Shown here: piece after piece, positions 1-64,000 of the stretch
Layout of the letters: every line of letters begins with the position of its first letter
How positions within the stretch are numbered: position 1 is the stretch's first letter
Source: Bacteroidota bacterium
GTDB lineage: Bacteria > Bacteroidota > Bacteroidia > Chitinophagales > Chitinophagaceae
Reading direction: 5' to 3'
Length of the DNA: 64,000 bases
Assembly (NCBI GenBank): GCA_018266555.1
Contig: JAFEAF010000010.1
Coordinates: forward strand, 1-64,000
Notes under the pieces: model-generated
Database searches by the model: none
Told to the model about the DNA's origin: nothing
What the model saw: the letters and a program-made list of their open reading frames with translations, nothing else
Position numbers and translations under genes: made by a program

Positions 1-234
1 CCATCTATGACGGACGGGTTTTCGTGGCAAGCCATCGGAGAGCCTTGCGAAGCAAAACGACCGCGCTGGCTGCCATTTCTGTCCATCACTCAAATTTATG
101 ATATAAGAAGCTATACCCAAAGAAAGCCCCCCATTGATAATCACGGTTTTGGTGTTATACATTTTGTATTATAATTACATCAATACAACTTATCAAAATC
201 CATGTACAATCGTTTAAAAACATTTGCACACAGA
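1..234. other. Left-edge intergenic or partial region with GC-rich inverted repeat
   Basis: No recognisable gene. Positions 9-85 are much richer in G and C than the surrounding DNA. They contain nested inverted segments: GGAC at 12-15 with GTCC at 81-84, and TGGCAAGCC at 25-33 with GGCTGCCA at 68-75 (one bulged A). Both strands stay open to the window edge: a plus frame ends near 174, and a minus frame could start at ATG 162. Neither resembles a family I know. It may be a dispersed palindromic repeat, a structured RNA, or the tip of a neighbouring gene. Confidence 0.35.
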
Positions 235-1353
235 TCACAGCACCACCTTTTCCATTTTTCTCAGCCAGCTCTCATCAATCGTTGCGCCTATACCATTTGC
301 TTTCGGCATTTTTATCACCCCGTTTTTTTCATAAATAATACCACCGCTTACCGGGTCGTCCCTAAACATGAGAGCTGTATCAAAATCAAAATGACGGATC
401 AATGGACTACTTAAGGCAAAATGAGCAAAGGCAGTCATCCCTAATCTTGATTCCAGCATAGCGCCTACCTGCATTTCTATATCAGCAGCTTCGGCAAGCC
501 TTGCTATCTTTAATGCATTATAAATACCTCCTGATTTTCCCAGCTTGATATTAAAAAGATCACAGGCTTTTAACTCAATCAATCGTTCTGCATCATGATG
601 ATCGCCGCAGCTTTCATCCGACATGATCGGAATCGGGCTGTTCTTTTTTACTTTCGGCAGTTTCATGAATTTCCATCTTGCAATCGGCTCTTCACAATAT
701 TGGATATCAAACGCTGCAAGGGCATTTAATGTCTCAATAGCTTCTTTCACTTTCCAACCCTGGTTGGCATCAATACGAAGAGGAATTTCATTACCCACTG
801 CTTCACGAATCGCTTTTATTCTTTGTACATCCGTTTTTCCATCTCTTCCCAATTTTATTTTGATAGCCGGGTATCCTTCATGTTTTATTTTCACAGCATC
901 AGCAGCCATTTTTTCCGGATCGCCAATACTTACTGTGTAATCCGTAATAATGGTTTTATTATTTTCTCCGCCAATAAATTTATACAATGGCATGCCGGCA
1001 TGTTGCGCAGCTATATCATATAGCGCTATATCGAAAGCGCTTTTGATACTGGTATTGCCGTAAATGATTTTATCCATATCGGCAATACGGTTTTTAATGT
1101 CTAATGCATTTTTGTTTTTGAAAACTTTCGCAAAATATTGTCCTACTATAAAACAGGTATCAATACTTTCCCCGTTGATGGGAAGATAAGGGCTGCACTC
1201 TCCAAAACCTGTTATGCCCTGATCGGTTCTGATAACAACAACAATGTTTGCAGCGAAATCTTCACGACCCAATGAAGTAATAAAAGGTTCTTTCAGCGGG
1301 ATGAGTAATTTGTATATCTCTATTTGTTGTATAATGATTTTTTCTTCAGGCAT
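235..1353 (-). CDS. Dipeptide epimerase (enolase superfamily, L-Ala-D/L-Glu epimerase-like)
   Basis: A 372-residue enolase-superfamily protein of the muconate-lactonizing/dipeptide-epimerase group. It should invert the alpha carbon of the second residue of a dipeptide in the cytoplasm, using Mg2+. Visible landmarks are the KIK base motif (AIKIKLG), metal ligands in LRIDANQGW, YCEEPI and IMSDES, the second lysine in FNIKLGKSGG, and a C-terminal DFD in HFDFDT. In characterised Ala-Glu epimerases a DxD at this point holds the dipeptide amino group, which favours a dipeptide substrate over mandelate or muconate. It starts 18 bp after the barrel-protein gene and lies in the same direction as the DPP7-like peptidase, so it may process dipeptides released by that enzyme. 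The exact substrate is not readable. Confidence 0.85.
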   Translation of the reverse strand: MPEEKIIIQQIEIYKLLIPLKEPFITSLGREDFAANIVVVIRTDQGITGFGECSPYLPINGESIDTCFIVGQYFAKVFKNKNALDIKNRIADMDKIIYGNTSIKSAFDIALYDIAAQHAGMPLYKFIGGENNKTIITDYTVSIGDPEKMAADAVKIKHEGYPAIKIKLGRDGKTDVQRIKAIREAVGNEIPLRIDANQGWKVKEAIETLNALAAFDIQYCEEPIARWKFMKLPKVKKNSPIPIMSDESCGDHHDAERLIELKACDLFNIKLGKSGGIYNALKIARLAEAADIEMQVGAMLESRLGMTAFAHFALSSPLIRHFDFDTALMFRDDPVSGGIIYEKNGVIKMPKANGIGATIDESWLRKMEKVVL

Positions 1354-1371
1354 ATAAAATTTTTGAAGCTG

Positions 1372-2043
1372 TTAATAAAAAAATATTCTTATTCCGGCAT
1401 TTACGGATGCCATAAGAGGCGCATTATTATTAATAAATAAATAGGGGCTTGGATAATCAGTTGTGGGAATTTCTACTCTTACATCATTATAGAAATATAT
1501 TTCTGACCCTAAATTTATTTCCCATCCCAGGCTCAGGTCGAAAGTCAACCGCTTGAAGTTTGCTTTCCCTTTATTTACCGGGATTGAATAATTAGCCGTA
1601 TCAATAGTTGTAGAGAAAGAATTTTCTATTCGGCCGAGCAGCAAACCAAAACCTGCGTATCCATACAGGTTCCATCCGTCTTCATTGTCAAAAGCACCTT
1701 TAATATAATGTTTCCACCCGGTGGATATTTGTTTGTAATTCATAGATGCATTATTGACAAAAGGAATTTGCTGCGGCGAAGTAGTTGACGTTTTAGCCAC
1801 AGCGCTGAGGTTGTTATGAAATTTCCCTTTGGTATAATAGGAGAACCAGGCATATACGCCATCTTTTTTCGAAAAATTGAATTGCGCCTGCATCGTATTC
1901 CCTACTGCCGAGTATCGCTGCCCTTTTTTGAAACTGTGCTGGAGATCAAAATCTGTGGCTATACTGAAACGAGCCTGCTGTGCAAGACAGTTGGATATGA
2001 TAGCTGTCATCATTGCCAGCGATATGAAAATATTTTTTTTCAA
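1372..2043 (-). CDS. Outer-membrane beta-barrel-like protein, secreted
   Basis: A protein of about 223 residues with an N-terminal signal peptide and a body of alternating aromatic and polar segments ending in Phe-Tyr, typical of Bacteroidota outer-membrane barrels. An in-frame frame reaches upstream to 2091, but that extension runs into the terminator hairpin at 2093-2119. A TTG at 2043 gives a clean signal peptide (KKNIFISLAMMTA..., cleavage after CLAQ), so TTG 2043 is preferred. It lies between the DPP7-like peptidase and the dipeptide epimerase on one strand. A role in peptide uptake is conceivable but inferred only from position. Confidence 0.65.
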   Translation of the reverse strand: MKKNIFISLAMMTAIISNCLAQQARFSIATDFDLQHSFKKGQRYSAVGNTMQAQFNFSKKDGVYAWFSYYTKGKFHNNLSAVAKTSTTSPQQIPFVNNASMNYKQISTGWKHYIKGAFDNEDGWNLYGYAGFGLLLGRIENSFSTTIDTANYSIPVNKGKANFKRLTFDLSLGWEINLGSEIYFYNDVRVEIPTTDYPSPYLFINNNAPLMASVNAGIRIFFY

Positions 2044-2092
2044 AGCGATAAATCCTATGCAATGATAAGCAAATAATTTTTCTGTAAACAAA

Positions 2093-2119
2093 AAGCCATC
2101 CGCAGAATGCAGATGGCTT
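2093..2119 (-). terminator. Intrinsic terminator after the S46 peptidase gene
   Basis: Inverted arms at 2093-2103 and 2109-2119 (AAGCCATC with GATGGCTT, extended with one mismatch) enclose a 5-base loop. On the minus strand the stem is followed by TTTTTG. It sits 20 bp past the peptidase stop codon and separates that gene from the barrel-protein gene. Confidence 0.75.
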
Positions 2120-2140
2120 AGCTATTCAACGGGTCAGTGT

Positions 2141-4309
2141 TTATTTTGCGAGCTTTAATTCTTTAATGATATTGGTAGCACCACCTAATTTATCAATACA
2201 CCAAAGCACATAGCGGATGTCAACGCATATAGTCCGGTTCAAATCTTTATCAAATGCAATCTTGTGGCTCAGTGCTTCATAATTGCCGTCAAATGCCAAA
2301 CCGATCAGTTCCCCATTTCCATTGATCACAGGAGAACCTGAATTACCGCCGGTAATATCATTGGTGGTGATGAAATCAATGACAAGGTCGTTCCGCTGTT
2401 TATCAATGTACGGGCCAAAATCTCTTTTTTTGAAAAGCTCAATTTGTTTTTCAGGAAGATCAAATTCATAATCTCCCGGTATATATTTTTCCAAAACACC
2501 CCTGGATGTGGTGACATAGTCATAATGCACTGCATCCCTCGGATTATAACTTTTTACATTGCCGTAGGAAACTCTCATTGTAAACGTGGCATCCGGATAC
2601 ATTTTTTTAGCCTTGGCCGGATCCATTTCCATGATTCCTTTCAAATACAACCTTCCTAACTCTGCATTACCCGCATTGAATTGGCGAAAGTAGGGTGCAT
2701 ATTTGTCTAAATAATTAGTGTAAAAAGTATTTGCAAATTTGTATGCAGGATCATCCTGCAATTTATTGGCATCCGGGTTGGCTGCAAATGCTTTCCAGCG
2801 GGCATCATCCAGGATCATGGTTTTACTGAATACATCAGCAGCAAATTTTTTATACGTGGATTCATCATCTAAGGCACCATACTGATTTTTTAAAGTAGAA
2901 TAAAATCCTATCGGTTGCTGGTCTTTAGGAATATCATTATAGTACATCATCGTAACCGTGCCGAGAATATTCTGATCGGAGGGTTTGTTTTCTTCTTTCA
3001 GAAATTCATCCCGCATTTCGCTGGCTGATTCAACTGCTTTTTTTACATCTCCGGCATTGGACCTGGTGCTTACTAACGCAATTTCCAGTTGTCTCAGTGA
3101 AGCAGCAAATGCAATCAATGGAGAACCCAGGATACCTTCATTCATATACATTCTATGCATGGAATAAGGCCTCCATGCCGCATAGATCTTTTCCCAATCA
3201 GGAAAAATATTTTCATATTCAGGTTTTCCTTTTGCCCAGGCTATAAATTTCTCTTCAAAATATTTCTTTTGATCATAAACATCATATTTGATAAGTTGTT
3301 TCGACTCGCCATCAAAAAATTTCCAGTAGTTGGCAATGCTAGAATAAGAGGGAGACAATTGCAGTTTTACAGCAGGGTCTTTTTTCATTTCAGCAAACAT
3401 GTATTTCAACCGCATATCACGCAGCTTCACCAATGTGGGGTTATCAATATCAATTTTTTGTTTGATGCCAAAAGATGTTTCATACCTGTTTGTTCCGCCG
3501 GGATAGCCATAGATCATGGCATAATCTCCATCTTTTAATGATTTCATGGAAACCGGTAAAAACCATTTGGGTTTCAAAGGAATATTTTTATCAGAATAAC
3601 GGGCGGGTTTTCCATCGGGACTCATGTACACCCGGAAAATAGAATAATCGCCGGTATGTCGTGGCCATTCCCAGTTATCAGTATCACCGCCGAACTTGCC
3701 TACGCTTTCCGGCGGAGCGCCAACCAACCTCACATCATTATAGCGTTGATATACAAATGCCAAAAACTGGTTGCCTTTAAATAATGCGCTGACTCTTGTT
3801 TCAATAAATTGCCCAGGATCACTCATTCGTTTATTAATAACTGCCAGCACTTCATTTTGCCGCTGCACTCTTTCTGTTCCTGAAAGCCCTTTCAAAGAAT
3901 CCATCACTTCATTGGTTACATCTTGTATGCGCAGCAGGAACTGTACGGATAAATTTCCACCGGGAATTTCTTCTCCTTTATTGCTTGCGTAAAATCCATC
4001 CTTGAGGTAATTATGTTCTAAGGTACTTGCCGAAGCAATCACATCGTATCCGCAATGGTGGTTGGTAAAGATTAAACCTTCCGAACTTACAATGGATCCG
4101 GTGCACCCACCACCGAAAATAATAATGGCATCTTTGATGGAAGCTTTATTGATACTATAGAGTTGTTCTTTGGTAAGTTTCAATCCTCTTTTTACCATTT
4201 GATCATACACCTGCTGGCCAAGAAGAAGCGGGAGCCACATTCCTTCGTCGGCAATGGATTTAAACACCATCAGGAAAACAAGGGCAATCGTCAGGAATAA
4301 TTTGCGCAT
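2141..4309 (-). CDS. S46 family dipeptidyl-peptidase, DPP7-like
   Basis: A 722-residue secreted serine peptidase of family S46, which removes dipeptides from the N terminus of oligopeptides in the periplasm. A signal peptide (MRKLFLTIALVFLMVF..., cut near SIADEG) comes first. The catalytic His lies in FTNHHCG near residue 85, and the nucleophile in GGNSGSPV at Ser657. Eighteen residues past that Ser is Gly in AFDGN. In the Porphyromonas enzymes this position is Gly in DPP7 (hydrophobic P1) and Arg in DPP11 (acidic P1), so DPP7-type specificity is expected. Length matches the family. It has its own promoter upstream and a terminator downstream. The dipeptide epimerase two genes on may share its products. 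Confidence 0.92.
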   Translation of the reverse strand: MRKLFLTIALVFLMVFKSIADEGMWLPLLLGQQVYDQMVKRGLKLTKEQLYSINKASIKDAIIIFGGGCTGSIVSSEGLIFTNHHCGYDVIASASTLEHNYLKDGFYASNKGEEIPGGNLSVQFLLRIQDVTNEVMDSLKGLSGTERVQRQNEVLAVINKRMSDPGQFIETRVSALFKGNQFLAFVYQRYNDVRLVGAPPESVGKFGGDTDNWEWPRHTGDYSIFRVYMSPDGKPARYSDKNIPLKPKWFLPVSMKSLKDGDYAMIYGYPGGTNRYETSFGIKQKIDIDNPTLVKLRDMRLKYMFAEMKKDPAVKLQLSPSYSSIANYWKFFDGESKQLIKYDVYDQKKYFEEKFIAWAKGKPEYENIFPDWEKIYAAWRPYSMHRMYMNEGILGSPLIAFAASLRQLEIALVSTRSNAGDVKKAVESASEMRDEFLKEENKPSDQNILGTVTMMYYNDIPKDQQPIGFYSTLKNQYGALDDESTYKKFAADVFSKTMILDDARWKAFAANPDANKLQDDPAYKFANTFYTNYLDKYAPYFRQFNAGNAELGRLYLKGIMEMDPAKAKKMYPDATFTMRVSYGNVKSYNPRDAVHYDYVTTSRGVLEKYIPGDYEFDLPEKQIELFKKRDFGPYIDKQRNDLVIDFITTNDITGGNSGSPVINGNGELIGLAFDGNYEALSHKIAFDKDLNRTICVDIRYVLWCIDKLGGATNIIKELKLAK

Positions 4310-4331
4310 ACGAAATATTTTTTAGTGCTGA

Positions 4332-4363
4332 CAAACCTACTACAAAATGTGAGGGCTGCCAAA
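4332..4363 (-). promoter_or_regulatory. Promoter of the S46 peptidase gene
   Basis: On the minus strand TTTG (4360-4363) is followed after 20 bases by TAGGTTTG (4332-4339), matching the Bacteroidota -33/-7 consensus TTTG and TAnnTTTG. The -7 element ends 22 bases before the ATG. Confidence 0.65.
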
Positions 4364-4446
4364 ATCAAAAGGGATCAGCGGCAGATAGCTGTTCAATAAA
4401 TGAAAACGTCTTTTTGGGTTGGTAAATGTATCAGGAACAGGGTAAA

Positions 4447-5451
4447 TTATTGGGAAGGCTCATTCAAAGCCTTCCATAAAAGATCTTTTAATTCATTCAG
4501 CCCTTTATGTGCTGCAGAAGAAATAAAAATATGAGGGATATTTTTAGGTAAATCCTTTTCTATTGCTTTCATCAGTTCTTCATCCAGCATATCGCTTTTG
4601 CTGATAGCAATCACAAATTGTTTATGCAACAGTTCGGGATTATATTTCTCCAGCTCATGTACCAGGATTTCAAATTCTTTTTTATGATCAGCGCTGTCGG
4701 CAGGAATCATAAAAAGTAAAACAGGGTTACGCTCAATATGACGGAGAAAGCGATGCCCCAAACCTTTTCCTTCTGCCGCACCTTCGATGATTCCCGGAAG
4801 ATCGGCAATACAAAAACTTTTTCCATCCCGGTATTCCACGATGCCAAGGTTAGGTGTAAGAGTTGTAAATGCATAATCGGCGATTTTTGGTTTAGCAGCA
4901 GTGATTACAGAGAGTAGAGTTGATTTCCCGGCATTAGGAAAACCAACCAATCCAACATCAGCCAGCACTTTTAGTTCTAAAATTTTCCATCCTTCTTCTC
5001 CCGGTTCGCCGGGTTGAGCATATTCCGGAGCCTGGTTGGTGGCGGATTTAAAATGAGAGTTTCCTAAACCTCCCCGCCCGCCGGGTATCCAAACAATTTC
5101 TTCACCGTCTTTTAAAATTTCTGCTTCTTTCTTCCCGCAATCTTCATCTCTTGCGATGGTACCCAGGGGCACTTCAATGATTACATCTTTTCCAAATCTT
5201 CCTGTTTTGTTATTGCTGCTGCCGCCTTCACCATTTTCTGCCAACACATTTTTGAAATAACGTAAATGAAGCAGTGTCCACAGATTGCTGTTGCCTTTTA
5301 AAATAATATGACCCCCTCTGCCGCCATCACCACCATCTGGGCCGGCAAAGGCATTGAACTTGGTTCGCATAAAATGCCTGCTGCCGGGACCACCATGCCC
5401 GCTTCTGCAAAAAATCCGGATTTGATCTACAAAATTGCTTTTTTCCACCAA
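4447..5451 (-). CDS. obg: GTPase Obg/CgtA, ribosome assembly
   Basis: An Obg-family GTPase of 334 residues, which acts in 50S assembly and stress control. The N-terminal glycine-rich Obg fold covers about residues 1-160 ([28 protein letters not shown]). The G domain follows: P-loop GFPNAGKST, switch G2 ending TTLTPN, G3 [10 protein letters not shown]4 in SKSD, and G5 SSAA. The C-terminal OCT domain of some Obg proteins is absent, as is usual outside Gram-positives. The annotated start is TTG at 5451, with GTG at 5448 equally possible; there is no nearby ATG. A TACTTTTG element at 5466-5473 lies just upstream, so the transcript may have almost no leader. Confidence 0.95.
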
Positions 5452-5516
5452 TTAAAATTGCCCGGCAAAAGTAAGTGATTCAAAGCAAGCAATAGGATTG
5501 ATGAACGATCGGAGGT

Positions 5517-6221
5517 TTAAGCGGAAATCTCACTGATTACAGAGAAAAGATTTTCTCGGTAATTATCGCTTACCGGAATGATTTTATTTCCAATGGTAAC
5601 GGATTTTCGGGATACAGAATTGAGCATTCTTACGGGAATAATAAACGAACGATGTACCCGGACGAAATCCTTTTCATCAAAGATTGTTTCAAAATGTTTG
5701 AGATTATATAATACCAACATGGGAGTATTGTTATTTTTCAAATGGATTTTAGTATAATCTTTGTAGCCTTCAAGGTATAAGATATCCGAGTAGAAAATTT
5801 TAAAAAGTTTATGAGATGCATTTATGAAAAAATAATCTTTTGCCGCCATAGGTTTATTTTTTTTTCTTTCAATGAATTCATTTGCCCTGTTGCAGGCCTG
5901 CAAAAATTTTTCAAACGAAATCGGTTTCAATAAATAACTCAATGCATTTAATTCAAATCCCTTCAGCGCATATTCACTATAAGCTGTGGTATAAATCACT
6001 TCAGGTTTCCTTTTAAGTGATCTGTAAAAATCAATACCGGAAATATCAGGCATAAGGATATCTAAAAAAAGGAGATCGACCGAACCGGATTCAATAACGG
6101 GCAGGGCTTTCAATGGTTCTTCATACCTGGCGATGAGATTCATAAACGGGATCTTTTCCAGAAAATCTTCGAGAAGTTTCAGCGCTAATGGTTCATCATC
6201 AATCAGCAGGCAATTAATCAT
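5517..6221 (-). CDS. LytTR-family response regulator
   Basis: About 234 residues: an N-terminal receiver domain with acidic pocket (LLIDDE), phospho-acceptor Asp in LLFLDILMP, Thr/Tyr switch in YTTAYSEYA and Lys in LLKPISF, then a C-terminal LytTR DNA-binding domain (YLEGYKDYTKIHL ... VRVHRSFII). LytTR domains bind tandem direct repeats in promoters. ATG 6221 is preferred over TTG 6230 because the receiver fold starts at once. It overlaps the kinase stop by 8 bp, so the two are surely a pair. Its targets may include the divergent DUF4270 unit, which is inference. Confidence 0.9.
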   Translation of the reverse strand: MINCLLIDDEPLALKLLEDFLEKIPFMNLIARYEEPLKALPVIESGSVDLLFLDILMPDISGIDFYRSLKRKPEVIYTTAYSEYALKGFELNALSYLLKPISFEKFLQACNRANEFIERKKNKPMAAKDYFFINASHKLFKIFYSDILYLEGYKDYTKIHLKNNNTPMLVLYNLKHFETIFDEKDFVRVHRSFIIPVRMLNSVSRKSVTIGNKIIPVSDNYRENLFSVISEISA

Positions 6222-7401
6222 TAAGTTCAAGTTTTAAATTAACAAGGTACTGGTTTCCGTTTTTTTCTGTTTGTAATAAATACTTTCCAGGATACAACAA
6301 CTCTAATCTTCTTTCCGTATTTTTTATTCCCAATCCTTTGTTGGTAAAATTATCGGTTTCAGAAAACGGGTTTTCTACACGCAGCGTTAATGTTTTTTCA
6401 ACAATTCTTATTTGAATGTTAATCTTGCCCGGTCTGGCGTAGCTGACCCCATGCTTAAATGCGTTTTCGATAAAAGTGATCAGCAGGAATGGAGCAATAT
6501 GCAGGCCTTGTGGGTTCCCGTTTACCTCATATTGTATTTTAATTTTATCCGAAAGACGCATTCGTTGCAGTTCAATATAGTTGCTGATATAGGTAACCTC
6601 CTTTGCCAGATCCGCTTTTTCTTCAGGAGATTCATAAAGCATGTATCGCAGCATTTCAGAAAGTTTTAGAATGGCCACTTCTGTTTTTGGAGATTTTTCA
6701 TGTGCTAAGGAATATATACCATTCAACGTATTGAAAAGAAAATGCGGATTCATCTGGGATTTCAAAAGATTGATCTCTGCATTAAGGTTGGCGTTTTCCA
6801 AGGCTTTTATTTCCTGTTGATTTTTGATATTATTTGCACCTAAACGGATTAATGATCCTGAAAGTAAAAGAATGAATGCGAAGCTGAGAACTCTGTTTAC
6901 AATCGGAATGAATTGATGCTGGGGTATCCCCCAAATGGTATTACTGGAAAGAGGAAAAGGCATAAGCCTGAAAGGCTGGTTAACAGGGCTTATGCCTAAT
7001 GAATCAACTGTAAACATTTCAGAGTGAAATCTTGTTGAATTAAATGGATTTGATAAATCAGGAAAAGAATGATATAAAATAATATCCCAGGCAAGTATCA
7101 GAAGGATGATCAACACACCCTGCAGGAAGAACAAAAAATATTTCTTTTTTTCAAAATAACGGGGTAGCAGATGATAGTAATTAATGTAAAATAAACTGAC
7201 AAGAGCGGTTTTGCTTAGTATTTCACGGAAGAAGAAAATACGGCTTTCCATTTTAAATGGATAAAACAATAACGGAAGCAAAAAAATAAAACACCAGGCC
7301 ATGAAATGTATCAACACCAGAAGTGCCAGGTTAAATTTTCCTTTGGATTTTTCAAACCCAAATAGAAAGTAAAATAAATTATCGGCCCGGGGGTTGCTCA
7401 T
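6214..7401 (-). CDS. LytS-type sensor histidine kinase
   Basis: About 395 residues. Four hydrophobic segments lie in the first half (near residues 25-47, 60-85, 93-115 and 170-190), followed by a short coiled helix and the His_kinase domain (PF06580 type): phospho-acceptor in QMNPHFLFNTLNGI and N-box in FIENAFKHG, then GLGIKNTERRL. It has no recognised periplasmic ligand domain; the segment between TM3 and TM4 is about 60 residues. It partners the LytTR regulator that overlaps its 3' end. ATG 7401 is used rather than TTG 7407. The start overlaps the DUF4907 gene by 23 bp, which implies translational coupling. Confidence 0.9.
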   Translation of the reverse strand: MSNPRADNLFYFLFGFEKSKGKFNLALLVLIHFMAWCFIFLLPLLFYPFKMESRIFFFREILSKTALVSLFYINYYHLLPRYFEKKKYFLFFLQGVLIILLILAWDIILYHSFPDLSNPFNSTRFHSEMFTVDSLGISPVNQPFRLMPFPLSSNTIWGIPQHQFIPIVNRVLSFAFILLLSGSLIRLGANNIKNQQEIKALENANLNAEINLLKSQMNPHFLFNTLNGIYSLAHEKSPKTEVAILKLSEMLRYMLYESPEEKADLAKEVTYISNYIELQRMRLSDKIKIQYEVNGNPQGLHIAPFLLITFIENAFKHGVSYARPGKINIQIRIVEKTLTLRVENPFSETDNFTNKGLGIKNTERRLELLYPGKYLLQTEKNGNQYLVNLKLELND

Positions 7402-7747
7402 ATACAAGCGAATCTAACAAACCAATTTGCCGGATATCAATAGCAGTTAGAGTAGGCAATAGATTAAGATTTAATTTTTGTATAATCATAGATGCTGCTT
7501 TTTCAGCATATTCTTTTTTGCGGAACCCTTTTTCCGCAGCAATAACAGGAATAAAATCCTGGTGAATGAAAATTTTTTCATCTACCAGGATGTCATAGCC
7601 CCAACCGCTTTGTTGATCAAACGTTTTGTAAGAAAAGTGATGGGTTACGTTTGTTTTATTTTTGGTTTTTCTCAAAACAAATATTAAGGCTGATATAACT
7701 ACAGCCACTGCAAGGATAAACCCATTGCTTTTAATTATCGTTCGCAT
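7379..7747 (-). CDS. DUF4907 family protein
   Basis: 122 residues: a short N-terminal membrane anchor or uncleaved signal (FILAVAVVISALIFVL), then a soluble domain with GWGYDILVDEKIFIHQDFIP and a C-terminal helix, the pattern of DUF4907. Function unknown. It overlaps the kelch gene upstream by 17 bp and the kinase gene downstream by 23 bp. An unknown exported protein embedded between a kelch lipoprotein and a kinase suggests a sensory accessory part, but that is inference. Confidence 0.8.
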   Translation of the reverse strand: MRTIIKSNGFILAVAVVISALIFVLRKTKNKTNVTHHFSYKTFDQQSGWGYDILVDEKIFIHQDFIPVIAAEKGFRKKEYAEKAASMIIQKLNLNLLPTLTAIDIRQIGLLDSLVYEQPPGR

Positions 7748-8762
7748 TTACCGGATCATTAGGGTGCCATTCATAGCAATTATCGAATGAAAGAGAACCA
7801 CTGCGGCCCGTCATTACAAAACCCCTGTTGTTCAATGTAAAAGCTACGGCGCCTGTTCTTGCGGATCCTTCAAAGCCTGTTTTTTGTGTCCATAAATCTG
7901 TAACAGGGTTGTACTCCCAGGTTGTGCTGGTCAGGGAAGGATTCTCACCGGTAGTAATATAAGCAAGATTATTCATGACCAAAGCCACACCGTTATAACG
8001 GATTATCGAAGTATAAGTATCATCATAGCTGTCCGTGCTTACATTAGTAAGTTGTCTTTTTTCTGTCCAGGTATCTGCTACGGGGTCATACATCCACAAA
8101 TCATTTAATGCGGTTCCATTATTGTTACCTGAACATACATAGGCATTACCATTTATTACGAATGACATAGCTGCGGATCGTTTCGTACCACCGATACTTG
8201 CTTTTTGCACCCATTGCGAACCTGAAGGAGCTGTGGGATCAAATTGCCAAAGGTCTTTCAAATAATTACCATCAAAGCCACAGGAAACATATCCATTATT
8301 ATTTAATGAAAAGGCTACAGCATCATAACGGGCTGTTCCTTTAAAGTTATCTTTTTGAGTCCATGTATTAGAGGCTTGGTCATATTCCCAAAAATCATTC
8401 AAATTATTAGTACCGTCAAAGCCTGTACCAACATATCCTTTTGTTCCGATTGAAAAAGCTACAGCAGAAGTTCTGGCCACTCCCGGTAAATCTGCTTTTT
8501 GTGACCAATATTGTTTGACGATGCTATATTCCCAAAGGTCCTGAAACCGGGTCAGGTCTGTAGTGCCCGTAGAGATATAAGCATAATCACCAATGGTGAA
8601 ACATACGGCTTCACTTCTGGCATTTCCATCAAAATCAGAAGCCCGGGACCAATTACCAATCAAGTCTGAAGTTGAACTTGTGCTTTTGGTACATGACTGT
8701 GAAAGGAAAACCGATGTTACGATTAAACTAAAACCCAACGCATACACGAATACTTTTCTCAT
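7731..8762 (-). CDS. Kelch-repeat lipoprotein
   Basis: 343 residues from ATG 8762; the in-frame extension to 8792 adds nothing signal-like. A lipoprotein signal ends in LSQSC (Cys near residue 24). The body holds six kelch blades of about 50 residues, each with the pattern R-x-A-V-A-F-x2-G-x-x-G-Y followed by D-L-W-x-Y and W-x-x-K (for example DLWEYSIVKQYWSQK and DFWEYDQASNTWTQK). It therefore probably forms a six-bladed beta-propeller on the cell surface or periplasmic face. The stop codon overlaps DUF4907. It heads the operon with the LytS/LytTR pair and is divergent from the DUF4270 gene. Confidence 0.88.
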   Translation of the reverse strand: MRKVFVYALGFSLIVTSVFLSQSCTKSTSSTSDLIGNWSRASDFDGNARSEAVCFTIGDYAYISTGTTDLTRFQDLWEYSIVKQYWSQKADLPGVARTSAVAFSIGTKGYVGTGFDGTNNLNDFWEYDQASNTWTQKDNFKGTARYDAVAFSLNNNGYVSCGFDGNYLKDLWQFDPTAPSGSQWVQKASIGGTKRSAAMSFVINGNAYVCSGNNNGTALNDLWMYDPVADTWTEKRQLTNVSTDSYDDTYTSIIRYNGVALVMNNLAYITTGENPSLTSTTWEYNPVTDLWTQKTGFEGSARTGAVAFTLNNRGFVMTGRSGSLSFDNCYEWHPNDPVNANDN

Positions 8763-9029
8763 AAATGATTTTTTATAAAAGTATTGTTGCACTGTGAAAA
8801 AGACTTCATAAAATAGATAGAGTGAAAGTTAGTATAGATGAACCGGCCTTTTAAATCTATGACGCCAATTATTGCAGTCCGATTTTCAAAAATGAATAGA
8901 GTGAACCGGCTCATCGGTACAAATAAAGGACTTGCAGATATTTTGAAGTCGTTTATCTACTATAACAGTTTTAGAAGGCTGCTTAAAAATATATTGCAAC
9001 GATTTTTTGTATTCTGCTAAAACAATCGA
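8763..9029. promoter_or_regulatory. Divergent intergenic region with direct repeat
   Basis: This region separates the kelch operon (minus) from the DUF4270 operon (plus). A direct repeat of the form ATAGA(G)TGAACCGGC occurs at 8834-8847 and 8896-8910; the shared TGAACCGGC cores are 63 bp apart, close to six helical turns. A second copy of ATAGAGTGAA is at 8817-8826. These may be regulator sites shared by the two units. No clear TAnnTTTG promoter was found. Confidence 0.4.
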
Positions 9030-10355
9030 ATGCTATTTTCAAGAAAAAAAATTGTCTTTTCTTTTCTGCTCTTGCTGATGATTACCGGTGTTTCCTGCTA
9101 TCGGAATGATATAGAATTTGGCACCACTCCCGCCAATACTTATACGAAGGTGGTGTATATTGACACAGTAGAGCCTAGGTTATCCACTGTATTGTTGGAT
9201 TCATTTATTACGAACTCACCTATTTCTTTTTTGGTTGGTAAAATCAAAGATCCTTACCTGGGAGCTATTTCTACAAAACCATTTTTTCAAATAACCATGC
9301 CGTCACCGCTTCCGTCCATTCCGGCAACCGCTCATTATGATTCTACCTGCATGATCTTTTATCTTAATAAATATTCTTACGGAGATTCGACAAAACCGTT
9401 GACGATACAGGCGAATGAACTGGCGCTTCCCATATCATATACTTACAATACCAATCTTTATAATACATCGAATGTACCGGAGAAGCCAACTCCATTAGGA
9501 AGCCGTACATTGAAAATTCGCCCCTCTATTGATGATTCTTTTTTGGTACGGGTAAATGATGCAAAGGGGCTGGAACTATTTACTAAACTTCAACAATCGG
9601 CAGATGAACTCACATCAATTGATAAGTTTTTGAATTATTTTAAAGGGATTTCACTTTCTGTAAACACGAATGATACTTCAGTTGTGTATGGCCTTAATTC
9701 TGCAACTGGAAAGATAATTATGCGGGTGTACTACCATCTCGCCACTCCTGTTTTTCAAAGGGCAGTGGCAGATTTCACTTCCCTGAATAATACTTATGCA
9801 TTTAACCAGATCATCACGGATAGAACCAACACCAGCTTGTATTCAGCAACACCGGGAAATAAAGAATTTCCTTCTGAAAATACCAATCAGCTTGCATTTA
9901 CTCAATATGGCGCCGGCGTATTATTGAAAACCACTTTTCCTACTTTGAAAGGAATCCTTCAATCTAATGCGATTGTAAAATTATTAAATGCAGAACTGAT
10001 CTATAAACCGGAAGCACATTCATACGATGATTTTTTGAAATTACCCCCCTCCTTAATTTTAACTCAAACAGATGCTACTAATAACATTGGAGCATCGGTA
10101 AATGATTCCACAGGGACGGCCCTTTTAAATGTATCACCGGTTATTGATAATATTTATGGCGTTAACACCTATTATCGATTTAATATCACTTCATATATCA
10201 ACACCCTTTTAACTACACCAGGCTCAGAGAAAAGTGGTTTCTTCCTGATGGAAAGTGGAGATCCAACAGTACAACTGAACCGGGCGGTCATCGGAAATGC
10301 TCATAGTAATTCTAAAACCCAGTTACAACTTACGGTAGCTGTTGTTAATAACTGA
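9030..10355 (+). CDS. DUF4270 family lipoprotein
   Basis: 441 residues with a lipoprotein signal (LLMITGVSCYRND, Cys near residue 24). The rest is beta-rich with the DUF4270 features: early DSFITNSPISFLVGKIKDPYLGAISTK, repeated short strands, and a C-terminal SGFFLMESG block. Function is unknown; the family is common in Bacteroidota and predicted to be at the cell surface. The next gene starts 2 bp after its stop. It is transcribed away from the kelch/DUF4907/LytS-LytTR operon. Confidence 0.85.
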   Translation: MLFSRKKIVFSFLLLLMITGVSCYRNDIEFGTTPANTYTKVVYIDTVEPRLSTVLLDSFITNSPISFLVGKIKDPYLGAISTKPFFQITMPSPLPSIPATAHYDSTCMIFYLNKYSYGDSTKPLTIQANELALPISYTYNTNLYNTSNVPEKPTPLGSRTLKIRPSIDDSFLVRVNDAKGLELFTKLQQSADELTSIDKFLNYFKGISLSVNTNDTSVVYGLNSATGKIIMRVYYHLATPVFQRAVADFTSLNNTYAFNQIITDRTNTSLYSATPGNKEFPSENTNQLAFTQYGAGVLLKTTFPTLKGILQSNAIVKLLNAELIYKPEAHSYDDFLKLPPSLILTQTDATNNIGASVNDSTGTALLNVSPVIDNIYGVNTYYRFNITSYINTLLTTPGSEKSGFFLMESGDPTVQLNRAVIGNAHSNSKTQLQLTVAVVNN

Positions 10356-10357
10356 AT

Positions 10358-11623
10358 ATGAAATTGAAAAAAAAATATTTTAATGTTCTATTTTTTTGTA
10401 TTGCCATGACAACCTTGTTCTCATATCCCGGCTTTGCTCAAAACACGAACAGTCCATATTCAGTCTATGGAATCGGTGATATTGATTCCAAAATGTATAA
10501 CCGGACTGCTGGTCTTGGTGGTACAGGGTTGGCACTTCGATCTTCTGCTTACCTGATCAATAATAATCCTGCAGCCATAGCAGGGCTTACCCGAAGCTTT
10601 TATATATTCAATGCTGCAGTCGCCGGGAAAACGGTACAATTTTCAGGTACTCCTGTCGGGTCGGGCAATAGCACCAGTAAAGATTTCTGGATCAAAGGAG
10701 TTTCTTTATCTGCTAAAATAAATAAGTTCTGGGCGAGCAGTGTAGGATTTAGCCAGCTTAGTAATATTAATTATTTGTTCAGTGGTAATAAACAGGTAGA
10801 AGGATCAACTTCGCAATATCTCATATCTTATGAAGGCGATGGAGGAATTAATGATTATTACTGGACGAATGCCTTTTCCATTGGAAAACATTTTATGATT
10901 GGGGTAAAATCATCTTTTATGGCAGGGCCTATTAATCAAACTGAGAATATCAACGACCAGAACCTTTCTGCAACTATTCAATCCATTCAACAAGATTATT
11001 ATTATCATCTGAGGTTTGAATACGGAGGTATTTATTATACCCCGTTAAATAAAACATGGGATTTTTCAATCGGTGGAAAATTTTCGGCAAAAACAAATAT
11101 GCCTTCCGACCGCACACTTACCGTCATTCAAAACGGAACGACTTTAGTGAATAATCAATATGTTTCGTCCAATAGTTTCTCTTTGCCTATGACTGCCGGC
11201 GGGGGCATTGCTATCACTCATAATAAGAGAAGTACGTTGGCGGCCGATTATGTATATGAAAACTGGGCACAGACCGAGCTAAAAGGAAACGGGTGGCAGG
11301 CAGTAAACAATAACCGCATTTCCGCTGGATATGAAATTACAAGAGTGGTGAATAAACTGGGAAGATTACCGGTAGAAAAATCTATTCAGTTTGGAGCGTA
11401 TTACAATTCGGGGTATTTATATGTGAATAATAAACAGATCAATGATTACGGAGTTACCCTTGGTGCCGCCGGCAATATCAAAAACCTTTTATATAATTTA
11501 TCATTAAATGTTGGACAACGGGGAACTGAGGCTGCCGGCCTCATTCGTGAAAATTATTTTCAACTGACCCTGGGGCTTTCTTACAGAGATTTTCTATTTA
11601 GTAAAGGAAGAAAATTTGATTGA
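10358..11623 (+). CDS. Outer-membrane barrel protein (FadL/PorV-like)
   Basis: 421 residues with a cleavable signal (ends YPGFAQ) and a mature N terminus NTNSPYSVYGIGD, then many amphipathic strands with aromatic girdles and a C-terminal strand YRDFLF. The early AGLGGTGLALRSSAYLINNNPAAIAGL resembles the N-terminal plug of FadL/PorV-type barrels. It is co-transcribed with the DUF4270 lipoprotein, which it may anchor or export. The precise function cannot be read. Confidence 0.75.
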   Translation: MKLKKKYFNVLFFCIAMTTLFSYPGFAQNTNSPYSVYGIGDIDSKMYNRTAGLGGTGLALRSSAYLINNNPAAIAGLTRSFYIFNAAVAGKTVQFSGTPVGSGNSTSKDFWIKGVSLSAKINKFWASSVGFSQLSNINYLFSGNKQVEGSTSQYLISYEGDGGINDYYWTNAFSIGKHFMIGVKSSFMAGPINQTENINDQNLSATIQSIQQDYYYHLRFEYGGIYYTPLNKTWDFSIGGKFSAKTNMPSDRTLTVIQNGTTLVNNQYVSSNSFSLPMTAGGGIAITHNKRSTLAADYVYENWAQTELKGNGWQAVNNNRISAGYEITRVVNKLGRLPVEKSIQFGAYYNSGYLYVNNKQINDYGVTLGAAGNIKNLLYNLSLNVGQRGTEAAGLIRENYFQLTLGLSYRDFLFSKGRKFD

Positions 11624-11700
11624 TAGAATACTAATATAAAGTAATTGATAAAGAAACTTCACTTTCCTTGTCTAAGGCGAAGTTTAGTTCTGGAAAAAGC

Positions 11701-11725
11701 AAAGCGCTGAGAGTATCAGCGCTTT
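11701..11725. terminator. Bidirectional intrinsic terminator
   Basis: Perfect 10-bp arms AAAGCGCTGA (11701-11710) and TCAGCGCTTT (11716-11725) with a 5-base loop. The plus side is followed by CGCAATTTT and the minus side by GCTTTTTCC. It lies between two convergent genes and probably ends both. Confidence 0.8.
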
Positions 11726-11739
11726 CGCAATTTTATATA

Positions 11740-12999
11740 TTAAAGATCCGATTGCTTTTCACTCGAAATATTTACTTCTTCAATGCCCGGAAATTTTTGA
11801 CTGTAAACAATAATTGTTATACCTGAAAATAATATTAATGCTGCCACAAAAAGGAGGGGATTGATAATAGGAGTGGCTTTGTAATTCATATCGGCGATTC
11901 CCTGAGCCAACAAAAGAAATTCATTGATAATAATGCCTGCGGTAAATATGATAATGCCTCTCCGTGTCATTTTATTCACCGGAATGAGTTGCATGCCGGT
12001 AATATAGGATAAAATGAACAAAGTGATCACTCCAAGCAATACGAGGTGCAGGTAACCGATTACAATCGGTCGAAAACCGAAAGCCAGTTTGCTTAACAAG
12101 GGAATGACTGATACAGATTGTAAAAGTAGTTTTGCCGTTAATGCAATAGCCGAAAGAACAAATAAAATTTTTGAAAGCTTTGAAATATCTTTTTGTATTC
12201 TACGGGTATCTTTTCTTAATACCTGGATCAAAAACCACCATCCTGTCAATTGCAAAAGCACAGCAACAACTACAGACGCATATACCCAAAGTGGAATGGG
12301 CAACCATAAAGCAGATAAAAAATAAGCGGGCACGCAGGCAGTTACAAATAAGAAAAAAACTTTTTTTAGTTGTTGATCCGATACGCCGTATTTATTAAGT
12401 TGATGTAACATCAGCCCCAGGCAGGCAAAAAAGAACCAGCCATTATATTGAAAATGCAGATAAAAATATACTGTAGCAAGATACCGTTCAGGCTTAATGC
12501 TTTTTGTGATAAACATATAAGCTATTAAAAAGGCGCCTACTGATGACAGTACATTAAAGAGAACTGCAGCTTTGAAAGAGCTGCTGCTGCTGCTGTTTTT
12601 TGGTGAAAAATGGTTTAAATCCCTCCAATATTTCACCGCAAACCAGTAAGAGACAAGAATAATAATTGCTGAAAAAGCAGTTGACAACAATGAATAACCC
12701 ATGAACGGGAACGTCAGCAGGAGGCCATAAGCTGCAAAAAGATTGGTGAACAATAGCAGCCTGTACCGGGTAAAAGCGTCGTTATCTCCATTTTCTTTCA
12801 GGTAATGCACCAGCAGGCTCATCAAAGCCTGCGTGATCCATCCGGCAAAAGCAAAATGTTCATGAGCTTCCAATAAATTTCCCTGGTTCACAAAAGGAAA
12901 TGAGTAGGCAATTTTATATCTCATAAGCGTCCCCAGGAATGCAATTAAAATTAAGTTGAACAGTGAAACCTGCAGCCATTTTTTCAGAGGTTGGTTCAT
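11740..12999 (-). CDS. Polytopic membrane protein with conserved His motifs, near nos genes
   Basis: 419 residues with about eleven or twelve hydrophobic segments. Histidines sit in or next to membrane helices: EAHEHFAFAGW near residue 45, YLHFQYNGWFFFACLGLMLHQL near 185, and GYLHLVLLG near 320. Spaced helix histidines recall heme-copper oxidase subunit I or NnrS-like heme proteins, but the full ligand set is not evident and I do not assign a family. It is divergent from the cytochrome c/nosZ operon about 670 bp away, so a role in electron transfer or NO/N2O respiration is a guess from position. Confidence 0.7.
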   Translation of the reverse strand: MNQPLKKWLQVSLFNLILIAFLGTLMRYKIAYSFPFVNQGNLLEAHEHFAFAGWITQALMSLLVHYLKENGDNDAFTRYRLLLFTNLFAAYGLLLTFPFMGYSLLSTAFSAIIILVSYWFAVKYWRDLNHFSPKNSSSSSSFKAAVLFNVLSSVGAFLIAYMFITKSIKPERYLATVYFYLHFQYNGWFFFACLGLMLHQLNKYGVSDQQLKKVFFLFVTACVPAYFLSALWLPIPLWVYASVVVAVLLQLTGWWFLIQVLRKDTRRIQKDISKLSKILFVLSAIALTAKLLLQSVSVIPLLSKLAFGFRPIVIGYLHLVLLGVITLFILSYITGMQLIPVNKMTRRGIIIFTAGIIINEFLLLAQGIADMNYKATPIINPLLFVAALILFSGITIIVYSQKFPGIEEVNISSEKQSDL

Positions 13000-13008
13000 C
13001 TGTAGGAT

Positions 13009-13389
13009 TTATAAAATTGTGGTGAATTTTTGTAGTTGGTTAAAACAAGAAAATCCTTTTAATAATATGAAGCCATTACACAAGGCTTCAAATATTGATT
13101 TTCTGAAAAGTAAAAACCATTCAGAGCCTGCCCAAATTATTTTCCGGTTTATCTTTTCATGGTTTCGCACATGTACAGACTTCGTCTTTTCAAAATAAGA
13201 AATGGTAAAGCTGTAACTGCCCGGTATGGAAAATTCGTCAAAAAATCCTTGAGGTTTTATCATAATTTGAATGAATTTCCGGTATTCATACTGATAATTT
13301 GCAAATGTACAGAACCCAAGATCAATTTTTTTAATAAGAAAATATTTATCAGAAACACTCAACCCGGCATTTTTGGGAATGATTTGCAA
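13009..13389 (-). CDS. Doubtful small ORF, hypothetical
   Basis: A 126-codon open frame with an ATG start that ends 10 bp before the membrane-protein gene, in the same direction. It has no family I recognise, no signal peptide and no clear domain. The high Phe, Ile and Lys content could be chance in AT-rich DNA. Two plus-strand frames overlap it and look no better. Spacing is the only argument for a real gene. Confidence 0.25.
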   Translation of the reverse strand: MQIIPKNAGLSVSDKYFLIKKIDLGFCTFANYQYEYRKFIQIMIKPQGFFDEFSIPGSYSFTISYFEKTKSVHVRNHEKINRKIIWAGSEWFLLFRKSIFEALCNGFILLKGFSCFNQLQKFTTIL

Positions 13390-13667
13390 AAACAGGAAAT
13401 CAGGGTGTCCTTCATATTATTATAAGCTTATCTGAAACCTCAAACTCAACTGAGTAAAAAGAGGAGAGGGTATGATTATTATCTTTATGACAGGTGACAA
13501 TAATCATGATTTTTTGCTGCAAGTTTCTCGGACTTTGCAATCCGAAGCCAACAAAAAAATACAGCAGGCATAGGATTTATCAAGTGATAATTTTAGAGAG
13601 ATAGCGGTTCAAATTATAGATTAACAAAAGCTTTGTGTTAATTTGTGCCCCAATAAAACAACTCATT
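13390..13667. other. Upstream region of the nos operon with palindrome
   Basis: No gene seen. The 9-bp inverted repeat ATGATTATT (13472-13480) and AATAATCAT (13499-13507), with an 18-base spacer, is the only strong symmetry. It lies about 160 bp upstream of the cytochrome gene and could be an operator or a hairpin. It does not match the FNR/CRP consensus. A poor TTAATTTG near 13637 may be the -7 element. Confidence 0.35.
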
Positions 13668-14147
13668 ATGAAAAAAATTCTTGTTATTGCAATTATTGTT
13701 TTAGGTATTGCCGCATGTGGCAATAATCCTTCAGGTGAAACCCCAAACAAAGACACTACATCTTCTACACAGGGAACAACCGCCAACGGTAATCCTTCTT
13801 ATGATCCAAACAGGGGTGAAGGAAAGTTTACCAAAGTGGATTTAAGCCCCAATTTAGACGCAACAAAAGCAGCGGCAGGAGAAAAAGTGTATTCTGTAAA
13901 ATGTGCTGCCTGTCATAAGCTGACAGATGAAAAATTGGTAGGCCCGGGATGGAAAGGTGTTACCAGCAGGCATACGCCTGAATGGATTATGAATTTTACT
14001 ACAAACACAGATGAAATGCTGAGCAAAGATCCTAAAGCACAAGCTATGTTAGAGATTTGTTTAGTTCGTATGCCTAACCAAAACTTATCCGACGAAGATG
14101 CCCGTAATGTGTATGAGTTTATGAGGAAAAATGATGGAGTGAAGTAG
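13668..14147 (+). CDS. Mono-heme cytochrome c lipoprotein of the nos operon
   Basis: 159 residues from ATG 13668; the frame extends upstream to 13635 but the signal peptide starts here. The lipobox IAAC puts Cys at 17, then comes a Ser/Thr/Asn-rich linker of about 40 residues and a class I cytochrome c domain with CAACH (C79, C82, H83) and the likely Met ligand in VRMPNQNLS. It stands 42 bp before nosZ, so it probably donates electrons to N2O reductase from the periplasmic membrane face. Confidence 0.92.
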   Translation: MKKILVIAIIVLGIAACGNNPSGETPNKDTTSSTQGTTANGNPSYDPNRGEGKFTKVDLSPNLDATKAAAGEKVYSVKCAACHKLTDEKLVGPGWKGVTSRHTPEWIMNFTTNTDEMLSKDPKAQAMLEICLVRMPNQNLSDEDARNVYEFMRKNDGVK

Positions 14148-14189
14148 TAAGTATCTGAAAAAAGTATTCTATCACTAATAATAAAATCT

Positions 14190-16190
14190 ATGAGAAAGAA
14201 AAATCTATGGATGTTGGCAATGGCTGGTTTCGGCCTGCTGATAGTTCAGTATTCCTGCAAGCCTAAAAATGCAGGAAATGCAGTAAGCGGCGACGCTGCC
14301 TCAAAAGCGTATGTAGCACCGGGTAAATATGATGAGTTTTACAATTTTGTTTCTGGTGGTTTTAGTGGACAAATGAGTGTATATGGGATACCGTCAGGGC
14401 GATTGCTCAGGGTGATCCCCGTATTTTCAATAGATCCGCAAACTGGCTACGGCTACAGTGAAGAAACCAAACCTATGCTCAATACATCACACGGGTTTAT
14501 ACCCTGGGATGATCTGCATCACGTAGAAATGTCGCTGACAGATGGTTCGCCGGATGGCCGTTGGGTTTTTGGAAATGGGAACAATACTCCCCGTGTTGCC
14601 CGACTGGATCTAAAAACGTTTCGTACTGCTGAGATTTTGGAATTACCTAACAGCGCAGGAAACCACTCTTCACCATTTGCAACAGAGAATACTGAATATA
14701 TTGTTGCTGGTACCCGTTTCAGCGTACCCATGGATAATTCCAATGGTGACGTACCCATCAATACGTACAGGGAAAACTTTAAAGGCAGTATCAGCTTCAT
14801 CAAGGTTGATCCAACTTCTGGAAATATGAGTATTGGTTTTCAGCTCAGAACTCCCGGAGTAAATTTTGACCTGAGTCATGCCGGTAAAGGCAAATCACAT
14901 GACTGGTTTTTCTTTTCAACTTATAACACCGAGCAGGCTAATACACTTCTTGAAGTAAATGCATCGCAGAGAGACAAGGACTTTATTATGGCTGTGAACT
15001 GGAAGAAAGCCGAAGATCTGATAAAGCAGGGCAAGGGCAAGAAAGAATCAGTAAGATATGCGCACAATATTTATGATGAAAAAAATCATACTGCAACTTC
15101 AAAGATCGAAAATGAAGTAACAGTACTGGATGTGAAAGATTTTAAAGATCTTGTTTATTTTATTCCTTGCCCAAAATCTCCTCATGGATGTGATGTGGAC
15201 CCCACCGGGGAATATATTGTGGGAAGCGGAAAATTAGCAGCATTGCTACCCGTTTTCAGTTTTGATAAAATTCAAAAAGCTATTGCTGCTAAAGATTTTA
15301 TTGGTGAGTATGAAGGAATTCCTGTGATCCGTTATGAAGCAGCTTTGTATGGCGAAGTTCAAAAGCCGGGATTAGGGCCGTTGCATACCGAGTTTGATGG
15401 AAAAGGCAATGCAATAACCACATTCTTTGTTTCTTCTGAAATTGTAAAGTGGAATATTAAAGATTTAAAAATTATTGACCGTCAGCCAACTTATTATTCC
15501 CCCGGACACCTGTGCATTCCCGGTGGAGATACCAAAAAACCCTATGGTAAATATGTGATTGTTTATAACAAGATCACCAAAGACAGGTATTTGCCAACAG
15601 GGCCGGAACTAGCGCAGAGTGCCCAGCTTTTTGATATTACCGGAGATAAAATGCAGTTGATTCTTGATTTTCCGACAATCGGCGAACCACATTATGCCCA
15701 GGCTGTTCCTGCTGACCTGATCAAAAACAACTCTGTCCGGATATTTGATATAAATGCAAATGCGAATCCTTATGTAGCGAAGGGAGAAGCAGAAACCAAA
15801 GTGGTAAGGAATGGTAAAAGAGTGGATATTTATATTACTGCCATTCGCTCTCACTTCACACCGGATAATATTGAAGGTATAAAAATGGGTGATGAAGTTT
15901 ATTGGCATGTTACCAACCTGGAACAAGATTGGGATGTACCACATGGATTTGCCGTCAAAGGGGCATTAAATGCTGAATTATTGATAATGCCCGGTGAAAC
16001 ACAAACGCTGAAATGGATTCCGGAAAAACCAGGTATTTATCCATTTTACTGTACAGACTTTTGCAGTGCCTTACACCAGGAAATGCAGGGTTATATCAGA
16101 GTATCTCCTGCAAATAGTAATGTACCACTGATGTTCAATACCGGTAAGAACATGCCCAAAGACACAGTTTCGGTTATCGGTAGTAAATAA
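14190..16190 (+). CDS. nosZ: Nitrous-oxide reductase, Sec-type (clade II)
   Basis: 666 residues; catalyses the two-electron reduction of N2O to N2 in the periplasm. The N terminus (MRKKNLWMLAMAGFGLLIVQYSC) is a Sec or lipoprotein signal with no twin-arginine motif, a mark of clade II enzymes. The CuZ propeller histidines are visible in DLHHVE, KSHDWFFFSTYN, SPHGCDVD, GPLHTEFDG, SPGHLCIPGG and GEPHYAQ. The C-terminal cupredoxin carries the CuA motif CTDFCSALHQEM (C-x3-C-x3-H-x2-M). All copper ligands look intact. It is followed by the membrane-NosL fusion gene and nosDFY. Confidence 0.97.
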   Translation: MRKKNLWMLAMAGFGLLIVQYSCKPKNAGNAVSGDAASKAYVAPGKYDEFYNFVSGGFSGQMSVYGIPSGRLLRVIPVFSIDPQTGYGYSEETKPMLNTSHGFIPWDDLHHVEMSLTDGSPDGRWVFGNGNNTPRVARLDLKTFRTAEILELPNSAGNHSSPFATENTEYIVAGTRFSVPMDNSNGDVPINTYRENFKGSISFIKVDPTSGNMSIGFQLRTPGVNFDLSHAGKGKSHDWFFFSTYNTEQANTLLEVNASQRDKDFIMAVNWKKAEDLIKQGKGKKESVRYAHNIYDEKNHTATSKIENEVTVLDVKDFKDLVYFIPCPKSPHGCDVDPTGEYIVGSGKLAALLPVFSFDKIQKAIAAKDFIGEYEGIPVIRYEAALYGEVQKPGLGPLHTEFDGKGNAITTFFVSSEIVKWNIKDLKIIDRQPTYYSPGHLCIPGGDTKKPYGKYVIVYNKITKDRYLPTGPELAQSAQLFDITGDKMQLILDFPTIGEPHYAQAVPADLIKNNSVRIFDINANANPYVAKGEAETKVVRNGKRVDIYITAIRSHFTPDNIEGIKMGDEVYWHVTNLEQDWDVPHGFAVKGALNAELLIMPGETQTLKWIPEKPGIYPFYCTDFCSALHQEMQGYIRVSPANSNVPLMFNTGKNMPKDTVSVIGSK

Positions 16191-16267
16191 TTAAAGAAAA
16201 AGAAGGATTTATTATTTCTGTATGACAATGGTAAATAAAGGTGAGGGTAATCATTAATTCTGGAGAT

Positions 16268-17290
16268 ATGGAAAAAGTTCAATTAAAAAAACTTACAAGG
16301 TTTCTGGTTGCATTTTGCGGATTGGCTTTAATTGTGGTATTATTTGTACCTATGTGGCGTATTGATCTCTTTGCACCGCAATATCCCGAAGGCCTGCAAT
16401 TGTTGATTTACCCTCACTCTCTTGGCGGAAATGTTGATATTATAAATGGATTGAATCATTACATCGGCATGAAAATACTTCATGCCGGTGATTTCCTGGA
16501 ATTCACCATATTGCCTTATATCATAGTTTTCTTCGTCTTACTGTTGTTGATTACCGCTATATCTAACAATCGAAAACTTTTTTTTAGTGCTACATTTCTT
16601 TTCATTTGCTTCGGCATTATCGCTATGATTGATTTCTGGAGATGGGAATATAATTATGGCCACGACCTGAATCCTGATGCAGCTATCAAAGTACCCGGCA
16701 TGGCTTACCAGCCACCCTTGATTGGCTTTAAACAATTACTCAATTTCGGAGCCTACTCTCAACCGCATATTGGCGGTTGGATATTTGCTGTAGTCGGTTT
16801 TATTCTTCTGGTTTTAGCTATCAGGGAATTCGTGACAGTAAAAAGAAGCCGGAAATTGACCAAATCTGCAGTAGTAGTTGCTACAACATGTTTTATATTG
16901 ATCACTTCATCCTGTAATTCCGGCCCCGAACCAATTGTAACTGGCAAAGATCATTGTGATTTTTGCGGAATGACAGTAAGTGATGACCGTTATGGAGCAG
17001 AGGTCGTAACCAATAAAGGAAAAGTATTCAAATTTGATGACGCACATTGTATTCTTTCCTTTTTAACAAAAGATGGATTTGATAAAAACTCTGTAAAAGA
17101 TATTTATTTTAAAGATTTCAGTGACAATCATTCTCTCATCAAAACCAACCAAGCTTTTTTTCTGAAAAGCGATCTGCTGCATAGCCCGATGGGTGGAAAT
17201 ATTGCAGCATTCAGCAGCAAAGGCAGCCTGGATAAGGTTAAGGCTGAATTTGACGGGACCGTAACTACCTGGAGTGAAATTTATCACTAA
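16268..17290 (+). CDS. nosL: Membrane domain fused to NosL copper-chaperone domain
   Basis: 340 residues from ATG 16268, which follows GGAG; the frame is open to 16241. Residues 1-190 hold four membrane helices (about 11-30, 79-97, 104-123, 170-187) of unknown function. A fifth hydrophobic stretch (200-214) ends in a lipobox-like LITSSC (Cys216). It is followed by a NosL domain with HCDFCGM (residues 229-235), the Cu(I) site that loads NosZ. GTG at 16832, preceded by AGGGA, could start a separate NosL lipoprotein inside the same frame. Its stop overlaps the nosD start by one base. NosL is usually a free lipoprotein, so this is a fusion or a nested gene. Confidence 0.88.
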   Translation: MEKVQLKKLTRFLVAFCGLALIVVLFVPMWRIDLFAPQYPEGLQLLIYPHSLGGNVDIINGLNHYIGMKILHAGDFLEFTILPYIIVFFVLLLLITAISNNRKLFFSATFLFICFGIIAMIDFWRWEYNYGHDLNPDAAIKVPGMAYQPPLIGFKQLLNFGAYSQPHIGGWIFAVVGFILLVLAIREFVTVKRSRKLTKSAVVVATTCFILITSSCNSGPEPIVTGKDHCDFCGMTVSDDRYGAEVVTNKGKVFKFDDAHCILSFLTKDGFDKNSVKDIYFKDFSDNHSLIKTNQAFFLKSDLLHSPMGGNIAAFSSKGSLDKVKAEFDGTVTTWSEIYH

Positions 17291-18528
17291 TGAACAGGAA
17301 AATTTTTATACTCACCGGTTTATTACTAGTCAGATTCATTACAGATGCCCGGATCATTCGGGTAGGAAAGCAACAACAATTTCATACTATCAGCGAGGCA
17401 ATAACTGCTTCAGTGAATGGCGATTCAATTCTTGTAGAATATGGCATTTACAAAGAAAAAAATATTGACATCAATAAATCCATTACACTTCTCGGAATGC
17501 ATTACCCGGTATTGGATGGTGAACATAAATACCAGATTATTTCTATCAAAGCAGATCATGTTACCCTTAAAGGATTTAGGATTGAACATTCCGGCGTTTC
17601 AAGCCTGGATGATATTGCAGCAATCAAAATATACAGTTGCCGGGAGGTAACAATTTCAGATAATATTATTAACGATACTTTTTTTGGGATTTATTCCCAA
17701 TCTTCTGTCAATTGCCTTATTGAAAATAACAGGTTGACTGCATTTGGAAAAACAGAGCAGCAAAGTGGTAATGGTATTCATTGCTGGAAAAGTGATAGTT
17801 TGCGTATCATTGGAAATACGGTCACAGGTCACCGGGATGGTATCTATTTTGAATTTGTTACCAACTCCGTGATTTGGAGAAATGATTCCTACAAAAATAT
17901 GCGGTATGGGTTGCATTTTATGTTTTCGAACAATGATGCCTATATCTCCAATATATTCCGTAATAACGGCGCCGGTGTGTCGGTAATGTTTACACATGGA
18001 GTTAAAATGTTCAACAATTATTTTGAAGAGAATTGGGGTGATGCAGCCTACGGAATATTCCTGAAAGAAATTTCTGACAGTTATATTTCTGGAAATAAAT
18101 TTTTACGTAACACCAGCGGAATTTTTATGGAAGGCGCCAGCCGGATTCGTGTGGAAAAAAATGAGTTTAAAGATAACGGGTGGGCTATGAAAATACAGGC
18201 CAGTTGCATGGATAATGTAATTACAAATAACAATTTTGAAGGCAACACCTTTGATGTAGGAACCAACGGCACATTGGTCATGAATAGTTTTGATCGCAAT
18301 TATTGGGATAAATATGAAGGATATGATTTGAACAGGGATAATATTGGAGATATACCTTACAGGCCGGTTAGTCTTTATTCCATGATTGTTGAAAAAAATC
18401 CTGCTGCTATGATGCTATACCGGAGTTTCATGACAACATTGCTTGATAAATCTGAAAAAATCCTACCCACACTTACCCCGGAAAACCTGAAAGATAATTA
18501 TCCGCTCATGAAACCATTACATTTATGA
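17290..18528 (+). CDS. nosD: NosD, periplasmic beta-helix protein for NosZ maturation
   Basis: 412 residues with a short signal segment (FILTGLLLVRFITDA) and a right-handed parallel beta-helix of repeated NSVI-x-N, SGNKF and NTSGIF rungs (CASH/NosD repeats), ending with the NYWDKYEGYDLN-x-DNIGDIPY motif typical of NosD. With NosF and NosY it forms the ABC-type complex needed to build the CuZ cluster. It overlaps nosF by 4 bp. Confidence 0.95.
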   Translation: MNRKIFILTGLLLVRFITDARIIRVGKQQQFHTISEAITASVNGDSILVEYGIYKEKNIDINKSITLLGMHYPVLDGEHKYQIISIKADHVTLKGFRIEHSGVSSLDDIAAIKIYSCREVTISDNIINDTFFGIYSQSSVNCLIENNRLTAFGKTEQQSGNGIHCWKSDSLRIIGNTVTGHRDGIYFEFVTNSVIWRNDSYKNMRYGLHFMFSNNDAYISNIFRNNGAGVSVMFTHGVKMFNNYFEENWGDAAYGIFLKEISDSYISGNKFLRNTSGIFMEGASRIRVEKNEFKDNGWAMKIQASCMDNVITNNNFEGNTFDVGTNGTLVMNSFDRNYWDKYEGYDLNRDNIGDIPYRPVSLYSMIVEKNPAAMMLYRSFMTTLLDKSEKILPTLTPENLKDNYPLMKPLHL

Positions 18529-19238
18529 TTATCGCAAATAACGTTACAAAAAAATTCGGTAAGCTGATTGCACTGAACAATGTATCAGTAACCTGTAACA
18601 AAGGTGAATGTATTGCATTGATAGGGCCGAACGGTAGCGGAAAAACAACCTTCATAAAGAGTATTCTCGGTATGGTGGTTCCTGATAGCGGCTTTATAAC
18701 TTTTAATGGAAAAAATATCATTCATGACTGGATGTATCGTCGTCATATCGGATACATGCCACAGATTGGACGATATCCTGATAATATGACTATCGGCCAG
18801 GTTTTTAACATGATGAAAGATATCCGTTCCGTTGAAAACTCAAAACCGGTTGACGAGTCATTGACCCGGTATTTCGGGCTGGATCAATTGTTGCAAAAAC
18901 GAATGAGAACTTTGTCCGGTGGAACAAGGCAAAAAGTAAGTGCTTCCCTGGCGTTTTTATTTGACCCGGATGTGCTTATTCTGGATGAACCTACTGCAGG
19001 GTTGGATCCTTTAGCGTCAGAAATTTTAAAAGAAAAGATCAAAAGTGAAAAAGAAAAAGGCAAACTTATTCTGATTACATCGCATATTCTGAGTGAACTG
19101 GATGAACTGATCACCCATGTGATTTATATGCAGGAAGGCAATCTCCAGTTTCATAAAAAACTCAGCGATCTTCAAAAAGACACCGGTGAAGAAAAATTGT
19201 CCAGAGCGATAGCTGCGGTAATGTCAAAAAAACAGTAA
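18525..19238 (+). CDS. nosF: NosF, ABC-transporter ATPase
   Basis: 237 residues. Walker A is GPNGSGKTT, the Q-loop is in YMPQIGRYPD, the signature is TLSGGTRQKVS (a variant of LSGGQ), Walker B is VLILDEPTAGLD and the switch His is in ITSHI. It drives the NosDFY maturation complex at the cytoplasmic membrane face. The start codon lies within the nosD stop, and nosY starts right after it. Confidence 0.95.
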   Translation: MIIANNVTKKFGKLIALNNVSVTCNKGECIALIGPNGSGKTTFIKSILGMVVPDSGFITFNGKNIIHDWMYRRHIGYMPQIGRYPDNMTIGQVFNMMKDIRSVENSKPVDESLTRYFGLDQLLQKRMRTLSGGTRQKVSASLAFLFDPDVLILDEPTAGLDPLASEILKEKIKSEKEKGKLILITSHILSELDELITHVIYMQEGNLQFHKKLSDLQKDTGEEKLSRAIAAVMSKKQ

Positions 19239-19239
19239 C

Positions 19240-20007
19240 ATGAAAAAAATCACCAAATATGTGCTGACGGATATACTCAGAAACAAAATTATAATCGGGT
19301 ACACTATTTTTCTGTTGCTGATTTCTCTGAGTTTATTCAATCTGGAAGATTCTGCCTCCAAAGGGTTATTGAGTCTGTTGAATATTATTTTGATTATCGT
19401 TCCGTTGGTATCTGTTATTTTTTCAACTATTTATATTTATAACAGCGCTGAATTTATTGAACTCCTGGTAAGCCAGCCATTAAGACGAAAACAATTGTGG
19501 TCAAGCCTTTTTATAGGATTGGCGGGTTCATTAGCACTTTCTTTTCTTATCGGAATTGGCATTCCGGTAATAATTTATGCAGCAACAGATACAGGGTACA
19601 TACTGATATTAATGGGAACATTACTGACAGTTATTTTTGTTGCTATTGCTATGTTTGCTGCTGTCTTCACCAGGGACAAGGCAAAGGGTATTGGGCTTTC
19701 CATTTTTTTATGGCTGTATTTTTCGCTGTTATTTGATGGGTTGGTTTTATTTGTATTGTTTCAATTCCAGGATTATCCATTGGAAAAGTTTATGATTATA
19801 GCAAGTGCATTTAATCCTATTGATCTCAGCCGTATCATGGTATTACTCAAGATGGATACTTCTGCTTTGATGGGTTATACCGGTGCTGTTTTCAGGGATT
19901 TTTTTGGAACAAATACAGGGTTTATTATTGCTATTGCAATATTAACAGGTTGGGTGGTATCTGTGTTTTGGTTGTCCCTAAGGAAATTCAATAGAAAAGA
20001 TATGTAA
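19240..20007 (+). CDS. nosY: NosY, ABC-transporter permease
   Basis: 255 residues with six hydrophobic segments (about 16-30, 45-68, 88-110, 120-140, 150-172, 225-245) and the N-terminal amphipathic KYVLTDILRNKI of ABC-2 type permeases. It is the membrane partner of NosF and closes the nos operon. It is convergent with the T9SS gene, whose stop is 20 bp away, with no strong terminator between them. Confidence 0.93.
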   Translation: MKKITKYVLTDILRNKIIIGYTIFLLLISLSLFNLEDSASKGLLSLLNIILIIVPLVSVIFSTIYIYNSAEFIELLVSQPLRRKQLWSSLFIGLAGSLALSFLIGIGIPVIIYAATDTGYILILMGTLLTVIFVAIAMFAAVFTRDKAKGIGLSIFLWLYFSLLFDGLVLFVLFQFQDYPLEKFMIIASAFNPIDLSRIMVLLKMDTSALMGYTGAVFRDFFGTNTGFIIAIAILTGWVVSVFWLSLRKFNRKDM

Positions 20008-20026
20008 TCAATAAAATTGAGTTTTT

Positions 20027-21280
20027 TTACTGCACAATAAATTTTTTCGTATGGACAGATACACCCCTGTTATCTGATACTTTGATCAGGTAAATTCCTT
20101 TTGCAGTGTTAGGATACAATTTTATATTTTCTGTTTGCTCTTCATTATTTATTGTGATTAATCTCTGAACCACCTGTCTTCCCATCACATCTGTGATTAT
20201 AAGTGAGTAAGTTCCTGCAGGCAATTGAGAAAACTGAACCGTAAATTGATTTTCTGTTACCGGGTTTGGATATACATGAATATTATTACTACTGTGATCC
20301 ATAGGGCTTTCGGGTTCCACTAAAGTATAATAATTTGATTTTTTAACATTCAGCAAATTACTGCTTGCCAGGTCTGAACTTCGCCAAACATCACCTGAGA
20401 AATGATAAGATTTTGCAGACCATGTTTGAGGATCTATGATATAATAAGAATTACTGGAATCGGCTGCACTGCTAACAAGTATTTCATTAGAATCATCTAC
20501 GGCGGCACCGTTAGATGAAAATGTAGCCGGTAAGCCGCTGATTACAGCAATATATGTGGCTACTTTTGTGTCTAAATTAATTCGGAATACATTATTACGG
20601 GCAGTAATGATGTAAAGGTTCCCTTCATCATCTGCAATCATATCGCCGCCATAGCTGCTGCAGGAATTGTGAATGGAAACACCTTTGTTGGCTTGATCAT
20701 CAACTATTGTTCCCAGGTCTTCTATCAGCAAATCCTTTTCTGTACTGATACGTAATAGATGTGTTGCATCGTTTGTCATAGCATAAACAGCTCCATCGTT
20801 TGCAATGGTCATTCGGGTAATTATATTCCCCTGGTCAGAAGATTTAACTGCCATCCCGGTTAGTTGCTGATCGGTGACATAATAGACTTTCATTGTTTTC
20901 AGATCAATGTAACGAAGCTGATCTATGAACATGGGAGTATAATAAAGGCGATTATTTTTTTTATCATAAGCCAGGGCTGCAACACCGGAGCTGAATGCCG
21001 GTTGTACCGGGTAATTATATTTAGCGTTGGTATTGAAATTTTCGATTTGCTTTTTTGTGGCGGCATCATACGCTGTTTGATGGGCATTCGCACCATTCAA
21101 CATAATATCTCCATACGATTTTGTCTGAAGGTTCAATTTTCTGAGATAATTCCAATTGGAACCCTGCTTTTGAATATCCGTGATGGCATATATCAGGCGG
21201 CTGCTTTGGCTTTGGCTAATAGAGGAAAAAAATATAACTGATCCAAATGCAAGCGTAATGGAATGTAAATGTTTTCTCAT
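20027..21280 (-). CDS. T9SS type A cargo protein with propeller-like repeats
   Basis: 417 residues from ATG 21280 (the frame is open to 21322). A signal peptide ends at SISQSQ. The middle part has short repeats with IDLKTMKVYY and INLDTKVATY, which suggests a beta-propeller. The last 80 residues are a T9SS sorting domain: VYPNPVTENQF, then IITDVMGRQV and KGIYLIKV. It should be exported and released or anchored at the surface through the Por/Gld machine. Substrate unknown. Confidence 0.87.
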   Translation of the reverse strand: MRKHLHSITLAFGSVIFFSSISQSQSSRLIYAITDIQKQGSNWNYLRKLNLQTKSYGDIMLNGANAHQTAYDAATKKQIENFNTNAKYNYPVQPAFSSGVAALAYDKKNNRLYYTPMFIDQLRYIDLKTMKVYYVTDQQLTGMAVKSSDQGNIITRMTIANDGAVYAMTNDATHLLRISTEKDLLIEDLGTIVDDQANKGVSIHNSCSSYGGDMIADDEGNLYIITARNNVFRINLDTKVATYIAVISGLPATFSSNGAAVDDSNEILVSSAADSSNSYYIIDPQTWSAKSYHFSGDVWRSSDLASSNLLNVKKSNYYTLVEPESPMDHSSNNIHVYPNPVTENQFTVQFSQLPAGTYSLIITDVMGRQVVQRLITINNEEQTENIKLYPNTAKGIYLIKVSDNRGVSVHTKKFIVQ

Positions 21281-21397
21281 ACGCACATGGTTTAATTTTA
21301 GTTTTGATAATAAGAAAGGCAAATATTAAGTTACAATTTTTCATCATTTGGAAAAAGAAATTTTTACCAATGGATAGGGCTTTTACGATAAAAAAGA

Positions 21398-21424
21398 AAC
21401 CCCTCCGCTTTCGCAAGAGGGGTT
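21398..21424 (-). terminator. Intrinsic terminator after the second T9SS gene
   Basis: Arms AACCCCTC (21398-21405) and GAGGGGTT (21417-21424) with an 11-base loop; on the minus strand TTTCTTTTTTAT follows. It lies 36 bp beyond the stop of the gene ending at 21460. Confidence 0.82.
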
Positions 21425-21459
21425 CAAGGAATAAACCCTGAGCATAAAACCGGTTTACC

Positions 21460-22938
21460 TTATTTCAATAAAGAGAATTTACTGTTTGTCATTGACTCGC
21501 CATCAATCAACTGTAATGTATAAATACCGGGCATCAGCCGGCTCAGGTTGTTTAGTGATATACTGTTATTGCCTTCATACACTTTATTTTGTTGACGCAA
21601 AATCACTTTTCCTGTAAGGTCAATCACTCTTAATTCCACTGTTCCTGTATTGGAGGCGCTTAATCTGACCGTTGCCATACCATTGCTTACCGGATTGGGT
21701 ACAATGCTGATACCATTGATTGTTTTTTGATCCATACGAATCATAATCACATTGCTGTATCTTGATTTGCCATCAATGTCCACCATGTTCAGCCGGTAGT
21801 AGAAAATATTCCCGGTTGTTGAAGAAAGATCATCAGAATATTGATATGTTCTGGTTCCACTTGCAGTACCTAAGGCCTGTTGAGTTCCGATTTTAGAAAA
21901 ATCATAACCATTACTGCTGCGTTCAATATCATAATGGTCAAAGTTAACTTCGTCTGCTACCTGCCAATTCAGTAAGGAAGTCTTGTTTTGATTACTTCCG
22001 CTGAAGCTTAATAATTTTACCGGCAAAGGAATTTCCTGCGGGAAATTAAAGCAACCAAATTTTGAGGCATATAACCGGGCGGTTGATCCATATCCACCAC
22101 TGGTACCGCTTGTTCTTGCATATTCATATCCCATCCTTACAGAAATGGAAGATACAGGATTGTTTACAGAATTATATTTAAAGCTCGCAGATACTTCGGA
22201 GCAACTGGTCGTTCCATCACGGGTTGTAGTAGAAGCTGCAAAACCTTTCCAGGATTTGGTACCAATGGTATAATTATAAGCCACTAATTCTGTGTTTGCA
22301 TTAGCTGCAACGGATAAAAGTTGAGGAACACTTTCTACTAATCCGGTTTCCCTGAGCGACCAACCCGTACCACTTGTGCCATCAATATCATAATGGGTAT
22401 AGTTGATGCCAAGAAGTTTGGCGGAGTCAGTATAGTTATCACCTACGCCATCTTTAAAGAATGTAAAAGTAAATTGTACATATCCTCGCCTCGAAGTACT
22501 TCCTAAACTTGAATTAGGCGCTATACTTGGAGCAAACCAACCGGGATTTGTATTATTATTCTGATCTACTGCATTATCATTATCAAAGATTGACAATGAT
22601 GTATTATAAATAGTATCAATTTTGACGGTAGCGTTGATTTGTTGCCCGCCAATATTAGCTACATTGGTATAGCGCCAAACGGCTCCTGCTCCATTATGAT
22701 TTCCATTATTTCCTGAAAAATAACTTCCATTCTGGAAATTTGCTGAGAATGACCCCGCCGGACACGGTGCTGCTACTTCTGGTGTACAATTATTTGTAGC
22801 TGGTTTCGGAGCGGGTGGTGCCGGAGGATTTACTTGCGCAAATAAATTGTTTGCGGCAAATAAAAAAAACAACACTGAAAGAACTGTCATCAAACTTCGT
22901 GATGATTTTTTAAACGAGGTTAATGTAAACTTTTTCAT
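21460..22938 (-). CDS. T9SS type A sorting-domain protein
   Basis: 492 residues with a signal peptide ending in LFAQ, then a Pro/Ala-rich linker (NPPAPPAPKPA). The large middle domain is beta-rich and carries aromatic and Asn-rich strands. Residues 310-400 look like a fibronectin-like domain (LLNWQVADEVNFDHYDIERS). The last 75 residues are the T9SS C-terminal domain: ISIVPNPVSNGMATV, VIDLTGKVI and PGIYTLQL. No enzyme motif is visible; a structural or adhesive surface role is likely. Confidence 0.85.
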   Translation of the reverse strand: MKKFTLTSFKKSSRSLMTVLSVLFFLFAANNLFAQVNPPAPPAPKPATNNCTPEVAAPCPAGSFSANFQNGSYFSGNNGNHNGAGAVWRYTNVANIGGQQINATVKIDTIYNTSLSIFDNDNAVDQNNNTNPGWFAPSIAPNSSLGSTSRRGYVQFTFTFFKDGVGDNYTDSAKLLGINYTHYDIDGTSGTGWSLRETGLVESVPQLLSVAANANTELVAYNYTIGTKSWKGFAASTTTRDGTTSCSEVSASFKYNSVNNPVSSISVRMGYEYARTSGTSGGYGSTARLYASKFGCFNFPQEIPLPVKLLSFSGSNQNKTSLLNWQVADEVNFDHYDIERSSNGYDFSKIGTQQALGTASGTRTYQYSDDLSSTTGNIFYYRLNMVDIDGKSRYSNVIMIRMDQKTINGISIVPNPVSNGMATVRLSASNTGTVELRVIDLTGKVILRQQNKVYEGNNSISLNNLSRLMPGIYTLQLIDGESMTNSKFSLLK

Positions 22939-23180
22939 GCTTCAAGGGTTTAAAATATAAATGAATAAATGAATCTTATGCTCTAACATTGGCCTTTTGA
23001 GGAGATGGAGTACGGCTATTAACAGGAATTTAATGGAGGTTTCCTTGAAGGACTATCGAATGAATTTTAAATTGAATTGTGGTCTTTGAGAAGGGTATCA
23101 GAAATGAGTAGAACACAAATCTAATTACAAATGCTCAAATGTACAAGCATTTGCATCCGGATATTTTAATAAAAAAAGTA

Positions 23181-23777
23181 TCAAAGATGAGTTTGTTTTT
23201 TCCACGATTGGTACACAGGCATTTGAATAGTAGTTTTTTTAGATATTTTTCTTGGCGGCCTGCAAGTTTTTAAGGTAGAAATACATTGTTTAGGTAATTG
23301 TTGATACAATTTTGTTCCTTCTGTTTTCCATGCCATCATTTTATCGCTCACCTTTTTTATTTGTTTGGCAGGGATACCTACAATAAGACTTCTACTATCA
23401 AATTCTGCTTCTTCTTTTATAAAACTTAAAGCTCCTACTATGCACTCATCACCCAATACAACATTGTCCATTATAACAGCATTCATGCCGATCAAACAGT
23501 TTTTTCCGATAGTAGCGCCATGAATAATGGCACCATGACCGATATGCGATCCTTCTTTCAGCAATACCGTTACTCCCGGAAACATGTGGATGGTACAATT
23601 TTCCTGCACATTACATCCATCTTCAAGTATGATCTGGCCCCAGTCACCACGTAATGCTGCGCCGGGTCCGATATAACAATTTTTCCCGATGATCACATGG
23701 CCGGTCACCGCTGCCTGCGGATGAACAAAAGAAGATTTATGGATGACAGGTTTATAACCATTGAAAGAATAAATCAT
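23181..23777 (-). CDS. paaY: Hexapeptide-repeat protein, PaaY-like
   Basis: 198 residues from ATG 23777; the frame runs back to 23870 but would then overlap paaI. It is a left-handed beta-helix of hexapeptide repeats (VIIGKNCYIG, NCLIGMN, VLGDECIVG) of the gamma-carbonic-anhydrase class, with the metal histidines in IGHGAIIHGA and TIHMFPG. In phenylacetate operons PaaY is a thioesterase that removes inhibitory CoA adducts; the position at the end of this operon supports that name. A general gamma-carbonic anhydrase is the alternative. The C-terminal tail of about 30 Lys/Pro-rich residues is unusual. Confidence 0.82.
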   Translation of the reverse strand: MIYSFNGYKPVIHKSSFVHPQAAVTGHVIIGKNCYIGPGAALRGDWGQIILEDGCNVQENCTIHMFPGVTVLLKEGSHIGHGAIIHGATIGKNCLIGMNAVIMDNVVLGDECIVGALSFIKEEAEFDSRSLIVGIPAKQIKKVSDKMMAWKTEGTKLYQQLPKQCISTLKTCRPPRKISKKTTIQMPVYQSWKKQTHL

Positions 23778-23805
23778 AGAACCGTGATTTGTTTTATGAA
23801 ATAAA

Positions 23806-24231
23806 TTAAGCGGGAAGTAATGATTTGCCTGTTCGGAAGCAAGTGCCTTTGAATAAGGCGACTGTTTCATTTTTTTGATTAGTCACTGTTATCAAATACA
23901 CTCCTGTGTTTTTCCCGTTATGAACTTCTTTTGCTTCGGCAGTCAGCACATCACCAACATGAGCAGGTTTTGTAAAAGTGATGGTAACATCCAGCGCCAC
24001 AGATAAATTATTCCTGTTGTTACAGGCAAATGCAAAAGCGCTGTCAGCTAAAGAAAAAGGCAAACCACCATGAACAATACCAAAACCGTTTACCATTTCT
24101 TGCCGGATAACCATTTTGATTTTACTGTATCCTTCTTGCACTTCCATCACTTCCACACACATCCATTGACTGAAGAAGTCGTTTTTCATCATGTGGGTGA
24201 CGACAAAACCAGGCAGATCATTTTGATTCAT
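23806..24231 (-). CDS. paaI: PaaI-type hotdog thioesterase
   Basis: 141 residues, single hotdog domain. The PaaI signature MVNGFGIVHGGLPFSLADSAFAFACN is present with the HGG turn and the acidic residue in LADSAF. It should hydrolyse phenylacetyl-CoA-derived or hydroxyphenylacetyl-CoA thioesters and rescue CoA. It lies 27 bp after paaG in the same operon. Confidence 0.9.
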   Translation of the reverse strand: MNQNDLPGFVVTHMMKNDFFSQWMCVEVMEVQEGYSKIKMVIRQEMVNGFGIVHGGLPFSLADSAFAFACNNRNNLSVALDVTITFTKPAHVGDVLTAEAKEVHNGKNTGVYLITVTNQKNETVALFKGTCFRTGKSLLPA

Positions 24232-24258
24232 TAAAAATTAATGTTGATTATTTATAAA

Positions 24259-25032
24259 TCAGAGACCTTTGAAACCAGGTTTCCTCTTTTCCAAAAATGC
24301 TTTCACTCCTTCACGGTAATCTTCTGTCAACGCTGCTTTTTGCTGAAAAATATCTTCCTGTTCCAATTGCTGTTCAAGATTATTGGTAAATGATAAACTC
24401 AGGATCTGCTTGGTGAAAGCCAATCCTTTTGTTGGCATTGCGGCAAGAAAGGTTGCAATGTTGATAGCGTTTTCAGAAAATGTTTCATCAGAGAAAACTT
24501 TATAGATCATTCCCATTCTTTCCGCATCTGCAGCCGGAATTTTTTCTCCCAACATCATAATGGCAGAAGCTTTTTGCCAACCGATCAATCTGGGTAAAAA
24601 ATAAGTGCCGCCGCTGTCAGGTATCAAACCGATTTTTGAAAAAGCCTGGATGAAAGAAGCGGATTGCGCAGATACTACAATATCACAACACAATGCAATA
24701 TTAGCCCCGGCTCCTGCTGCTACTCCATTTACTGCTGCTACAACAGGTTTTTCTAATCCCCTGATTTTTTTAATAACCGGATTATAGTGTTCTGAAAGAA
24801 TTTTTTTCATTCCCGGCCCATTGGGATCTGCTACTTCTGACAAATCCTGCCCTGCAGAAAAACCTTTTCCGGCGCCGGTTATATACACACATCGTACTTC
24901 ATTGCTTTTACTTTCATCTAATTTCTCCTGGAAAAGCAAAGCCATCTCACGGTTAAATGTATTAAGCCTGTCAGGACGGTTGAGCGTAATAAAACCTATG
25001 GAGTCTTTTATTTCAAAAAGGACAGAAGACAC
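24259..25032 (-). CDS. paaG: PaaG, 1,2-epoxyphenylacetyl-CoA isomerase
   Basis: 257 residues, crotonase fold. Oxyanion-hole segments are FSAGQDL and GVAAGAGANIALC. The catalytic Asp lies in IGLIPDSGGTYFLPR, the PaaG signature, rather than the Glu pair of hydratases. The substrate is 1,2-epoxyphenylacetyl-CoA, which it turns to the oxepin. Its start is GTG at 25032. It is downstream of paaD in the operon. PaaF, the related hydratase, fits less well. Confidence 0.9.
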   Translation of the reverse strand: MSSVLFEIKDSIGFITLNRPDRLNTFNREMALLFQEKLDESKSNEVRCVYITGAGKGFSAGQDLSEVADPNGPGMKKILSEHYNPVIKKIRGLEKPVVAAVNGVAAGAGANIALCCDIVVSAQSASFIQAFSKIGLIPDSGGTYFLPRLIGWQKASAIMMLGEKIPAADAERMGMIYKVFSDETFSENAINIATFLAAMPTKGLAFTKQILSLSFTNNLEQQLEQEDIFQQKAALTEDYREGVKAFLEKRKPGFKGL

Positions 25033-25087
25033 AGATAGTTTATTTTATATCAAATCTAAAATCTTAAATCTGAAATTCGCAATCTTT

Positions 25088-25591
25088 CTAATGGCTTTTG
25101 AAATAATCAAAAGGCTCTTTGCAATGGTCGCAAAAGTACAGGGCTTTGCAGGATGTGGAGCCAAACTCACTTACCCGGTGGGTATGATACGAATCGCAAC
25201 GGGGGCATTGTACTGCCTCAGCAGCTTCAAACAATTTCTGATTACATACTTGCTGCCGGGGGTTTGGTGGTGCAATACCATATTCTTTCAGTTTTCTTTT
25301 TCCTTCTTCGCTCATCCAGTCGGTTGTCCATGCCGGCGAAAGTGCCTGGGTAACTTTTATATTTTTATATCCATGAGAAAGTAAAGTGGTTTGAATATTC
25401 ATACGGATTACATCCATGGCCGGGCAACCGGAGTAAGTAGGCGTGATGATCACTTCTGTTTCGCTATCACTCACATTTATTTCTCTTACCAGTCCAAGAT
25501 CCAAAATTGAAAGTACAGGTATTTCGGGATCTGTCACTTTTTCCAGTAATGAGCGAATTTTTTTTTCTGATGTATCTATTGTGTTGTTCAT
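25088..25591 (-). CDS. paaD: PaaD, phenylacetyl-CoA epoxidase assembly protein
   Basis: 167 residues: N-terminal DUF59/MIP18-like domain (VTDPEIPVLSILDLGLVR, TYSGCPAMDVI) and a C-terminal zinc-like cluster (CPRCDSYHTHRVSEFGSTSCKALYFCDHC). It is thought to support Fe-S or di-iron centre assembly for PaaABCE. The start is 3 bp from the paaC stop. Confidence 0.92.
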   Translation of the reverse strand: MNNTIDTSEKKIRSLLEKVTDPEIPVLSILDLGLVREINVSDSETEVIITPTYSGCPAMDVIRMNIQTTLLSHGYKNIKVTQALSPAWTTDWMSEEGKRKLKEYGIAPPNPRQQVCNQKLFEAAEAVQCPRCDSYHTHRVSEFGSTSCKALYFCDHCKEPFDYFKSH

Positions 25592-25594
25592 AAT

Positions 25595-26365
25595 TTACCA
25601 TTCATTGCCCGGGTAGGTTCTTTGCATAAATTGTAATTCAGCTAAAATATAACCGAGCTGTTCCGTGTGCCTTCCCTCTTTTCCGCCGGTTTGTATAAAA
25701 ACGTTTTCCGGAACAGGTAGGTTTGCTTCAGAAAAAATTTCTTTTACCTTTTCTTCCCATTTTGGTTTTAATAGATCTAAATCTGAAGCTATCCCTTCGT
25801 TCAGTATCAGTAATTCATAGCTTGCGGGTTGAAATAATTCTCCGGAGTACATCCAAAGTTCATCAATTGCTTTCAACGTTCTCCTGTGGCTTTCTTCTGT
25901 TCCGTCTCCTAAACGGATCACCCATTCACTGCTCCAGCGGAGATGATACGAAACTTCTTTTAATGATTTAACAGCTATGGCCGCAATTTGTTCATCCTTT
26001 GAATTTTGTAATTGCTGAAATAATAAATACTGGTATTGACTGAAAAAAAACTGCCTCAAAACAGTTTGACCCCAATCGCCATTGGGTTGTTCTGTGAGTA
26101 AACAATTTTTGAATTCTCTTTCAGTTCGTAAATAAGCAAGACTGTCTTCGGAAGCCGGGTTGTTTAGCGGCTTGCCTCTTTGATTAATAAGGGAAGAGGC
26201 ATATTGATAAAAATTTCTGGCCTGGCCAATCAGGTCGAGTGAAATATTGGTAATGGCAATGTCTTGCTCCAGTACAGGGCCATGCCCGCACCATTCGCTA
26301 TTACGTTGACCCAGGATTAGGGAGTTATCAGCAAGATGTAAGGTATAATTTATAAGGGCATTCAT
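25595..26365 (-). CDS. paaC: PaaC, phenylacetyl-CoA epoxidase structural subunit
   Basis: 256 residues, helical ferritin-like fold. It includes ILGQRNSEWCGHGPVLEQDIAITNISLDLIGQARNFYQYA, the PaaC signature, with the di-iron site largely degenerate, as is known for this subunit. It pairs with PaaA in the epoxidase. It overlaps paaB by one base (TAATG). Confidence 0.94.
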   Translation of the reverse strand: MNALINYTLHLADNSLILGQRNSEWCGHGPVLEQDIAITNISLDLIGQARNFYQYASSLINQRGKPLNNPASEDSLAYLRTEREFKNCLLTEQPNGDWGQTVLRQFFFSQYQYLLFQQLQNSKDEQIAAIAVKSLKEVSYHLRWSSEWVIRLGDGTEESHRRTLKAIDELWMYSGELFQPASYELLILNEGIASDLDLLKPKWEEKVKEIFSEANLPVPENVFIQTGGKEGRHTEQLGYILAELQFMQRTYPGNEW

Positions 26366-26727
26366 TACATTTGATTGACCTCATCAGGAAGTTTATAAAA
26401 AGTGGGATGCCTGTAAATTTTATCTTCAGCCGGTTCAAATAATTCCCCGGCTTCTTCAGGAGCTGTGGCATGGATGTATTTTGACTGCACCACCCAGATA
26501 CTCACACCTTCCATTCTTCTTGTGTAAACATCCCTGGCATTTTCAATGGCCATTTGTGCATCGGCCGCATGGAGGCTTCCTACATGCTTATGATCCAGTC
26601 CCTGTTTACTCCTGATAAAAATTTCCCAGAGTGGCCAGTCGTTTTTTGTTTCTTTTGAAATAATATTTCCACCCGATTTATCATCAGGGATGTCACCATA
26701 AAAATATTTTTTGATTTGAATATTCAT
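26365..26727 (-). CDS. paaB: PaaB, phenylacetyl-CoA epoxidase bridging subunit
   Basis: 120 residues, longer than the usual 95-residue PaaB, with about 20 extra N-terminal residues. Core motif: NDWPLWEIFIRSKQGLDHKHVGSLHAADAQMAIENARDVYTRRMEGVSIWVV. It bridges PaaAC heterodimers. It follows the broken S23 gene by 11 bp and overlaps paaC. Confidence 0.92.
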   Translation of the reverse strand: MNIQIKKYFYGDIPDDKSGGNIISKETKNDWPLWEIFIRSKQGLDHKHVGSLHAADAQMAIENARDVYTRRMEGVSIWVVQSKYIHATAPEEAGELFEPAEDKIYRHPTFYKLPDEVNQM

Positions 26728-26738
26728 AAAATTATTAA

Positions 26739-27138
26739 TTAATCATTATTCATTATTGCGTGCATCTTCTTTAGAGTTTTTAAATATTTGATATAGCCGT
26801 TTACTTGTCTCAAGCATTCTTTATAATCTGTATTTATTTCATTTAAAATGTCTTTTGAAATATATCTTTCATCATATGCACATATCATGTGTTCTAATGT
26901 TTCACTTAATGAATCGCTTGATTGCCTGCAAATCCGGATGATTTCCTGGAAATAGAATCTGCAAAAAGCCTTCTGCAATATTTGCTGTTAGTGATCTTGC
27001 CGAACTCATGGCCTGTGCTTTTAAATGATACTCCTCTGTTTTTGGAAAATATTTTTTTGTTAACAATGAGATTTTCTTTCTGAATGCCCTGTAGGTTTTA
27101 TATGCCTGCAAATCGTAAAAATGATTATAAATGGACAT
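26739..27138 (-). pseudogene. Four-helix-bundle (S23) protein gene with +1 frameshift
   Basis: Two overlapping frames together encode one S23/four-helix-bundle protein of about 133 residues. The N-terminal part (ATG 27138) has the pattern TKKYFPKTEEYHLKAQAMSSA and TANIAEGF. The downstream frame resumes with RFYFQEIIRICRQSSDSLSETLE and KYLKTLKK. Continuity fails in a run of five T (sense) at about 26962-26966; deleting one T restores GGC TTT TGC AGA. This is a one-base insertion in a homopolymer: a real mutation, a strain variant or a sequence error. It sits between paaA (24 bp) and paaB (11 bp), a genus-typical orphan in a catabolic operon. Confidence 0.82.
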
Positions 27139-27171
27139 AAGAACCAATAATCAATAATCTATAATAAATAA

Positions 27172-28113
27172 TTAAGCAGCAGCCTGCCTTTTATTTCTTT
27201 TTTCCGCATAAGTTGCAGCTGCTTCTCTTACCCATTCTCCCTCTTCCCATGCTTTTCTTCGTGCATCCAATCTTTGTTTATTGCAGGGGCCGTTACCTTT
27301 TACCACATTCCAGAATTCTTCCCAGTTAATTTCTCCGAAATCATAATGCTTTTTTTCTTCATTCCATTGTAAATGTTCATCCGGCAATTTCATTCCAAGC
27401 ACTTTTATTTGTTCCGCAATCATATCCACGAAATTCTGACGCAACTCATCATTGCTTTTTCTTTTGATTTTCCATTTCATACTTTGATCGCTATGTGTGG
27501 ATTCTTTATCGTGGGGGCCAAACATCATCAGTGCGGGCCACCACCATCTGTTTATTGCATCCTGGCACATTTCTTTTTGTTCTTTACTTCCCCTGGAAAG
27601 AACCAGCAAAATTTCGAAACCCTGCCGCTGATGAAAACTTTCTTCCTTGCAAATACGCACCATTGCTCTTGCATAAGGTCCGTAAGAAGTCCGGGTGAGC
27701 ATTACCTGGTTCATAATGGCAGCGCCATCTACCAACCATCCGATAGCGCCAATATCCGCCCATGTCAAAGTAGGATAATTAAAAATAGAAGAATATTTTG
27801 CCCTGCCGCTGTGCAGGTCATTGATGGTTTCTTCTCTTGTAATTCCTAATGTTTCTGTAGCAGAATACAAATACAAACCGTGGCCGGCTTCGTCTTGCAC
27901 TTTTGCAAGAAGAATGGCTTTTCTTTTTAAAGTAGGGGCCCTTGTAATCCAATTTCCCTCAGGCAGCATACCTACTATTTCACTGTGAGCATGTTGTGAA
28001 ATTTGCCGGATATTGGTTTTGCGATAGGCATCAGGCATCCAATCCCTCGGTTCAATTTTAATTTCATTTTCTATTTTCTGCAGGAAAATCTTTTCTAAAT
28101 CCTGTACGGTCAT
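27172..28113 (-). CDS. paaA: PaaA, phenylacetyl-CoA epoxidase catalytic subunit
   Basis: 313 residues. The ferritin-like di-iron ligands are visible in [10 protein letters not shown] and [11 protein letters not shown] (E-x2-H pairs), with AEIQKKIENEI-type N terminus and the family motifs [16 protein letters not shown] and [11 protein letters not shown]-like [22 protein letters not shown]. It inserts oxygen into phenylacetyl-CoA. A 6-bp hairpin abuts its ATG. Confidence 0.95.
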
Positions 28114-28131
28114 AGCTCAGGAGTTTGAGCT
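28114..28131 (-). promoter_or_regulatory. Hairpin or palindrome directly before paaA
   Basis: The perfect inverted repeat AGCTCA-N6-TGAGCT occupies 28114-28131, and the start codon of paaA begins at the next base (28113). TAAATTTG at 28133-28140 matches the -7 consensus, so the palindrome lies at the transcript start. It could be a TetR operator or a ribosome-blocking stem. A clear -33 element is missing. Confidence 0.45.
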
Positions 28132-28285
28132 GCAAATTTAAATAAAACTAACGGGTGTTTGATTGTTTTGTTTGTAAAGGATCACAATCCGGGAAATAAT
28201 AAAACCCGTTAAATATATTGGCAAAATATGAAAATATTTATAAGCCAGGGTTGAAGAATTTTTCTATAAATTTTTGAGTGGCGGT

Positions 28286-28855
28286 TTATTTCACATATTT
28301 CCAGTTTTCCCCTGTTTTTATGCGGTGAACCTGCATATCGCTAATATTAAATTTACCCGCAATTTCCTTGAGTGTTTTTCCTTGGCCAAGTAATAGTTTG
28401 ATAACTTTTACTTTTTTAACTGTCAGTTTGGAATTGGGTAACAGGGCACCATTTTTCAACGCTTTTTTCCTGGCTTTGATTACAGCAGGGTTTTTTTGAT
28501 GAAGAGAAGCTGCCTGTGCAAACGACGTCCATTTTAAATTTTTATAATGGTTGTCGGTTTTTTTAAAATTCAAATGAGTAACAACTTTTTGAGAAGCATT
28601 CGGTATCGGCAAAAAATATTTTGCAACCAGTTTATGGATCAGCACATGTTTGTGTTTGCCATGATCCCTGTATCTCCAAATAGGATACCCCTCCTGTAAG
28701 CTTCCTTTGAGCAATGAGCCTTTTTTAATGGTCTCATCGAATTTTACCAAACGTCCATGATTGCTAACAGCATATTTTTCTCCCTGAGCAGAGCGACGAC
28801 CCCTAATTACGACCCATTTTTCTCCAGGATAAAAAAGAATTTTAGAATTTTTCAT
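28286..28855 (-). CDS. NUMOD4/HNH-type protein with C-terminal helix-turn-helix
   Basis: 189 residues from ATG 28855. Domain order: NUMOD4-like (EKWVVIRG ... KYAVSNHGRLVKF), HNH_3-like (HKLVAKYFLPIPN, VVTHLNFKKTDNHYKNLKW, with the His and two Asn kept), then a resolvase-like helix-turn-helix (LTVKKVKVIKLLLGQGKTLKEIAGKFNISDMQVHRIKTG). It resembles free-standing homing-endonuclease-type proteins of Bacteroidota; it might alternatively act as a DNA-binding regulator. It lies between paaE (16 bp upstream) and paaA, an interruption of the paa order. No evidence of an intron or intein around it. Confidence 0.75.
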   Translation of the reverse strand: MKNSKILFYPGEKWVVIRGRRSAQGEKYAVSNHGRLVKFDETIKKGSLLKGSLQEGYPIWRYRDHGKHKHVLIHKLVAKYFLPIPNASQKVVTHLNFKKTDNHYKNLKWTSFAQAASLHQKNPAVIKARKKALKNGALLPNSKLTVKKVKVIKLLLGQGKTLKEIAGKFNISDMQVHRIKTGENWKYVK

Positions 28856-28871
28856 AATCTCGTTTTGAATA

Positions 28872-29954
28872 TTATTTAATATCAAAATCAACTACCACCT
28901 TTTCTGTTTTCGGATGAGATTGACAGGTGAGGATGTATCCTTTTTCTATTTCCTCATCTTCGAGGCCCCAATGAACATCCATGCTGACTTCCCCGTCTAA
29001 TAATTTTGCTTTGCAGGTACAGCACATACCTCCTTTGCAGGCATAAGGAAGATCAGCGCCTTGTTGTAATGCAGCGTCTAAAATAGCTGTGTCACTATTC
29101 AATGGGATCTTAACATCAAATGTTACACCATCCAACTTTATTGTGATTTTACTTGAGGTGCCGGGTTTAGTTTCTGGTTTTTGACTTTTGATTTTTACCT
29201 TCTGTTTTTGATCCGCCGTAGTGAATAGTTCAAAATGAATTTTCTTTTCATTGATTTGCTTTTGCAGCAGGAAATCTCTTACACAAAAAATCATTTCTTC
29301 AGGGCCGCAAATAAAAATTTCATCCATCAATTTATAATCTATCAGTTTTGAAAACTCTTTCAGTTTTTCAGTGTCAATTCTTCCGGTATTAAGAGGGGTT
29401 TCTGTCCGTTCCCGGCTGAGTATATGAATTATACCAAACCGATCCATGTACTTGTTTTTTAACCCCTCTAATTCTTCAAAAAAAATAATGGAAGAGCGGA
29501 TTCGGTTTCCATACACTAATGTAAAACTGCTTTGTGGCTCTGTTCTCAAAGTTGTTTTGATAATAGAGATCACCGGGGTGATGCCGCTTCCGGCAGCAAA
29601 TGCGAGATAATGTTTTTTATTTGCAGGATTTAGTTCCGAATAAAATTTCCCCACAGGTTCCATTACCTCAAGTGTGTCTCCCGGTTTTAATTTTTCATTT
29701 GCAAAAGTGGAAAACAAGCCTGATTCCTGTTTTTTAATGGCCACCCTCCATTCATTATCTAAAGGGCTGCTACAGATAGAATAAGTACGACGAACTTCTT
29801 CACCATTCAGAAAAATCCGCATGGTAAGACTTTGCCCTTGATTATAGTTGAACGCACCGGCTTTTTCAGCAGGGATTTCAAATAACACCGAAACACACTG
29901 CTCCGTTTCTTTCTTTACTTCTTTTACTTTGAGTGGGTGAAAATGAAGGGACAT
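28872..29954 (-). CDS. paaE: PaaE, phenylacetyl-CoA epoxidase reductase
   Basis: 360 residues. N-terminal FAD-binding ferredoxin-reductase barrel (RRTYSICSSP), NAD(P) domain (AAGSGITPVISII, ICGPEEMI), and a C-terminal plant-type [2Fe-2S] domain (CKGGMCCTCKAKL plus LTCQSHP: C-x4-C-x2-C then a distal C). It passes electrons from NAD(P)H to PaaA. It heads the operon 6 bp downstream of the TetR gene. Confidence 0.94.
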   Translation of the reverse strand: MSLHFHPLKVKEVKKETEQCVSVLFEIPAEKAGAFNYNQGQSLTMRIFLNGEEVRRTYSICSSPLDNEWRVAIKKQESGLFSTFANEKLKPGDTLEVMEPVGKFYSELNPANKKHYLAFAAGSGITPVISIIKTTLRTEPQSSFTLVYGNRIRSSIIFFEELEGLKNKYMDRFGIIHILSRERTETPLNTGRIDTEKLKEFSKLIDYKLMDEIFICGPEEMIFCVRDFLLQKQINEKKIHFELFTTADQKQKVKIKSQKPETKPGTSSKITIKLDGVTFDVKIPLNSDTAILDAALQQGADLPYACKGGMCCTCKAKLLDGEVSMDVHWGLEDEEIEKGYILTCQSHPKTEKVVVDFDIK

Positions 29955-29960
29955 AATTGC

Positions 29961-30548
29961 TCACTGTTTTCTTAAACCATCAATCATAATCATCACCATA
30001 TTGTCTTCCAATTCCTGTGCGCTGATTTTAGCCGTAGAACGATGCCAGGATTCAATACCGCTAATGGCATGTAATATTATTAAAACAGCAGTCGGAGAAT
30101 CTATTTTTCGTATTTCATTTCTCCGGATGCCTTCATCAATGATGGAGGCAAAGCGTTTGCGATAAGTGCGCCGTTGGTTATGAAAATTGGACAGGTAAGG
30201 ATCCTGCAGGTGTTTCCACTCACGGTCGCTTACATACACTTCTTCATAGTTATCTGTCATCTGGCGGATATGAAAACGAAGTAAGGTCTCCACTTTAGTG
30301 ATCGGTTTTTGATTACCTGCTTCTATAACATCCATATTATTATTGTAACGATTAGCCACTTCAAAACAAATTGCTTCAAGAATTTCATTTTTTGATTTGA
30401 TATGATTGTATAAGCTGGCTGCTTCGATGCCCACTGCTTCTGCAAGATCCCGCATGGAGGTGGCATTGAACCCTTTTTCACGGAACATAGCCGCAGCTTT
30501 TTGCAGAATAAATGATTTGCGGGAGGCTTTGCGTCTCGTTGTTGCCAT
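29961..30548 (-). CDS. TetR-family regulator of the paa operon
   Basis: 195 residues. N-terminal helix-turn-helix (ILQKAAAMFREKGFNATSMRDLAEAVGIEAASLYNHIKSKNEILEAI) and a C-terminal all-helical ligand-binding domain. The ATG at 30548 is chosen over TTG 30554, because the -7 promoter element TATCTTTG occupies 30552-30559. It lies first in the paa operon, so it probably represses it and responds to a phenylacetyl-CoA-type ligand. Confidence 0.88.
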   Translation of the reverse strand: MATTRRKASRKSFILQKAAAMFREKGFNATSMRDLAEAVGIEAASLYNHIKSKNEILEAICFEVANRYNNNMDVIEAGNQKPITKVETLLRFHIRQMTDNYEEVYVSDREWKHLQDPYLSNFHNQRRTYRKRFASIIDEGIRRNEIRKIDSPTAVLIILHAISGIESWHRSTAKISAQELEDNMVMIMIDGLRKQ

Positions 30549-30551
30549 AAC

Positions 30552-30586
30552 CAAAGATAAAGAGTAATACGATCATATAAGCCAAA
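30552..30586 (-). promoter_or_regulatory. Promoter of the tetR-paa operon, near-leaderless
   Basis: On the minus strand TTTG (30583-30586) is followed after 23 bases by TATCTTTG (30552-30559), then GTT ATG. The spacing is a little long, but the -7 element is a full match. Transcription would begin at or within a few bases of the start codon. Confidence 0.55.
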
Positions 30587-30683
30587 CGAACAGGGCTTCC
30601 TGAATGTATCTTCGTTTTATTCCCACATTTCGTGTAGGTTTGCACCGCAATTTTCATTTTTGATTTTTTTAATTTATAAATAA

Positions 30684-31607
30684 ATGTCTTTAGTAGTTGT
30701 CGGCAGTATGGCTTTTGATGCCATTGAAACGCCTTTTGGAAAAAGTAACAGGATTGTTGGTGGTGCCGCTACCTATATAGCCTGGAGTGCTTCTAATTTT
30801 ACGAGGCCGATCAAACAGGTTTCGGTGGTAGGTGGTGATTTCCCTAAAGATGAGTTGAAATTACTGGAAGCAAGGGGAGTCAATCTGGAAGGAGTGCAGG
30901 TGAAGGAGAATGAAAAATCGTTTTTCTGGAGTGGCAAGTATCATTTGGATATGAATACCAGGGATACTTTGGAAACACAACTGAATGTATTGGCAAATTT
31001 TGAACCTACTGTTCCAAACGATTACCAGGATTGTGATTTTTTAATGCTGGGAAACCTGAATCCGCATATTCAGCTCAGTGTAATAAAACAGATTGAAAAG
31101 CGTCCAAAACTGGTTGCCCTGGACACTATGAACTTTTGGATGGAAACTGCACTGGGTGACCTGGAAAAAACATTAACAAAGATTGACGTGCTGATAATTA
31201 ATGACAGTGAAGCGAGGCAATTGAGCGGCCAGTTTTCATTGGTGAAAGCAGCAAAAGAGATTTTGAAAATGGGTCCGAAATATCTTGTAATTAAAAAAGG
31301 AGAACATGGCGCTTTACTCTTTGACGCCAATGAAGTATTCTTTGCTCCGGCTTTGCCGTTGGAAGAAGTGTTTGATCCCACCGGTGCCGGCGATACATTT
31401 GCCGGGGGGTTCATGGGACATATTGCCCGCACAAAAGATCTTTCCTTTAATAATATGAAACGGGCTATTATTGTTGGTTCGGCTATGGCCAGCTTTTGCG
31501 TTGAAAAATTCGGCACTACAAGATTAAAAGAAATCAATGCGGGGGATATCGAAAGTAGAATTCAGCTATTTAAAAATTTGGTAAGTTTTGATATTGAGTT
31601 GGATTGA
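30684..31607 (+). CDS. PfkB-family sugar or nucleoside kinase
   Basis: 307 residues, ribokinase fold. N-terminal IVGGAATYIAWSAS and the C-terminal anion-hole motif DPTGAGDTFAGGFMG with the catalytic Asp. Phosphoryl acceptor cannot be told: sugar, adenosine-type nucleoside or other. It is divergent from the paa regulator. TAGGTTTG at 30635-30642 may be its -7 element; the -33 element is weak. Confidence 0.85.
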   Translation: MSLVVVGSMAFDAIETPFGKSNRIVGGAATYIAWSASNFTRPIKQVSVVGGDFPKDELKLLEARGVNLEGVQVKENEKSFFWSGKYHLDMNTRDTLETQLNVLANFEPTVPNDYQDCDFLMLGNLNPHIQLSVIKQIEKRPKLVALDTMNFWMETALGDLEKTLTKIDVLIINDSEARQLSGQFSLVKAAKEILKMGPKYLVIKKGEHGALLFDANEVFFAPALPLEEVFDPTGAGDTFAGGFMGHIARTKDLSFNNMKRAIIVGSAMASFCVEKFGTTRLKEINAGDIESRIQLFKNLVSFDIELD

Positions 31608-31663
31608 ATGAAATACTGACTGGGCTGGGTAGGGACGAATGCAAGCATTTAAGGGTATTAAAA

Positions 31664-31876
31664 TTAAGCATACATTAATATACCCTTTGGCTCTGGAATA
31701 GTTCTTCCTAGAGATTGTGCCGTATCAATCCATTCTTTAATAACAGTCTGTGCGTTTTCAAGCGTTTCGGAATATGTTTTTCCATCTGCCATACAGCCGG
31801 ATAATTCGGGTACTTCAGCTATGAAAGAATCATCTTCATTGCTCCAGTACAGTATAATTTCATACTTGCTATTCAT
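31664..31876 (-). CDS. hicB: HicB-family antitoxin
   Basis: 70 residues, HicB partial RNase-H fold: YEIILYWSNEDDSFIAEVPELSGCMADGKTYSETLENAQTVIKEWIDTA, all typical. It lacks an extended C-terminal DNA-binding domain. Its ATG overlaps the 3' end of the hicA remnant by 8 bp, the usual hicAB order. The reading frame is intact although the toxin gene carries two stops. Confidence 0.9.
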   Translation of the reverse strand: MNSKYEIILYWSNEDDSFIAEVPELSGCMADGKTYSETLENAQTVIKEWIDTAQSLGRTIPEPKGILMYA

Positions 31877-32126
31877 CTTTTAATGATATTAATTTAGATT
31901 TTATCAATAATTCCCGAACTTGTTTTACCTGATAAGCTTTAGCCTTGTTATTAATTGGTTGCAGATTGATTATTTGATTTATCCCTTCTTTGAAATTTAT
32001 ATGATGGCTCCCTTTAATTCAGTTGTCAAACCCTAATGTTTCAAGCAAATTGCATAGATCATTAAATTCAAAGTTCCGATCATTTCCGGACAATAATTTC
32101 TGAATTATTTTTTAAAATTTACTCAT
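31869..32126 (-). pseudogene. hicA: hicA toxin gene with two in-frame stop codons
   Basis: An 86-codon frame from ATG 32126 matches HicA along its length: KIIQKLLSGN, FNDLCNLLETLGF, IKGSHHINFKEGI (catalytic His in GSHH), NLQP and AYQVKQVRELLIKSKL. Codon 5 is TAA (32114-32112) and codon 36 is TGA (32021-32019); with these as sense codons the frame is full and ends in TAG overlapping hicB. HicA is an mRNA interferase. No full toxin should be made, and the second stop would cut the protein even if a downstream start were used. Confidence 0.88.
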
Positions 32127-32140
32127 TTTATACTAATATT

Positions 32141-33850
32141 CTAATTCAACTTCCTCGCAAGTACCACCGTATTTTTAAACTTTTCTTTCTTTCCCTGCAG
32201 GTTAAACATTTCGGTGAAAATAACATAAGTGCCAACAGGTAATTTTCTTCCTTTGTCATCCAGTCCGTCCCAGTTCCAGTAACCGCTGGCGCCCAAAATT
32301 GCATTTTGAACCAAGCTTCTTACCGGCCTTCCTGCTGCATCAAAGATGGTAATATTAGCAGCAAATCCCGGATCAGCAACTTTATATTGTATGATTGCTA
32401 TATCATCACGGCCATCATTGTCCGGCGAAAAAACTTTTGGAGTTATTTCAATTGTAGCATTTATACCGGGAGGTTGTTTGTACTGAGAATTTTTATAAGT
32501 AGGAGTGCCATAACCTGCGGTAGATGCAGCCGAATGCCAGTTGTTCGGGTCTTGCGATGTTCCATCGGGATCAATTCGCTCTAATGCAACCCCATCTTCA
32601 TTATCTAATAATTTAAAATGCCAGCTATGATTATAATCCACTTCATCTGCAACGGCACCCTGTGCATTTAAAAGCACTACAAAACCCTTGTCATCGGGAA
32701 AAGAGGGTAATGAAGAAACTTCCAAAACGTTTTCAGGAACTTTTACCAGATAATTGCCCTGAAGATTTAATGAGTTTTGAGTACTTACAATGTAATCTCC
32801 CGGAAATATCAAATAAGGCAATGACGATAACGCTGTCACAGAGCTGATGGCATTGCTGCTGTTTCGGTTTGCTACATACATTTTTGAAGCGTCAAATATT
32901 TTATTCCTACGATTATAAAACTCTACATAATCATACCCATTGCTCTGCGGATTAAAAAGTATTTCATTTACAACCATGTCAAACGGTGCAGCATCTTCCG
33001 GTAAGCCCGCCTTAACATGATTATTCGATCCGATGAGATTGCCTTTACAATCTGAAATATTTGTTGCTTTGATTGTATAAACAGTTTGTACTGACATTTT
33101 GCTGTTCAGCTTCAACTGTACTTTGTCAAACAGAGGTGATAACGTAGTAGCGTTGGCTATGCTTAATCCCCCATCAATAGTATAATTTGAAACGGTTGCG
33201 CCAAGAGAACTGTCAACCGGTTCATCAAAAACGATAATAATAGTTATGCTGTCTAAAGTGTAAGTTCTCAATAATGAAGGAGGAGCCTGATCTGTATTAA
33301 CAGCATCAACAGAATTTTTTCTTCCGGGTGTGCCGCCACCCGGATCAATGCTGGCTTTCCAGTTATCGCTACCTGCACAGGGGCTTTTAGTATCTATCAT
33401 TTCAAGCGTCCAACCGCCACTGGCTTTCACCGCATTTTGATACCATGAATCTGAATAACTGACTGCATGAATAATGGATCCGTTTGCAGCTTTCAAAAAA
33501 AGCTGATCACCTGCATTGTCCAGCGATGGAAAGCTTGTAACTGATATCGTGGTTCCAAATGCTGAAAGCGCAGCCACTGCTGAACCGGTACAAACCACGA
33601 CAAAACTATCCGGCTGCAAAGTAAAATTTGGCATCGGTCCACTTTGACTGGTAGCATCACCAATCCGCCAGTTTTGTAAATTAATCGGAATAGAACTTGT
33701 ATTTTTCAATTCTATCCATTCATTGTTGGGCAATCCAACCTGTGGTGTCGGGTCAGCCATGATTTCGTCAATAACTACATCATACCTGTTTTGAGAAAAG
33801 GTTGACATTGCAAAGCAGACTACCAATGGAAGAAGTAAAAAAGACTTCAT
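32141..33850 (-). CDS. Lamin-tail-domain surface protein
   Basis: 569 residues from ATG 33850. A signal peptide ends at STFSQ. It contains lamin-tail (LTD) folds: VVIDEIMADPTPQVGLPNNEWIELKNTSSIPINLQNW at the N terminus and MVVNEILFNPQSNGYDYVEFYNR at about 300. A Big-type SbsA-like domain lies between. The C-terminal 75 residues (ITIFDAAGRPVRSLVQ, NWDGLDDKGRKLPVGTYVIF) form a FlgD-like Ig domain common in T9SS or gliding-linked proteins. Function unknown; exported. The start is divergent from asd. Confidence 0.85.
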   Translation of the reverse strand: MKSFLLLPLVVCFAMSTFSQNRYDVVIDEIMADPTPQVGLPNNEWIELKNTSSIPINLQNWRIGDATSQSGPMPNFTLQPDSFVVVCTGSAVAALSAFGTTISVTSFPSLDNAGDQLFLKAANGSIIHAVSYSDSWYQNAVKASGGWTLEMIDTKSPCAGSDNWKASIDPGGGTPGRKNSVDAVNTDQAPPSLLRTYTLDSITIIIVFDEPVDSSLGATVSNYTIDGGLSIANATTLSPLFDKVQLKLNSKMSVQTVYTIKATNISDCKGNLIGSNNHVKAGLPEDAAPFDMVVNEILFNPQSNGYDYVEFYNRRNKIFDASKMYVANRNSSNAISSVTALSSLPYLIFPGDYIVSTQNSLNLQGNYLVKVPENVLEVSSLPSFPDDKGFVVLLNAQGAVADEVDYNHSWHFKLLDNEDGVALERIDPDGTSQDPNNWHSAASTAGYGTPTYKNSQYKQPPGINATIEITPKVFSPDNDGRDDIAIIQYKVADPGFAANITIFDAAGRPVRSLVQNAILGASGYWNWDGLDDKGRKLPVGTYVIFTEMFNLQGKKEKFKNTVVLARKLN

Positions 33851-33902
33851 CAATCCAAATTAAAGAATGAGAAGGAAAAACTATTAATAATTGTAAATAA
33901 TT

Positions 33903-33934
33903 TTTGGATGTAATCCTGTTGGTAAGTACTTTTG
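33903..33934 (+). promoter_or_regulatory. Promoter of the asd leader
   Basis: TTTG at 33903-33906 and TACTTTTG at 33927-33934 with a 20-base spacer match the Bacteroidota consensus. Transcription would start near 33940, 9 bases before the leader-peptide ATG and about 180 bases before asd. Confidence 0.65.
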
Positions 33935-33948
33935 TTCCTCGTTGATTT

Positions 33949-33993
33949 ATGAACGGTATTAAATATACAAAACACACCAAGAAACATTCCTGA
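33949..33993 (+). CDS. Putative asd leader peptide
   Basis: A 14-residue reading frame, MNGIKYTKHTKKHS, starts 15 bases after the -7 element. Four Lys, two Thr, one Ile, one Asn and one Met: nine of 14 residues belong to the aspartate family that Asd supplies. It ends 3 bases before an antiterminator arm. It has the layout of an attenuation leader peptide. Lys codons are common in AT-rich DNA, so composition alone is weak evidence. Confidence 0.55.
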   Translation: MNGIKYTKHTKKHS

Positions 33994-33996
33994 CAG

Positions 33997-34068
33997 GAAG
34001 GCTTGTTGTATTTTGTATGTAAAAACATAAAAAGATTGCAGGCCTTCAGAGATGAAGGTCTTTTTTTT
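33997..34068 (+). terminator. asd attenuator: antiterminator and intrinsic terminator
   Basis: The terminator is GGCCTTCA (34041-34048), loop GAGA, TGAAGGTC (34053-34060) and eight T to 34068. The arm GAAGGCTTGT (33997-34006) can pair instead with GCAGGCCTTC (34038-34047), eight Watson-Crick and two G-U pairs. The two structures exclude each other. A smaller stem TTCCT-GAC-AGGAA (33987-33999) overlaps the leader stop. There is no plus-strand gene upstream, so this terminator must act in the asd leader. Confidence 0.7.
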
Positions 34069-34116
34069 AACCATACTCCAAACCCCCATGAGGGAGAGGG
34101 GAATAAAATTTGAAAA

Positions 34117-35106
34117 ATGAAAGTTGCAGTAGTAGGCGCCACAGGATTAGTAGGCACCAAAATGTTACAGGTATTAGCAGAAAGAAATTTTCCGGTCACA
34201 GAATTAGTACCGGTTGCTTCGGAAAAATCAGTTGGTAAAGAAGTGGAATTTAAAGGGAAGAAATATAAAGTAGTAGGACTGGCGGATGCTATTGCAACAA
34301 AACCTGATATAGCATTATTTTCTGCCGGCGGAAGTACTTCATTGGAGTGGGCGCCAAAGTTTGCGGCCGCAGGCATTACCGTAATAGATAATTCTTCAGC
34401 CTGGAGAATGGATCCATCAAAAAAATTAGTGGTACCGGAATTAAATGCAGATGTATTGACAAAAGATGACAAGGTGATTGCCAATCCGAATTGTTCCACT
34501 ATTCAAATGGTGGTAGCATTAAATCCGTTACATAAAAAATATAAAATAAAAAGAGTTGTAGTCAGCACCTACCAAAGCGTAACGGGTACCGGAGTGAAAG
34601 CTGTGAACCAGTTATTCAATGAGAGAAGCGGGGTGGATGGAGAAAAAGCATATAAGTACCCGATTGACCTCAATGTAATTCCCCAGATAGATGTGTTCCT
34701 GGATAATCATTATACTAAAGAGGAAATGAAAATGGTGAATGAAACAAAAAAAATTATGAGAGATGATTCAATCCGGGTGACGGCTACTACGGTTCGTATT
34801 CCCGTAGTGGGCGGACACAGCGAGGCGGTGAATGTTGAATTTGAAAAGGATTTTGATCTTGGAGAAATAAAAAAACTTTTATCTGAAGCTAGCGGAATTG
34901 TTGTGGTTGATGATCCATCCAATCAATTATACCCCATGCCCAAAGATGCGCATGAAAAGGATGAAGTATTTGTTGGAAGATTAAGAAGGGATGAATCACA
35001 GCCAAATACACTTAACATGTGGGTGGTTTCCGATAATTTAAGAAAAGGCGCTGCTACCAATGCTGTGCAGATAGCTGAGTATTTACTTGCAAAAAACCTT
35101 TTATGA
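34117..35106 (+). CDS. asd: Aspartate-semialdehyde dehydrogenase
   Basis: 329 residues. Forms aspartate semialdehyde from aspartyl phosphate with NADPH, the branch to Lys, Thr, Met and Ile. N-terminal Rossmann motif GATGLVGTKMLQVL, catalytic Cys in NPNCSTIQMV, base in GGHSEAVNVEF, and the YQSVTGTG loop. The length is normal. A promoter, leader peptide and terminator/antiterminator pair lie upstream (33903-34068). A motif ACCCCCATGAGGGAGAGGGG-like run at 34081-34101 is probably incidental. Confidence 0.96.
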   Translation: MKVAVVGATGLVGTKMLQVLAERNFPVTELVPVASEKSVGKEVEFKGKKYKVVGLADAIATKPDIALFSAGGSTSLEWAPKFAAAGITVIDNSSAWRMDPSKKLVVPELNADVLTKDDKVIANPNCSTIQMVVALNPLHKKYKIKRVVVSTYQSVTGTGVKAVNQLFNERSGVDGEKAYKYPIDLNVIPQIDVFLDNHYTKEEMKMVNETKKIMRDDSIRVTATTVRIPVVGGHSEAVNVEFEKDFDLGEIKKLLSEASGIVVVDDPSNQLYPMPKDAHEKDEVFVGRLRRDESQPNTLNMWVVSDNLRKGAATNAVQIAEYLLAKNLL

Positions 35107-35164
35107 ATGGACTAAAGTCCGGGGAAAGGTGAAATGAATTATAATGAGGCTTTAACTTCCAATA

Positions 35165-35830
35165 TTATTCAAGGGCTTCATTCACAAATTCAATCAACGG
35201 CTGCAATGCTTCAAATGCTTTGATCGTTTTGTTCACCAAATCTTCAGATTCAAGATCTGAATCTTTTAAATTGGTCAATGCGACAAAGCTTTTCAACTTG
35301 AGATATTCCGCTGCCGGATTTGATGGTTCATATCCTTTAGGTACACGGGTAAGAATATATTCTTTACTCCGTGAAAGATCATTGTACACTGATTTGAATT
35401 TTTTGGACCCGAGAATGCTTTTAAAATCTTTTAAATTATAATCAATTTCCTGTCTCACTTTATTTAATTCAGGAGGCATTGGCATCCATAAACCGCCACC
35501 AGTAAAACTTTTTCCGGGTTCACAATGAAAATAATATCCTCCAAAGATTGATTTCTTTTCTCCCCGGTTGATATAAGCCCCCATATTTGTTTTGTAGGGA
35601 GATTTATCTTTTGAAAAACGAACATCCCTGTTGATCCGGAACATACAATCTTTCGTTTTCAGGTGACTGATGGTGGTATCTTTTTTCCCATACTTGGCAA
35701 TAACAACCTGAATGAAATTTGAAAAATCTGCTTTAGCATTTTCATAGTCATTTCGATGCAGATCAAACCAGGCTTTGTTATTATTTTTCTTTAATGATTT
35801 TAAGAATTTTAAAGTAGCTGAGTGTAACAT
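35165..35830 (-). CDS. DUF2461 family protein
   Basis: 221 residues of the DUF2461 (TIGR02453) family: KNNNKAWFDLHRNDYENAKADF, MFRINRDVRFSKDKSPYKTNMGAYI, GGYYFHCEPGKSFTGGGLWMP. Function unknown. It is convergent with asd and 16 bp after ligA, with which it may be co-transcribed. Confidence 0.9.
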   Translation of the reverse strand: MLHSATLKFLKSLKKNNNKAWFDLHRNDYENAKADFSNFIQVVIAKYGKKDTTISHLKTKDCMFRINRDVRFSKDKSPYKTNMGAYINRGEKKSIFGGYYFHCEPGKSFTGGGLWMPMPPELNKVRQEIDYNLKDFKSILGSKKFKSVYNDLSRSKEYILTRVPKGYEPSNPAAEYLKLKSFVALTNLKDSDLESEDLVNKTIKAFEALQPLIEFVNEALE

Positions 35831-35846
35831 TATGCCTTATTTTATT

Positions 35847-37949
35847 TTATTTCTTCTGAAGCATTTTCAGAAACTCTTCTTCTGAAATAATTTTTACAGT
35901 ATTAATTTTTTTTGCTTTTTCCAGTTTGCTTCCCGCATCTTCTCCCACTACAAGATAATTCAGCTTGGCACTGACTCCGCTCAAAATCTGGCCGCCATGA
36001 TCTTCCACCATCGTTTCTGCTTCACTCCGTTTCAGGGTAGGTAATGTGCCGGTAAACAAAAAAGTGAGATTGGTGAGTTTGCCATCTTTCGCCAGCTCTT
36101 TCTTTTCGTTTTTAAGTTGCAGCCCCAATTCTTCTAAATGTTTTAATAAAGAAATGTTTTCCTTGTTATTGAAAAACCGGTGAATGCTGCCGGCCACTTT
36201 TGGACCAACGTCTTCTAAATTCAGAAGATGTTCTACAGAGAAATTTTTAAGATCAAGCAGGTGATTTACTGTACGGGCCAATGTTTTAGCAGTAGTTTCT
36301 CCCACAAAACGAATTCCTAAAGCAAAGATCAGGCGATTCAACGGCTGGGATTTGGAATTTTCGATTGCCTTCTTAAGGTTGTCAATAGATTTTTCTCCAA
36401 AACCTTCTATCTCTCCGATCTTATTAAAATTAAGCTTATAAATACCCGGAATATCTTTCAGTAATCCTAATTCATAAAATTTCCGAACATTTGCTTCACC
36501 AAAACCACGGATATCCATAGCATCTTTACTTACGAAGTGAATGATACGTTCAATCACCTGTGCCGGGCAATCAATATTCAAACAACGCCAAACAGCTTCT
36601 TCCTCTTCTTTGAAAAGTTTACTGTTGCAAACGGGACAATTCTTAGGGAAATGAATTTTCTTTTCATTTCCTTTTCGTGCATCACTCAGCGATTTGACAA
36701 TGTATGGAATTACATCGCCGGCCCTTTCCACTAATACGGTATCGCCGATCATCAGGTCTTTTTCTTTTATTACATCTTCATTGAAAAGTGAAATAGAAGA
36801 AACGGTAACTCCCCCAATCGGTACAGGTTGAATTTTTGCAACCGGCGTGATGGAGCCTGTTCTGCCCACCTGGAATTCCACATTTAATAATTTACTCGTT
36901 GCCTGCCTTGCTTTAAATTTAAATGCGATGGCCCAGCGGGGATGGTGAGTGGTCATTCCCATTTTATCCTGTAATGCAAAATCGTTTACTTTAATGACCA
37001 TCCCGTCTATTTCATAAGGAAGATCATCTCTTTTCTGTTCAAAGTCCTGGCAATATTTAATAACGGCATCAATTCCTTTAAAAATTCTTTTTTCTTTTTG
37101 AGGACTTCGAAATCCCAGTTCCCATAACATTTCAAGCGATGCCGAATGATTTTTTAAGGTATCAGGATTTTTTTTTCCTTTCAGTAATGTATAATAACTG
37201 ATATGATAAACGAAAGCTTCCAAATTCCTTTTTGAAACTTCAGCAGAATCTTTTATGCGAAGCGTTCCTGATGCGGCATTGCGTGGATTGGCCAGGGGCG
37301 GTAAACCTTGTTCAATCAATTGCTGGTTGTATTTAGCAAAATTTGATTTATTGATCAGTACTTCGCCACGAATTTCTATTTGTTGAAGGCCATAATCAGA
37401 TATTCTTGCAGAAAGTGGAATGCTGCGTATTTGTTTAATATTGGCTGTTACATCATCGCCTTCCACTCCATCTCCTCTAGTGGCGCCACGAATCAATAAA
37501 TCGTTTTCATAAATAATGGAAATACTCCCCCCGTCAAATTTTGGTTCTACACAATATTCAATTTCTATTAATCCTGTCAACTCCCTGGCACGGCGATCGA
37601 AATCAATCAGGTCTTCACTGTTATACGAATTATCCAATGAAAGCATAGGAACAAGATGTTGTACCGTTGGAAATTCTTTTGTTAATCCTTTTGCTACCCG
37701 TTGTGTAGGAGAGTCGGGTGTAATCAGTGATGGATTTTCTTTTTCTGTTTTTTCGAGTAATTTATATAGCAGGTCGTATTCATAATCCGATAGCAGCGGA
37801 TCATTAAGAATATAATATCGGTATTCATGAAACCTAAGAATATTACGAAGGGTATTTATTTCATTTTTATGAAGGTCACCGGTTTCTGCTTTTATTAAAA
37901 AAGCTGAAGTATCTTTTTGAAGTTTCAGAGTTTGGTCCCTGGAATACAT
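35847..37949 (-). CDS. ligA: NAD-dependent DNA ligase LigA
   Basis: 700 residues. Ia domain YYILNDPLLSDYEYD, adenylation domain with the Lys nucleophile in VEPKFDGGSIS, OB fold, zinc finger (CPVCNSKL ... CLNIDCPAQ), HhH repeats, and a C-terminal BRCT (FTGTLPTLKRSEAETMVEDHGG). It seals nicks in replication and repair. The N terminus is about 30 residues longer than most; a later in-frame start is possible. Confidence 0.95.
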   Translation of the reverse strand: MYSRDQTLKLQKDTSAFLIKAETGDLHKNEINTLRNILRFHEYRYYILNDPLLSDYEYDLLYKLLEKTEKENPSLITPDSPTQRVAKGLTKEFPTVQHLVPMLSLDNSYNSEDLIDFDRRARELTGLIEIEYCVEPKFDGGSISIIYENDLLIRGATRGDGVEGDDVTANIKQIRSIPLSARISDYGLQQIEIRGEVLINKSNFAKYNQQLIEQGLPPLANPRNAASGTLRIKDSAEVSKRNLEAFVYHISYYTLLKGKKNPDTLKNHSASLEMLWELGFRSPQKEKRIFKGIDAVIKYCQDFEQKRDDLPYEIDGMVIKVNDFALQDKMGMTTHHPRWAIAFKFKARQATSKLLNVEFQVGRTGSITPVAKIQPVPIGGVTVSSISLFNEDVIKEKDLMIGDTVLVERAGDVIPYIVKSLSDARKGNEKKIHFPKNCPVCNSKLFKEEEEAVWRCLNIDCPAQVIERIIHFVSKDAMDIRGFGEANVRKFYELGLLKDIPGIYKLNFNKIGEIEGFGEKSIDNLKKAIENSKSQPLNRLIFALGIRFVGETTAKTLARTVNHLLDLKNFSVEHLLNLEDVGPKVAGSIHRFFNNKENISLLKHLEELGLQLKNEKKELAKDGKLTNLTFLFTGTLPTLKRSEAETMVEDHGGQILSGVSAKLNYLVVGEDAGSKLEKAKKINTVKIISEEEFLKMLQKK

Positions 37950-38036
37950 AAGAAAGCTTGAAGTATAAAATTACTTTTTGTTTATTAAAGAAATTAAAGG
38001 ATTATATAAGGTTTTTTTAACGTATTCATGAATTTT

Positions 38037-38639
38037 TCAGGCTACATTTTTTTGATGATCTATTATAAACCGGATAAGTTCTTCAAGCGAAACATCAATT
38101 CTTGAAAGCGCATCTGTTATATCATTGCGATTGACCTGAGCAGCAAATGAAGGGGTTTTTAATTTTTTCAAAACGCTTTTTACATCCAGATCTTCATATT
38201 TAGTGGGGCGTATAAGAGCGGCAGCATGAACAAAACCCGATAATTCATCTATAGCATAAATCATCTTATCCATTTTGCTGACCGGCTCTACACCAAAATA
38301 ACCCGGGCCATGAGATGCGATACAATGAATAACGTCCGGGTCAATATTTCTGCGTTCCAGTTCTTCAATGATTATCCGGCAATGGTCATCGGGATATTTT
38401 TCCCAGTCGGCATCATGAAGTAAACCGGCGAGTTCCCATTTCAATGCAGTGATTTCATCTGCATTTTCTTTTTCTAAAGCCCAGGCTTTCATGACAGCAG
38501 CCACTTGCTTCATGTGCAATTTCAATCGCTCATTGGGCACCCATTCATTTAATAATGCATTTGCTTCCTCAATGCTCATGAGGTTGCCTGCATTTTTCGG
38601 ATCGCCGAAAGTGGAGCGGTTGAGTGTATGAATGGCCAT
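38037..38639 (-). CDS. HD-domain hydrolase
   Basis: 200 residues with HD signature: the first His in RLKLHMKQV, then LAGLLHDADWEKYPDDH and HCIASHG. A metal-dependent phosphohydrolase fold of the HDIG type. Its substrate is unknown. The start could also be at residue 21 (38579, MSIEEANALLNEW), which removes a non-conserved extension. Confidence 0.85.
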   Translation of the reverse strand: MAIHTLNRSTFGDPKNAGNLMSIEEANALLNEWVPNERLKLHMKQVAAVMKAWALEKENADEITALKWELAGLLHDADWEKYPDDHCRIIIEELERRNIDPDVIHCIASHGPGYFGVEPVSKMDKMIYAIDELSGFVHAAALIRPTKYEDLDVKSVLKKLKTPSFAAQVNRNDITDALSRIDVSLEELIRFIIDHQKNVA

Positions 38640-38783
38640 AGTTTATTTTATTAAGGGGGTATAAATATAAAGGCGAATACCAAAATGATTATGCAAATTA
38701 GCGGGTATGAAAAAAATAAGTCAAAATATTTACTGAAAATCAATTTCTTATAAAAGCGAGCCTACAAAATACATCCATAAATT

Positions 38784-38816
38784 TTTGGAAAATCGCTTCA
38801 CTCAAACCTATCTTTG
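38784..38816 (+). promoter_or_regulatory. Promoter of rplM-rpsI
   Basis: TTTG at 38784-38787 and TATCTTTG at 38809-38816 with a 21-base spacer match the Bacteroidota consensus well. Transcription would begin near 38822, leaving a leader of about 110 bases. Confidence 0.75.
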
Positions 38817-38832
38817 CGACCCCAAAAACAAA

Positions 38833-38877
38833 ATGAAAATCAACTTGGGAACAGTTCAGGGGATGGTCTGAATTGTT
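38833..38877 (+). promoter_or_regulatory. rplM leader hairpin (candidate L13 autoregulatory leader)
   Basis: AACAGTTCAG (38850-38859) pairs with CTGAATTGTT (38868-38877), nine Watson-Crick pairs and one G-U, with an 8-base GGGATGGT loop. No T run follows, so it is not an intrinsic terminator. Structured leaders upstream of L13 in Bacteroidia have been described. A 12-codon frame (38833-38871) overlaps it but lacks clear meaning. Confidence 0.5.
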
Positions 38878-38930
38878 TATTAACTAACAAAAGCTAACGG
38901 TGCAAAGCCAATAGCAAAAAGCAAATAAGA

Positions 38931-39374
38931 ATGAGTAAACAACATTTTACAACCAGGCATGCGAATGCGGCTACCGTACAACGCAAATGGTATGTGGTGG
39001 ACGGTACCAATCAAACCGTAGGTCGTATGTGTGCTAAAATTGCTGCGGTACTACGTGGCAAGAATAAGGCATACTATACACCTCATGTTGACTGCGGCGA
39101 TTATATTATAGTAACCAATGCAGACAAAGTTGTCTTTACGGGCAATAAATTGAAAGACAAATTGTATGACACCTTTAGTGGGTATCCCGGTGGATTGAAA
39201 CAGGAAGCCGCCGGTACATTAATAAAGCGCAGGCCTGAGGCTGTGGTAGAAAGAGCCGTGAAAGGCATGCTGCCTAAAAATCGCCTGGGCCGCAAAATGT
39301 ATAAAAAACTTTTTGTGTATACCGGAACTGAGCATCCGCATGGCGCACAACAACCACAGGAACTTAAATTCTAA
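38931..39374 (+). CDS. rplM: Ribosomal protein uL13
   Basis: 147 residues with the uL13 signature: [46 protein letters not shown] and [22 protein letters not shown]. Component of the 50S subunit. It is followed 43 bp later by rpsI. Confidence 0.97.
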
Positions 39375-39417
39375 AACAGCTTTTAGCTAATTGCTAAAGG
39401 CAAAAGCAAAATAAAAA

Positions 39418-39807
39418 ATGGAAAAGCAAAGAAACGGAGTAGGACGCCGTAAAGAAGCTGTGACAAGGGTCTTCCTTTCAAAAGGGGATGGTAAAATCAC
39501 AGTAAATGGCAAAGACTATAAAACATATTTTTCGCTTGTCTATCTGCAAAACCAAGTTGTACGTCCTTTCAAAACTGTGGATGCAGTTGGTAAGTTCGAT
39601 GTAAAAATCACTGCAGAAGGCGGTGGTGTAAAAGGCCAGGCGGAGGCAGCTATGCTCGGCATTGCCAGGGTATTGCTGGAAACAAATCCTGATTTTCGCC
39701 CGGCTCTTAAGGCCGCTGGTCTCCTGAAAAGAGATCCGAGATCAGTAGAGAGGAAGAAATTTGGTCACAAAAAAGCAAGAAGAAGCTTCCAGTTCAGTAA
39801 GAGGTAA
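39418..39807 (+). CDS. rpsI: Ribosomal protein uS9
   Basis: 129 residues; GVGRRKEAVTRVFL at the N terminus and the C-terminal LLKRDPRSVERKKFGHKKARRSFQFSKR that enters the P site region. Second gene of the rplM operon. Confidence 0.97.
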   Translation: MEKQRNGVGRRKEAVTRVFLSKGDGKITVNGKDYKTYFSLVYLQNQVVRPFKTVDAVGKFDVKITAEGGGVKGQAEAAMLGIARVLLETNPDFRPALKAAGLLKRDPRSVERKKFGHKKARRSFQFSKR

Positions 39808-39916
39808 TGATTCATTATTGATTATTTGTTTTAAACCGGTAATCACTAATTTATAAGAAAGACTCTGACCAGATAACTAGCCACAATAATTAATAATATG
39901 TAATTAATAATTTTAA

Positions 39917-40792
39917 ATGGAAAACAATACATCCTTACAGCAACAACTTCTCGAAGCAGGCGTACACTTTGGCCACCTGCGCAAGAAGTGGAATCCTAAA
40001 ATGCTGCCTTACATTTTTGCAGAGAAAAAAGGCATTCATATCATTGACCTGAACAAAACAACAGAATGCCTGAATGAAACGGCAGGCGTGATGAAACAAA
40101 TTGCCCGCAGCGGAAAAAAAATTTTATTTGTTGGTACAAAAAAGCAGGCAAAAGATATCGTAAGTGAATGCGCAAAAAAAGTGAATATGCCTTTTGTAAC
40201 GGAACGTTGGCTGGGCGGCATGCTTACAAACTTTAATACTGTACGTAAGAGCGTAAAGAAAATGCAGAGCATCGAAAAAATGCTGAACGATGGAACTTTT
40301 GACAGCATTACGAAAAAAGAACGGTTAACGCTGAGCCGTGATAAAGAAAAAATGGAAAAAGTTTTGGGTGGCATTGCACAACTCGGCAGAGTACCCGCGG
40401 CATTGTTCATTATTGATATTGGACATGAACATATCGCACTGGCAGAAGCAAAACGTCTTGGCATCACAACATTCGGTGTAGTAGATACAAATTGTGACCC
40501 CAACAAAGTTGATTTTGCTATTCCCGCTAATGATGATGCGACAAAATCAATTGCTATCATCGCAAATTATATTACTGCTGCTATTGCGGAAGGATTGGCA
40601 GAACGTCAGGCTGCTAAAGATGAAGAAGTAGAAGAAATGACCGATGATGAAAGAGAAAGGAAGGCTGCGAAATTGCAGGCTGAAGCAGAAGCTGAAGGCG
40701 GACGAGGAGGAAAATCACGTGGAGGTAATCAACCCAGGCGTCGTACCGGGGGTGGTGGTCAGAGAAGAACAGGTGGACCCGGCAGCAGGTAA
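39917..40792 (+). CDS. rpsB: Ribosomal protein uS2 with RGG-rich tail
   Basis: 291 residues. S2 core (LEAGVHFGHLRKKWNPKMLPYIFAEKKGIHIIDL; ERWLGGMLTNF; TNCDPNKVDFAIPANDDA). After residue 240 a 50-residue tail rich in Glu, then Arg and Gly (GGRGGKSRGG, RRRTGGGGQRRTGG) extends past the usual end. The tail may contact RNA. It is 110 bp after rpsI and may have its own promoter; tsf follows. Confidence 0.96.
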   Translation: MENNTSLQQQLLEAGVHFGHLRKKWNPKMLPYIFAEKKGIHIIDLNKTTECLNETAGVMKQIARSGKKILFVGTKKQAKDIVSECAKKVNMPFVTERWLGGMLTNFNTVRKSVKKMQSIEKMLNDGTFDSITKKERLTLSRDKEKMEKVLGGIAQLGRVPAALFIIDIGHEHIALAEAKRLGITTFGVVDTNCDPNKVDFAIPANDDATKSIAIIANYITAAIAEGLAERQAAKDEEVEEMTDDERERKAAKLQAEAEAEGGRGGKSRGGNQPRRRTGGGGQRRTGGPGSR

Positions 40793-40879
40793 GAAATAAA
40801 AAGGGCTTTTAATTTTTTTTCAAAGTTGTTTGAAAATGCGGGAGAAAATTTTAATAATAATGTATAAACAGAAATAAAT

Positions 40880-41719
40880 ATGTCAACAATAACTATAAGT
40901 GCACAGGATATAAATAAGCTGCGCCAGATGACCGGCGCAGGAATGATGGATTGTCGCAAAGCATTAACTGAAGCTAACGGTGATTTTGAAGCAGCCATTG
41001 ACTGGTTAAGAAAACAAGGACAGAAAGTAGCAGCAAAAAGAAGTGACCGGGAAGCGAAAGAAGGAGTAGTGATTGCAAAAACTACAACTGATAATAAAAC
41101 AGGAATCATAGTTTGTGTAAGCTGCGAAACAGATTTTGTAAGTAAGAATGCAGATTTCGTTTCATTCGGGCAAAGTATTGCCGATGCGGCCATTGCTAAC
41201 AACGTAAAAAACCTCGATGAGTTATTAAATGCAAAAGCAGGCAGCGCTACTGTAGCTGAACTGGTAAATGATAAACTGGCTTCTATCGGTGAAAAGATAG
41301 GCGTAACCAAATTTGAAAGAGTAGATGCCGATTATGTTTCCTCTTACATTCACGGCGCATACCGCATCGGTGTATTGGTAGGATTGAATGAACAACAAGC
41401 CGAAGCAGGAAAAGATGTAGCCATGCAGATCGCTGCATTGAATCCTGTAGCAGTAGATGCTGCCAGTGTTCCTGCCGATGTTATTGCCCGTGAAAAAGAT
41501 ATTGCATTAGAGCAACTGAAGAATGATCCTAAAATGGCCGGCAAACCGGCCGAGATGTTGTTAAAGATCGCTGAAGGAAAACTGAATGCATTTTTCAAAG
41601 AACAAACTTTGCTGGCACAGGCATTTGTGAAAGACGGAAGCAAAACAGTAGATGATTATCTGAAAAGCGTAGATGCTAATCTGAAAGTGACGGCATTTAA
41701 GAGAGTAGCGCTGGGATAA
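40880..41719 (+). CDS. tsf: Elongation factor Ts
   Basis: 279 residues. N-terminal UBA-like part with LRQMTGAGMMDCRKALTEANGDFEAAIDWLRKQG and the core dimerisation domains (VCVSCETDFVSKN). GDP/GTP exchange on EF-Tu. Co-transcribed with rpsB; an intrinsic terminator follows. Confidence 0.97.
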   Translation: MSTITISAQDINKLRQMTGAGMMDCRKALTEANGDFEAAIDWLRKQGQKVAAKRSDREAKEGVVIAKTTTDNKTGIIVCVSCETDFVSKNADFVSFGQSIADAAIANNVKNLDELLNAKAGSATVAELVNDKLASIGEKIGVTKFERVDADYVSSYIHGAYRIGVLVGLNEQQAEAGKDVAMQIAALNPVAVDAASVPADVIAREKDIALEQLKNDPKMAGKPAEMLLKIAEGKLNAFFKEQTLLAQAFVKDGSKTVDDYLKSVDANLKVTAFKRVALG

Positions 41720-41743
41720 ACAAATTTCATTTCTATTTGAAAG

Positions 41744-41773
41744 AGGCAGCTTGTATATACTGCCTTTTTTTTT
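41744..41773 (+). terminator. Intrinsic terminator after tsf
   Basis: AGGCAG (41744-41749) and CTGCCT (41760-41765) with a 10-base loop and nine T. It ends the rpsB-tsf unit. Confidence 0.85.
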
Positions 41774-41775
41774 AT

Positions 41776-42888
41776 TTATGGAAAAACAATTTTTTGAATG
41801 ATGCAATTATCTTCCGGATTTACTGTAATGGTTCCTTCGACTTTATGAGGAATTCTAAAGAAGTTGATAAATTCTGGTGTCGCCCCTAATAAACCAGGAA
41901 AATCAGTTGTATTTTCAGCACTCCAGTTATAAGCTCCCGGAGGCAGGTAGAAACCTGCATAGTTACCGATGTCTGAATTATAGGAGTATTTAACATAGGA
42001 ACAATCCGGTGAACAACCATCTTTGCACCAAACTCCTCCAAGCGAGTCTGTAAGGTTTGCAATTTTTATAGTAATCAAATTAACATTACCACCATCAGAA
42101 ACCCAACCTTCCCATGGCCAAGGTTGCCCTGTTAAGGGATCTTTTGGATGCATTGTTCCTGTGGGATCCTGGCTGTAAAAGAAAACATTCTTTGATAAGT
42201 TTAGCTGGGCATCTTCGGGATTTACTGCTATTGTTATAGTATCCTTATCAATTAATCCGCCTGCATCCGTAACAGTTAATTCAAATTGATAAACGCCTTC
42301 GGTAAGATTTGATGCTTGTGTTTGCACTGCAGTGTTATTGGCAATAGCGAATGAAGACGGTCCCGAAATTTTTGTCCATTGATAACTTACAATATTATTA
42401 TCGGGATCGGCAGAAACGCTGCCATCTAAAATAATGCTGTTATTGGGTAAAGTGATAGAAGTGTCTTTGCCTGCGTTGGCAACAGGCGGCCTGTTGGGCT
42501 GCATCATATCATTCACGGTAATAGTAACAGTATCACGATCGGACAAACCTGAGCTGTCCGTTACTTTTAATTCAAATTCATAGATGCCTTTAACAAGATC
42601 GGACGCCGGTGTTTGTACTGCGTCCCGATGAATTATGGTAAATGAAGACGGTCCCGATATTTTTGTCCATAAATAGCTTTTGATATTATTATCGGGATCA
42701 GTGGAAGCGCTGCCATCAAGTGTAATTATGTTGGTTGGTAAAGTAATGGTTTGATCAGTTCCTGCATTGGCAACGGGCGGCTGATTTTTTGTGTTGCATC
42801 CTTCACAGGATATTTCTTTCTGGCAGGAATAAAAAATGACTGCTTCTACAACTGACATTGCCAATATAAGTACAAGCAGCTTTTTCAT
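41776..42888 (-). CDS. PKD-repeat lipoprotein
   Basis: 370 residues with a lipoprotein signal (YSCQKE). Two tandem PKD/REJ-like domains of 97 residues (both with NRPPVANAG or QPPVANAG, DGSASTDPDNN and WTKISGPSSF) are close copies; their DNA repeats with a period of 291 bp (atgaagacgg at 42351 and 42642). The C-terminal 120 residues are Cys- and Trp-rich (CKDGCSPDCSY) with no known family. Likely an extracellular surface protein. Convergent with tsf. Confidence 0.8.
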   Translation of the reverse strand: MKKLLVLILAMSVVEAVIFYSCQKEISCEGCNTKNQPPVANAGTDQTITLPTNIITLDGSASTDPDNNIKSYLWTKISGPSSFTIIHRDAVQTPASDLVKGIYEFELKVTDSSGLSDRDTVTITVNDMMQPNRPPVANAGKDTSITLPNNSIILDGSVSADPDNNIVSYQWTKISGPSSFAIANNTAVQTQASNLTEGVYQFELTVTDAGGLIDKDTITIAVNPEDAQLNLSKNVFFYSQDPTGTMHPKDPLTGQPWPWEGWVSDGGNVNLITIKIANLTDSLGGVWCKDGCSPDCSYVKYSYNSDIGNYAGFYLPPGAYNWSAENTTDFPGLLGATPEFINFFRIPHKVEGTITVNPEDNCIIQKIVFP

Positions 42889-43093
42889 TTCTTTATCCTT
42901 TAATTCAATTAGGAATATCTTTTTTTACCGAAGTCAAATTAAATTATATGAACAACAAATAATTTTATTATCGCTGAATGAATAGAATTCATAAAATAAA
43001 ACAGCTTAATCAGATGAACGCATCCTATATATAAATAATGTAGTTTATCGGAGAAACCTGCTTTCTATCAATAACATGAAGTCCATAAAAAAA

Positions 43094-43120
43094 TTCCCGG
43101 GTAAAAAAATTAACCGGGAA
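43094..43120 (-). terminator. Intrinsic terminator after the haloperoxidase-like gene
   Basis: Arms TTCCCGG (43094-43100) and CCGGGAA (43114-43120), 13-base loop; on the minus strand the stem is followed by TTTTTTTAT. It lies 25 bp past the stop at 43146. Confidence 0.78.
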
Positions 43121-43145
43121 GTTTGTGAATGATTTTTTATAAATA

Positions 43146-44567
43146 TTAATTTTCCTGTAGTGAGTGGTTTGCGTTCCATCTTCCGATTTGTTTACCCAGT
43201 GCTTCCCCATCCATACAGGCTTTTCGAAAATGATAACCTACATATATCCTGGATAATGAATTTTCTCTTGCAGCTTGCGACAAGCTTGTAAAATTTATTA
43301 GCTTTCCCGGTAACGTGGAACTTTCATAAGAATAACTGATATCATCTTTACCAAAAAAATATTTCATCAGTTCCGAAGCACCACCACCGGCGGTAGCATG
43401 AGCAGAGGGATAGTCAGCAACCGGTGGAGTGGGGAACCATAATACTTCCCAATTGGGATCTCCCTGCGTGTTGGGATTTCCATCATTATCACCAAGGTGA
43501 ATAGCAGTGACAGGCCGCCAGAAGAAATTAATCATTTTTGCTTTCAAACAGGCAATATATGTATCTGCTTCTGTCATTTGCAGCAATGCAAACAATCTGG
43601 CCACTTTCCAGGCATTTAGATGTTTTTGAGTAATAATTGCTCTTGCTGCTTTATTCCAGCCAAAGGGCGAATTTTCTACCCAAAACTTTGCAATGTTTTC
43701 CTGTTTCTGGGTACGTCCATTTATGCCTGTGCATGTAGCACAACCCAATCTTTTTACTTCATTATAATCTGCAGTATATTCAGCACTATTTACAGGGTAC
43801 GGACCAGGTACTGAGAATTGCGTGCTATTCTGAATGCCAAAAGTTTTCAGATTGCCCCAACCGGGAGAGTCATAAAAACCATTGAATGGCGGGCTATCAA
43901 ATGGAAACGTGAAACGATATTGTCCCGGCAATGTGCCCGGCGTAACAGCAAACATTACATTAGCGATACCATCATTCATTCTCTTCTGAATAATTGCGGT
44001 TGCCGCTGCATGGCCTAAAGCAATTCCTTTCGTTTTTGCTTCCCCGCTTTCAATGGAATTAAGTGATTGAATGAGCAGGTTATTAATATAATCTTGAACG
44101 GGCTGCGGAGTAACGAAGGCGGGTGGATTCAATTGACCGAAGAAAGATGTAATGACATCATAGGCTGACTGCGCCACTGCCGCATTAGGGTTAGCATCTT
44201 TATCCCTTGCATTTAATGCATAGCTCTTGTACTTAGGAATAATATTGTTCAATGCATCATGCATTGCAATATTCACCATAGCATAATAACGGCTTTCAAT
44301 AAATGGCGGAATAGGGGGATTGGGAATAATAGCCTGTGTTTGGTACACAACATTAGTCGCTGCTTCATTCCATCGCAGCACCATCTCAGGGCTTGTGTTT
44401 TCACAATCATGGCCTGGATTTTTGAATCTTGAACTTGCTTCTTCCTCGGGGATTACAATTTTGTCTTTTTCCTGCTTCTGGCAACCGGACATAAATAATG
44501 AAGCAGGCAATATCATCAGCAGTATCCTTATAATATTTTTTTTTGATTGGAACAGTAATTGGGTCAT
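43146..44567 (-). CDS. Vanadium-haloperoxidase/PAP2-type lipoprotein
   Basis: 473 residues. Signal and lipobox FMSGC. The C-terminal third holds the vanadate or phosphate site: WRPVTAI, PSAHATAGGG (His in PSAH), and SRIYVGYHFRKA (Arg and His). Related proteins are vanadium haloperoxidases or acid phosphatases (PAP2 superfamily). Activity cannot be told apart from sequence. Periplasmic or surface. It lies just downstream of the T9SS protein gene (39 bp) and may be co-transcribed. Confidence 0.87.
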   Translation of the reverse strand: MTQLLFQSKKNIIRILLMILPASLFMSGCQKQEKDKIVIPEEEASSRFKNPGHDCENTSPEMVLRWNEAATNVVYQTQAIIPNPPIPPFIESRYYAMVNIAMHDALNNIIPKYKSYALNARDKDANPNAAVAQSAYDVITSFFGQLNPPAFVTPQPVQDYINNLLIQSLNSIESGEAKTKGIALGHAAATAIIQKRMNDGIANVMFAVTPGTLPGQYRFTFPFDSPPFNGFYDSPGWGNLKTFGIQNSTQFSVPGPYPVNSAEYTADYNEVKRLGCATCTGINGRTQKQENIAKFWVENSPFGWNKAARAIITQKHLNAWKVARLFALLQMTEADTYIACLKAKMINFFWRPVTAIHLGDNDGNPNTQGDPNWEVLWFPTPPVADYPSAHATAGGGASELMKYFFGKDDISYSYESSTLPGKLINFTSLSQAARENSLSRIYVGYHFRKACMDGEALGKQIGRWNANHSLQEN

Positions 44568-44606
44568 AAAACATAGTTTTAGTGATTAAAAAATATTTTT
44601 GTTTGT

Positions 44607-46022
44607 TTAATGGGCTATGACCATTTTATTTGTTTGAGTGAAAAAGTCTGCACCTGAAGAAAGAGTTAGCCTGTAATAATATATTCCCGCCTGTAAACCG
44701 GCGGAACCAAAATCAACATAATATTTCCCCTGTTTTTTATTTCCGTTTACAAGCGTTGCTATTTCTCTTCCGAAAAGATCAAAAACTTTTATAGAAACAT
44801 TTCCGTCATCAGGCAGTTCATATTCAATCCGTGTAGATGCAGTAAAAGGATTGGGATAATTTGATAACCTGAGCTGTGCGGCCAACTCGGTTGTTTCCTT
44901 GTCAGGCTCACTATTCATATTATCACACAGTTTTTGCGGGCAGCTTCCCAGCGTAAATCCATGTTTCAAAAGCAGGGGAACAAATGCTTTTGCCACGCAT
45001 ATTTCCCTACCCCTGTGACAAACTTTTACTTTATCCATTTTTCTACCGCATCTTACATCGTTTACATTCACCGTTACATCATCGGTGCGAACACAGCCAT
45101 TTGCATCAGTAACTGTCAACGTGTATGTAGTGGTATCAACGGGACAGACTTCGGTACTTGCAGCATTTGGAGTAGAACCTCCGGACCATAAATAAGTGTA
45201 AGGTGCAACACCGCCTGCAGCAACACCATTCAGCATGGTGCAATTGGAGCCATATCCATAAATAACATTTTTATCTTCTCCTGCATTAGCTGTTGTAAAT
45301 TCAAAATCATAAATGGTTGTTACACCGTTTACGCCAATTCTGAAGTTATCAGCATTTCCAATAAAATTGGGTGCAAAAATTCCAGGTACAGCGCCCCCGG
45401 TTAATCTTATGCCACCACCGCCCAAGGCCGGGTCATTAATTATTCTTGCATTTGGGTTTTGGGCAATATATTCTGCAAGTGTAAATACGGGGCCACCATG
45501 ATCCGGGTCTGGCTTTGGAGGAGGGCCAGGCCACCATAGACCATGAAGCATATCCCAGTATTGCCATACACCTACCTGACTTTTTCCCTGATCAGGGAAA
45601 TGATTTGTTGTATATGGCTGGCTTTGATAACGTGGATCAAACACGAGATTGTCGTCAGTAACACCGTCATTATTTTTATCAATCAGCAGTATCACATAAT
45701 TTACATCTACATTGTCCTCCCTGTTTTGAACATAAGTAGAATATCCAAACTCAGTTATAGATGACAAAGGCGTGTTATTATAGGCAGTGTTTCTGAAACG
45801 AACGAAATTTACGTTGGGGGAACTAAATTCAATACTACCTTTTCCCAGGGGAGGAGTACCAACACCGTTTTTAAAAGTTAGAGAAGTGCCGGGTTGCGTT
45901 TGTTTTACCCATCCGTTCAGATTACAGTCGGTAACGGTTACTACGTTTTGTGAAAATACGTTTGTAGCAATAAGAAACAGGGGGGTAAAAATTTTTTGCT
46001 TCAGTGACAAAATTTTTCTCAT
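44607..46022 (-). CDS. T9SS type A sorting-domain protein with PKD-like repeat
   Basis: 471 residues from ATG 46022 (frame open to 46070). A signal ends at NVFSQ. The domain order is an N-terminal beta-rich part with Asn and Pro, a PKD/SprB-like repeat (APYTYLWSGGST ... TYTLTVTDANGCV), a Cys-rich CHRGREICV segment, then the T9SS domain (NYPNPFTASTRIEY, KVFDLFGREIA, GIYYYRL). Its upstream region shares a 30-bp site with the TonB receptor gene on the other side of the LytS/LytTR pair. Confidence 0.87.
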   Translation of the reverse strand: MRKILSLKQKIFTPLFLIATNVFSQNVVTVTDCNLNGWVKQTQPGTSLTFKNGVGTPPLGKGSIEFSSPNVNFVRFRNTAYNNTPLSSITEFGYSTYVQNREDNVDVNYVILLIDKNNDGVTDDNLVFDPRYQSQPYTTNHFPDQGKSQVGVWQYWDMLHGLWWPGPPPKPDPDHGGPVFTLAEYIAQNPNARIINDPALGGGGIRLTGGAVPGIFAPNFIGNADNFRIGVNGVTTIYDFEFTTANAGEDKNVIYGYGSNCTMLNGVAAGGVAPYTYLWSGGSTPNAASTEVCPVDTTTYTLTVTDANGCVRTDDVTVNVNDVRCGRKMDKVKVCHRGREICVAKAFVPLLLKHGFTLGSCPQKLCDNMNSEPDKETTELAAQLRLSNYPNPFTASTRIEYELPDDGNVSIKVFDLFGREIATLVNGNKKQGKYYVDFGSAGLQAGIYYYRLTLSSGADFFTQTNKMVIAH

Positions 46023-46180
46023 AATGCAAGTTTTGAATGAAGTAATTTTTGTTAGTATTTTGAAATACATGGAGAAGTTACATTGCTATGTAATTGCTTC
46101 AAAGGATAAAACGTCTAAAGAACGCTTTCAGCGACACTCTCATCAAAATTTCTCCAAAGTGATTTAATGGAATGTTTTTG

Positions 46181-46210
46181 CTGTTAGTCGAAAAACGAAA
46201 CTGTTTGTCA
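46181..46210 (+). promoter_or_regulatory. Candidate LytTR operator upstream of the T9SS and kinase genes
   Basis: A direct repeat GTTAGTCG (46183-46190) and GTTTGTCA (46203-46210) has a 20-bp period. The 30-bp block is 23/30 identical to the block at 51488-51517. LytTR regulators bind such tandem repeats two turns apart. It is 159 bp upstream of the minus T9SS gene and 65 bp upstream of the plus kinase gene. Confidence 0.5.
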
Positions 46211-46274
46211 TTTTATGAAACAAGAATTTGCGGCAACATAAACTATGAACTAAATTGTAGTTAAGATCAATAAA

Positions 46275-47405
46275 ATGAATGATTACTTAGAAAACCCTTT
46301 CGTCTTTTCGCCCCGCTATCGTTTATTAAGACACATGGCTTTTTGGACTGTGAATATTCTTGTTTTTTCTTTTTTATATAAGGGGCCCAATCAATCGTGG
46401 TGGCTACAATTTGCCCAGTCGGTAATTTGGGTAATAGCATTTATTGTGTATTGCTATCCTGTTATGTACATTTTCATTCCCCGTTTTTTGTTAAAGGAAA
46501 AATTAGTTCAGTTTTTTACTATTCTTATAATATGGGGTGTGGCAGGATATTTTTTTAACTACCTCTACCGAAAATATGTTTTCTTTCCCTTTACAGAATT
46601 TATGAGCGATAAAATGAATGAATCTTTTGGGTATTCAAATCCTAATGCATGGGCGCCTTCGGGTTATATTGTGATGAATCTTATGGCGGGCTATGGTAGT
46701 GTGATTGTGCTGTTTAAATACTGGGTGAAGAAACAAAAAGATTTTTTGAATGCGGAAAAAGAAAAAGTAAATGCAGAGCTACAGTTATTAAGGGCGCAAG
46801 TGCATCCACATTTTTTATTCAATACCCTTAATAACATCTATTCCTTTTCCCTGCATCACTCTGATAAAACGCCTCAAATGATCTTAAAACTTTCTTCATT
46901 GCTGAGTTACATGCTTTATGATTGCAAGGAGAGTGAAGTGCTGCTGGAAAAAGAAATTGAAATCATGGAAAATTATATTGACCTGGAAAAAGAAAGGTAT
47001 GCAAACCGCCTTGAAGTTTCAGTGAATATTGAAGGAGATATCAGGGATAAGTATATAACCCCATTGTTATTACTTCCATTTTTAGAAAATGCCTTTAAGC
47101 ATGGCGTATCTGAACAACTGGAAAAATCCTGGATGAGTATGGATATTTCTGTAAAACAAAATATATTTCGTTGTAAAATAGCAAACAGTAAAGAAGAAAG
47201 AATACAACCAGAAAAAAACGGCATTGGTATTGAAAATGTAAAAAGAAGGCTTGCGTATCTATATCCCGGGAAACACGAACTGCGACTGAACGATGAAGAA
47301 GATTTTTTTGTAGTTTCTTTGCAGATAGAATTACACTCAGCCCTGCAGCCTGAAAAAGTAAAAGATAAGCTTGTTTTGGAAACTTCTAAAAATGAATATT
47401 TATGA
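46275..47405 (+). CDS. LytS-type sensor histidine kinase
   Basis: 376 residues. Four membrane helices (about 15-32, 44-70, 78-98, 130-150) without a big extracytoplasmic domain, then the His-kinase domain: VHPHFLFNTLNNIYSF phospho-acceptor, N-box FLENAFKHGV, GIGIENVKRRL. It overlaps its LytTR partner by 4 bp. The pair lies between a T9SS gene and a TonB receptor gene. Confidence 0.92.
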   Translation: MNDYLENPFVFSPRYRLLRHMAFWTVNILVFSFLYKGPNQSWWLQFAQSVIWVIAFIVYCYPVMYIFIPRFLLKEKLVQFFTILIIWGVAGYFFNYLYRKYVFFPFTEFMSDKMNESFGYSNPNAWAPSGYIVMNLMAGYGSVIVLFKYWVKKQKDFLNAEKEKVNAELQLLRAQVHPHFLFNTLNNIYSFSLHHSDKTPQMILKLSSLLSYMLYDCKESEVLLEKEIEIMENYIDLEKERYANRLEVSVNIEGDIRDKYITPLLLLPFLENAFKHGVSEQLEKSWMSMDISVKQNIFRCKIANSKEERIQPEKNGIGIENVKRRLAYLYPGKHELRLNDEEDFFVVSLQIELHSALQPEKVKDKLVLETSKNEYL

Positions 47406-48115
47406 AGATCCGGTGCTTGCTTGTTGACGATGAAGTTCCAGCGCTGAAAGTATTGCAGAAGCATATTTCCGGCATTAATGGTTTTGAAATAGTGGCTTCC
47501 TGCAATAATGCGGTGGAAGCAATGGATGTACTGCATGAAAAACCGGTTGATTTGATATTTCTGGATATTAAAATGCCAAAATTGCTGGGAACAAATTTTT
47601 TACGCAGTCTTTCCAACCCGCCCAAAGTCATTTTTGTTACAGCTTACAGGGAATACGCCGTGGATGGCTATGATCTGGATGCAGTGGATTATTTGGTAAA
47701 ACCTGTTTCTTTTGAAAGATTTCTTAAAGCGACATTAAAGGTAAAACGGTTATTGGGGCATGAAGCTATTGTTCCCGCTGAGGAAAATAAAAAAAAACCC
47801 GAAGCTTTTGTTTATCTGAAAGTGGACAAGAGTATGCAAAAGATTTTTGTTCATGAGATCGTTTATATTGAAAGTTGGAAAGATTATGTAAAGGTATTTT
47901 TAACTTCCGGCAAAAATTTTCTTGTAAAAAAGTCAATCAGCTCTATGGAAAATCTATTGTCAGAGCAAAATTTTATAAGGGTACATCGTTCATATATTAT
48001 TTCCATGGGAAAAATCACTGGCTATACTAATTCGGATATTCAATTAGGCGCCAAAGAAATTCCGATTGGGCGACTATACAAACAAAAGGTGATGGATGTA
48101 ATCCATTCAACATAG
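47402..48115 (+). CDS. LytTR-family response regulator
   Basis: 237 residues. Receiver: DDE near residue 8, phospho-acceptor Asp in LIFLDIKMP, VTAYREYAV switch, LVKPVSF. LytTR domain: VYIESWKDYVKVFLTSG and FIRVHRSYII. Paired with the kinase upstream. Likely binds the two 30-bp direct-repeat sites at 46181 and 51488. Convergent with the TonB receptor gene; only 4 bp separate their stops. Confidence 0.92.
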   Translation: MKIRCLLVDDEVPALKVLQKHISGINGFEIVASCNNAVEAMDVLHEKPVDLIFLDIKMPKLLGTNFLRSLSNPPKVIFVTAYREYAVDGYDLDAVDYLVKPVSFERFLKATLKVKRLLGHEAIVPAEENKKKPEAFVYLKVDKSMQKIFVHEIVYIESWKDYVKVFLTSGKNFLVKKSISSMENLLSEQNFIRVHRSYIISMGKITGYTNSDIQLGAKEIPIGRLYKQKVMDVIHST

Positions 48116-48119
48116 GAAA

Positions 48120-51100
48120 TTAATTAAAATTGATTTTAATTCCCAGCTGGCTTATCCATCTGGCGCTGTTTCCCGGGGCTGTGCTGCTTTGCACAGACCA
48201 GGGTTTTCCGTTCAATGGAGTAAACTTGTATTGCGGCGTCAGAGTGTTCGGATCGGAAAATCCTGCAAATGTGATGAGAGAAAAATTATCATTAGGAAGA
48301 AAATATAACCGCCCCCATTTTTTATTCAGCATATTGGTAAAATTGAAAACATCATAAATAATACTAATGGTGGTTTCTTTTTTATTCAGTTTTATTTTGA
48401 AATCCTGCTGAAGACGTAAATCAATTGTGTTTGTAAACGGAAGCCTTGCCCCATTCCTTTCAGCAAATTCACCCCGGTGTTTACGCAGGTATTTATCAGA
48501 TTCAATAAAATCATTCAGTGCATCTTTTTGTTGCTGGGGCGAGGGATCATTATTTGAATTTGCTAAAAAGGTCATATTATTGAGATCGGCTTTTGTGGGA
48601 ATATAGATCAGATCAGCATTCGAATTTGTCTGGGACGGATTTCCGTCGTCATTGATCATGCTTCCGTTATATACATAACTGAAAGGAGAGCCTGATTGTC
48701 CGTTATAAATTAAAGTGATCAGTGTTGACCATTTTCCATAATTAAATTTCTTTGTAAGTGCAGCATTAATCCTATGGCGGAGATCAAAATCAGAAACAGA
48801 CCTGTCGGCAAAATTTTTCCCATTCACTGTTTCCAACCGCCCCCATTGCCCGTCAATAGTGTTGCCGGTACCTACAGGATCGAAAAGGTCAATTGAATTT
48901 TCAAAACAATAAGAAAAGTTTGCTTGCAGGTTGTTGGCAATTGACTTATTGATCTCAACGGTTACTCCATAAGAAAATCCCTTTTCGCCATGATTATTTG
49001 TCAATAAATAAATATTATCGTAAGGATTACCCCCTGGTGTTGGTATTGCATCGGGCAAACTGAATGTAGAATAGACAGATCTACTGCCCGGCTGAGGCGA
49101 TTTTTTTAATGGGGGAAGAATATTTACATTGATATACCTGTTTTCAATTATATTTTTTGTAAAAAAAATGTCAGCAGTCAGATTCCAGGTTTTTATAAAA
49201 TTTTTATCCATGCTGAGAGATGTCCTGAATACAGCCGGGTATTTATAATTCCGGGCAATGAGTTGCAATACCCCTTTTTTGTTTTCAGGATTAATTCCCA
49301 GCGATTGAAAATCCGGTTGATTGTAGGGATCGGGATTAAAATACAAACCATATTGCTGGGGCATGATATTTAAATTGCCAATATTAGCTACATACAATTG
49401 CGAAGCCCATACATTCAAAATATGCCCTGAAAAAATACCGGCGCCACCCTGTATAGTTATTTTCTCTTCGGGTATTTTATAAGTAAAACCAAACCGTGGT
49501 GATAGTTGCCAGGTTGGTTTCATGGCCATGCCCGTTACTGCTCCTTCCAGGTCGTAATACTTTTCTATTTCACTACGGGCCATTGTATTGAAATATTTGT
49601 CCTCTTTATATTTTGCCGGCAAAGCATTCATATCTGCTCTTATACCTGCAGTTATTTTGAGGTTTTCATTTATTCGTATTTCTTCATTAATAAAAAAACC
49701 GGTACGCAATGGGTAGTATTTTGCCGCAGCGTCAGTATTTGCATTTACAGGTTTATCTACAAGCGACAATATCCTGGAGTATTTGAACGGGAATCCATTC
49801 TGTATAAAAACATTCAGGTTTCGGAAACGGTAATTACCAAAATAACCATTCAAGGATATGTCTTTAATCTTTGTAAAGTCCAAGTCCATTCCCAAACTGA
49901 TTGCGTGATTATTTTTTACAAATTTGTATATATCAAGTACAGTAAATTCTGATGAAGTAAACCGGTTGATCTGCCCCAAACCGCTGCTCCCAAATATAAT
50001 AGTAGCTGCTCCATCGTTGATCGTAACGATGGGGAATAGTTGCCCTGTTATTTTAATCGGGGTCACTTCACTGTTAAAGGTGACCAGTAACCGGTTATTC
50101 GCTGAATTTCTAAAATAGCTTTTCCATTCAAAAGATGCAGAATGTGTAGATGAAATAAGTCGGTAACGGTTGTTGGAAAATCGTATCGAAGTACTGCCAT
50201 TCTGGGTTTGAGGGGCAATTCTTTCACCATTGTTGTAACGATAACTTAAAGTAAATTTATTTTTCACATTGGGGTTCCAGTCAATTTTGGCAACCAGTCG
50301 TTTTGCATGCAGTTCATTGACTACATCCGCTGTGCCGGCATTATAACCATAACGTTTACGGACGGTATCAACCAGATCAAATATCTGTTGTGGAGTGCTA
50401 TTCCCTTTATATTCGGAAAAATTATAAGGTTGAGGTTGGGATTCACTTTGATATTCCGTAAGCAGGAAATAAAATAATTTATTTTTTATCAGGGGCCCAC
50501 TTGCCCATACACCTGCTGTTTGATTAAAAAAAGGATTCAGCCTTGTTCTTTTAAATTCGCCGGGAGTGCCTTGTACTTCTTCAGGCAACGGCGATTTGCC
50601 CGCCATGTTTTCATTCCTGAAATAGTACCATGCGGAAGATTTGAATTGATTGGATCCTGATTTGGTAATGGCATTAATACTGCCGCCGGTAAAGTTGCTG
50701 TATTGTACATTATAAGGTGATTGTAAAACTTTTATTTCTTCAATCGCCTCCATGGAAATGGGCGGCGCATCTGTCCGGCCTCCTGCAGATCCGTTATTGG
50801 CAAGGCCCAGCATATCATTCATATTGGAACCATCAATAAAAAAAGAATTGTATTTATTATTCTGTCCGGCCAGTGATATGCCGCCATCGCCATTCACTTT
50901 TGCATTGGGCACAAGCCTTATATAATCCTGAAAATTGCGGCTGATGGAAGGAAGTGAATTTATTTTTTCCTGGTCAATATTGGTTTCCATTCCAAATTTA
51001 GGTTCCGGTTGTTTTTTCACATTTATTGTGACATTATCCAGCATATTTTTTTTCTCTTTCAAAATAAATTCTGAAAACTCGTCACCTTGCAGAAGTGAGT

Positions 51101-51419
51101 AAAAATTTTGTTCTGTGTAACGAATAAAAAGGTTTGTTTTCAGGAGTGGTTCAAAACCGGCATAGCTGATAGTTAAAGTATAAGGTCCTCCGGGTTTTAT
51201 ATTAAATAAGTTGAAAAAACCTTTTGAGTTGGTTTGAATGGAGTACGTATTTTTCGTCGGCTCATGTACTATTACCACTGTGGCAAATGGTAACACTTCT
51301 TTTCTTTCTGATTTTACAATGCCGGAAACATTAGTATTGGTTTCCTGGGAAAAAACACTCTCGGAAAATAAATATAAACAAGATAGTAACCCGATACTAT
51401 AGATAAGGTATAATCTCAT
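48120..51419 (-). CDS. TonB-dependent outer-membrane receptor
   Basis: 1099 residues from ATG 51419, which gives a clear signal (ends SVFSQ); the frame opens earlier with TTG 51446. Domain order is carboxypeptidase-regulatory-like Ig (VSGIVKSERKEVLPFATVVI), plug (NINVKKQ..., SFFIDGSNMNDMLG, IEEIKVLQSPYNVQYSNFTGGSINAITKSGSN), and a large beta-barrel. The nearest relatives are the oxidoreductase-type OmpA-like or Oar-like family rather than SusC, as no SusD gene is next to it. Cargo unknown. Its promoter region has the shared 30-bp site. Confidence 0.9.
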   Translation of the reverse strand: MRLYLIYSIGLLSCLYLFSESVFSQETNTNVSGIVKSERKEVLPFATVVIVHEPTKNTYSIQTNSKGFFNLFNIKPGGPYTLTISYAGFEPLLKTNLFIRYTEQNFYSLLQGDEFSEFILKEKKNMLDNVTINVKKQPEPKFGMETNIDQEKINSLPSISRNFQDYIRLVPNAKVNGDGGISLAGQNNKYNSFFIDGSNMNDMLGLANNGSAGGRTDAPPISMEAIEEIKVLQSPYNVQYSNFTGGSINAITKSGSNQFKSSAWYYFRNENMAGKSPLPEEVQGTPGEFKRTRLNPFFNQTAGVWASGPLIKNKLFYFLLTEYQSESQPQPYNFSEYKGNSTPQQIFDLVDTVRKRYGYNAGTADVVNELHAKRLVAKIDWNPNVKNKFTLSYRYNNGERIAPQTQNGSTSIRFSNNRYRLISSTHSASFEWKSYFRNSANNRLLVTFNSEVTPIKITGQLFPIVTINDGAATIIFGSSGLGQINRFTSSEFTVLDIYKFVKNNHAISLGMDLDFTKIKDISLNGYFGNYRFRNLNVFIQNGFPFKYSRILSLVDKPVNANTDAAAKYYPLRTGFFINEEIRINENLKITAGIRADMNALPAKYKEDKYFNTMARSEIEKYYDLEGAVTGMAMKPTWQLSPRFGFTYKIPEEKITIQGGAGIFSGHILNVWASQLYVANIGNLNIMPQQYGLYFNPDPYNQPDFQSLGINPENKKGVLQLIARNYKYPAVFRTSLSMDKNFIKTWNLTADIFFTKNIIENRYINVNILPPLKKSPQPGSRSVYSTFSLPDAIPTPGGNPYDNIYLLTNNHGEKGFSYGVTVEINKSIANNLQANFSYCFENSIDLFDPVGTGNTIDGQWGRLETVNGKNFADRSVSDFDLRHRINAALTKKFNYGKWSTLITLIYNGQSGSPFSYVYNGSMINDDGNPSQTNSNADLIYIPTKADLNNMTFLANSNNDPSPQQQKDALNDFIESDKYLRKHRGEFAERNGARLPFTNTIDLRLQQDFKIKLNKKETTISIIYDVFNFTNMLNKKWGRLYFLPNDNFSLITFAGFSDPNTLTPQYKFTPLNGKPWSVQSSTAPGNSARWISQLGIKINFN

Positions 51420-51487
51420 TTTGCAGATCGAAGGTTTTGCGATCAAAAGCTACAAAAAAAGATCAGCTTGTATGATTTAAATATTAG

Positions 51488-51517
51488 CTGTTAGTCGGAA
51501 AACAAGGCATTTGGTCG
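51488..51517 (+). promoter_or_regulatory. Candidate LytTR operator upstream of the TonB receptor
   Basis: GTTAGTCG (51490-51497) and TTTGGTCG (51510-51517) form a direct repeat with a 20-bp period, 23/30 identical over the block to the one at 46181-46210. It lies about 70-100 bp upstream of the TonB start, in the same orientation relative to that gene as the first copy has to the T9SS gene. Confidence 0.5.
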
Positions 51518-51730
51518 AATTTTTATGAATTTTGAATAGAGAATGAGTATTTACTATTAGAGGAATTCAAAAATTAAACCGGGCTATGTCTGATGATGGA
51601 CTGCTTTAAATGATTGCTGTAATAGTGAAACAGGTGCCCCGAAAATTCTACCGGCTGAGCAATTGTGCCTGTGATTAATTTTTTAAAATAATTTTACGAA
51701 AGCTACATTGCAGCATCTTTCATATTTTAT

Positions 51731-52531
51731 ATGCCCGACTTTTACAAATATTTCGAAGCAAACAGGAATAATTGGAATCAGCGAACACTGGTTCACAGAG
51801 ATTCTGCATTTTATGGATTACAAGAATTCAAAACAGGAAAAACATCGCTGAACAAAATTGAGTTAGAAGAACTGGGAGATGTAAAAGGAAAAAAATTGTT
51901 ACACCTGCAATGTCATTTCGGAATGGATACGATGAGCTGGGCAAGGCAGGGCGCAAAATGTATCGGCGTTGATCTGAGTGATGAATCCATCAGGCTTGCG
52001 AAAGAGTTAAATAGGGAAATGAAATTAGATGTTGAATTCATTCTATGTAATATTTATGATCTGAAAAAACACTTGGATGAAAAATTTGATATAGTGTTCA
52101 CTTCGTATGGTGTGATCGGCTGGCTTCCCGATTTACAAAAATGGGCGGAATTAATCAGCTATTATCTGAAGCCGGGAGGCATTTTTTATATGGTGGAATT
52201 TCACCCGGTGGTCTGGATATTTGATGATGATTTTACCCATATTAAATATCATTATGATAACAAAGAAGTAATCATGATTGAGAATGAGGGAACATATACA
52301 GATCGTAATGCCGATATTAAAGGCAAAGAGTATAGCTGGAATCATAGTATCAGCGAAATGCAAAACACTTTGATACATGCCGGACTTCAGATTCAATTTT
52401 TTAATGAATACATGTATTCTCCCTATCCCTGTTTCAGAAACCTGACGGAAAGAGAAAAAGATCAATGGCAAATCAAAGGAATGGAAGGAAAAATACCGAT
52501 GTTGTACAGTATTAAAGCGGTGAAACAATGA
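51731..52531 (+). CDS. SAM-dependent class I methyltransferase
   Basis: 266 residues, Methyltransf_11/25-like. SAM motifs: LLHLQCHFGMDTMSWARQGAKCIGVDLSDESIRLA (GxG region degenerate as CHFGMD) and FDIVFTSYGVIGWLPDL. Substrate unknown. It is upstream of pyrH with a 36-bp gap. Confidence 0.85.
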   Translation: MPDFYKYFEANRNNWNQRTLVHRDSAFYGLQEFKTGKTSLNKIELEELGDVKGKKLLHLQCHFGMDTMSWARQGAKCIGVDLSDESIRLAKELNREMKLDVEFILCNIYDLKKHLDEKFDIVFTSYGVIGWLPDLQKWAELISYYLKPGGIFYMVEFHPVVWIFDDDFTHIKYHYDNKEVIMIENEGTYTDRNADIKGKEYSWNHSISEMQNTLIHAGLQIQFFNEYMYSPYPCFRNLTEREKDQWQIKGMEGKIPMLYSIKAVKQ

Positions 52532-52567
52532 TCAAATCCCCCTATCTTCGCAGCGAAAATTTAGTGC

Positions 52568-53281
52568 ATGCTCCCAAAGTATAAGCGTATTCTTCTGAAA
52601 CTTTCCGGCGAAGCTTTATTAGGTGATAAGAATTTCGGTTTGGACTCCAATGTGATAAGCCAATATGCTCAAGACATAAAATCAATTACTGAGTTAGGCG
52701 TTCAGGTCGCAATAGTAATAGGTGGGGGAAATATTTACCGGGGCATGAACGAAGCCGAAACCGGTATTGAAAGGGCGCATGGCGATTATATGGGAATGTT
52801 AGCTACTGTGATCAATGGTATGGCTTTGCAGGCCGGGCTGGAGAGAATAGGTGTGTACACCCGGTTATTAAGCGCTATAAAAATGGAGCAGATTGCTGAA
52901 CCTTATATCCGCCGTCGGGCTATCCGTCACCTTGAAAAAGGAAGAGTTGTTATTTTTGGGGCCGGCACGGGTAATCCCTACTTCACTACTGATACTGCCG
53001 GATCTCTCCGGGCTATTGAGATTAATGCAGACGTCATATTAAAAGGAACCAGGGTGGATGGAATTTATAATATGGATCCCGAAAAAGACCCTTTAGCCAA
53101 AAAATACAATGTTATCAGTTTCCAGGATTGTCTAAACCAAAACCTCAGGGTGATGGATATGACGGCATTTACACTTTGTATGGAAAACAATCTTCCTATT
53201 ATAGTTTTTGATATGAATAAACAAGATAACCTGCGTAGGGTTGTGACAGGAGAAAAAGTAGGAACATTAGTAAAAGGCTGA
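52568..53281 (+). CDS. pyrH: UMP kinase
   Basis: 237 residues, amino-acid-kinase fold of bacterial UMP kinases: [52 protein letters not shown]. Converts UMP to UDP. TATCTTCG at 52543-52550 may be its -7 element. The usual partner frr is not adjacent. Confidence 0.96.
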
Positions 53282-53377
53282 ATTTTACGATCGTAACTTC
53301 TTGTGTTATTTTGTGAAAAAATAGTATAGATAATTTCATGTTTTTTTGATAGCTTACCGCTTTGATTTTTTAAGATT

Positions 53378-54382
53378 ATGGGCCATCTTACATTATCAAT
53401 CATAGAAATTATTATCCTGCTTCTGGGTGCTGTTATACTTGGAATTACAATCCATTTTTTTATAACCAGCCGCCGAACGCTCAAGACATCCAACGTTGAG
53501 TCGCAATCTCTTGCTAAAACTTTAGGAGAGTGGAAGCTTAAATATTTTAATGAAATTGAATCGAGGGATAAAGAAATAACTGAGCTTAAAGAAAGGCTTT
53601 CAGAGGCTGAATCCAACACTAATATTTATTCTATTGAAGCTGAGGAAATGCGGCGGCAAAACAAGGTATTGCAAAACGAAATCCATTCACTGAATACCGC
53701 TCCACATGCAGAAGAACAAACTGATTACATTGAAGAACTTCGCCAGGCACAAAGCAGCCTGATGGAACATAATGATAAGATCAACCGCTTGCTGGGCCAA
53801 ATAGATGTAATTAAAGAAAAAGAAGAAAAAACAAGAGAAGCGCTTAGGGATAATGAAGAATTATCTCACCAGATCACAGAATTAAGGCTGCTCATCAGCG
53901 ATAAGGAAAAAGAGATGAATTCAATTCGCCAGAAATCACAATTGACCAGGGAGATGAGCTCTATGCTTGATAATGCCTATCACGAATTTAATGTATTGCA
54001 GGATAAGATAAAAAAACTGGAATCGCAGGTTGGCGCTTCCAGGATGACCAGTGTTGAGTATGAAGATCTGAAAGAAGAGCATTATAAATTATCGAAAGAT
54101 TTTGACGAGCAGAAAAAGAAACTCAATGCGATTAATGCAGAAAATCAAAATCTGCAGGTACAACTCACTGATACGGAAGACCTGCTCCGGGAAGCTAATT
54201 TTAACCGCCAGCAGTTACAAAAAAGAGTTGCTTATCTTGAAGAGTTGAATAATGACCTGCAGACGGTTTCTGATGCTAATAAAAAACTGGAAAACCAATT
54301 AAAGCGTATTGGCGAATTGGAAAGTATGCTGCATGTAGTGTCAGAAGAAAGAGATCATTTGCGCCGCCAGGGAAATGAATAA
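53378..54382 (+). CDS. Membrane-anchored coiled-coil protein
   Basis: 334 residues: an N-terminal helix (IIEIIILLLGAVILGITIHFF) then continuous heptad-rich coiled coil from about residue 45 to the end (EIESRDKEITELKERL, NEELSHQITEL and others). No enzyme domain. It may be a membrane or envelope scaffold. It is 96 bp after pyrH and ends at a strong terminator. Confidence 0.8.
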   Translation: MGHLTLSIIEIIILLLGAVILGITIHFFITSRRTLKTSNVESQSLAKTLGEWKLKYFNEIESRDKEITELKERLSEAESNTNIYSIEAEEMRRQNKVLQNEIHSLNTAPHAEEQTDYIEELRQAQSSLMEHNDKINRLLGQIDVIKEKEEKTREALRDNEELSHQITELRLLISDKEKEMNSIRQKSQLTREMSSMLDNAYHEFNVLQDKIKKLESQVGASRMTSVEYEDLKEEHYKLSKDFDEQKKKLNAINAENQNLQVQLTDTEDLLREANFNRQQLQKRVAYLEELNNDLQTVSDANKKLENQLKRIGELESMLHVVSEERDHLRRQGNE

Positions 54383-54404
54383 AAAATGTATAGACTTTTT
54401 GTAT

Positions 54405-54427
54405 AGGCCCCACGGGGCTTTTTTTAT
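54405..54427 (+). terminator. Intrinsic terminator after the coiled-coil gene
   Basis: AGGCCC (54405-54410) pairs with GGGCTT (54415-54420) around a 4-base CACG loop and is followed by seven T. Confidence 0.78.
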
Positions 54428-54474
54428 TTATACAATAGCTGAAAGATTAACTTTGCCATTTAAATGGTTGGATA

Positions 54475-55119
54475 ATGGAACATAGTATTGCTGATTTACG
54501 AAAAGAATATTCACAACAAAGTTTATATGAAAATGAAGTGGAAGCAGACCCCCTTTTTCAATTCAAAAAATGGTGGGATCAGGTTTTAGCAGCGGATGTG
54601 GATGAACCCAATGCCATGACTTTAGCCACGGCTTCCATGGATGCTGTTCCTTCTGCCAGGATTGTACTGCTGAAAGATTTCAGTGAAAAAGGATTTGTGT
54701 TTTTTACCAATTACGAAAGTTATAAAGGGAAACAACTATCTGAAAATCCCAAAGCCTGCCTTGTTTTTTTTTGGAAAAAGCTGGAGCGGCAGGTTCGTAT
54801 TACAGGGCTTGTGTTTAAATTATCATCAGCAGAAAGTGATGAGTATTTTAATTCAAGACCGGAGGCCAGCCGTATTGGGGCCTGGACTTCACCACAGAGC
54901 CAGGTGATTGAAAGCCGGACCTGGCTGGATGAACAATTCAATAAATTATATGCAGAAATGAAAAATGGAAATATTCAACGCCCACCGCATTGGGGCGGGT
55001 TTATTGTAAAACCCGTCATTATCGAATTTTGGCAGGGAAGAGTCAGCCGCCTTCATGATCGCATTCAATATTCATTGCAGGAAAATGGTACATGGAAAAT
55101 TGAACGACTGGCGCCTTGA
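54475..55119 (+). CDS. pdxH: Pyridoxamine/pyridoxine 5'-phosphate oxidase
   Basis: 214 residues: ATASMDAVPSARIVLLKDFSEKGFVFFTNYESYKGKQL, then NSRPEASRIGAWTSPQSQVI, and the C-terminal HWGGFIVKPVIIEFWQGRVSRLHDRIQY. FMN enzyme of vitamin B6 biosynthesis and salvage. Its residues fit the normal length. Confidence 0.96.
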   Translation: MEHSIADLRKEYSQQSLYENEVEADPLFQFKKWWDQVLAADVDEPNAMTLATASMDAVPSARIVLLKDFSEKGFVFFTNYESYKGKQLSENPKACLVFFWKKLERQVRITGLVFKLSSAESDEYFNSRPEASRIGAWTSPQSQVIESRTWLDEQFNKLYAEMKNGNIQRPPHWGGFIVKPVIIEFWQGRVSRLHDRIQYSLQENGTWKIERLAP

Positions 55120-55177
55120 TAAATAACACCACTCATTTTTACCCTTGATTACATCACACGGTTTACAAAAAATAAAA

Positions 55178-55270
55178 CTATTTTTTCTTTTTTACTTTGT
55201 GAGGTCGGCTTTTGCCAAATGAACCCTTAAATATTTTCCCTTTCTTGGTTTTTTTATCTCCTCTACCCAT
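55178..55270 (-). CDS. Small ribosomal protein bTHX
   Basis: A 30-codon gene too short for routine ORF calling: MGRGDKKTKKGKIFKGSFGK followed by SRPHKVKKKK. The sequence fits the small basic bTHX protein (30S subunit) of Bacteroidota, which starts MGKGDKKTKKGK. It is 35 bp upstream of the terminator region of the hup gene, convergent with pdxH (stop at 55119). Confidence is high from the sequence alone. Confidence 0.9.
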   Translation of the reverse strand: MGRGDKKTKKGKIFKGSFGKSRPHKVKKKK

Positions 55271-55305
55271 GTGCTTTTTGTTTTTATTAAAAATTTGAAT
55301 GAATT

Positions 55306-55342
55306 AAAAAAGCTCCTGTTTAATTGAGTATCGGAGCTTTTT
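55306..55342 (-). terminator. Intrinsic terminator after hup
   Basis: AAAAAGCTCC (55306-55315) and GGAGCTTTTT (55333-55342) with a 17-base loop; on the minus strand a T run follows. It lies 18 bp past the hup stop and 35 bp before bTHX. Confidence 0.85.
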
Positions 55343-55359
55343 AATTAGTTGTTGTGCAG

Positions 55360-55629
55360 TTATAATTTTGCTGCAAGTTCTTTACCTGCTTTGAAACGGG
55401 CCACTTTTCGGGCTTTGATGCTGATTTCAGCACCGGTTTGTGGATTGCGTCCTTTACGGGCTTTTCTTTTTGATATGGTAAATGTTCCGAATCCCACTAA
55501 AGTGACTTTGCCGCCATTTTTAAGAGTTTTACTCACAGCTTCAACAAAAGAATCAATGGCAGCATTAGCCTGAGTTTTGGTTATACCGGTATCATCGGCA
55601 ATTTTGTTGATCAATTCAGCTTTGTTCAT
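55360..55629 (-). CDS. hup: HU-family DNA-binding protein
   Basis: 89 residues: MNKAELINKIADDTGITKTQANAAIDSFVEAV, GKVTLVGFGTF, RKARKGRNPQTGAEI (DNA-binding arm with Pro) and VARFKAGKELAAKL. Nucleoid protein. TAAATTTG at 55660-55667 (minus) could be the -7 element; the -33 element is weak. Confidence 0.95.
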   Translation of the reverse strand: MNKAELINKIADDTGITKTQANAAIDSFVEAVSKTLKNGGKVTLVGFGTFTISKRKARKGRNPQTGAEISIKARKVARFKAGKELAAKL

Positions 55630-55792
55630 AGTTATTTATTTATGATTTACAAACGGCGACAAATTTAGAGGTTTTTGCAACCAGTAAAAGAATCACAGTC
55701 AAAAATTTTTTTTATAATTCTACTAAATTCATCGGAAGCAACAATTCAAAAGGGCAGCCCATTTTTTAACCACAAATTAATTTTAATTGTCT

Positions 55793-55908
55793 TGCCGAAA
55801 TGCTTTACAGCAAAGCTTTTCGGGCAGTGATTGATCTTTTCATGTTCCATAATTCGTGTTGAATTTTCTGCTGAGATGCCTGTTATAGATAGAAAAATCT
55901 TATCCACA
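55793..55908. other. Structured intergenic segment with a DnaA-box sequence
   Basis: A long stem-loop: TGCC-GAAA (55793-55800) with TTTC-GGGCA (55818-55826) and an inner GCTTT/AAAGC stem. It lacks a T run. A perfect TTATCCACA is at 55900-55908, one base beyond the stop of the DUF4286 gene. A single box and no AT-rich unwinding element make an origin unlikely. No gene is seen from 55630 to 55909. Confidence 0.3.
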
Positions 55909-55909
55909 G

Positions 55910-56215
55910 CTATTGCACAGCCTGCATTACTGTCCGGATTCCAACAAATTTATCCTTCCATTTATCAGTTGCTTTTTTCCGGAATATGGGTGCAAACTTT
56001 ACAATGTATTGCTGATAATTTTCCAGTGATTGGGTGAAATATTGTATTATATAAGTGATTCCATCTGTTTCATCCTGCTCCAGCAGGCGAAAAAATTTAT
56101 GCTCATAAAACAAGCCCGTTGCTAAAATTTCAGGAATATGTTCTTCCTGCTGCCATAACACCCATTCCTTTTCAATGGCAGTATCCACTTTCATCGTAAT
56201 ATTATAGACAATCAT
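55910..56215 (-). CDS. DUF4286 family protein
   Basis: 101 residues from ATG 56215 (frame opens at 56251 but overlaps the xth stop). DUF4286 features: MIVYNITMKVDTAIEKEWVLWQQEEHIPEILATG, then TYIIQYFT and KFAPIFRKKATDKWKDKF. Function unknown; common in Bacteroidota. It is 5 bp after xth. Confidence 0.85.
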   Translation of the reverse strand: MIVYNITMKVDTAIEKEWVLWQQEEHIPEILATGLFYEHKFFRLLEQDETDGITYIIQYFTQSLENYQQYIVKFAPIFRKKATDKWKDKFVGIRTVMQAVQ

Positions 56216-56220
56216 ACAGA

Positions 56221-56988
56221 TTACATTTTTAATTCCAGAAATACCGGGCAATGGTCGCTTTGCTTTATATCTGGATAGATATCTGCATCTATTAAGTTTT
56301 TTTTGAGAGGCTCCGTTACATTAATATAATCAATTCTCCATCCTTTGTTTTGTAAACGAACGCTGGGAAATCTCTGGCTCCACCAGCTATACCTGTTTGG
56401 TTCGGGGTGAAATTGCCGGAAAGTATCTATCCACCCGCTTTCAAAAAACTTTGTCAACCATGCTCTTTCTTCGGGCAAAAAACCAGATGAGTTTTTATTT
56501 CCTTTGGGATCATGAATATCAATTTCGTTGTGTGCAATATTATAATCGCCGCATAGAATGATTTTCGGATGTTTTTTTTTTAATTTATTGAGGTACAGTA
56601 AAAAATCATCCAGCCATTTATATTTAAACCCCTGCCGCTCCTCACCGCTGGTGCCCGAAGGAAAATAAGCATTGATCAGCCGGATATCGCCAAAGTCCAT
56701 TTGGATTATTCTCCCTTCTTCATCGCTGGGCCCATGTCCATTTCCGTATTCAACTTTATCGGGTTTTATTTTAGTAAAAACAGCTACACCGCTGTAACCT
56801 TTCTTAACTGCGCTAAACCAGAAATCTTCAAAACCAAGATCATTGAATAATTTATAATGGACATTTTCTTTTTGTGCTTTTGTTTCCTGGACACAAATCA
56901 CATCAGCCGGATCCGTTTTCAACCAATCCACTAATCCTTTTGTCATAGCGGCACGGATACCATTAACATTATAGCTGATAATTCGCAT
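56221..56988 (-). CDS. xth: Exodeoxyribonuclease III
   Basis: 255 residues, EEP fold: ISYNVNGIRAAMTKGLVDWL, CVQETKAQ (Glu metal ligand), GVAVFTK, GDYNIAHNEID (Asp/Asn), SDHCPVFLEL (Asp-His). Apurinic endonuclease and 3'-phosphatase/exonuclease of base excision repair. Confidence 0.95.
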   Translation of the reverse strand: MRIISYNVNGIRAAMTKGLVDWLKTDPADVICVQETKAQKENVHYKLFNDLGFEDFWFSAVKKGYSGVAVFTKIKPDKVEYGNGHGPSDEEGRIIQMDFGDIRLINAYFPSGTSGEERQGFKYKWLDDFLLYLNKLKKKHPKIILCGDYNIAHNEIDIHDPKGNKNSSGFLPEERAWLTKFFESGWIDTFRQFHPEPNRYSWWSQRFPSVRLQNKGWRIDYINVTEPLKKNLIDADIYPDIKQSDHCPVFLELKM

Positions 56989-57101
56989 TGTTAATAAATT
57001 TCAGATTTCAAATTTCCATATTATTTTGTGTGATACAAAGAAAATGAAATGTTACTGCATCTCTGGATGGATTGAAAAGTTTTATTTTTATATTCTTTAT
57101 T

Positions 57102-57842
57102 ATGAAAACAATACCTTCTTCAGACAGAATTATTCCGCCAAAAGCTCATATTTTCCTGGAAGGCCCAAGGAGCCGGAGTTATGAATTTAAATTTGCATAC
57201 AGGGTTTTTTATGAATTTATCAAAGGGTTCAGGATGCTGCATTTTATAGATCCTTGTATAACTGTTTTTGGCTCTGCCCGATTCAAAGAAGACCATCCTT
57301 ATTATATTGCTGCCAGAGAATTTGGTAAACGGATTTCTGATTTAGGCTTCACAGTAATGACCGGGGGTGGCCCCGGCATCATGGAAGCTGCCAACCGTGG
57401 CGCATTCGAAAATGGCGGGAAATCTGTCGGGTGTAATATTCAATTACCCTTTGAACAAAAGCCAAACATGTTCATGAACAAATGGACAACCTTCGAGCAT
57501 TTTTTTGTCCGTAAAGTGATGATGGTAAAATATTCTTATGCTTTTATTATAATGCCCGGAGGATTTGGCACTCTCGATGAGTTTTTTGAAACGTTGACCC
57601 TGATACAAACAAAAACCATCACTCAGTTCCCCATTGTTTTATATGGCAAAGACTACCATAAGGAACTATGGGAATATATTGAATACCTGGCACAGGAGGG
57701 AACCATCAACAGGGAAGATATCTCATTGGTATTGTTGACAGATGATATCAATGATGCCATTAATCATATACGCACCTACATCAGGAAAAACTACAAAGTG
57801 AAACGCCGGAAAAGAAGATGGTGGCTGTTTGAAAAGAAATAA
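57102..57842 (+). CDS. LOG-family protein (TIGR00730, cytokinin riboside-5'-monophosphate phosphoribohydrolase-like)
   Basis: 246 residues from ATG 57102 (open to 57072). Rossmann-fold LOG motifs: TVFGSARFKEDHPYY, TGGGPGIMEAANRGA and the catalytic PGGFGTLDEFFE. Such proteins hydrolyse nucleotide monophosphates to the base and ribose phosphate. The basic C-terminal tail (KVKRRKRRW) is unusual. Confidence 0.92.
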   Translation: MKTIPSSDRIIPPKAHIFLEGPRSRSYEFKFAYRVFYEFIKGFRMLHFIDPCITVFGSARFKEDHPYYIAAREFGKRISDLGFTVMTGGGPGIMEAANRGAFENGGKSVGCNIQLPFEQKPNMFMNKWTTFEHFFVRKVMMVKYSYAFIIMPGGFGTLDEFFETLTLIQTKTITQFPIVLYGKDYHKELWEYIEYLAQEGTINREDISLVLLTDDINDAINHIRTYIRKNYKVKRRKRRWWLFEKK

Positions 57843-57924
57843 AAATATATTCGCAGCATTGGCTTACTTCTGAAAGCAGACAAGTAAGTATATAAACCTA
57901 AATATCTTTATTCAATTTTTTTTA

Positions 57925-58542
57925 ATGATAAATATCAATACAATTATTTTCGACCTCGGAGGTGTTCTCATAGACTGGAATCCCCGGTATATGTACCGTA
58001 AGATTTTCAAAACGGAAGAAGAAATAGAATGGTTTCTTCAGAATGTTACCACTTCAGATTGGAATGAGAATCAGGATGCAGGGTATCCGCTGCATAAAGC
58101 CACGGAAGAATTAGTGGCAAAACATCCCGAATGGAGCGCAGAAATCCAGGCTTACTATGGAAGGTGGATCGAAGCGCTGGGTGATGCCATTTATGAAACG
58201 GTGGATGTTTTTCATGAATTAAAACAGTCCGGTAAATATAAATTGTATGCACTTACCAACTGGAGTGCAGAATTATTCCCTCATGCCAGGGAACGGTTTG
58301 AATTTCTGAAATGGTTTGATGGCATTGTGGTAAGCGGAGAAGAAAAGATGAAAAAGCCTTCAGCTGAATTTTATAAATTGATATTGGATCGCTATCAACT
58401 CAATCCGGAAAAAACAATTTTTATTGATGATAGTTTGAAAAATGTAAAAGGGGCAGAGGCAGTTGGAATTAAAGCCTTACAATTTCACAATGCCCACCGT
58501 TTAAAAGAAGAATTGCAAAGCATCGGTATTTTCGTTGATTAA
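57925..58542 (+). CDS. HAD-family hydrolase
   Basis: 205 residues with IA-type cap: motif I FDLGGVLIDWNPRYMYRKIF (nucleophile position Asp at 10), motif II LTNWSAE, Lys in KMKKPSAEFY and motif IV FIDDSLKN. Related to YihX/haloacid-dehalogenase-like phosphatases; substrate unknown. It is convergent with metH (4 bp between stops). Confidence 0.9.
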   Translation: MININTIIFDLGGVLIDWNPRYMYRKIFKTEEEIEWFLQNVTTSDWNENQDAGYPLHKATEELVAKHPEWSAEIQAYYGRWIEALGDAIYETVDVFHELKQSGKYKLYALTNWSAELFPHARERFEFLKWFDGIVVSGEEKMKKPSAEFYKLILDRYQLNPEKTIFIDDSLKNVKGAEAVGIKALQFHNAHRLKEELQSIGIFVD

Positions 58543-58546
58543 TTAT

Positions 58547-61234
58547 TTACTCCAACGCCGGCCTCAGCCATCTCTCTGCTTTTTCCATACTCATTCCTTT
58601 TCTCTTGGCATAATCTTCCAATTGATCTCTTCCGATTTTCCCCAAACCAAAATAATGGCTATGCGGATGAGCAATATACCAACCGCAAACCGATGCCGGT
58701 GGACTCATGGCAAGGCTTTCGGTTAATTCAGTACCGATGTTTTCTGTTGCTTTCAGCAAGTGAAACAATTTTATTTTTTCTGTATGATCCGGGCAGGCAG
58801 GATAGCCTGGCGCCGGGCGAATACCCTTATATTCTTCTTTTATCAGTTGCTCATTACTTAGTGTTTCATCTTTTGCATACCCCCAATATTCTTTTCTCAC
58901 CTTCTCATGCAGGCATTCAGCAAATGCTTCTACCATGCGATCGGCAAGGATCTGTACTAATATTTTATTGTATTCATCATTTTCAGCAGCAAATTTCTCA
59001 ACATATTTTTTTGCTCCGAAAATACTTACAGCAAAACTTCCCATAAAATCCTGCCCCAACTCCTGTGGACAAATAAAGTCACAGAGGGAATAACTTGGTT
59101 GCCCTACCGCTTTTTTCAACTGTTGCCGGAGAAATTCCAGTTTTACTTCTCCTTTACCTGTTTGCAGCGTAACAGTATCAGCATTGTTGCTTTGTGCTGG
59201 CCAAAAACCGATAACTCCATGGGCAGTAAACCATTTCTCAGAAATAATTTGTTTTAAAAGTTCCTGAGCATCATTATATAGTTTATTTGCTTCTGCACCA
59301 AAAATTTTATCGGATAATACATCCGGAAAATGCCCCGGCATTTCCCATGCGATAAAAAATGGTCCCCAGTCAATGTATTTAGCAATAACAGAAAGTTCAA
59401 ATTCTTTAAAAACCTTCACTCCATCCACTGCAGGTTTTACGGGGTTATATTTTTTCCAGTCAAAATATTCTTTTGTAATGACAGCTTCCGAATAGGGAAT
59501 AAGCGTTTTCCCTTTTTTGTTTAAAAATTGCTCCCGGAGTTGATTGTACTCCTTCTGCGTATTGCTAATAATATTTTTTTTCTGTTCGTTATTTAGTAAG
59601 GCGCTTACCGTGGCCACACTTCTTGATGCGTCCAGGACATAAATAACTCCGTTATTATATTGCGGGGCAATTTTTACTGCAGTATGAATTCGTGATGTGG
59701 TAGCTCCACCTATCAGCAAAGGTTGTTTCATGTTTCTTCTATTCATCTCATGAGCCACATGCACCATTTCATCCAGAGAAGGGGTAATTAATCCACTGAC
59801 GCCAACAATATCAGCGCCCCATTTTTCTGCTTCATCCAAAATTTTATCGGCAGGCACCATCACGCCGAGGTCTTTTATTTCATACCCGTTGCATCCAAGC
59901 ACTACGCCTACAATATTTTTTCCGATATCATGCACATCGCCTTTTACCGTTGCTAATAAAATTTTGCCCACAGCTCCCTTCAATGCCTGCGGATTATTTT
60001 TCTTTTCTTCTTCTATAAAAGGCGTCAGCCATGCTACGCTTTTTTTCATCACTCTTGCACTTTTCACTACCTGCGGTAAAAACATTTTACCCGAGCCAAA
60101 TAAATCTCCCACCACATTCATTCCATCCATCAGCGGGCCTTCAATTACGTCTAATGGCTTGGGATATTTTTTCCTGGCTTCTTCCGTATCCGCATCAATG
60201 TAATCTGTAATACCATTTACGAGTGCATGCTTTAATCTTTCTTCTACAGTTGTATTTCTCCACGATTCATCTTTTACTTCTTCTTTACCTTTGGCTTTTA
60301 CTGTTTCGGCAAATACAATCAATTTTTCTGTAGCCTCATTGTTGTCATTGTTTTTATTGAAAATGACATCTTCACAAAGCTGTCTCAGCCCGGGTTCAAT
60401 CTCATCATACACTACCAATTGTCCGGCGTTCACAATACCCATATCCATTCCGGCTTTAATGGCATAATAAAGAAAAACAGAATGCATGGCTTCTCTTACA
60501 TGATCATTGCCCCGAAATGAAAAAGAAAGATTGCTGACTCCACCGCTAATTTTCACAAGTGGAAATTTTTGCTTGATGATTTTGACTGCCTCAATAAAAT
60601 CAACTGCATAATTGTTATGTTCTTCCAGCCCGGTAGCAATGGCAAATATGTTGGGATCAAAAATAATATCCTGCGGATCGTAACCTGCTTTTTCTGTCAG
60701 GATATGAAATGCGTTTTCACAAATATCTACACGCCTTTTTAATGTATCTGCCTGCCCCGCTTCATCAAATGCCATTACTACTACCGATGCTCCATACATA
60801 CGGCACAGCTCTGCCTGCTGAATAAATTTTTCTTCTCCTTCTTTCATGGAGATAGAATTCACGATACATTTTCCCTGCACACATTTCAACCCGGCTTCAA
60901 TGATTTCAAACTTAGAGCTGTCAATCATAATCGGGATCTTTGCAATATCCGGTTCGCTTTGCAAGAGATTGAGAAACGTAGTCATGGCTTTTACACCATC
61001 CAGCATGGCATCATCCATATTTACATCAAGTACCTGGGCGCCGTTTTCTACCTGCTGGCGGGCTACACTTAATGCTTCTTCGTATTTATTTTCTCTTACG
61101 AGACGTGCAAATTTTTTTGAACCGGTTACATTCGTTCGCTCTCCGATATTAATGAAATTAGTGTCCGGGCGAACAACTAAAGGTTCTAATCCCGATAACC
61201 GTAAATATGGTTTTATAAGTGAAGGTTCGTTCAT
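58547..61234 (-). CDS. metH: Methionine synthase MetH, folate, B12 and activation domains
   Basis: 895 residues. Order: methyl-tetrahydrofolate-binding domain ([45 protein letters not shown]), cap and B12-binding domain with [21 protein letters not shown] (DxHxxG ligand His), and C-terminal AdoMet activation domain ([15 protein letters not shown]). It needs the separately encoded homocysteine-binding domain just upstream; the two form a split MetH. Its ATG follows the stop of that gene with no gap (TAAATG). Confidence 0.96.
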
Positions 61235-62257
61235 TTATATAGAATTGTTTTTTTCAAGAACAGGTAACTGACGGGGCGCCAGCTTTTTTACATGCTCTGC
61301 AATATGCCGGATATGATCCGGTGTGGTACCGCAACATCCGCCAACAATATTTACAAATCCCTCTTTTGCCCATTCTTCTATATAATGTGCTGTGTCTTCC
61401 GGTTGCTCATCATATTCTCCCATAGCATTGGGCAGGCCTGCGTTAGGATAAGCTGAAACATAACAGGAAGCAATCTGTGATAATTCTTCAATATGCGGAC
61501 GCATCTCTTTTGCACCTAAAGCACAATTAAGCCCAATACTTAAAGGCCTTGCATGCATTACCGATGTATAAAATGCTTCTAATGTCTGGCCGCTCAATGT
61601 TCTTCCGCTGGCATCAGTAATGGTGCCGGAGATCATGATGGGAATTTCTCCATGGGGTGAATGAATTGAATCTTTTTGGTTGCTGAAGTATTTTTTAATT
61701 GCGAAAATGGCAGCTTTAGCATTCAAGGTATCAAAAATGGTTTCAATCAGAAGCAAATCAACTTCACCTTCCACCAAACCTTTTACCTGTTCATAATATG
61801 CTGCAACAGCGTCATCAAAAGTCAATGCACGAAAACCGGGATTGTTTACATCCGGTGATAGGGAAAGCGTCTTATTCATCGGACCTATGGCTCCTGCCAC
61901 CCAGGCTTGTTTTCCCGATTCTTTCACCGCTTCTTTAGCAATTTTTGCAGCTTCAAAATTTATTTCATAAGCCAGCTCTTCCATGTGGTAATCTGCCAGT
62001 GAAACTCTTTGAGCATTGAATGTATTTGTTTCAATAATATCAGCGCCGGATTCAAGATATTGTTTGTGAATTTCTTTTATGATTTGTGGTTGAGTAAGAC
62101 ATAAAAGGTCATTATTCCCTTTCACATCAGACTTCCATCCTTTAAAACGTTCACCACGATAATCATCTTCTTTTAGTTTATGACGCTGGATCATAGTGCC
62201 CATGGCGCCATCAATGATAAGAATGCGTTCATTCAAACAATCCTGAATTGTTTTCAT
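61235..62257 (-). CDS. metH: Methionine synthase homocysteine-binding domain (split MetH)
   Basis: 340 residues, Hcy S-methyltransferase barrel: [49 protein letters not shown] and the zinc cysteines in [11 protein letters not shown]. Equivalent to MetH residues 1-340 of the single-chain enzyme. It abuts the downstream metH part, which suggests a fission retained in this lineage. A promoter and structured leader precede it. Confidence 0.94.
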
Positions 62258-62271
62258 ATATTTTCTTTATG

Positions 62272-62321
62272 AACTATAAACGCTGTAAAACTTAAGAGGA
62301 GTTTTTTGACGTTTATTAGTT
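62272..62321 (-). promoter_or_regulatory. Stem-loop in the metH leader
   Basis: On the minus strand AACTAaTAAACG (62310-62321) pairs with CGTTTATAGTT (62272-62282) and AAAACT (62300-62305 complement) with AGTTTT (62287-62292 complement), loop CCTCTTA. It ends 14 bases before the ATG. There is no T run. I see no cobalamin B12-box or SAM-box signature, so class is unknown. Confidence 0.45.
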
Positions 62322-62328
62322 CTGTTTT

Positions 62329-62347
62329 CCCTTCGTTAAACTCAGGG
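62329..62347. repeat. Short CCCT...AGGG element in the metH leader
   Basis: CCCTTCGTTAAACTCAGGG resembles the short CCCTGAG...CGAAGGG intergenic elements often seen between genes in AT-rich genomes. Only one copy is present in this window. Arms are 4 bp. Confidence 0.3.
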
Positions 62348-62388
62348 TGGTCAGGCCGAACAATAAACAAATCCGCCTGTTGCAGGCA

Positions 62389-62419
62389 CAAAGTTAATAG
62401 TTAATCATTAAACTTCAAA
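62389..62419 (-). promoter_or_regulatory. Promoter of the split metH operon
   Basis: On the minus strand TTTG (62416-62419), 19 bases, TAACTTTG (62389-62396). Transcription would begin near 62384, giving a leader of about 125 bases. Confidence 0.7.
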
Positions 62420-63040
62420 TTAACGATTAGATACGTAGTTTTCCACTGGAAGCCGGTTCTGCAGGCTGCGGCCTAATGTCATCTCATCTGCGTATTCCAA
62501 CTCTCCCCCAAATGCGATACCCCTGGCAATAGTGGTTACACGGGTATGTAACGGTTGTAGTTTTTTTTGAATATAATAAATGGTGGTATCGCCCTGGATG
62601 TTTGGATTCAAAGCAAAAATGATTTCGAGTGTTTTTTCTTTTTGCACTCTGGAAATAAGCGATTCGATATTTAACTGATCCGGCCCAACGCCATCTAATG
62701 GAGAAATGATACCGCCTAAAACATGATACGTGCCGTTGTATTGCTGTGTGTTTTCAATAGCAATCACATCACGGATATTCTCCACTACACAAATTATTTC
62801 CTGTTTCCTCATAGAATTGGAGCAGATGGAACAAATATCCCCATCCGATATGTTGAAGCACCGCTGGCAAAATTTTATTTCCGTTCTCAACTTTGCAATC
62901 ACCTCAGCGAAATGTGACACTTCACTTGCATCTTGCTTTATTAAGTGCAATACTAAACGCAACGCAGTTTTTTTCCCAATGCCAGGAAGCCGGGCAAATT
63001 CGTTAACAGCGTTTTCCAAAAGTGAGGAGGAAAATGGCAT
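62420..63040 (-). CDS. recR: Recombination protein RecR
   Basis: 206 residues from ATG 63040; the frame opens at 63085 but the promoter -7 element lies inside that stretch. HhH (LPGIGKKTALRLVLHLI), Cys4 zinc finger (CQRCFNISDGDICSIC), Toprim (ICVVENIRDVIAIE) and the C-terminal Walker-B-like TRVTTIARGIAFGGELEYADEMTLGRSL. RecFOR pathway. Confidence 0.95.
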   Translation of the reverse strand: MPFSSSLLENAVNEFARLPGIGKKTALRLVLHLIKQDASEVSHFAEVIAKLRTEIKFCQRCFNISDGDICSICSNSMRKQEIICVVENIRDVIAIENTQQYNGTYHVLGGIISPLDGVGPDQLNIESLISRVQKEKTLEIIFALNPNIQGDTTIYYIQKKLQPLHTRVTTIARGIAFGGELEYADEMTLGRSLQNRLPVENYVSNR

Positions 63041-63044
63041 GTGG

Positions 63045-63075
63045 CAAAGATAGAGTTCATCCGAATCTTTCCAAA
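63045..63075 (-). promoter_or_regulatory. Promoter of recR, near-leaderless
   Basis: On the minus strand TTTG (63072-63075), 19 bases, TATCTTTG (63045-63052), then four bases and ATG. Both elements match consensus. The transcript should start at or just before the ATG, so recR mRNA is probably leaderless. Confidence 0.7.
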
Positions 63076-63156
63076 GCAAATACATCCCGGGTGAGTTTTC
63101 AGCAATCAGAAAATGCTATCTTCTTTTAACTTAAATTGATAAAGTTTGTATGGATG

Positions 63157-64000
63157 CTATCCGCCCACCCTGGAAATGCCGGAAGGAGCTTCAATCTCAA
63201 ATTCATTTTCAAAACCCGGCTTCACGTTAATTTTGCGGTTGACCGGATGTACGATCTCCGGTTGTTTACGTTTCCCAAAAAAATCACCGGGATCCCATTT
63301 ACCGTTTTTATTGGTATCTTCCAGTATGCTAAGCTCATATTCGCCCGGCTGAAAAAGATTTTGTAAGAAATCGGGTGAGTTGAGAGGAAACGATCCTTTT
63401 ATCGCATCGTTTTGTATAAAAATTAAAACCGGATTTTTCGTCATATCCAGATTTCGGAACCGGATTGATAATTTACCATAGTCTTCAGGTCTTTTAGTAG
63501 TAAATGTGATAGTATCGGTTCTCAGTAGTTTTTTCCCGGTAGTGTCTTCTGCAAAATCTTTGTCCAGTATAAGATGATATACTGTATTTTCTTTCCAGGG
63601 ATAATTCAATTCAAGCTGTTTCCCTGTACTATCTTCCTGAAAATGATAATTATTGATGTATGTAAATGTTGAATCACTGCTGAAAATGACCTTTGCTGAA
63701 TCATAGGAACGAAGCGGTATTTCAAAAGTTAGAATAAGCGGACTAAGTAAATCCATTTTTTTATCTACTATGTTCGATTGAAAACGTAGCCTTTTATCTG
63801 TTCCGCCCAAGGGTTTACGAATAGTGAGGCCGGCAGGCGCTTTCACTGCTTCTGCTTTTTTTCTTGCAAACGCATATAAAGTAAAAGGTTCGTTTTTTTG
63901 ATTCGTCACTACAGGCTGATCGGCAAATGCAAAAAGTTGTGTAGTGTCAGTAAATCGCAGGGAACCTCCGCCATCTTTATATGCATATAAATAAAAAGTA
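63157..64000 (-). CDS. Ig-like (Big_5/SbsA-type) protein, C-terminal part
   Basis: The frame is open to the window edge, so the start is missing; about 280 residues are visible. The fold looks beta-rich: VIFSSDSTFTYINNYHFQEDSTG and YHLILDKDFAEDTTGKKL fit a Big_5 domain, and the tail (YELSILEDTNKNGKWDPGDFFGK) is a typical ending of Bacteroidota Ig-like lipoproteins. Function is unknown. It sits upstream of recR on the same strand, 117 bp away. Confidence 0.75.
   Translation of the reverse strand, partial: TFYLYAYKDGGGSLRFTDTTQLFAFADQPVVTNQKNEPFTLYAFARKKAEAVKAPAGLTIRKPLGGTDKRLRFQSNIVDKKMDLLSPLILTFEIPLRSYDSAKVIFSSDSTFTYINNYHFQEDSTGKQLELNYPWKENTVYHLILDKDFAEDTTGKKLLRTDTITFTTKRPEDYGKLSIRFRNLDMTKNPVLIFIQNDAIKGSFPLNSPDFLQNLFQPGEYELSILEDTNKNGKWDPGDFFGKRKQPEIVHPVNRKINVKPGFENEFEIEAPSGISRVGG

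Follow-up and report, generated by a model that had tools for sequence, protein, structure and literature searches.

A probable lysine-codon attenuator in the leader of asd in Chitinophagaceae

The gene asd, encoding aspartate-semialdehyde dehydrogenase, lies on the plus strand of the window, as we call the whole 64,000-nucleotide stretch analyzed here (Bacteroidota bacterium, Chitinophagaceae; contig JAFEAF010000010.1, positions 1 to 64,000), and its product matches the profiles TIGR01296 (432 bits; cut-off 324) and NF011456 (452 bits; cut-off 223). An earlier note on this DNA had proposed that asd is controlled by ribosome-mediated attenuation through a Lys/Thr-rich leader peptide, and the promoter, the 14-codon ORF, the antiterminator arms, and the terminator with its eight T that it described are all present where it had placed them. 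To these parts we add a third helix, overlooked in that first reading, in which arm 1 pairs with 34002-34020 and arm 2 is hidden.

33903-33934, plus strand: putative promoter of the Bacteroidota sigma-A type (TTTG/TAnnTTTG), recognized by sequence, with TTTG at 33903-33906, N20, and TACTTTTG at 33927-33934
33949-33993, plus strand: leader ORF of 14 codons, MNGIKYTKHTKKHS, with Lys at codons 5, 8, 11, and 12 and the stop codon TGA at 33991-33993
33963-33981, plus strand: arm 1, within the Lys/Thr codons, pairing with 34002-34020 in the full-length fold
33995-34020, plus strand: arm 2 region, of which 33997-34006 pairs with arm 3, and 33995-33999 and 34002-34020 pair with the arm 1 region
33997-34047, plus strand: antiterminator 2:3, GAAGGCTTGT (33997-34006) with GCAGGCCTTC (34038-34047), from the minimum free energy (MFE) fold and the swap test described below
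34040-34068, plus strand: intrinsic terminator 3:4, with its stem at 34040-34061 and a U tract (eight T) at 34061-34068
34053-34060, plus strand: TGAAGGTC, part of the terminator stem
34117-35106, plus strand: asd, aspartate-semialdehyde dehydrogenase, with its ATG at 34117

Architecture and folding of the leader

The intrinsic terminator at 34040-34068 is situated between the leader ORF and asd. Since the neighboring gene upstream of the leader (32141-33853) is encoded on the minus strand, a plus-strand terminator at this position has no target other than transcripts initiated at the leader promoter, which bears out the argument of the earlier note that no plus-strand gene lies upstream and that the terminator must act on asd. 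A generic promoter and terminator scan of the region yields no more sites than are found in shuffled sequence; the case rests on conservation.

The RNA from 33941 to 34069 folds at -33.9 kcal/mol (z -4.4), a stability matched by none of 200 shuffles, and in the absence of a ribosome it adopts a long 1:2 hairpin followed by the terminator. An inner stem, 33987-33991/33995-33999, accompanies the 1:2 helix in the window and helps to hide arm 2. When the leader ORF is removed, the remaining segment (33994-34069) folds into exactly the 2:3 antiterminator (MFE z -3.92). To simulate translation, we masked the bases under a ribosome, computed the equilibrium pairing of the rest, and moved the A site codon by codon. 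The terminator probability predicted by this equilibrium model for the window is 0.998 with no ribosome and 0.993 with the A site on the stop codon; it is 0.80, 0.49, 0.18, and 0.003 with the A site on Lys5, Lys8, Lys11, and Lys12, respectively, and 0.37 and 0.12 on Thr7 and Thr10. No shuffle of the arm 2 region, among 500, matched this switch. In the model, then, the window's leader switches as had been claimed from its geometry, a ribosome at the stop codon favoring termination and one stalled on Lys exposing the antiterminator arm.

Conservation and co-variation in Chitinophagaceae

The DNA before asd has the same layout in the first 25 relatives with a match, and a covariance model, R1, was built from 25 asd leaders. 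Searching 149 genomes of the family with R1 returned 104 matches at E ≤ 1e-5, of which 94 are on the strand of asd, 22-206 bp ahead of the gene, and represent 94 of the 143 asd-bearing genomes sampled; the other ten comprise seven at dapA, one at an asd split by a contig end, one at hisG, and one at a thioesterase gene. Carriers of the leader include Niastella yeongjuensis (Chitinophagaceae), Niabella ginsengisoli, Sediminibacterium roseum, and Limnovirga soli, and about one-third of the sampled asd-bearing genomes of the family have no R1 match before asd. Across 395 genomes sampled from the whole phylum, strong R1 matches are limited to Chitinophagaceae, and no such leader is found in the asd upstream regions of the named Sphingobacteriaceae, Cytophagales, and Flavobacteriales. 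The earlier note had looked to an alignment of asd leaders from related Chitinophagaceae, and across the family the ORF and both alternative stems are indeed conserved and the arms co-vary. The terminator hairpins of the 97 leaders analyzed have a mean energy of -17.1 kcal/mol, and 77 of these leaders have at least five T in the 11-base tail window.

Weak R1 matches in other families (E 1e-5 to 1e-3) were rejected as members of this group, as they correspond to Thr/Ile leaders of thrA, a trpE leader with WWW, and chance gene-end terminators. Most of the weak matches in the genome that contains the window (E > 0.007) fall at gene ends, the ilvE leader being an exception.

RNAalifold applied to a MAFFT alignment recovers only the terminator, as expected for alternative arms that exclude one another, and we therefore used an alignment-free arm-swap test, in which an arm of one species is paired with the partner arm of another and the result compared with native pairs. 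Native pairs are far stronger than swapped ones for the three helices of the mechanism (z -13.3 for 1:2, -9.6 for 2:3, and -17.2 for 3:4), versus z values of -0.7, -0.7, and -1.4 for the control combinations 1:3, 2:4, and 1:4; because relatedness affects all six combinations equally, it is the contrast between them that constitutes the evidence. Compensatory changes, which the earlier note had hoped to see in both stems, are found in 2:3 and extend to 1:2: among 24 aligned leaders with ORFs of the 14-codon class, six of 11 base pairs in 2:3 and six of 12 in 1:2 have changed on both sides, more than in most shuffled and slid controls, and the terminator arms co-vary as well. Folds, swap test, and compensatory changes thus agree on mutually exclusive 2:3 and 3:4 helices with 1:2 as a further alternative.

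The spacing of codons and arms is likewise conserved. Measured from the first base of the last core Lys codon, pairing in arm 2 begins at a median distance of 15 nt (5-95% range, 12-18) downstream; the interval searched for arm 2 opens 11 nt after that codon, such that the clustering is informative and the lower bound is not. The first paired base falls between -11 and +6 nt of the stop codon in nearly all leaders, and in 97 of 97 the stop is no farther from arm 2 than a ribosome footprint, a placement in which a ribosome stalled on Lys would free arm 2 and one on the stop codon would cover it. The stop codon either immediately precedes arm 2, the design seen in the window, or falls inside it (...EGV*, ...EVA*).

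When the equilibrium simulation is extended to the relatives, the terminator probability is higher at the stop than at the last Lys codon, the predicted direction, in ~95% of them, but a large switch (difference > 0.3) appears in only 27% of asd leaders, compared with 0.8% of shuffles, and a clear one in none of ten dapA, lysC, and aminotransferase leaders. Few relatives switch at equilibrium because the terminator hairpin is generally more stable than its alternative; in most of them it is too stable, and kinetics or the order of synthesis, with 2:3 forming first, must be assumed. We accordingly read the simulation as modeling a switch in the window's own leader alone.

A box resembling TAnnTTTG or TAnnTTCG precedes the leader ATG, its end mostly 7-10 nt away in relatives and 14 nt away in the window, in keeping with the TTTG/TAnnTTTG promoter consensus (PMC7366714). 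If, as the name of the box (-7) implies, transcription starts ~5 nt downstream of it, then the 5′ UTR of most relatives would be a few bases long, and we infer a nearly absent 5′ UTR in most of these leader RNAs. In Bacteroides, 5′ UTRs shorter than 10 nt make up only about 3.7% of the total (PMC7366714), and the Flavobacterium psychrophilum study found leaderless mRNAs to account for only 5.5% (PMC9723704).

Leader codons, proposed mechanism, and competing explanations

All 97 asd leaders contain a short ORF with three to six Lys codons; although this ORF was first picked partly by its Lys content, the frame is unchanged in 96 of 97 when the ATG closest to the model start is simply taken. Lys makes up 25.7% of residues in this frame versus 7.4% and 10.8% in the other two. 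We defined four Lys columns anchored on the motif K-x-T-K-x-T-K-K, and of the resulting 388 cells 330 are Lys, divided between AAA (163) and AAG (167), and two are Arg. A-to-G changes are therefore free in the third codon position and almost absent in the second, a pattern that is indicative of tRNA-Lys decoding, as opposed to base pairing or the charge of the peptide by itself, and that gives indirect support to translation of the predicted leader ORF. Thr is the second commonest leader residue (12.4%) and is far less constant: column 3 is Thr in 78 and Ile in 15 of 97 leaders, column 6 is Thr in 52, Ile in 19, Asn in nine, and Ser in nine, and Thr codons are absent from five of 97 asd leaders and three of seven dapA leaders. 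Within arm 1, conservation of the codons cannot be fully separated from conservation of the 1:2 pairing. The Lys/Thr proposal of the earlier note thus stands in a refined form: Lys is a near-invariant residue, and since Thr alternates with Ile, Asn, or Ser or is missing, we regard Lys as the main and supported signal, with Thr sensing possible and unproven.

Taken together, the conservation, the co-variation, the geometry found in 97 of 97 leaders, and the window simulation support the earlier interpretation, and we consider it highly probable that a ribosome-mediated transcription attenuator of the classical type, responsive to lysyl-tRNA(Lys), controls asd; as judged from sequence, the leader has every element of this class of regulator. 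Transcription would start just 5′ of the leader ORF. With ample charged tRNA-Lys, a ribosome would pass the Lys codons, reach the stop at 33991-33993 and cover arm 2 at 33997-34006, leaving 3:4 to pair and transcription to end near 34068. With Lys scarce, the ribosome would stall at the Lys codons, with the greatest effect at codons 11 and 12, and disrupt arm 1; arm 2 would then be free to form 2:3, which blocks the terminator and allows asd to be transcribed. Without translation, 1:2 would hide arm 2, making termination the default.

The alternative that deserves most attention retains the same attenuator and makes it a joint sensor of aspartate-family amino acids (Lys and Thr, perhaps Ile), a reading that we hold to be possible though rather doubtful. 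Asd acts before the branch point of the pathway, Thr or Ile occupies column 3 in 93 and column 6 in 71 of 97 leaders, asd leaders average 2.1 Thr against about one in dapA leaders, and in the model stalls at Thr7 and Thr10 also lower the terminator probability of the window. Leaders of thr operons elsewhere are bivalent for Thr and Ile. Against this, the five asd leaders that dispense with Thr codons can be set beside none with fewer than three Lys, Thr is exchanged not only for Ile but also for Asn and Ser, the Thr codons overlap arm 1 and their conservation can reflect pairing, and thrA of the same genome has a Thr/Ile-rich leader ORF of its own.

The remaining alternatives do away with Lys decoding or with the switch itself. 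The recurrent short basic motif K-H-T-K-x-T/I-K-K would be compatible with a nascent-chain arrest peptide, where the basic peptide and not the decoding of Lys stalls the ribosome; the rarity of Arg for Lys (two of 388 cells) and the free exchange of AAA and AAG argue otherwise, as do the variable residues between the Lys and the dapA and lysC leaders, which keep Lys and lose the motif, and we judge this reading very unlikely. Slightly less probable still is a ligand-binding RNA (a lysine riboswitch, a T-box, or another) in place of a translated leader: the terminator/antiterminator layout is common to riboswitches, but no Rfam family matches the window, RF00168 is absent from the 149 family genomes, and the region is an open Lys-coding frame under frame-specific codon selection. 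Finally, a constitutive partial terminator, or the terminator of another transcript, beside a chance ORF would fit the observation that such terminator-like sites are equally common in shuffles of the region; given a divergent upstream gene, family-wide conservation of ORF, arms, and spacing, and alternative arms that co-vary, this is the explanation to which we attach the least credence.

Relation to known regulators and other leaders

The proposed lysine attenuator shares with the classical his, thr, ilv, leu, trp, and phe attenuators of E. coli and Salmonella a short ORF with regulatory codons, arms pairing as 1:2, 2:3, and 3:4, an intrinsic terminator between the ORF and the first gene, and a stop within the footprint of arm 2. 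It differs from them in its lysine codons, its occurrence in Bacteroidota, its little or no predicted 5′ UTR (the -7 box and the leader ATG being mostly about 7-9 nt apart), and its position before asd alone in the window. E. coli thrL, a Thr/Ile leader, is alike in controlling an aspartate-family pathway by attenuation and in having Thr codons, whereas the constant residue of the asd leader is Lys and thrA of the same genome has its own Thr/Ile-rich ORF; assignment to a thrL-type Thr/Ile attenuator was rejected, as Thr and Ile are not constant (Thr is absent from 5/97 and exchanged for Ile, Asn, or Ser). The lysine riboswitch (L-box, RF00168) likewise places lysine-pathway genes under lysine-dependent control, but it binds lysine directly and is untranslated, unlike this ORF-based leader. 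RF00168 has no match in the window and none in 149 family genomes, in a search that recovered all the controls (E. coli, B. subtilis, T. maritima, and L. lactis), and a scan of the whole window gave no Rfam match at gathering score, the T-box model included.

A published list of leader-peptide attenuators (PMC1183508) comprises his, trp, thr, ilv, leu, and phe, and lysine genes are described as controlled by the lysine riboswitch (PMC12925634); a survey of Actinobacteria similarly assigns lysine to L-box control elsewhere and his, thr, and phe to attenuators (PMC1262725). In Bacteroidota, leader-peptide attenuation has been suspected (PMC7366714, PMC9723704). The portion of the Flavobacterium psychrophilum study considered here reports candidate attenuation leaders upstream of amino-acid operons, of the same phylum and mechanism class, and names no lysine or asd case (PMC9723704). 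Our searches of open-access papers turned up no description of a leader-peptide attenuator for lysine; the mechanism class is known, and the lysine specificity, the gene, and the family-wide distribution appear to be new.

The same leader family precedes dapA, which encodes the first lysine-specific enzyme, at seven loci in relatives (for example, MQLIKKHTKQVKKHSMYGEG, MNLIKKYSSKKNISEREDA, and MIKKYNKVSKKRSILQEG), and related Lys-containing leaders precede an aspartokinase gene (MQIKKHNKMMKCITRR) and an aminotransferase-aspartokinase pair (MTRKLHKSKKHLPNR). In the window's genome, no such leader was found at dapA or at the closest lysC homologue. We lean toward the view that the lysine regulon of Chitinophagaceae is built on one ancestral family of Lys-codon attenuators that replaces riboswitches at asd and, variously, at dapA, aspartokinase, and the aminotransferase-aspartokinase pair, with stalling read on nearly leaderless RNAs whose peptides would begin no more than a few bases from the 5′ end. 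If true, a lysine attenuator would extend the set of amino acids sensed by leader peptides and explain how a family lacking the lysine riboswitch could regulate the pathway, and the asd leaders would offer a natural data set, across many species, of codon choice, pairing, and spacing in a four-arm switch.

Other leaders occur in the window's genome. A His leader, MKLNNHIHHHGHLTHQVGRDDRML, lies ~-136 to -61 before hisG (contig C10, upstream of 209514; L264) and is followed by its own terminator, GGCTTACC/GGTAAGCC with a T run, before the gene. The leader of ilvE, encoding the branched-chain aminotransferase (C10, ~201640-201800; L086), has Ile/Val codons (...IIIVVVIIISSSTGGGA / MLKKHSYSIITSIAAIIIVVVIIISSSTGGGA) and a CCCGCC/GGCGGG terminator. 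Upstream of thrA, encoding the bifunctional aspartokinase-homoserine dehydrogenase (C29; L095, 117478-118371, minus strand), a Thr/Ile-rich ORF with a GTG start, ...IIISTTTTIPFYGIK, is followed only by a weak AAAGAC/GTCTTT hairpin. Leader codons in this genome thus track the product of the downstream gene, which makes Lys the natural reading for asd, and these His, Ile/Val, and Thr/Ile leader ORFs suggest that these bacteria rely on attenuation as a general means of control.

Other loci, L188, L193, L194, L196, and L203 (from the same taxonomic class but another family) together with L189, carry thrA leaders with runs of Thr/Ile codons, for example MTTNNTIIITIITTGINLGGR, and a Trp leader, MINTQNIWWWNSLKR; these sequences would make attenuators widespread in Bacteroidota. 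A different leader-plus-terminator precedes the gene for a YciA-related hotdog acyl-CoA thioesterase in three relatives (L072, 1-2000, L074, and L081 in G106, G061, and G096, respectively), with the peptides MSTIYTHTNCWKKHRYSEGYGIY, MNNMSKHIMYCKWLRISEGYDIC, and ...INNSKHTKCCTYRLSAKGYCIL, in which Cys, Trp, and Tyr codons recur.
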